A DNA stretch of 19,820 bases, from positions 1 to 19,820 of the forward strand of contig CANJXD010000040.1 of assembly GCA_947478535.1 (NCBI GenBank). Reading direction: 5' to 3'. Every line of letters starts with the position of its first letter. Positions within the stretch are counted from its first letter, which is position 1. The notes beneath the pieces are model-generated. The model saw only the letters and a list, made by a program, of their open reading frames with translations. It was not told the origin of the DNA and searched no databases. The DNA comes from Acetobacteraceae bacterium (GTDB taxonomy: Bacteria; Pseudomonadota; Alphaproteobacteria; Acetobacterales; Acetobacteraceae). This document shows positions 1 to 19,820 of the stretch, one piece after another. Both the position numbers and the translations under genes were made by a program.

Positions 1-131
1 CCATCGCGTGGATCAACCGCTGCCGTCGGCTCGCCAAGGATTGGGAAAACCTGAGCCGCAACGCACTCGCCTTCCTGCGGATGGCATCGATCAGGCTCAT
101 GGTCAGGAAACTATGCAATCCAAAGGGATGA
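1..131 (+). CDS. IS5-family transposase, C-terminal end (partial)
   Basis: An open frame enters from the left edge (first full codon at 3) and ends with TGA at 129-131. Its last 42 residues read IAWINRCRRLAKDWENLSRN and continue with a short basic helix ending in NPKG. The pattern of a W/I-rich helix with several Arg and Lys, followed by LAKDWENLSRN and a hydrophobic A/L/R helix, is the usual extreme C-terminus of IS5-type DDE transposases. The catalytic residues lie outside the window, so activity cannot be judged. The gene points toward the sugar operon, which runs on the opposite strand. The family call rests on a short tail, so the IS subgroup is not assigned. Confidence 0.72.
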   Translation, partial: IAWINRCRRLAKDWENLSRNALAFLRMASIRLMVRKLCNPKG

Positions 132-145
132 TCGGAGACAGACTC
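1..145 (+). mobile_element. Right end of an IS5-type insertion sequence
   Basis: The transposase stop (129-131) is followed within 14 bases by GAGACAGACTC (135-145), read from the other strand as GAGTCTGTCTC. A terminus starting with GAG is common in IS5-family elements, and TAA (146-148) could be the short target duplication. The exact boundary at 145 is inferred, because the other end of the element is outside the window and the inverted repeat cannot be matched. Confidence 0.5.
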
Positions 146-1062
146 TAAAGCGACATCTGCGCGATCAGGCGGCGCAGGTCCTCCTCCACCGTCGCCTCAC
201 GGGCGAAGGCAGCGTCCCGGCGCAGCCTGGTGGTGTCGGCCACCATGGCCGCCACCTCCACCGGCCGGTCTGGCAGGGCGCCAAGGCGGAGCAGGTCCGG
301 CCGCCCGGCTAGGCCGGCGATCAGTCTGGCGAGATCGGCGATCCGCCAACCCTGCCCGCTGCCGATGTTGAAGGCGCCGGTCGCGTTGCTCACGGCCAAC
401 GCGGCCAGCGCATCGGCCGCGAACCAGGTGCTCGCGAAATCGCGGATCGGACGGCCGGAAGCGCAGGCCGCTTCCCGCCCCTCTCGCAGCGCGAGGATGA
501 TGGAGGGCACCAGTCGGTCAGGGTGCTCACCGGGCCCGAACAGATGAAACAGCCGCCCCCAGGCCACCGCGCAACCAGGGCGGGCTTCGGCCATCGCCAT
601 CAACCGCGCCGCCAGCGCCGCCTTGGCGCGGCCATAGGGCGTGGCGGGGGCGATGGGGCGCGTCTCCGGCCAGGGCGCGTCACCCCCCGGCGCGTCCATC
701 GCGTATTCCGCGCAACTGCCGAGGCCGATAAAGCGCCGCCCCCCGGCTTCCGCGAAATGCGCGGCGAGGCTGGTGGACGCATCGAGCCAGGCTTCGTTCT
801 CCGGCGCCGTCCAGAAGCGGCCATGCACGACATACCAGGCGGCGTGGACGATGATGGCGGGGCGCAGATCCCGCAGCAGGGCGGCCGCCTCATCCTCCCG
901 CAGCAGATCGGCGCGGTGCCAGCGCGCATGGGGGGCAGCCTCTGGCGGCGGCGCGGCGTCCCGCGTCAACGCATGCACCTCGAAGCCCCGCGCCGCGAGT
1001 GCGGCCGGCAGGGCGCGGCCGATGAAGCCGCTCGCCCCGGTGAGGAGCAGGCGCTCAGCCAA
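145..1062 (-). CDS. NAD(P)-dependent SDR sugar epimerase/reductase
   Basis: This 305-residue extended short-chain dehydrogenase has the Rossmann motif GASGFIG at residues 9-15, a Ser in GLGSCAEY (Ser116) and the catalytic pair Tyr143/Lys147 in YGRAK. The C-terminal half (for example FNIGSGQGWRI) is the nucleotide-sugar-binding part of the family. It is the last gene of the CDP-sugar operon and overlaps the upstream rfbC-like gene by 8 bases. Coming after a dehydratase, C-methyltransferase and 3,5-epimerase, the simplest role is reduction of the C-4 keto group to give the finished sugar; an epimerase role is possible. Its stop codon TAG (147-145) sits exactly at the putative IS5 end, so the original C-terminus may have been slightly changed. 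The family is secure; the exact reaction is inferred. Confidence 0.88.
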   Translation of the reverse strand: MAERLLLTGASGFIGRALPAALAARGFEVHALTRDAAPPPEAAPHARWHRADLLREDEAAALLRDLRPAIIVHAAWYVVHGRFWTAPENEAWLDASTSLAAHFAEAGGRRFIGLGSCAEYAMDAPGGDAPWPETRPIAPATPYGRAKAALAARLMAMAEARPGCAVAWGRLFHLFGPGEHPDRLVPSIILALREGREAACASGRPIRDFASTWFAADALAALAVSNATGAFNIGSGQGWRIADLARLIAGLAGRPDLLRLGALPDRPVEVAAMVADTTRLRRDAAFAREATVEEDLRRLIAQMSL

Positions 1063-1582
1063 GGCGCGGCCAGTCCCGGTCGCGGTCGGAGATCACGGTG
1101 GGCAGCGCCGGCCAGGGGATGCCGAAGGCCGGGTCGTCCCAGGCGAAGCCGCGCGCCAGGCCGGGGGCATAGGGCGTGTCGATCAGGTATTCCACCGCCG
1201 CGTCATCGGTCAGCGTCAGGAAGCCATGGGCGCAGCCCTTCGGGATGAAGAAGGCGTTGTTCGCGCCGGCGCTGAGCTCGACCGCGACATGGCGGAACCG
1301 CGTGGCGGAACCCTCCCGCAGATCGACCGCGACGTCGAACACGGCGCCGCGCAGGCAGCGCACCAGCTTGTTCTCCTCCGCCGGCGCGGCCTGAAGATGC
1401 AGGCCGCGCAGGGTATGACGGCGGGTGTTCTCGGACAGGCTCGCCTGGGTCGGCGCGAAGGTGATGCCGGCGGCGGCAAAGCGCTCGGCGCACCAGGTGC
1501 GGATGAAGGCCCCGCGGGCATCCCGCACCGGTTCCGCGGCGATGTGCAGCAGGCCGGCGATGGCGGTGGGCTCGAACCTCAC
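1055..1582 (-). CDS. rfbC: dTDP/CDP-4-keto-6-deoxysugar 3,5-epimerase, RmlC family
   Basis: This 175-residue cupin has the length and layout of RmlC/RfbC. It shows RGAF near residue 23, RGLH with the catalytic His62, Lys72 in NKLVR, the core DVAVDLREGS, IPKGCAHGF around 113-121, and Tyr132 and Tyr138 in the stretch before the WDDP motif (148-151). These match the residues used by RmlC for proton abstraction, proton donation and base stacking, so an active epimerase is expected. The start is GTG at 1582, overlapping the stop of the methyltransferase by 4 bases (GTGA), and the 3' end overlaps the SDR gene. Because the operon makes CDP-glucose rather than dTDP-glucose, its substrate is probably the C-methylated CDP-4-keto-6-deoxy sugar, with epimerisation at C-5 and/or C-3. 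That substrate is inferred. Confidence 0.9.
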   Translation of the reverse strand: MRFEPTAIAGLLHIAAEPVRDARGAFIRTWCAERFAAAGITFAPTQASLSENTRRHTLRGLHLQAAPAEENKLVRCLRGAVFDVAVDLREGSATRFRHVAVELSAGANNAFFIPKGCAHGFLTLTDDAAVEYLIDTPYAPGLARGFAWDDPAFGIPWPALPTVISDRDRDWPRLG

Positions 1583-2817
1583 GGCAATTCGGTCATCGCC
1601 GGCACGGCGATGGCCAGGCGGCCACGGAAGCCCTGGCCACGCAGCGCGGCCGCGATCTCCGGCGCGATGTTCCAGGGCAGCACGAGGATGTCATCCAGCG
1701 CGAGGTCCAGCAGCGCCTCCGGCGTCACCACCGGGATATGGCTGCCGGGCAGCAGGCGGCCCTGCTTGGCGGTGCTGCGATCGGCCACGGCGATGATGTC
1801 GGCCGCGGTGATGCCGGCCGCATTCAGCAGCGTATTGCCTTTCGCTGCCGCGCCATAGGCGCCGATACGATGGCCGGCCGCGCGCGCTTCCGCGATCCAG
1901 CGCCGCAGCCCTGCCGTCACCTGCCGGACGCGGGCATCGAAGCCGGCATAGAAGGCATCGCCATCGAGGCCGCGCGCCGCTTCCTCCGCCCGCAGCGCGA
2001 TCACGGCGGCGGAAGCCTCCCGCGGCGCGGCGCTGGCCATCACGCGCAGCGACCCGCCATGCGTCGGCAGGCGTTCCACATCCACCACCGCGAGGCCGTG
2101 CCGCGCCAGCAGCCGTTCCATCGAAAGCAGCGACCAATAGGCGTAGTGCTCATGGTAGATGGTATCGAACTGCACGCCATCGACGAGCGAGACGAGGTGC
2201 GGCGCCTCGATCGACACCAAGCCGCGCGGCCCCGCCATCAGCGCGAGGCCGGCGACGAAATCATTCACATCCGGCACATGCGCCAGCACGTTGTTGGCGA
2301 CGATCAGATCCGCATGGCGATGCGCCGCGACCAGCCGCGCCGCCGTCTCCCGCCCGAAGAAGGCGACCTCGGTCGGAACGCCGGCCTCCCGCGCCACGGC
2401 GGCGACATTCGCGGCCGGCTCCACGCCGAGGCAGGGGATGCCGGCGGCGACGAAGTTGCGGAGCAGGTAGCCATCATTGCTCGCGACCTCGACGACGAAG
2501 CTGCCCGCGCCGAGGCCGAGCCGCGCCACCTTGCTCTGCGTGAAATGCGCGGCATGGTCGAGCCAGGAGGAGGAGGCGGAGGAGAAATACGCATAGTCCG
2601 AGAAGATGCCGACCGCATCGACCACGGTATCGAGCTGCACAAGGCGGCATTCCGCGCAGACCACGGCGCGCAGCGGAAACACCGGCTCGGCCTCCGCCGC
2701 ACGATCCAGCGGTACATAGGAATTCGCCACCGCCATGCTGCCGAGGTCGCAGAACACGGCGCCGAGCCGCCCGCCGCAGGCGCGACAGGCGGTGACGGGA
2801 TGCGACGCGCCGTTCAT
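1579..2817 (-). CDS. Sugar C-methyltransferase (SAM-dependent, zinc-binding N-domain)
   Basis: This 412-residue protein has the three-part build of NDP-sugar C-methyltransferases such as TcaB9, TylC3 and NovU. It opens with a zinc-binding module (Cys11, Cys14, Cys54, Cys57), followed by a SAM fold with VVEVASNDGYLL at 108-119, and closes with a C-terminal domain of the Methyltransf_14 type (YGAAAKGNTLL). Active-site residues known from TcaB9 have clear counterparts: Tyr75/Tyr77, His180 in VLAHV, and Tyr221, Glu223 and His224 in IYHEHYAYWS. It should add a methyl group to the carbon next to the C-4 ketone, normally C-3, through an enolate. Its ATG overlaps the rfbG stop by 4 bases and its stop overlaps the rfbC-like start by 4 bases. 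The family is certain; substrate and position are inferred from the operon. Confidence 0.9.
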   Translation of the reverse strand: MNGASHPVTACRACGGRLGAVFCDLGSMAVANSYVPLDRAAEAEPVFPLRAVVCAECRLVQLDTVVDAVGIFSDYAYFSSASSSWLDHAAHFTQSKVARLGLGAGSFVVEVASNDGYLLRNFVAAGIPCLGVEPAANVAAVAREAGVPTEVAFFGRETAARLVAAHRHADLIVANNVLAHVPDVNDFVAGLALMAGPRGLVSIEAPHLVSLVDGVQFDTIYHEHYAYWSLLSMERLLARHGLAVVDVERLPTHGGSLRVMASAAPREASAAVIALRAEEAARGLDGDAFYAGFDARVRQVTAGLRRWIAEARAAGHRIGAYGAAAKGNTLLNAAGITAADIIAVADRSTAKQGRLLPGSHIPVVTPEALLDLALDDILVLPWNIAPEIAAALRGQGFRGRLAIAVPAMTELP

Positions 2818-3878
2818 GTACCATTCCCCAGGAAACAGTCGCGGATCGCCGCCTCGCTGGCCGGCAGCATCGGCACGCCGCGCAGCCAGCCGGCATACCA
2901 GGACGCCGTCTCCGCGATGGCGCGCGGCGTGTCGTAGCGCGGCGTCCAGCCCAGGGCGCGTTCCGCCAGCGTGCTGTCGAGGGCAAGGCGGCGGCTTTCA
3001 TCCATCACCGGGCCTTCGATCTGCCGCCATGCCACCGGCACGCCGGTCGCGGCCTCCCACTGCGCCAGCAGGTCCCGCACCGCGCATTCGCCGTCGCGCG
3101 GGCCGAGGTTCAGCGCGGCGGGCGCGGGCGCCGTGGCGAGGCGTTCGGCCAGCAGGAGGTAGCCGCGCAGCACATCCAGCACATGCTGGAAAGGGCGCGT
3201 CGCATCAGGGCGGCGCAGCAACAGCGGCTCCCCCGCCTGGATGGCGCGGACGAGGTCCGGCACCAGCCTTTCCTTCCCGAAATCACCGCCGCCGATGACA
3301 TTCCCGGCGCGTGCCGTGGCTAGCGGCGGCAATTCCCGCCCGAAGGAGGCGCGCCAGCTCGCCACCGCGATCTCCGCCGCGGCCTTGGAGGCGCTGTAGG
3401 GATCGGCGCCGCCGAGCCGGTCCGCCTCGGTGAAGGCGCGGCCGGCGCCATCATTCGCATAGACCTTGTCGGAGGTGACGATCAGCGCCGCCGCCACACC
3501 CTCCAGCCCGCGCAGGGCCTGCAACAGCGCGATGGTGCCACCGCAATTCGTGGCGAAGGTCCCGGCGGGGTCGCGGTAGCCATCGCCGACCAACGCCTGC
3601 GCCGCGAGGTGCAGCACAACCTCCGGCCGCGCGCCGCGCACCAGCGCGGCGACGCCTTCGGCATCGCGGATATCGGCGCGGTGATCGGCCGCGAGAATCG
3701 GCGCGACCTCCAGCACCGCGAAGGCCGAAGGCCCGGGTGGCGGATTGAGGGCGATGCCCGTGACCGCCGCGCCAAGGCTGTGCAGGGCCCGGCACAGCCA
3801 GGCTCCCTTGAAACCGGTATGCCCGGTGACGAGAACGCGCCGCCCTCGCCAGAAGCCGGCCTCCGGCAGCGCCGTCAC
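2814..3878 (-). CDS. rfbG: CDP-glucose 4,6-dehydratase
   Basis: The 354-residue product carries the family signature GHTGFKG at residues 19-25 in the NAD-binding fold, TSDK at 135-138 (where dTDP-glucose dehydratases usually have TDE) and YSASK with Tyr161/Lys165. It converts CDP-glucose to CDP-4-keto-6-deoxyglucose in the cytoplasm. I chose the GTG at 3878 because it overlaps the rfbF stop (GTGA at 3878-3875), is preceded by a GGAGGG ribosome-binding site inside rfbF, and puts the Rossmann motif at the usual distance from the N-terminus. The frame stays open upstream to an ATG at 4028, but that extension lies wholly inside rfbF and has no homologous look. Assignment is firm. Confidence 0.94.
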   Translation of the reverse strand: MTALPEAGFWRGRRVLVTGHTGFKGAWLCRALHSLGAAVTGIALNPPPGPSAFAVLEVAPILAADHRADIRDAEGVAALVRGARPEVVLHLAAQALVGDGYRDPAGTFATNCGGTIALLQALRGLEGVAAALIVTSDKVYANDGAGRAFTEADRLGGADPYSASKAAAEIAVASWRASFGRELPPLATARAGNVIGGGDFGKERLVPDLVRAIQAGEPLLLRRPDATRPFQHVLDVLRGYLLLAERLATAPAPAALNLGPRDGECAVRDLLAQWEAATGVPVAWRQIEGPVMDESRRLALDSTLAERALGWTPRYDTPRAIAETASWYAGWLRGVPMLPASEAAIRDCFLGNGT

Positions 3879-4645
3879 CACACCCTCCAGGGCGCCTGGC
3901 CGGAAGCCCAGAGCCGTTCCAGCAGATCTCGCTCCCGCAGCGTGTCCATGGGTTGCCAGAAACCGTGATGGTCGAAGGCGGAGAGTTCCCCATCCCGCGC
4001 CAGGCCGCGCAGCGGTTCCTGTTCCCACACCGTCGTGTCATCGGCGATGCGGTCGATCACCGCGGGGGACAGCACGAAGAAGCCACCATTGATCGCGCCG
4101 CCATCGCCCAGCGGCTTTTCGACAAAGGCGGAAACCCGCGCGCCATCGCGTTCCAGCGCGCCGAAGCGGCCCGGCGGTGAAACAGCGGTGACGGTGGCCT
4201 GGCGCCCTTCCGCACGGTGGAAGGCGATGAGGCGTGCGATGTCCACATCGCCGACGCCGTCGCCATAGGTCATGCAGAAGTCACGCTCGCCTTCCAGCAG
4301 GTGGCGCACACGACGCAGGCGTCCGCCGGTCTGCGTATCCTCCCCGGTATCGACCAGCGTGACGCGCCAGGGCAACGCGGCGGGGCGCAGCACCTCGACC
4401 GCGCCGGTCGAAAGATCGACCGCGATGTCGGAAGCGTGCAGCCGGTAGTTCAGGAAGAATTCCTTGATCTGCCAGCCCTTGTAGCCAAGGCAGATGATAA
4501 AATCCTGCACGCCATGCGCGGCGTAGATCTGCATGATGTGCCACAGGATGGGGAAGCCGCCGATCTCCACCATCGGTTTCGGCCGGAGCGTGGTTTCCTC
4601 CGCCAGCCGCGTGCCGCGCCCGCCGGCCAGGATCACGGCCTTCAT
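3875..4645 (-). CDS. rfbF: Glucose-1-phosphate cytidylyltransferase
   Basis: This 256-residue nucleotidyltransferase matches the usual RfbF length. It begins MKAVILAGGRGTRL, followed by the substrate-binding TLRPKPMVEIGG. Next come LGYKGWQIKEFFLNY, typical of cytidylyltransferases of this group, then TYGDGVGDVD with a metal-binding Asp, VEKP, and a C-terminal HGFWQPMDTLRE. It makes CDP-glucose from CTP and glucose-1-phosphate, the first step of the pathway. The ATG at 4645 overlaps the stop of the GT41 gene (ATGA) and the stop overlaps the rfbG GTG, so the genes are translationally coupled. The same frame is open far upstream inside the GT41 gene, but that part is a shadow frame. Assignment is firm. 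Confidence 0.95.
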   Translation of the reverse strand: MKAVILAGGRGTRLAEETTLRPKPMVEIGGFPILWHIMQIYAAHGVQDFIICLGYKGWQIKEFFLNYRLHASDIAVDLSTGAVEVLRPAALPWRVTLVDTGEDTQTGGRLRRVRHLLEGERDFCMTYGDGVGDVDIARLIAFHRAEGRQATVTAVSPPGRFGALERDGARVSAFVEKPLGDGGAINGGFFVLSPAVIDRIADDTTVWEQEPLRGLARDGELSAFDHHGFWQPMDTLRERDLLERLWASGQAPWRVW

Positions 4646-7023
4646 CGGGCGGAAACCTCGATGGCGCGGGCGTAGAAATTCTGCACGAAACGCGCGGGCT
4701 GGCCGAGCGGATTGACGCGGATCATGTCCCGCAGCCCATGCCGCAGGTGCCGCCGCCGCGCCTTGTCCCCGGCCAGCGCCACGGCCTTGGCGACGTAATC
4801 CTCGATGCTGTCCGCGGCGAGGTCGCCGATCCCGGCATTGGCGAGGTTCGAATAGGCGAGGCGTTCGGGAAAGCCGGGGCCGATCAGCGTGATGGTCGGC
4901 ACGCCCATCCACAGCGCCTCGCAGGTCGTCGTGCCGCCGACATGCGGCAGCGTATCCAAGGCGATGTCGATGCTGTTGTAGTGCGGCATGTGCTTGCCGC
5001 GGATGCCGACGAAATCCAGCCGCGCCGGGTCCACATCCCGCTTCGCGAAAAGCGCCTTCGCATTGGCGATGAAGGACACGCCGCCGGCTTCCGGCCGAAT
5101 GAACAGGAAGCGCGAATCGGGCACCGCGCGCAGCACGGCAGCCCAGGTATCGATGCAGCGTTCCGTCATCTTGTAGGGGTTGTTCGCGGTGCCGAAGCTC
5201 AGCACGCCGCGCCGGTCCTCCGGGATGCCCTCCTCGATCGGCTGGTCGTGGAAGCCGAGGCGGGACAGCGCCACCCAGGTCTCCGGCATCTCGAAGGGCT
5301 GTTCGATCAGCAGGCGCTTGTCGGTCGGGCGGATGTAGGGATCGACCAGGACGTAGTCGATGGATTCGAGCCCCGCCGAATGCGGATAGCCCAGCCAGCT
5401 CGCGCCGAGGCGCGCGGGGCGATAGGCCATGACCTCCAACTTGTTCATCGCCGTGCTGCCACCGAGTTCGAACAGCATGTCGAGCCCATCCGCCGCGATG
5501 CCTTCGGCCACCTGCGCATCCGGCCGCTTCGGCCACCAGCGGAAGCCCGTGACCTTGCTTTCGATATGCGCCTGCACACGGTCCTTCTCCCCTTCGTAGA
5601 AGGAATAGCAGAACACCTCGATGCGATCGGGATTGAAGGCCTCCAGCAGCGGCAGCGCGAAGTAGCTGACGGGGTGGTGCCGCAGGTCGGAGGACATGAA
5701 GCCGACGCGAAGCTTGCGCCCGGTGGCCAGTGCCGGCATCGCCGGGCGTTCCACCGGCTTGATGGACGCGGCCGCGCGGCGCCCCCAGGCGCGGTGCCAT
5801 TCGACGAGGCGGACGCGGTCCTCCATCGTCTCGACCTGGCCGAGTTCGTAGTGCACGGCGGAATGCCGGCCTTCCGCCAGCCAATGCGGCAGCAGGTCCC
5901 GCACCGCGCCGGTGGCCGCGAGGCGATCGAGGTCCAGTACGCGCTGGAACACAGTCCGCAACGTGCGGGCCAGGCGCGGCGCGCGGTCCGGATGCTCGGC
6001 CAGCAGACGGCTGCCGACGGCGTAGGCTTCCTCCAGATGCGCGGCTTCATTGTCGTAGCGGCTGCGCGCCAGGCTATCGACCAGGGCTTCGGCCGCTTCC
6101 CAGGAGTCCGGGTTGTGTTCCACCGCCCGATGCAGCGCGACATTGGCGGCACGCCGGTCGCCATCGCCGTGCAGGCGACCAAGCAGCAGGTTTGCATAGA
6201 GGTCACCAGGCGCCGTGACGATGACGCGGTCCAATGCCTCCTGCGCTTCCTGCACCCTCCCGAGGCGCAGCAGGATGCGCGCCGCCGTCACCGCCGCCAC
6301 GGGGTCACCGGGCAGCGCCTGGCGGGCGCGTTCGGTCACGATGCGGGCCTGTTCGGGCTCCCCCACGTCAAGCAGCACGGCGACGAGGATGGCGAGCACG
6401 TCCCGATTGCGGGGATCGAGCGCGAAGGCCTTCTCGAGGCTCGCCCGCGCGCCCACCACATCATTCAGCGCGCGCAGCGTGCGGCCATGCAGGCACCAGA
6501 GCTCCGCATTGCGCGGATCGAGCTTCGCCCCCGCGCCGAAGGCTTCCGCGGCGCCGGCGAAATCGCCGAGCAATTCGCGCACATTGCCGAGGTTCTGGCA
6601 GGCGGAGACGTTGCGCGGTTCCAGCTTGCGCGCGGCTTCCAGCGCCGCCAGCGCCTCCGGCAGGCGGCCGGCCCGCTTCAGCATCACACCGAGCGTATTG
6701 ACCAGCGCGAAATCCTTGGGCTTGCGGGCGGCCGCCGCCTGCAACAGGTCCACCGCCTCCCCATGCCGGCGCAGCGCGGACAGGGACAGGGCATGGGGGA
6801 CGGCCAGCGCCTGGGCGGAAGCACCGCCGGCGGTGGCGGCTTCGAAGGCCTCCACAGCCTCCGCATGGCGCGCCCCCTGCGCCAGCAGGCCGGCGAGTTG
6901 CTGCCAGGCCATGGCATTGCCCGGCTGCTGAGCGAGCCGTTCCCGCAGCGCCGCCTCCAACTGCGGGGCGGGGCCAGACGCGGCGCGGGGCGCGGGCCTG
7001 GATCGGAAACCGGGACGGTTCAT
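4642..7023 (-). CDS. TPR-repeat glycosyltransferase of the GT41 (O-GlcNAc transferase/SPINDLY-like) family
   Basis: This 793-residue cytoplasmic protein has no signal peptide. Residues ~20-350 are tetratricopeptide-like helical repeats (recurring A-L-E-A-A and L-x-P-x-N spacing, for example ARKLEPRN and AKLDPRN). Residues ~437-780 are the GT41 catalytic region: KLRVGFMSSDLRHHPVSYF, with His449/His450 near the OGT catalytic histidine, NNPYKMT with Lys618 (position of the UDP-binding Lys in OGT), the HYNSIDIALDTLPHVGGTTT segment (681-700) and ALWMGVPTITLIG. GT41 enzymes transfer sugar to protein side chains (Ser/Thr, or Asn in HMW1C types). It is the first gene of the sugar operon, which suggests it uses or modifies the product of that pathway. 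The start at 7023 directly precedes the divergent promoter region. Family sure; acceptor and donor unknown. Confidence 0.88.
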   Translation of the reverse strand: MNRPGFRSRPAPRAASGPAPQLEAALRERLAQQPGNAMAWQQLAGLLAQGARHAEAVEAFEAATAGGASAQALAVPHALSLSALRRHGEAVDLLQAAAARKPKDFALVNTLGVMLKRAGRLPEALAALEAARKLEPRNVSACQNLGNVRELLGDFAGAAEAFGAGAKLDPRNAELWCLHGRTLRALNDVVGARASLEKAFALDPRNRDVLAILVAVLLDVGEPEQARIVTERARQALPGDPVAAVTAARILLRLGRVQEAQEALDRVIVTAPGDLYANLLLGRLHGDGDRRAANVALHRAVEHNPDSWEAAEALVDSLARSRYDNEAAHLEEAYAVGSRLLAEHPDRAPRLARTLRTVFQRVLDLDRLAATGAVRDLLPHWLAEGRHSAVHYELGQVETMEDRVRLVEWHRAWGRRAAASIKPVERPAMPALATGRKLRVGFMSSDLRHHPVSYFALPLLEAFNPDRIEVFCYSFYEGEKDRVQAHIESKVTGFRWWPKRPDAQVAEGIAADGLDMLFELGGSTAMNKLEVMAYRPARLGASWLGYPHSAGLESIDYVLVDPYIRPTDKRLLIEQPFEMPETWVALSRLGFHDQPIEEGIPEDRRGVLSFGTANNPYKMTERCIDTWAAVLRAVPDSRFLFIRPEAGGVSFIANAKALFAKRDVDPARLDFVGIRGKHMPHYNSIDIALDTLPHVGGTTTCEALWMGVPTITLIGPGFPERLAYSNLANAGIGDLAADSIEDYVAKAVALAGDKARRRHLRHGLRDMIRVNPLGQPARFVQNFYARAIEVSAR

Positions 7024-7166
7024 ACGCGACCATTCATGCGGGACGGTCCATGCCGGGCGGTGTTGCGTGCCGAGGGCCACCGGGGGCCGGTTGCCTTCCT
7101 GCGCCCTGCATATCACGCTTCCGCGCGCCCCCCCAAGCGACCACCCTTTCCCGCCGGACCCAGTGC
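7024..7166. promoter_or_regulatory. Divergent intergenic region for the sugar operon and the glycosyltransferase
   Basis: These 143 bases separate two divergent starts and must hold the promoter of the six-gene minus-strand operon and probably that of the plus-strand glycosyltransferase. I could not pick convincing -35/-10 pairs by eye in this GC-rich stretch; the only AT-richer patch is around 7108-7115. Confidence 0.4.
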
Positions 7167-8777
7167 ATGACCGATGCCGAGATCCCGCCCACCGAACCGC
7201 CGGACGCCGCCCTGCTGGCGGTAATGCCGCTTGGCATCGGCACGGTGCTGGTCGCGGGATCGGCCGCACCCGCCATCGCCCGCGCCTTCGCGGCGCGGGA
7301 CCCGGCGGCGCGCGTGCAGGTGCTGGCCCCTGGTGAGGAGCCGTCGATGGGGGCGGGCAGCTTCGGCTGCATCGTCCTCGCGGGAGTGCTGGCCGGACAT
7401 GCGGACCCGGCCGCGCTGCTGGCCACGATGGCGAAGCTTCTGGCGCCGGGGGGCGTGCTGGTCGCCGATGCCGCCAATGCCGAATACTGGCGCACCACCG
7501 CGGCCCTGCTGCGCGGCGGTTGGCGGCAGGATGCCGGGGCGCGCAACAGCTTTTCCCTGGGCGGCATGCGCGCCGCGCTGGAAGCCGGCGGCCTGGTGCC
7601 GGTCGAGGCCCTGCCGCGGGAGCCAGAGGCGGACGCCGCGCAGGCATTCGTCATGCAGATGACGCCGGCGCTGGAGGCGATGGGCATCGATCCCAAGGGC
7701 TACCTCCGCCGCGCCGCGCCGCGCCGCCTGCAATGGCGCGCCACGCGCGGCAGACCAAAGCGGTTGCTGGTGGTGGCGCAGACCCTGAAGCCGGTGGGCG
7801 GGGTGAATGACGTCCGCATCCATATGCCGCTGGCGGCGCTGGCGACGCGCCCCGGCGTTACCGTCATCGCCGACCAGAACCCCGCCATCCCCGCGCCCCG
7901 CCCCGATGAAGCACGGATTCTGATCCTGCAGCGCCGCCTGCTCGATTCACCGGCGGCACCCGCCTATGTCCAGTCGCTGCGCGCGCGCGGCTTCCTGGTG
8001 GTGCAGGAATTCGACGACGACCCCGCGCATTGGCCCTCCATCGCCGCCTCCGATGATTTCGCCTTCCGCGGCGTGCATGCCGTGCAGACCTCCACCACGC
8101 CGCTGGAGGCGTTGTTCCAGGGCTGGAACCCGGACGTCGCGGTCTTCGCGAACACCGTGGACCACATCCCCCCCGCCACCAATTTCCGCGACCCTCGCCG
8201 CCTGCGCCTGTTCCTCGGCGCGCTGCGGCGGGAGGATGACACCGCGCCCTTCATCGAGGCGCTGAACCGCGTACTCGCCGCAGCGGGAGACCGGCTGTTC
8301 GTCGAGGTGATCTTCGACCGCGCCGGCTTCGAGGCGCTGCGCACCCCGCATAAGCGCTTCCATCCCCTGATGCCCTACGCCGAGTACCGGGCGCTGATGG
8401 CGGGCTGCGAGATCGCCTTCCTGCCGCTGGCGGATAACCGCTTCAACCGCTTCAAGTCGGACCTGAAATTCGTCGAGGCCGCGTCGCACCGGCTGTGCTG
8501 CGTGGCGAGCCCGGTGGTCTATGGCGGCACCATCCGGCATGGTGAAACGGGGCTGATCGCAGCGAGCCCGGCCGCCGTCGAAGCCTCCCTGCGGAACCTG
8601 CTGGCAGCGCCGGACAAGGCGCTGGCGATGGCGGAGGCCGCGCGGCGCTGGGTGATGGCGGAGCGCATGATGGCGGGGCAGGTCGAGGCCCGCCTCGCCT
8701 GGTATCATGGCCTGTGGGAGCGCCGGGCCGCGCTGGACGCGGCATTGCTGCAACGCTGCCCGGCCATCGCGGGGTAG
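7167..8777 (+). CDS. Glycosyltransferase (GT4-like) with N-terminal methyltransferase-like domain
   Basis: This 536-residue protein appears to have two parts. Residues ~24-150 look like a degraded class I methyltransferase fold: TVLVAGSAAPAIARAF sits where the glycine-rich SAM loop should be, and LLAPGGVLVADAAN resembles the post-motif III segment. The rest, from RPKRLLVVAQ at ~197, looks like a family 4/1 glycosyltransferase: a GGVNDVRIHMP loop near 211, FKSDLKFVEAASH with Glu437 where GT4 enzymes have their donor-binding Glu, then GGTIRHGETGLIA. No signal peptide or membrane segment is visible, so it is probably cytosolic or peripheral. It is divergent from the sugar operon across 143 bases. 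I chose ATG 7167; the longer open frame reaches back to 7050 without family features. Substrate unknown. Confidence 0.75.
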   Translation: MTDAEIPPTEPPDAALLAVMPLGIGTVLVAGSAAPAIARAFAARDPAARVQVLAPGEEPSMGAGSFGCIVLAGVLAGHADPAALLATMAKLLAPGGVLVADAANAEYWRTTAALLRGGWRQDAGARNSFSLGGMRAALEAGGLVPVEALPREPEADAAQAFVMQMTPALEAMGIDPKGYLRRAAPRRLQWRATRGRPKRLLVVAQTLKPVGGVNDVRIHMPLAALATRPGVTVIADQNPAIPAPRPDEARILILQRRLLDSPAAPAYVQSLRARGFLVVQEFDDDPAHWPSIAASDDFAFRGVHAVQTSTTPLEALFQGWNPDVAVFANTVDHIPPATNFRDPRRLRLFLGALRREDDTAPFIEALNRVLAAAGDRLFVEVIFDRAGFEALRTPHKRFHPLMPYAEYRALMAGCEIAFLPLADNRFNRFKSDLKFVEAASHRLCCVASPVVYGGTIRHGETGLIAASPAAVEASLRNLLAAPDKALAMAEAARRWVMAERMMAGQVEARLAWYHGLWERRAALDAALLQRCPAIAG

Positions 8778-8882
8778 CGACAGCGCCATTGCATAATTGT
8801 GACAAACGGGCGGCCCCGCGCCTTGTTGCCGGCTGGCGCGCGTGTCACCTCCCCGATGCCTGCCCCCTGCCGGAGCCTCCCC

Positions 8883-9533
8883 ATGGTGCTCAAGCTGTTC
8901 CGCTTCCTGATGCCACAGGATGACACCTTCGTCGCCTCCTTCTCCCAGCAGGCGGCCAAGACGGTGGAGGCGGCGGAGGTGTTTCGCCTGCTGCTCGCGG
9001 AACCCGACCGGGCGGAGGACCACGCCAAGCGGCTCAGCCGGATCGAGAAGGAAGCGGATGAGGTCAACCGCGCCACCATCCGGTCCATCCACCGTGTCTT
9101 CATCACCCCCTTCGACCGGTCCGACATCCTGCAACTGACGAATGCGCTGGATGACATCATCGACCTGATGAAGGCGGCGGGGCGGCGCATCCGGCTCTAT
9201 CGCGCCGATGTCACGCCGCAGATGCTGGCGATGGCGGATTGCATCGTCCGGGCCTGCGAGCAGTTGCGCGCCGGCATGCCGCTGCTCGGCAACATCACGG
9301 GCAATATCGTCGGCCTGACGGCGATGCAGGAAGCGGTGGACCGGATCGAGAGCGAGGCGGATGCCGCGTTGAAGGAAGGGCTGGACGAGGTCTTCGGTGG
9401 CCCCATGGCCGACCAGATTTCCGCCGGGCAGAAGCTGATGGTGCAATCCGTCTATGACGGAATCGAGGATGTGGTGGACCGCTGCGAAGATGTGGTGGAG
9501 CTTGTCCACTCCATCGTCATCGAGCAGGTCTGA
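8883..9533 (+). CDS. DUF47/PhoU-like phosphate transport adaptor
   Basis: The 216-residue protein is almost wholly alpha-helical, with the charged features of the DUF47 (PhoU-like, TIGR00153) family: repeated E/D-rich helices such as RIEKEADEVNR and RIESEADAALKEG, plus ITPFDRSDI and DALDDIIDLM-type segments. These acidic clusters are thought to bind metal. It lies 15 bases before a PiT transporter gene, the standard arrangement, and probably regulates that transporter in the cytoplasm. The ATG at 8883 follows a GGAG about seven bases upstream and gives the typical N-terminus (VLKLFRFLMPQDDTF); the frame is open further upstream to 8799 but that part looks non-coding. Family is firm; the regulatory role is inferred from the conserved pairing. 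Confidence 0.9.
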   Translation: MVLKLFRFLMPQDDTFVASFSQQAAKTVEAAEVFRLLLAEPDRAEDHAKRLSRIEKEADEVNRATIRSIHRVFITPFDRSDILQLTNALDDIIDLMKAAGRRIRLYRADVTPQMLAMADCIVRACEQLRAGMPLLGNITGNIVGLTAMQEAVDRIESEADAALKEGLDEVFGGPMADQISAGQKLMVQSVYDGIEDVVDRCEDVVELVHSIVIEQV

Positions 9534-9548
9534 CGGGGGCTCACGGCC

Positions 9549-10559
9549 ATGGACACCATGACCATCGGGATGCCGCTGCTGATCGGCCTCGTCCTCCTCG
9601 CGCTCGCCTTCGATTTCCTCAACGGGCTGCATGACGCCGCCAATTCGATCGCCACCATCGTTTCAACGCGCGTACTGACACCGCATGTGGCGGTGGCCTG
9701 GGCGGCCTTCTTCAATTTCATCGCCTTCCTGTTCTTCGGGCTGCAGGTGGCGGCGACGATCGGCAAGGGCATCGTCGCCGCCGGGGTGGCGGACCCGCTG
9801 GTGGTCGGTGGTGCGCTGGTGGGCGCCATCTTCTGGAATGTGGTGACCTGGATCTGGGGCATCCCGTCCAGTTCCAGCCACGCGCTGGTCGGCGGGCTGA
9901 TCGGCGCGGCAGTGGCGAAAGCGGGGTTTTCCGCCGTGCTGTGGAGCGGCGTCGGCACCATCGCGGCCTTCGTCGTCATCTCCCCACTGGTGGGCTTCAC
10001 CTTGGCGCTGCTGCTGGTACTGGCCACCACCTGGGCGGCGCGGCGGCGCACCCCGCATCAGGTGGATGGCAGCTTCCGCATCCTGCAATTCATCTCCTCC
10101 TCCCTGTTCAGCCTGGGGCATGGGGGGAATGACGCACAGAAGACCATGGGCATCATCGCCATCCTGCTGTTCTCCCAGGGGCTGCTGGGCAGCGAATTCC
10201 ATGTGCCCTTCTGGGTCGTCATCACCTGCCACGCGGCGATGGGGCTGGGCACGCTGATGGGGGGATGGCGGATCGTCCGCACCATGGGGTCCCGCATCAC
10301 GGATCTGCGGCCGATGCAGGGCTTCTGCGCCGAGACCGGCGGCGCGATGGCGCTGTTCGGCGCCACCTGGCTCGGCATCCCGGTCTCCACCACCCACACC
10401 ATCACGGGATCGATCATCGGCGTCGGCGCGGCACGGCGGGCCTCGGCGGTGCGCTGGGGGGTGGCACGGCGGATCGTCTGGGCCTGGGTCGTCACCCTGC
10501 CGGCCGCCGCCTCAGTGGGCGCGGCCTGCTACTGGCTGGCGACGCTCGCCTTCGGCTGA
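9549..10559 (+). CDS. pit: Inorganic phosphate transporter, PiT family
   Basis: The 336-residue integral membrane protein has about ten hydrophobic segments and the two inverted PiT signature repeats: FLNGLHDAANSIAT near residues 23-36 and GHGGNDAQKTMGI in the second half. Other family landmarks are WGIPSSSSHALVGGLIGA and GIPVSTTHTITGSIIGVG. It is a low-affinity cation-coupled phosphate carrier of the inner membrane. It follows the DUF47 gene by 15 bases and is very likely cotranscribed with it. No Pho box could be identified with confidence upstream of the pair. Length and motifs are complete; no sign of damage. Confidence 0.95.
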   Translation: MDTMTIGMPLLIGLVLLALAFDFLNGLHDAANSIATIVSTRVLTPHVAVAWAAFFNFIAFLFFGLQVAATIGKGIVAAGVADPLVVGGALVGAIFWNVVTWIWGIPSSSSHALVGGLIGAAVAKAGFSAVLWSGVGTIAAFVVISPLVGFTLALLLVLATTWAARRRTPHQVDGSFRILQFISSSLFSLGHGGNDAQKTMGIIAILLFSQGLLGSEFHVPFWVVITCHAAMGLGTLMGGWRIVRTMGSRITDLRPMQGFCAETGGAMALFGATWLGIPVSTTHTITGSIIGVGAARRASAVRWGVARRIVWAWVVTLPAAASVGAACYWLATLAFG

Positions 10560-10571
10560 CTGGTTCTGGCG

Positions 10572-10630
10572 GCCCAGCCTGCCTCCCTGGGCTTGTCCAA
10601 GGAGGAGCCGGGCCGTCTGTGGAACAAGCC
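10572..10630. terminator. Inverted repeats between convergent genes (possible bidirectional terminator)
   Basis: Between the stops of pit and the convergent SGNH gene, GCCCAG (10572-10577) pairs with CTGGGC (10587-10592) around a 9-base loop, and an overlapping longer pair GGCTTGT (10590-10596)/ACAAGCC (10624-10630) spans the rest. The two structures are mutually exclusive. There is no T-run, so Rho-independent action is uncertain. Confidence 0.4.
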
Positions 10631-11440
10631 TCAGGCTTCGCCGAAACGGCCGACGCAGGGGGCGAGGTCGGGGAAGCGTTCGCCGACGGCGTTGAACAGC
10701 AGGCTGCCGATGCGGCGATACCCGAAATCGGTGAAATGCACGCCATCCTCCGCACGCATGGTGCGCGTCGCGCGTTCCTGCGCCAGGGCGGACATGTAGC
10801 GCCCCTCGGCGTCGCTGGTGGCGTCCCAGGTCGGCAGGAAGACGGCGCCCGCCGCTTCCGCCGCCGCCTGCTGGATCGCGTTGAGCTGGCGGACGGCGCC
10901 GGCGAATTGCGCTTCCCGCATATTGGGCAGGCCGAGCCAGAGCGCACGTGCGCCCCCCTGCACGGCATTACCGACCATCTCGCCGACCCGTTGGCCATAG
11001 AGATCGGCGAAGGCGGCGGTGCCAAAGGCGTGGCGCGCCCGCAGCGCGCGGATCACAATCGGGCGGAAATCATTGGCGCCGATCCAGAACACGACGAGAT
11101 GCGGCCGATGGCGCTGCACCAGGTCGCGGGACACGGCGGTCCAGTCATACTCATCGCCGCGCGTCACGCCGGTGGCGTGCAGCGTGCCATTGATGATGCG
11201 CAGCGTCTCCCGCCGCCGCAGGGCGGGGTGCAGGGTGAGGAACATGCCCTGGGCCAGGCTGTCACCACAGAACAGCAGGTCTACCCGCTGATGTGCCGTC
11301 GCCTCGGGCGGTTGGGTGGCGGCTTCCGGGGCGGAATCCGTCGCCGCCAGACCCGCGCGCGGAAGGGTCAGAAGGCCAGTGGCCGCAGCAAGAAGCGCAC
11401 TCCTCCGGGGCAGGAGGAACGGGGACTGACCAGCCCTCAT
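10631..11440 (-). CDS. Exported SGNH-fold hydrolase, DUF459-like
   Basis: The 269-residue protein starts with a signal peptide (basic PRRS near residue 11, hydrophobic LLAAATGLLTL, likely cut after AGLAA near 33). SGNH blocks are clear: block I GDSLAQG with nucleophile Ser61, block III GANDFRP with Asn123, and block V DGVHFTDFG with Asp232/His235. DUF459-type SGNH proteins act outside the cytoplasm as esterases or acyltransferases on envelope glycans. It is divergent from the lipoprotein SGNH gene across 79 bases and convergent with pit. The ATG at 11440 gives an N-terminus that reads as a normal export signal; the frame is open upstream across the neighbour but without signal-like features. 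Substrate unknown; O-acetyl groups are the likely target given the MBOAT nearby. Confidence 0.85.
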   Translation of the reverse strand: MRAGQSPFLLPRRSALLAAATGLLTLPRAGLAATDSAPEAATQPPEATAHQRVDLLFCGDSLAQGMFLTLHPALRRRETLRIINGTLHATGVTRGDEYDWTAVSRDLVQRHRPHLVVFWIGANDFRPIVIRALRARHAFGTAAFADLYGQRVGEMVGNAVQGGARALWLGLPNMREAQFAGAVRQLNAIQQAAAEAAGAVFLPTWDATSDAEGRYMSALAQERATRTMRAEDGVHFTDFGYRRIGSLLFNAVGERFPDLAPCVGRFGEA

Positions 11441-11490
11441 CCAGGGACTCCGAGTTCGCGTAAGACGGTGTTTCCGTATATCATGGCAAC

Positions 11491-11505
11491 CCTTAACCGG
11501 TAAGG
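11491..11505. promoter_or_regulatory. Imperfect palindrome over the ribosome-binding site of the SGNH lipoprotein gene
   Basis: CCTTAACCGGTAAGG has dyad symmetry with one mismatched pair (5-base arms CCTTA/TAAGG). Its right arm contains the AAGG that probably serves as ribosome-binding site for the gene starting at 11520. It lies in the 79-base divergent spacer between two SGNH genes. It may be an operator or simply chance. Confidence 0.25.
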
Positions 11506-11519
11506 ACCGGGCGGCCTCG

Positions 11520-12821
11520 ATGTTGGTGCGACGACGATTTTTGGCGAGTCTTTCGGCCGCTGCCCTGCTCGCGGGATGCCGCAGCGAAACCGGCAGCGAG
11601 GCCACGCGCCCGGCCGATGTCGCGCGCTGGGCCTCGGGGCTGGATGTCGGCGCCGACCCGGCCTTCGAGGCACTGCTGCCGGCCTCGGCGGGGGATGACC
11701 CCTTCGCGCCGCTGGGTGCCGCGCTCCGGGCGCTGGAAGGCGGGGCGGATGGCCGGGCGCTCGTGCTCGTGCTGGGGGACAGCCACGCGGCGGGGCCGGT
11801 GCTGGTCGAACGGCTGCGAGACCTGTTCCAGGGCCGCTTCGGCGCGCTCGGCCCCGGGCGGCTGCCGCCGGCGCGGGCACAGCGCTTCTGGAACCCCTCC
11901 GGCCTCGCCATCGCGCAGAACGGCGAATGGGTGGGGCGCAACGCGCTGCGCGCCAATTCGCCCGGCCCCTTCGGCCTCACCGGCTATCGGCTGACCGGGG
12001 AACGCGCCGGCGACATGCTGACGCTTCGGACCAGCGACCCCCGCGGCTTCGACCGGATTTCGCTGACCCTGCAATGCGGGCCGGGCAGCGGCAGTTTCCG
12101 GCTGGTCGCCGCCGGCGCGGCGGATACGCCGCGCGCCACCCGCACGCCCAACCCCAACCTGCGGCAGATGCGGATAGACGTCACACCGGGCACGCGGGAA
12201 CTCGCCCTGGAACTGCTCGGCGATGGGGTGGTGGAATTGCTGGGCTGGGGCATCGATCGGCGCGGTCGGGGGGTGCTGGTGGAAGCCTTCGGCATCAACG
12301 GCGCGACGGTCGGCACCCTCGACAACCGGGACCAGGCGATCCTGGCGAAGGAGTTGCAACTGGCCCCGCCGGCGCTGGTGATCCTGGAATTCGGCACCAA
12401 CGAGGCCACCGACCGCGACCTGGAGGCGGAGGCCTACGCCACCGCGCTGACGCGGCGCATCCGCTGGCTGCGCCAGACCCTGCCGCGCAGTGGCATCCTG
12501 CTGATGGGCGCGCCCGATTCCGGCCGCCCCGCCCGGCGGCGCACGCTGGGTTGCGCCGGCATCACGCCTCTGGTCTCCCTCGCCTCGGTCAAGGCCGGCC
12601 AGCGCAGCGCCGTGGCGCAGACCCGCGCAGGCTTCTTCGACTGGGCCGGGGAGGTCACGCAGGATATCTGCCGCGTGCCCTCGCTCGCCCAGGGCAGCGC
12701 GCCGCTGATGCGCCCGGACTACGTGCATTTCACGACCGAGGGCTACCGCCTGACGGCGGATCGGCTGCATGCCCAGATCCTGCGCGGGGCCGGTTTCGGC
12801 GGCCGCGGCGCGGGGGCCTGA
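11520..12821 (+). CDS. SGNH-fold O-acetylesterase/acetyltransferase-like lipoprotein
   Basis: The 433-residue protein opens with a lipoprotein signal ending in the lipobox LLAGC (Cys20), so it should be anchored in a membrane facing the periplasm. Block I is GDSHAAG with Ser88, block III is FGTNEA with Asn294, and block V is DYVHF with Asp400/His403. About 200 residues are inserted between blocks I and III and read as beta-rich (for example ISLTLQCGPGSGSFRLV). This split layout resembles the peptidoglycan O-acetylesterase Ape1 of Neisseria, which carries a carbohydrate-binding domain in that place. Its stop is 9 bases before the MBOAT gene, so the two form an operon. It could remove or transfer O-acetyl groups on peptidoglycan or an exopolysaccharide; which one is not decided by sequence. 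Confidence 0.85.
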   Translation: MLVRRRFLASLSAAALLAGCRSETGSEATRPADVARWASGLDVGADPAFEALLPASAGDDPFAPLGAALRALEGGADGRALVLVLGDSHAAGPVLVERLRDLFQGRFGALGPGRLPPARAQRFWNPSGLAIAQNGEWVGRNALRANSPGPFGLTGYRLTGERAGDMLTLRTSDPRGFDRISLTLQCGPGSGSFRLVAAGAADTPRATRTPNPNLRQMRIDVTPGTRELALELLGDGVVELLGWGIDRRGRGVLVEAFGINGATVGTLDNRDQAILAKELQLAPPALVILEFGTNEATDRDLEAEAYATALTRRIRWLRQTLPRSGILLMGAPDSGRPARRRTLGCAGITPLVSLASVKAGQRSAVAQTRAGFFDWAGEVTQDICRVPSLAQGSAPLMRPDYVHFTTEGYRLTADRLHAQILRGAGFGGRGAGA

Positions 12822-12830
12822 TCACCCGCC

Positions 12831-14219
12831 ATGCTGTTTCCCACGGGCGTCTTCGCCCTGTTCTTCGCCACCGTCTTCGCCGGCCACTGGCTGGCGGTGC
12901 GCTTCGTACCGGGGCTGGTCCGGCCGTTCCTGCTGGCCGCGAGCCTGGCCTTCTACGCCTTCTGGTCCATCCCCTTCTGCGCGGCGCTTCTGGCGGTGGG
13001 GCTCTTTGCCTGGGGCATCGGCCTGAAGGTCCGGGAAGCCCCGGGCTGGCTCTGGCTCGGCGTGGGCGGCATGCTCGCCTGGCTCGGCGCTTTCAAATAC
13101 ACGGGGTTCCTGCTGCGGGAGGCGACGCCGATTGCCGTGTCCCTCGGCCTGCCGCCCCTGCCGGCGCCGGAGATCCTGCTGCCCGTCGGCATCAGCTTCT
13201 ATGTCTTCCAGGCCATCTCCTACCTCATCGATGTCCGGCGCGGTGACGCGGCAGTGGAGCGTTCGCCGCTCAACGTCCTGGTCTACCTGACCTTCTTCCC
13301 CCATTTGGCTGCGGGGCCCATCGTCCGCGCGGCGCATTTCCTGCCGCAGGTGGCCGCTTTGCCGGATCGCCACAGGCTGCCGCTGGTGATGGCCGGGCTG
13401 CTGATCCTCGGCGGGTTGTTCAAGAAGATGGTGCTGGCGAATGAGCTGGCGACGGGGATCGTCGATCCCGTCTTCCGCGACCCCTCGGCGCATGGCGCGG
13501 TGGACATCCTGCTCGCCGCCTATGGCTATACCGTGCAGATCTGGTGCGACTTCTCCGGGTATTCCGACATGGCGATCGGGCTGGCGGCGCTGCTCGGCTT
13601 CCATTTTCCGAAGAATTTCGACCAGCCCTTCCGCGCCACCTCGCTCTCCGATTTCTGGCGGCGCTGGCATATCTCGCTGTCGAGCTGGCTGCGGGACTAC
13701 CTCTACAAGCCACTCGGCGGCAGCCGGGGGGGGGAGGTGCTGACGGCACGCAACCTGATGCTGACCATGGTGCTGGGCGGCATCTGGCACGGCGCGGCCT
13801 GGACCTTCGTCGCCTGGGGGGCGCTGCATGGCGCGGCGCTGGTGGTGGAACGGGCGCTCGGGCTGCGCGACGCGCCGGCCACCGCGCTCGGCCGGGTGGT
13901 CCGCTGGGCCATCACCTTCCACATCGTCGTCGTAGCCTTCGTGCTGTTCCGCGCTCCGGACCTCGCGACGGTGGGCGCGATGGCGGAGGCGCTGATGGCA
14001 GAAGTGGCGGAGGAAGGGGCCTGGACGCCACGGCTGGTCGGCTTCGTTCTGCTCGGGCTCGGCCTGCATTTCCTGCCCGCCGATCTGCGGCAGCGCACCG
14101 AGACGCTGCTGGCGCCGCTGCATCCCCTGGCGCTCGGCCTGGTCTTCGGGCTGCTGCTGCTGGCCGTGCTTCTGGCGGCGCCGGACGGCGTCGCCCCCTT
14201 CATCTATTTCCAGTTCTGA
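12831..14219 (+). CDS. MBOAT-family membrane O-acyltransferase (AlgI/PatA-like)
   Basis: The 462-residue polytopic protein has around ten or more hydrophobic segments and the AlgI/DltB/PatA landmarks: GISFYVFQAISYLIDV, FPHLAAGPIVRA, FCDFSGYSDMAIG-like CDFSGYSDMAIG, FWRRWHISLSSWLRDYLY with His280, and GGIWHGAAWTFVAWG with the invariant His320. The position of His320 is close to that of the catalytic His in Pseudomonas AlgI. It should carry acetyl groups across the inner membrane for O-acetylation of a periplasmic glycan. It sits between the SGNH lipoprotein gene (9-base gap) and a small membrane protein gene (13-base gap). No alginate biosynthesis genes are seen nearby, so alginate is not the implied substrate; peptidoglycan or another envelope polysaccharide is more likely. 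Confidence 0.93.
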   Translation: MLFPTGVFALFFATVFAGHWLAVRFVPGLVRPFLLAASLAFYAFWSIPFCAALLAVGLFAWGIGLKVREAPGWLWLGVGGMLAWLGAFKYTGFLLREATPIAVSLGLPPLPAPEILLPVGISFYVFQAISYLIDVRRGDAAVERSPLNVLVYLTFFPHLAAGPIVRAAHFLPQVAALPDRHRLPLVMAGLLILGGLFKKMVLANELATGIVDPVFRDPSAHGAVDILLAAYGYTVQIWCDFSGYSDMAIGLAALLGFHFPKNFDQPFRATSLSDFWRRWHISLSSWLRDYLYKPLGGSRGGEVLTARNLMLTMVLGGIWHGAAWTFVAWGALHGAALVVERALGLRDAPATALGRVVRWAITFHIVVVAFVLFRAPDLATVGAMAEALMAEVAEEGAWTPRLVGFVLLGLGLHFLPADLRQRTETLLAPLHPLALGLVFGLLLLAVLLAAPDGVAPFIYFQF

Positions 14220-14232
14220 GGAAGGCCCGGCG

Positions 14233-14529
14233 ATGCGCCAGCCCTGGCTGCAATCCCCCGGCGAGGCAGCGCCCCGCCTGCCCGATGACTTCTCTCCGCA
14301 CAGCGCCATCCGCGGCGCTGGCGCCGCCACGCTGACACTGGCGGTGGCGCTGCTGCTGCTGGCGGCGGGGCGATCTGCGGAAATCCTGGACGCAGCCTAT
14401 GGCCTGCCCATCGCCCCGGGGACGGAGGCGCTGATCGCCCTGGCCGAAGCCTGGGATGGCGCGATGGCCGGGCTCGGCGTGCCGGAGGCCTTGGCGGCGG
14501 TGCGCGGCGTGGTCTCGGCGGGCCGGTAG
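14233..14529 (+). CDS. Small single-pass membrane protein downstream of MBOAT
   Basis: This 98-residue protein is not recognised. Residues ~27-47 (GAGAATLTLAVALLLLAAG) form one clear membrane helix, with a polar, proline-containing N-terminus and an Ala/Leu-rich amphipathic C-terminal part. A strong ribosome-binding site (GAGGAAGG, overlapping the MBOAT stop) precedes the ATG, which makes translation likely. Close spacing after the MBOAT gene suggests it is a partner in the same O-acylation machine, perhaps a scaffold that ties the MBOAT protein to the SGNH lipoprotein. No enzyme motif is visible. That it is a real gene is well supported; its role is a guess. Confidence 0.65.
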   Translation: MRQPWLQSPGEAAPRLPDDFSPHSAIRGAGAATLTLAVALLLLAAGRSAEILDAAYGLPIAPGTEALIALAEAWDGAMAGLGVPEALAAVRGVVSAGR

Positions 14530-14570
14530 CTCATACCAGATCCCATGGATCGGAACCCGCGGCCGGCCGA

Positions 14571-14602
14571 GGCGCCGCATGGCGCCCGCCGCACCTGCGG
14601 CG
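14571..14602. terminator. Two abutting hairpins between convergent genes
   Basis: GGCGCC-GCAT-GGCGCC (14571-14586) is followed without a gap by CGCCGC-ACCT-GCGGCG (14587-14602). Each is a perfect 6-base stem with a 4-base loop. They lie in the 146-base spacer between the convergent 98-residue protein gene and an SGNH gene. No T-run follows, so this may be a Rho-assisted terminator, an mRNA-stabilising structure or a repeat element. Confidence 0.45.
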
Positions 14603-14675
14603 TAGCCCAGCCGACGCGCGGCGTTTGAGCGCGGGAAACAGAATACCGACGAGTCGCAGAAAGCGGCCGTTGGGA

Positions 14676-15278
14676 TCAGTTCACGCTGGCGACCCGGGTG
14701 CGGTCCATCGTCCGCACCAGTGCCTGCCACCAGCTGCGATAGAATTCGGCGGTGGGATGCACCCCGTCGGCAGAGGCGTAGCTGCACCGCGCCTCCCGCC
14801 CCCGGTTGATCGCGGGCAGGTGGCGCAACGCATCCCCGGCGCGGTCGAGCCGCGCGGACAGCACCTGGTCCAGCGTCGCGCTGCCCTGTTCCAGCTGAGT
14901 GTCGCGGCTGAAGCAGCCCGGCGTCGCCCAGATCATGCGCGCGGCCGGCCAGCGTTCCATCGCATCGGCGATCTGGCGGAGATAGGCATCCGCCTCCTCG
15001 ACTTTCATGCCGCGCAGGTCATTGGTGCCGAACATCAGCACCAGGCGCCGGGCGCAGCGGGGGTCCTGCTGGCGTAGCCAGGCGATGCCGGCGCCGACGC
15101 GGGCGATCACCTCCCACCCCGCGTCCCGCGCATGGGGCGCCATGCCGACGGCCAGGCTGTCGCCGATCAGGATATCCGGGCAAGTCACCTGGGCGCGCGC
15201 GCCTTCGGCGCCGGCCGGCAGCGACGCCACCGCCAGAAGCCCCAGAACCCCCAATACCCAACCCGCGAAACGGCGCAT
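14676..15278 (-). CDS. Small exported SGNH/GDSL hydrolase
   Basis: The 200-residue protein has a signal peptide (MRRFAGWVLGVLGLLAVASL, cleavage probably near AGAEG at 22-26). SGNH blocks are complete: IGDSLAVG with Ser41, FGTNDLRG with Asn86 and DGVHPTAEFY with Asp171/His174. Cysteines at 33, 75, 122 and 165 could form disulfides in the periplasm. It is the third SGNH enzyme within 5 kb and is convergent with the MBOAT operon. An esterase acting on an acylated envelope glycan fits the setting, but the small GDSL group also includes lipases and thioesterases, so the substrate remains open. The start ATG at 15278 gives a normal export signal. Confidence 0.85.
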   Translation of the reverse strand: MRRFAGWVLGVLGLLAVASLPAGAEGARAQVTCPDILIGDSLAVGMAPHARDAGWEVIARVGAGIAWLRQQDPRCARRLVLMFGTNDLRGMKVEEADAYLRQIADAMERWPAARMIWATPGCFSRDTQLEQGSATLDQVLSARLDRAGDALRHLPAINRGREARCSYASADGVHPTAEFYRSWWQALVRTMDRTRVASVN

Positions 15279-15330
15279 GCCCCGCCCTTGACCCCTTGCG
15301 ATATCCTCCCGGCATCTGGCCCGGCGCTTG

Positions 15331-15346
15331 TAAAGGTTGGGTTAAC
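15331..15346. promoter_or_regulatory. CtrA-like motif in the divergent spacer
   Basis: TAAA-N7-TTAAC at 15331-15346 matches the alphaproteobacterial CtrA box TTAA-N7-TTAAC in eight of nine fixed positions; the opposite strand also gives eight of nine (TTAA-N7-TTTAC). It lies 53 bases upstream of the SGNH start and 123 bases upstream of the moeB-like start, in an otherwise GC-rich 190-base spacer. By eye only; may be chance. Confidence 0.25.
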
Positions 15347-15468
15347 GGCAGGGATTTCCCGGGCCAGAGGCGGCGTCCATCGCGTCCGGTTGGTGGAAAA
15401 TCAGCAAAAGCCCGATCCACCGCCACGCCCGCTTGCGCCCCCCCGGCCCCCGCGCCCATATCCCGGCC

Positions 15469-16308
15469 ATGGACAACCCCGCCATGAACCTCGATTTCAC
15501 CGAGGCGGAGCTTCGTCGCTATTCCCGGCACATCCTGCTGGAGGAAGTGGGCGCGATCGGCCAGGCGCGGCTGCGCGCGGCCCGCGTGCTGGTGGTGGGC
15601 GCCGGCGGGCTCGGCTCGCCGCTGGCGCTCTACCTCGCTGCCGCCGGGGTGGGGACGCTCGGCATCATCGACCATGACCGGCTGGAGCTGTCGAACCTGC
15701 AGCGCCAGGTGGCCCATGTCACGGCGCGGATCGGCCGCAACAAGGCGGAGAGCGCGGCGGAGACGATCGGGGCGCTGAACCCCGAGGTGACGGTCGAGAT
15801 CCACGCCCGCCGCCTGGATGCTGCCTGGGCGTGGGAGAATATCCCGCGCTACGACCTCGTCTGCGACGGTACCGACAATTTCGCCACCCGCTTCCTGCTC
15901 GGCGATGCCTGCCACCTGCTGGGCCGGCCCCTGGTCTCGGCCGCCGTGCTGCGGTTCGAGGGGCAGCTTTCCGTCTTCAAGGGCCATCTCGGCGCGCCGC
16001 ACCCCTGCCATCGCTGCCTGCATCCGGAACCGCCACCGGAAGGGCTGGTACCGACCTGTTCCGAAGCCGGCGTGCTCGGTGCCGTCACCGGCGTGATGGG
16101 CACCCTGCAGGCGACGGAGGCGCTGAAGGTCATCCTTGGCATCGGCGAGGATCTGTCCGGCCGCCTGCTGCTGTGGGATGCGCTGGATGCCCGGTTCCGC
16201 ACGGTGAAGCTGAAGCGGGACCCCGCCTGCGCGCTGTGCGGGGACGCCGCCGGCATCCATGACCTTTCGGCGCATGGCGAGGCCGCAGCCCCGGCCTGCG
16301 CGCTGTGA
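15469..16308 (+). CDS. moeB: MoeB/ThiF/HesA-family adenylyltransferase
   Basis: The 279-residue E1-like enzyme has RYSRHILLEEVG at the N-terminus, the nucleotide loop GAGGLGS at 45-51, IDHDRLELSNLQRQ with the Arg finger at 78, and DGTDNFATR at 133-141. It also has the two zinc-binding pairs Cys180/Cys183 and Cys254/Cys257. PTCSEAGVLG (Cys197) lies at the usual place of the loop cysteine. Such enzymes adenylate the C-terminal Gly-Gly of a small sulfur carrier (MoaD, ThiS or similar) for molybdopterin, thiamine or other sulfur transfer. There is no rhodanese domain. No carrier gene is in the window. I took ATG 15469; ATG 15484 is an equally plausible start and neither has a clear ribosome-binding site. 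Its stop overlaps the next gene. Confidence 0.85.
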   Translation: MDNPAMNLDFTEAELRRYSRHILLEEVGAIGQARLRAARVLVVGAGGLGSPLALYLAAAGVGTLGIIDHDRLELSNLQRQVAHVTARIGRNKAESAAETIGALNPEVTVEIHARRLDAAWAWENIPRYDLVCDGTDNFATRFLLGDACHLLGRPLVSAAVLRFEGQLSVFKGHLGAPHPCHRCLHPEPPPEGLVPTCSEAGVLGAVTGVMGTLQATEALKVILGIGEDLSGRLLLWDALDARFRTVKLKRDPACALCGDAAGIHDLSAHGEAAAPACAL

Positions 16309-16706
16309 CGACCTCCCCGCCCCTCGGCGCCGCCGCCTCGCCCCTCGGCGTTCTGCTGCGCCATGGCGACCACGAAGCCGCCCACTATGCCCTGGTGGTG
16401 GCGACCGGCGCGGCGGCGGTGGGGCGGGATGTCGTGATCTTCGCGACCAATGGCGGCTGCCGGCTGTTCCTGGACGCGCGCCCCCTGGAATCGGACCCGC
16501 GGGAGGCACGGCTGATGGCGCGCGGCGTCGCCAGCATCGCCACGCTGCTGGAGGCCGCCGGTGACCTCGGCATCCGCCGCATCGCCTGCGAAGCCGGCTT
16601 GAAGGCGGAGGATATTCCGCCGGGAAGCCTCACCGACGGCGTGGAGGTGGCGGGGATCGTCACCTTCCTGGCCGCGATCGGGGCGGGACAGATCATTGCC
16701 CTGTGA
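16305..16706 (+). CDS. DsrE-family sulfur-relay-like protein
   Basis: The 133-residue protein has the DsrE/DsrF fold pattern: HYALVVATGAAAVGRDVVIFATNG at the first strand-helix-strand, a middle part with VASIATLLEAAGDLG, then IRRIACEAGLKAEDI with Cys95, and GVEVAGIVTFLAAIG at the end. Cys95 is in the position of the conserved cysteine in this DsrE subgroup; Cys52 is a second cysteine. It starts with GTG at 16305, overlapping the moeB-like stop as GTGA, so the two are translationally coupled. The pairing hints at handling of protein-bound sulfur, though many DsrE proteins have no known role. Cytoplasmic, no signal peptide. Confidence 0.82.
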   Translation: MTTSPPLGAAASPLGVLLRHGDHEAAHYALVVATGAAAVGRDVVIFATNGGCRLFLDARPLESDPREARLMARGVASIATLLEAAGDLGIRRIACEAGLKAEDIPPGSLTDGVEVAGIVTFLAAIGAGQIIAL

Positions 16707-16749
16707 TGGGCGCTTGACCGGTCACGGTCGGATGGGAGAGGGATCAGGC

Positions 16750-17634
16750 ATGCGTCCCGTCCGCCCCGCGGTCCTGTCCCTGTTGCTGCTGGCGCTCGGC
16801 GTCGGGCCGGCCTTGCCGCAATCCGCCATCGCGCCGGCCCCGGGCAGCCTGCCGCCGCCGCGCGCGGCGGCCCCAACAACCACTCCGGCGGCCCCTTCGG
16901 CGGCCAGCCCAGCGGCGCCCACCGCGCCCCGTCCGGCGGCCCAGCCGCCCCGGCCAACCCCGCCGCAGGCACGCCCGCCGGGGCAGGCCAGTGGGCAGCA
17001 ATCGAGGCCGGCGGGCCAGCAGGCGCAGCGCCCGGGCCAGCCGCCCACGGTCGGTCGCACCCCCACCCCGGCCAATCGCCGCCCGGCCGTCGCCGCCGGT
17101 GCGGCAGGGGCTGCCGCCGGGGCCGCCGGGGCAGCTGCCGCGGCGAACCGCGCGCCGGAACCCGCCACCCCCGCGGTGCCCTTGCCGACCGTCGGCAGCG
17201 TCACCGGCCTCGCCTTGCCGCGCTATGCCGCGCTGCGGTCGGACGAAGTCAATATGCGGGTCGGGCCTTCGACCTCCTACCCCATCGAATGGACCTTCCA
17301 GCGTCGCGACCTGCCCGTGCAGATCGTCGGCGAGTTCCAGCTCTGGCGCCGCATCCGCGATGCCGATGGGGCGGAAGGCTGGGTGCATTCCTCCACCCTC
17401 GCGGGGCGCCGCATGGCGCTGATCCGCCCAGGCGGGGCGGCGGAGGAAGTCGTGCTGCGCCGGCAGGCCGCGGACAATGGCGTCTCCGTCGCCCGGCTGC
17501 GCCCCGGCGTCATCGCCCGCATCCGCGAATGCGAAGGCGCCAGCACCTGGTGCGAGTTGCAGGTCGGCGGCCATCGTGGCTTTCTGCGCCGCGCGGAATT
17601 CTGGGGTGTCGGCCCGGAGGAGGAGATCAAGTAG
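16750..17634 (+). CDS. Exported SH3-domain protein with Pro/Ala-rich linker
   Basis: The 294-residue protein has a signal peptide (VLSLLLLALGVGPALPQS, cut near residue 25). Residues ~25-155 are a low-complexity linker rich in Pro, Ala, Gln and Arg, ending in an Ala/Gly run (~113-133). Residues ~158-294 form two bacterial SH3-like repeats: VNMRVGPSTSYPIEWTF, LWRRIRDADGAEGWVHSSTL, then VVLRRQAADNGVSVARL and WCELQVGGHRGFLRRAEFWG. Such domains usually bind peptidoglycan in the periplasm. The ATG at 16750 has a good ribosome-binding site (GGAGAGGGA just upstream). Its stop is only 2 bases before the nitrile hydratase beta N-domain gene, so both are probably cotranscribed, an unusual pairing of an exported and a cytoplasmic function. 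Confidence 0.85.
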   Translation: MRPVRPAVLSLLLLALGVGPALPQSAIAPAPGSLPPPRAAAPTTTPAAPSAASPAAPTAPRPAAQPPRPTPPQARPPGQASGQQSRPAGQQAQRPGQPPTVGRTPTPANRRPAVAAGAAGAAAGAAGAAAAANRAPEPATPAVPLPTVGSVTGLALPRYAALRSDEVNMRVGPSTSYPIEWTFQRRDLPVQIVGEFQLWRRIRDADGAEGWVHSSTLAGRRMALIRPGGAAEEVVLRRQAADNGVSVARLRPGVIARIRECEGASTWCELQVGGHRGFLRRAEFWGVGPEEEIK

Positions 17635-17636
17635 CC

Positions 17637-17933
17637 ATGCCGGATGAAACCCCTCCCCCCGCCACGCATGACATGGGTGGCATCGCCCGCTTCCGCTGCA
17701 CGCCGGTGGAGCCGGATGATGATGCGCCGCCGGATGCATTCGGCAAGCGCGTCGATGCGCTGCGCCAGATCCTCGGCCGCAGCGGGCTCATGACTGTGGA
17801 TGAGATGCGTCGCTGCATCGAGGCGATCCCGGAGCCCGAATACCATGCGCTGGGCTACTACGAACGCTGGCTGCGCGGGATCTCCGCGCTGATGGTGGAA
17901 AAATCCGTGGTGCGGGCGGAGGAATTGCGCTGA
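17637..17933 (+). CDS. Nitrile hydratase-type beta subunit, N-terminal domain as a separate protein
   Basis: The 98-residue protein matches the N-terminal domain of nitrile hydratase beta: HDMGG at 11-15, a helical middle, TVDEMRRCIEAIPEPEY at 53-69, then YYERWLRGISALMVEK and a final AEEL. Arg58 aligns with beta Arg52 of the cobalt nitrile hydratase from Pseudonocardia thermophila, which contacts the oxidised cysteine claw. The protein stops where the linker to the C-terminal domain would begin. It has the YYERWL signature of the beta subunit rather than the shorter activator proteins, although activators are distant relatives and cannot be wholly excluded. ATG 17637 lies 2 bases after the SH3 gene; the stop TGA shares its A with the ATG of the next gene. 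Confidence 0.87.
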   Translation: MPDETPPPATHDMGGIARFRCTPVEPDDDAPPDAFGKRVDALRQILGRSGLMTVDEMRRCIEAIPEPEYHALGYYERWLRGISALMVEKSVVRAEELR

Positions 17934-18220
17934 TGGAAGCCTTCACCCCCGGCCAGCGCGTGCGCGTGAAGCTGGATTTCCCCGAACTCCGCGGCGCCTG
18001 CCACATCCGCACGCCGCATTACCTGCGCGGGCGGGAAGGCGTGGTCGAACGCCCGCTCGGCGCCTTCCCCAACCCGGAGGATTTGGCCTTCGCCCGGCCG
18101 GCGGCGAAGGTGCCGCTGTATCATGTGCGTTTCGACCAACCCTCGCTGTGGAACGAGGGGGCGGCCGGCGACACGGTGCTGGTGGAGCTCTACGCGCATT
18201 GGCTGGAAGGCGCCGGCTGA
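17933..18220 (+). CDS. Nitrile hydratase-type beta subunit, C-terminal domain as a separate protein
   Basis: The 95-residue protein is the SH3-like C-terminal barrel of nitrile hydratase beta: FTPGQRVRVK at the start, CHIRTPHYLRGREGVVER at 23-40, LGAFPNPED, then PLYHVRFDQPSLWNEG and a closing VLVELYAHWLE. Arg26 aligns with beta Arg157 of the Pseudonocardia enzyme, the second arginine that holds the metal claw. The ATG overlaps the previous stop by one base (TGATG), and the stop is one base before the alpha gene, so the three proteins are made in step. Split N and C domains are known in thiocyanate hydrolase and toyocamycin nitrile hydratase. These two pieces are shorter than the thiocyanate hydrolase subunits as I remember them. 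Confidence 0.88.
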   Translation: MEAFTPGQRVRVKLDFPELRGACHIRTPHYLRGREGVVERPLGAFPNPEDLAFARPAAKVPLYHVRFDQPSLWNEGAAGDTVLVELYAHWLEGAG

Positions 18221-18221
18221 G

Positions 18222-18812
18222 ATGGCCCATGCCCCCAGCGCCGACAGCATCGCCCTGCTCGACCGCTTCATCGCCGCGCTGATCGCCCATGGCGTGACGA
18301 CGGAAGACGCGATCGCCAGCCAGATCGCCAGCACCGACAAGGCCAGCCCCGAGATCGGCGCCCGCATGGTCGCCCGCGCCTGGACCGACCCCACCTATCG
18401 CACGCTGCTGCTGCGGGATGGCGGGGCGGCGGCGGAGGCGATGGGGGTTTCCATGGCCGGTGCGCCACCGCTCGGCGTGCTGGAGGATACCCCCGCGCTG
18501 CATCACCTCGTCGTCTGCACGCTGTGTTCCTGCTACCCCCGCGCCGTGCTCGGCTACCCCCCGCATTGGTACAAATCGCCGGGCTATCGCGCCCGGGCGG
18601 TGCGGGACCCCCGCGGTGTGCTGGCGGAATGGGGCACCCAACTGCCGGACGGGATGGAAGTGCGCGTGGTGGACAGCACCGCCGATTACCGCTGGATGGT
18701 GCTGCCGATGCGCCCCGCCGGGACCGAGGGCTGGGACGCCACGCGCCTGGCCGCGCTGGTGACGCGGGACGCGCTGGTGGGCGTGCGGCTGCCGCTGTCG
18801 TTGGGGGCGTAG
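18222..18812 (+). CDS. Nitrile hydratase alpha subunit (cobalt type) / thiocyanate hydrolase gamma-like
   Basis: The 196-residue metal subunit has the claw motif VCTLCSCYP with Cys99, Cys102, Ser103 and Cys104. Thr100 marks the cobalt type (iron enzymes usually have Ser). After it come GYPPHWYKSPGYRARAVRDP (111-130), EVRVVDSTADYRWMVLP and RPAGTEGWDATRLAALVTRD, all typical of nitrile hydratase alpha. The metal lies between alpha and beta subunits and hydrates nitriles to amides; close relatives hydrolyse thiocyanate to carbonyl sulfide and ammonia. Residue 107 is Arg where many nitrile hydratases have Trp after CYP. No cobalt transporter, activator or amidase gene is present in the window, so maturation help must come from elsewhere. 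Substrate class cannot be fixed from sequence alone. Confidence 0.92.
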   Translation: MAHAPSADSIALLDRFIAALIAHGVTTEDAIASQIASTDKASPEIGARMVARAWTDPTYRTLLLRDGGAAAEAMGVSMAGAPPLGVLEDTPALHHLVVCTLCSCYPRAVLGYPPHWYKSPGYRARAVRDPRGVLAEWGTQLPDGMEVRVVDSTADYRWMVLPMRPAGTEGWDATRLAALVTRDALVGVRLPLSLGA

Positions 18813-18944
18813 CGGCCGGGCCGGCGCTGCGAAGCCCGCCCAGCAATGAGTCGCCACCCGGCAACGTCTTGTTCATCCGGAAATGGCATCAATTGTCCCG
18901 AAGGCGCCGGTCAATGGGATCGCGCGCGACAGGGATCATCGTCC

Positions 18945-19553
18945 ATGAGCATGACGATCAGCATCGAGGAAGCGGTTCGGGCCGCGCTGAAAGCCGAATT
19001 CGCGCCGGTGATGATGGAACTGCGCAGCTTCGTGGACCGCCGCTTCGCGGAGCTTTCCGCCGAACTGCACGCCAGCGTCGAGATATCCGACATGGGTGAG
19101 GCGCGGATGTCGGAGGAACTGGCCCGGATCCACGACCAAATCGGCCAGCTTGTCGCCGTGCCGGCCGCGGCGACGCGCAATAGCGGCCTGGAACTGGAAG
19201 CCGTGGTGCAGGCGACGGAAAGCGCCGCCAACACGATCCTGGAAGCCGCAGAGGCGATCCAGGACTGGGCGACCTGCAATTCCCACGACCCCGGCGCCAA
19301 GGACGCGATCGTCGAGCGTGTCGGCTCGATCTTCGAGGCCTGTTCCTTCCAGGACGTCACCGGCCAGCGCATCCGCCGTGCCATCCAGCACCTGCAACAG
19401 GTGGAAGGCATGCTGGAGACGATGATGCCGGAAGGCGTCAAGCCGGAATCCCCGCGCGAAGCCGTGCTCATCGCCACCGCCGCCCGCACCGTGGAAACCC
19501 CGAGCGGCGGCGATCTTGCGCAGAATGATATCGACGCGCTGCTGAATGGCTGA
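18945..19553 (+). CDS. cheZ: CheZ-type chemotaxis phosphatase
   Basis: The 202-residue, mainly helical protein carries the CheZ active-site helix EACSFQDVTGQRIRRAIQHL at 131-150, where Asp137 and Gln141 correspond to the Asp143/Gln147 pair of E. coli CheZ that dephosphorylates CheY-P. The long amphipathic helices before it fit the dimeric four-helix bundle. The last 12 residues (LAQNDIDALLNG) resemble the CheY-binding peptide at the N-terminus of FliM. ATG 18945 was chosen because it follows an AGGG about ten bases upstream; ATG 18951 is also possible, and the frame is open back to 18846. No other chemotaxis gene is in the window. A strong hairpin follows the stop. The start of the gene has its own 132-base upstream spacer with no promoter that I can name. 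Confidence 0.87.
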   Translation: MSMTISIEEAVRAALKAEFAPVMMELRSFVDRRFAELSAELHASVEISDMGEARMSEELARIHDQIGQLVAVPAAATRNSGLELEAVVQATESAANTILEAAEAIQDWATCNSHDPGAKDAIVERVGSIFEACSFQDVTGQRIRRAIQHLQQVEGMLETMMPEGVKPESPREAVLIATAARTVETPSGGDLAQNDIDALLNG

Positions 19554-19556
19554 ATA

Positions 19557-19581
19557 GCCGCCCCTGGTGCGAAGGGGCGGC
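19557..19581 (+). terminator. Hairpin terminator after cheZ
   Basis: GCCGCCCCT (19557-19565) pairs perfectly with AGGGGCGGC (19573-19581) around a 7-base loop, beginning 4 bases after the cheZ stop. The stem is 9 bases and very GC-rich. The following bases are purine-rich rather than a T-run, so it is an atypical intrinsic terminator, but its placement strongly suggests a transcript end. Confidence 0.65.
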
Positions 19582-19611
19582 GAAGAAACCTAGTTGAAAT
19601 TCTCGCCAATC

Positions 19612-19655
19612 CGGGCCGAAACACCTGCACCGGCAGGAAACCTGCCCCCGGCCCG
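19612..19655. repeat. Nested/competing inverted repeats next to the IS30-type end
   Basis: CGGGCC (19612-19617) pairs with GGCCCG (19650-19655). Inside, CCTGC (19624-19628), GCAGG (19633-19637) and CCTGC (19641-19645) allow two mutually exclusive small hairpins around the shared GCAGG. It may be part of the IS end, a terminator for the IS gene on the minus strand, or host DNA at the junction. Confidence 0.4.
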
Positions 19656-19680
19656 AATCCGTTCATATCACTTGGTGGAT

Positions 19681-19820
19681 TCAACATCCGTAGCGAACAC
19701 CACCGCGGCTCTGTGTTTCGCCCCGGCTGGCCAGCTTTGCAAGTAGGCTGTTGAAGGCCTCGTTTGGGGTGGCGTAGTCGAGCGTCTTCCTGGGCCGGTC
19801 GTTGAGGCTTGCGGCGATAA
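19681..19820 (-). CDS. IS30-family transposase, C-terminal end (partial)
   Basis: Read on the minus strand, an open frame enters from the right edge and ends with TGA at 19683-19681. The last residues include IAASLNDRPRKTLDYATPNE and then AFNSLLAKL. The LNxRPRKTLxxxTPxE block is the hallmark of the C-terminus of IS30-type transposases, just after the final catalytic Glu region. The rest of the element lies beyond the window. The inner boundary of the IS, somewhere between the cheZ hairpin and this stop, cannot be placed because the inverted repeat partner is not visible. Confidence 0.82.
   Translation of the reverse strand, partial: IAASLNDRPRKTLDYATPNEAFNSLLAKLASRGETQSRGGVRYGC

Follow-up and report, generated by a model that had tools for sequence, protein, structure and literature searches.

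A probable three-subunit cobalt-type nitrile hydratase with a naturally split beta subunit in Acetobacteraceae

The window, by which we mean the whole stretch of 19,820 nucleotides of Acetobacteraceae DNA that was analysed, carries three adjacent genes of a nitrile hydratase (NHase): two free-standing proteins corresponding to the N-terminal and C-terminal halves of the beta subunit, here called N and C, and an alpha subunit (Table 1). An earlier note on this DNA had called a three-gene NHase at this place, and the call was borne out, as PF21006, PF02211 and PF02979 were all found with scores over their cut-offs. The finer points of the note, i.e. beta pieces of 98 and 95 residues, a single base shared by the N stop and the C start, a gap of one base between C and alpha, and a missing linker, agree with the open reading frames and with the alignment to the Rhodococcus NHase beta chain (1ahj_B). 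In this alignment N matches residues 4-95 and C residues 122-211, and thus approximately 26 linker residues have no counterpart in the window. Purine-rich stretches precede the start codons of N (AGGAGG), C (GGAGGA) and, in a weaker form, alpha (GGAAGG).

Table 1 Operon genes, metal site and upstream neighbours in the window
Feature	Position	Strand	Remarks
ThiF/MoeB-type adenylyltransferase	15433..16308	+	PF00899 255 bits
DsrE-like protein	16305..16706	+	PF13686 38 bits
SH3_4-domain protein, Ala/Pro-rich N-terminal part, upstream neighbour	16696..17634	+	PF06347 92 bits
Beta N-half (AnhD-like)	17637..17933	+	98 aa, 11.07 kDa; PF21006 NHase_beta_N 57 bits, cut-off 21.5
Beta C-half (AnhE-like, SH3-like barrel)	17933..18220	+	95 aa, 10.64 kDa; PF02211 NHase_beta_C 64.9 bits, cut-off 27.7
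Alpha subunit (AnhA-like)	18222..18812	+	196 aa, 20.87 kDa; PF02979 244.9 bits, cut-off 27.2
CTLCSC cobalt claw codons (alpha residues 99-104)	18516..18533	+	Sequence; invariant across 81/81 alpha rows

The best PDB matches of N by sequence were NHase beta chains. The predicted fold of N (mean pLDDT 83.2) gave 28 best Foldseek hits that were all chains of NHase beta or of thiocyanate hydrolase (ThcH), with probabilities of 0.90-1.00, yet the best E value was 0.0067. For C (mean pLDDT 87.9) the 29 best hits came without exception from the same two kinds of chain, at E 7.9e-6 to 4.1e-4. The top PDB match of alpha was the Co-type NHase 4ob1_A (E 3.9e-56), with the ThcH gamma chain 2dd4_C behind it (E 1.9e-48). 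Alpha passes the Pfam model PF02979 and lies below the cut-off of the NCBIfam equivalog model for NHase alpha, TIGR01323 (230.7 compared to 249.85 bits). The two beta halves obtained 51.1 (N) and 60.3 (C) bits with the full-length beta model TIGR03888, under its cut-off of 152.2, because a half cannot attain a full-length score. Residues 121-166 of alpha also score above the threshold of TIGR03793, a model of NHLP leader peptides (55.9 compared to 50.9 bits). NHLP RiPP leaders have reportedly been proposed to derive from NHase alpha, and if so such a match is expected.

The identity of the 98-residue protein was of particular importance, since the note regarded it as a beta half and named an activator as the finding that would speak against this. 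N obtained 51.1 bits as beta and 15.3 bits with the activator model TIGR03889, the cut-off of which is 46. N has Arg58 and an HDxGG start, whereas none of seven annotated activators has arginine at this position or the complete HDxGG. With the claw arginine and the HDxGG start kept, unlike in the seven activators, N is a beta half; the activator score under the cut-off and the kept Arg58 rule out the other identity, and the view of the note holds. In the accessible part of a study of the activator P14K, this protein is described as shorter than beta and as being without the corresponding arginine, and the missing arginine is linked to weaker cobalt holding and to transfer from the alpha-activator complex (PMC4709657). 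TIGR03889 was absent from 21 of 22 operon-carrying genomes and was found only in G019, which served as a positive control because its second NHase locus is followed by such an activator. PF21006 had one match per genome in 15 of the 22 and a second match, in a gene fusing beta-N to alpha (N=A), in six; G019 had three matches. A Pfam scan of 21 window proteins revealed no activator, amidase, nitrilase or cobalt transporter families, confirming for these proteins what the note had said of the surroundings.

Conservation was assessed with the best 80 of 369 relatives, taken from genome contigs, of which two end inside the operon (L074 inside C and L050 inside N). The order N-C-alpha was the same in all 79 loci in which the three genes are visible, and in 79/79 loci with both beta pieces visible N and C are separate open reading frames. 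In 67 of the 79 the N stop and the C start overlap by 4 bases, which suggests translational coupling. The dN/dS values of N, C and alpha were 0 to 0.31 in 15 chosen pairs, i.e. the genes are under purifying selection. Eleven of 12 relatives' genomes had no full beta gene elsewhere, the operon's own gene being the sole PF02211 match. The split of beta described in the note is thus natural; the sequencing frameshift that the note had named as its refutation did not come true, and a frameshift origin is ruled out by the separate frames in 79/79 loci. We therefore give practically no credence to a broken canonical NHase, in which beta would have been frameshifted or N would be an activator with a full beta gene elsewhere: the two beta frames do overlap in different registers and activators are remotely related to the N domain of beta, but the split is shared by the relatives, 67 of the 79 with the 4-base overlap, N scores higher as beta and keeps the arginine that 0/7 activators have, and single PF02211 matches are the rule in 11/12 genomes.

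The VCTLCSC claw of alpha (Cys99, Cys102, Ser103 and Cys104) was kept in 81/81 alpha rows, and the claw arginines, Arg58 of N and Arg26 of C, in 80/80 rows each, so the statement of the note that the claw and both arginines are kept is true of every alignment row. The rows are relatives of one another and these counts do not represent independent events. Alpha Arg107 was likewise found in 81/81 rows (the window and the best 80 of 369 relatives). The residue at this place beside the claw is Trp in 12/12 canonical alphas and Arg in 18/18 Acetobacteraceae rows. The glutamine of the canonical QGE stretch, present in 9/12 canonical rows, is absent from the Acetobacteraceae rows, which have Gly (18/18), and is absent also in ThcH. 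With Arg107 in place of Trp and without the QGE glutamine, the pocket probably differs from that of canonical NHases, since both positions presumably line the substrate pocket. Three residues specific to the family are nearly invariant, namely N Cys21 (79/80), alpha Pro82 (81/81) and alpha Tyr112 (80/81); Cys21 and Tyr112 may reflect a special substrate or a particular step in the loading of the metal.

The SH3_4-domain gene stops 2 bases before N, and it and the operon therefore probably form one transcription unit. A homologue of this gene was present somewhere in 62 of 80 loci (best 80 of 369), and within 700 bases upstream of N in 33 of the 51 with enough DNA. Where 3 kb of upstream DNA was available (44 loci), the ThiF/MoeB-type gene and the DsrE-like gene occurred together in 18, and probably they are neighbours outside the enzyme. 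Downstream, no general conserved partner was found across the 80 loci (best of 369), most other clusters looking like spurious open reading frames. In 23 of the 80 loci an MFS-type protein (judged by eye, median 444 aa) starts a median of 91 bases past alpha. The open reading frame after alpha in the window (18846-19553) resembles CheZ weakly (29.3 bits, below the cut-off of 30.7) and has no homologue in the 80 loci (best of 369 relatives) at E 1e-8. The last stretch of the window (19681-19820, minus strand) resembles the 3' part of a transposase gene, IS30-like by eye. At the other end, positions 145-8777 hold a sugar-modification block, with Pfam matches to epimerases, a dTDP-sugar isomerase, a C-methyltransferase, a dehydratase and a nucleotidyltransferase; also present are a weakly matched group-1 glycosyltransferase and a TPR protein whose glycosyltransferase domain belongs to family 41.

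The note had regarded such short subunits without an activator as odd. This oddness did not stand, as an enzyme with the same gene order, similar sizes and no activator has been published: ScNHase of Streptomyces canus CGMCC 13662, encoded by anhD-anhE-anhA with products of 10.41, 11.35 and 21.33 kDa and, in the accessible text of the report, no activator (PMC7329996). According to the same text, AnhD acts also as a metal and subunit-swapping chaperone, the complex is AnhD2E2A2, the enzyme hydrates acetamiprid, thiacloprid and benzonitrile, and it is called similar to eukaryotic NHase (PMC7329996). The three-gene layout was thus already known, and the likeliest mechanism for the window enzyme is taken from the ScNHase work. 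The two systems share the order beta-N, beta-C, alpha and sizes of approximately 10, 11 and 21 kDa as far as the ScNHase text goes; they differ in their host, Streptomyces in the one case and Acetobacteraceae in the other. The presumed kinship is drawn from the layout, the sizes, the lack of an activator and a three-gene relative from another Streptomyces (L116, not S. canus). The alpha subunit of this relative is 51 % identical to that of the window and it lies on the same side of the main split in the tree described below; an aquaporin and a HoxN-type transporter adjoin it, whereas the window is without both.

We consider it probable (about 0.8) that the three genes encode a three-subunit Co-type NHase of the ScNHase (AnhD-AnhE-AnhA) kind, likely hydrating a nitrile to an amide. 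By analogy with ScNHase, from which the cobalt, the stoichiometry, the chaperone role and the nitrile hydration are all carried over, alpha would hold a Co(III) ion in its CTLCSC claw, and the beta halves would bind alpha separately, one arginine from each reaching the oxidised claw cysteines. As each half would give one arginine, the working complex would be (N C alpha)n, the probable composition being N2C2alpha2, which is the one reported for ScNHase. On its own, N would probably double as a cobalt-loading and subunit-swapping chaperone, as AnhD reportedly does, replacing the canonical activator, and the reaction would most likely be hydration of nitrile to amide. The claw arginine of N is in some tension with a chaperone role, since activators are without it.

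Canonical Co-type NHases (Rhodococcus, Klebsiella) share with the window the CTLCSC claw and both arginines, and their alphas are 47-48 % identical to that of the window; they differ in having mostly one beta chain with a linker (9/12 rows), an activator gene, and Trp beside the claw in every row. Twelve rows carried this label. An activator was found for eight of them (seven annotated, one by TIGR03889), L169 and L171 had a weak N-like hit only, and L168 and L170 had no activator in the fetched stretch. In 3 of the 12 N and C are also in separate open reading frames, so a split beta is not unique to the three-gene side.

The relationships were studied with a concatenated N + C + alpha tree of 73 chosen rows (IQ-TREE, LG+C20), in which the N part of L122 was masked because its best hit was a downstream activator, and two alpha hits of P0255 were treated as one span. 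A branch with support 97/96 parts 51 rows from 22. The larger side holds 36 loci with N, C and alpha as separate genes in this order, three with the order C, alpha, N, and all but one of the 13 full N=C=A fusions, including those of Myrmecia and Hyaloraphidium; the smaller side holds the 12 rows of canonical type, six N=A fusions, two ThcH, one full fusion and one Streptomyces three-ORF locus. The window groups with Falsiroseomonas and Roseomonas. An NHase on a Streptomyces plasmid (L123:3258-4567), the annotation of which is empty, has its N and C in frames that overlap and falls with the canonical NHases. The concatenated tree thus places the window apart from both ThcH and canonical NHases at 97/96, but formal rejection of the joined topologies was not obtained: in AU tests p was 0.065 with the operon family joined to canonical NHases and 0.055 with it joined to ThcH. 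An alpha-only tree made with a quick method had 92 rows, after 12 of 104 were dropped (11 loci of the family that resembled others, plus a single alpha that had neither N nor C). In it the canonical group came together at 98, much else was unresolved, and three-gene loci appeared on both sides of the main branches.

The Roseomonas group has kept these three genes for a long time. In the family of Falsiroseomonas algicola (G001), 122 of 200 sampled genomes had a match to alpha, 103 of them at a minimum of 62 % identity, and 78 had none. Among 20 further loci from the family, 18 had the three genes in the order N, C, alpha, one had alpha alone and one an N=A fusion. Class-wide, 142 of 385 genomes matched alpha; 20 loci from this list comprised 16 with the three-gene order (E 4.9e-68 to 1.5e-58) and four with a canonical alpha and a one-chain beta (E 2.5e-56 to 3.2e-52). 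Plasmid records with checked domains showed the order N-C-A in Streptomyces sp. NBC_01176, Agrobacterium rubi and Planktothrix, and C-A-N in Rhizobium, Microvirga and Polymorphobacter; those of Gloeocapsopsis and Aminobacter had the order A-N-C followed by an annotated accessory protein. The three-gene relative of Agrobacterium rubi adjoins amidase and transporter genes. A literature search by title and the beginning of the abstract, which covered few subscription papers, found none that dealt with a three-subunit NHase from Roseomonas or from Acetobacteraceae.

For the window enzyme a special substrate, thiocyanate or other, is unproven. That it is a compact thiocyanate hydrolase, converting SCN- to COS and NH3 with Arg107 holding the anion in the pocket, appears improbable to us. 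The enzyme does resemble ThcH (ScnABC, PDB 2dd4) in its CTLCSC claw and in having the beta halves as separate chains, of which 2dd4_B matches N and 2dd4_A matches C; the DsrE-like and MoeB/ThiF genes upstream of the operon could be read in the same direction, and arginine follows the claw in both ThcH (scnC) rows as it does in the window. This arginine is nevertheless no thiocyanate signature, because it is found also in 19/22 other three-gene alphas and in 6/6 N=A fusions. The window alpha obtained 186.7 bits with the thiocyanate hydrolase gamma model TIGR03887, the cut-off of which is 291.45, and the ThcH rows form a separate long branch across the 97/96 split, though with the AU value given above. 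Near two annotated scnC loci there are CbtA/CbtB or HupE/UreJ genes as well as a TauE/SafE exporter; none of these families was found among the 21 window proteins scanned. The scnC loci of Roseomonas marmotae (L121:3047-4696) and Azospirillum ramasamyi (L122:3054-4696) each follow a single SH3-like gene of 283 codons. Besides its beta-C domain this gene matches beta-N weakly (16.5 and 13.5 bits, respectively), and it is perhaps a fused ScnB-ScnA.

A better case, though still a doubtful one, can be made for an NHase that acts on a biosynthetic or signalling nitrile intermediate, i.e. in endogenous metabolism rather than in scavenging. The toyocamycin NHase is said to be dedicated to such a biosynthetic intermediate. 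Approximately half of the sampled genomes of the family retain the operon, often beside the same SH3 gene, and the purifying selection, the nearly invariant residues specific to the family (N Cys21, alpha Pro82 and Tyr112) and the lack of a catabolic family among the 21 window proteins scanned are in line with an endogenous role. However, no biosynthetic gene cluster was recognised around the operon, the amidase and transporter genes give the Agrobacterium rubi locus a catabolic look, and detoxification can also keep genes for a long time. Deazapurine-pathway families, which would give the context of ToyJKL, were not found among the 21 window proteins scanned. The three-subunit NHase of the ScNHase kind remains our preferred reading.

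Fused NHases were met alongside the operon. One-chain fusions of beta-N, linker and alpha occur at L109:5638-6693 (minus strand; with a His- and Asp-rich linker), in L110-L114 and in L140, the last from another genome. In six of the 22 operon-carrying genomes an N=A fusion is the second NHase. The six 12-kb N=A fusion loci contained no beta-C domain, and the only one in the six genomes is that of the three-gene operon; the fusion NHase may do without beta-C, or it may use the one that the operon supplies. The 120 best proteins obtained with the joined query (P0241-P0360) had the architectures N-A (53), A (36), N-C-A (19), C-A (7) and others (5), and the full fusions among them include Myrmecia bisecta, Hyaloraphidium curvatum and a EukProt entry.

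The beta-alpha fusion NHases of eukaryotes (Monosiga type) have the domain order beta-N, beta-C, alpha in the accessible text of the 2012 survey, which is the gene order of the operon, and the survey placed all bacterial sequences on the prokaryotic side of its tree (PMC3323583). They differ from the window in being one chain, some with a His-rich linker before alpha. No activator gene had been found for eukaryotic NHases to date according to the available part of a review (PMC7193024). It is conceivable, and we put it forward only tentatively, that the alphaproteobacterial operon is the bacterial counterpart of the one-chain NHases of eukaryotes and perhaps gave rise to them, with the enzyme long kept in Acetobacteraceae for an endogenous nitrile. 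Both the operon and the eukaryotic enzymes would then be without an activator because their beta-N part does the cobalt loading, and, operon order and domain order being the same, fusion of the operon would yield the eukaryotic protein. In our tree 12 of 13 full fusions, only some of which bear a eukaryote label, lie on the operon side at 97/96, but placing the 12 beside canonical NHases cost 0.31 log-likelihood units (AU p 0.49); the kinship is thus unsettled and an origin by operon fusion is not claimed.

What the present analysis adds to the known layout is how widely it is distributed, that the Roseomonas family retains it, and which genes lie around it. The layout of ScNHase, a system described from a single Streptomyces, is found repeatedly in Alphaproteobacteria, and about half of the sampled Roseomonas-family genomes keep it. 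With this recurrence and retention, two questions become testable, namely which substrate, nitrile or other, is handled by an NHase that lacks catabolic neighbours, and whether beta-N as a free subunit generally replaces the activator, and the order shared with the eukaryotic fusions provides a concrete hypothesis for the origin of eukaryotic NHases.
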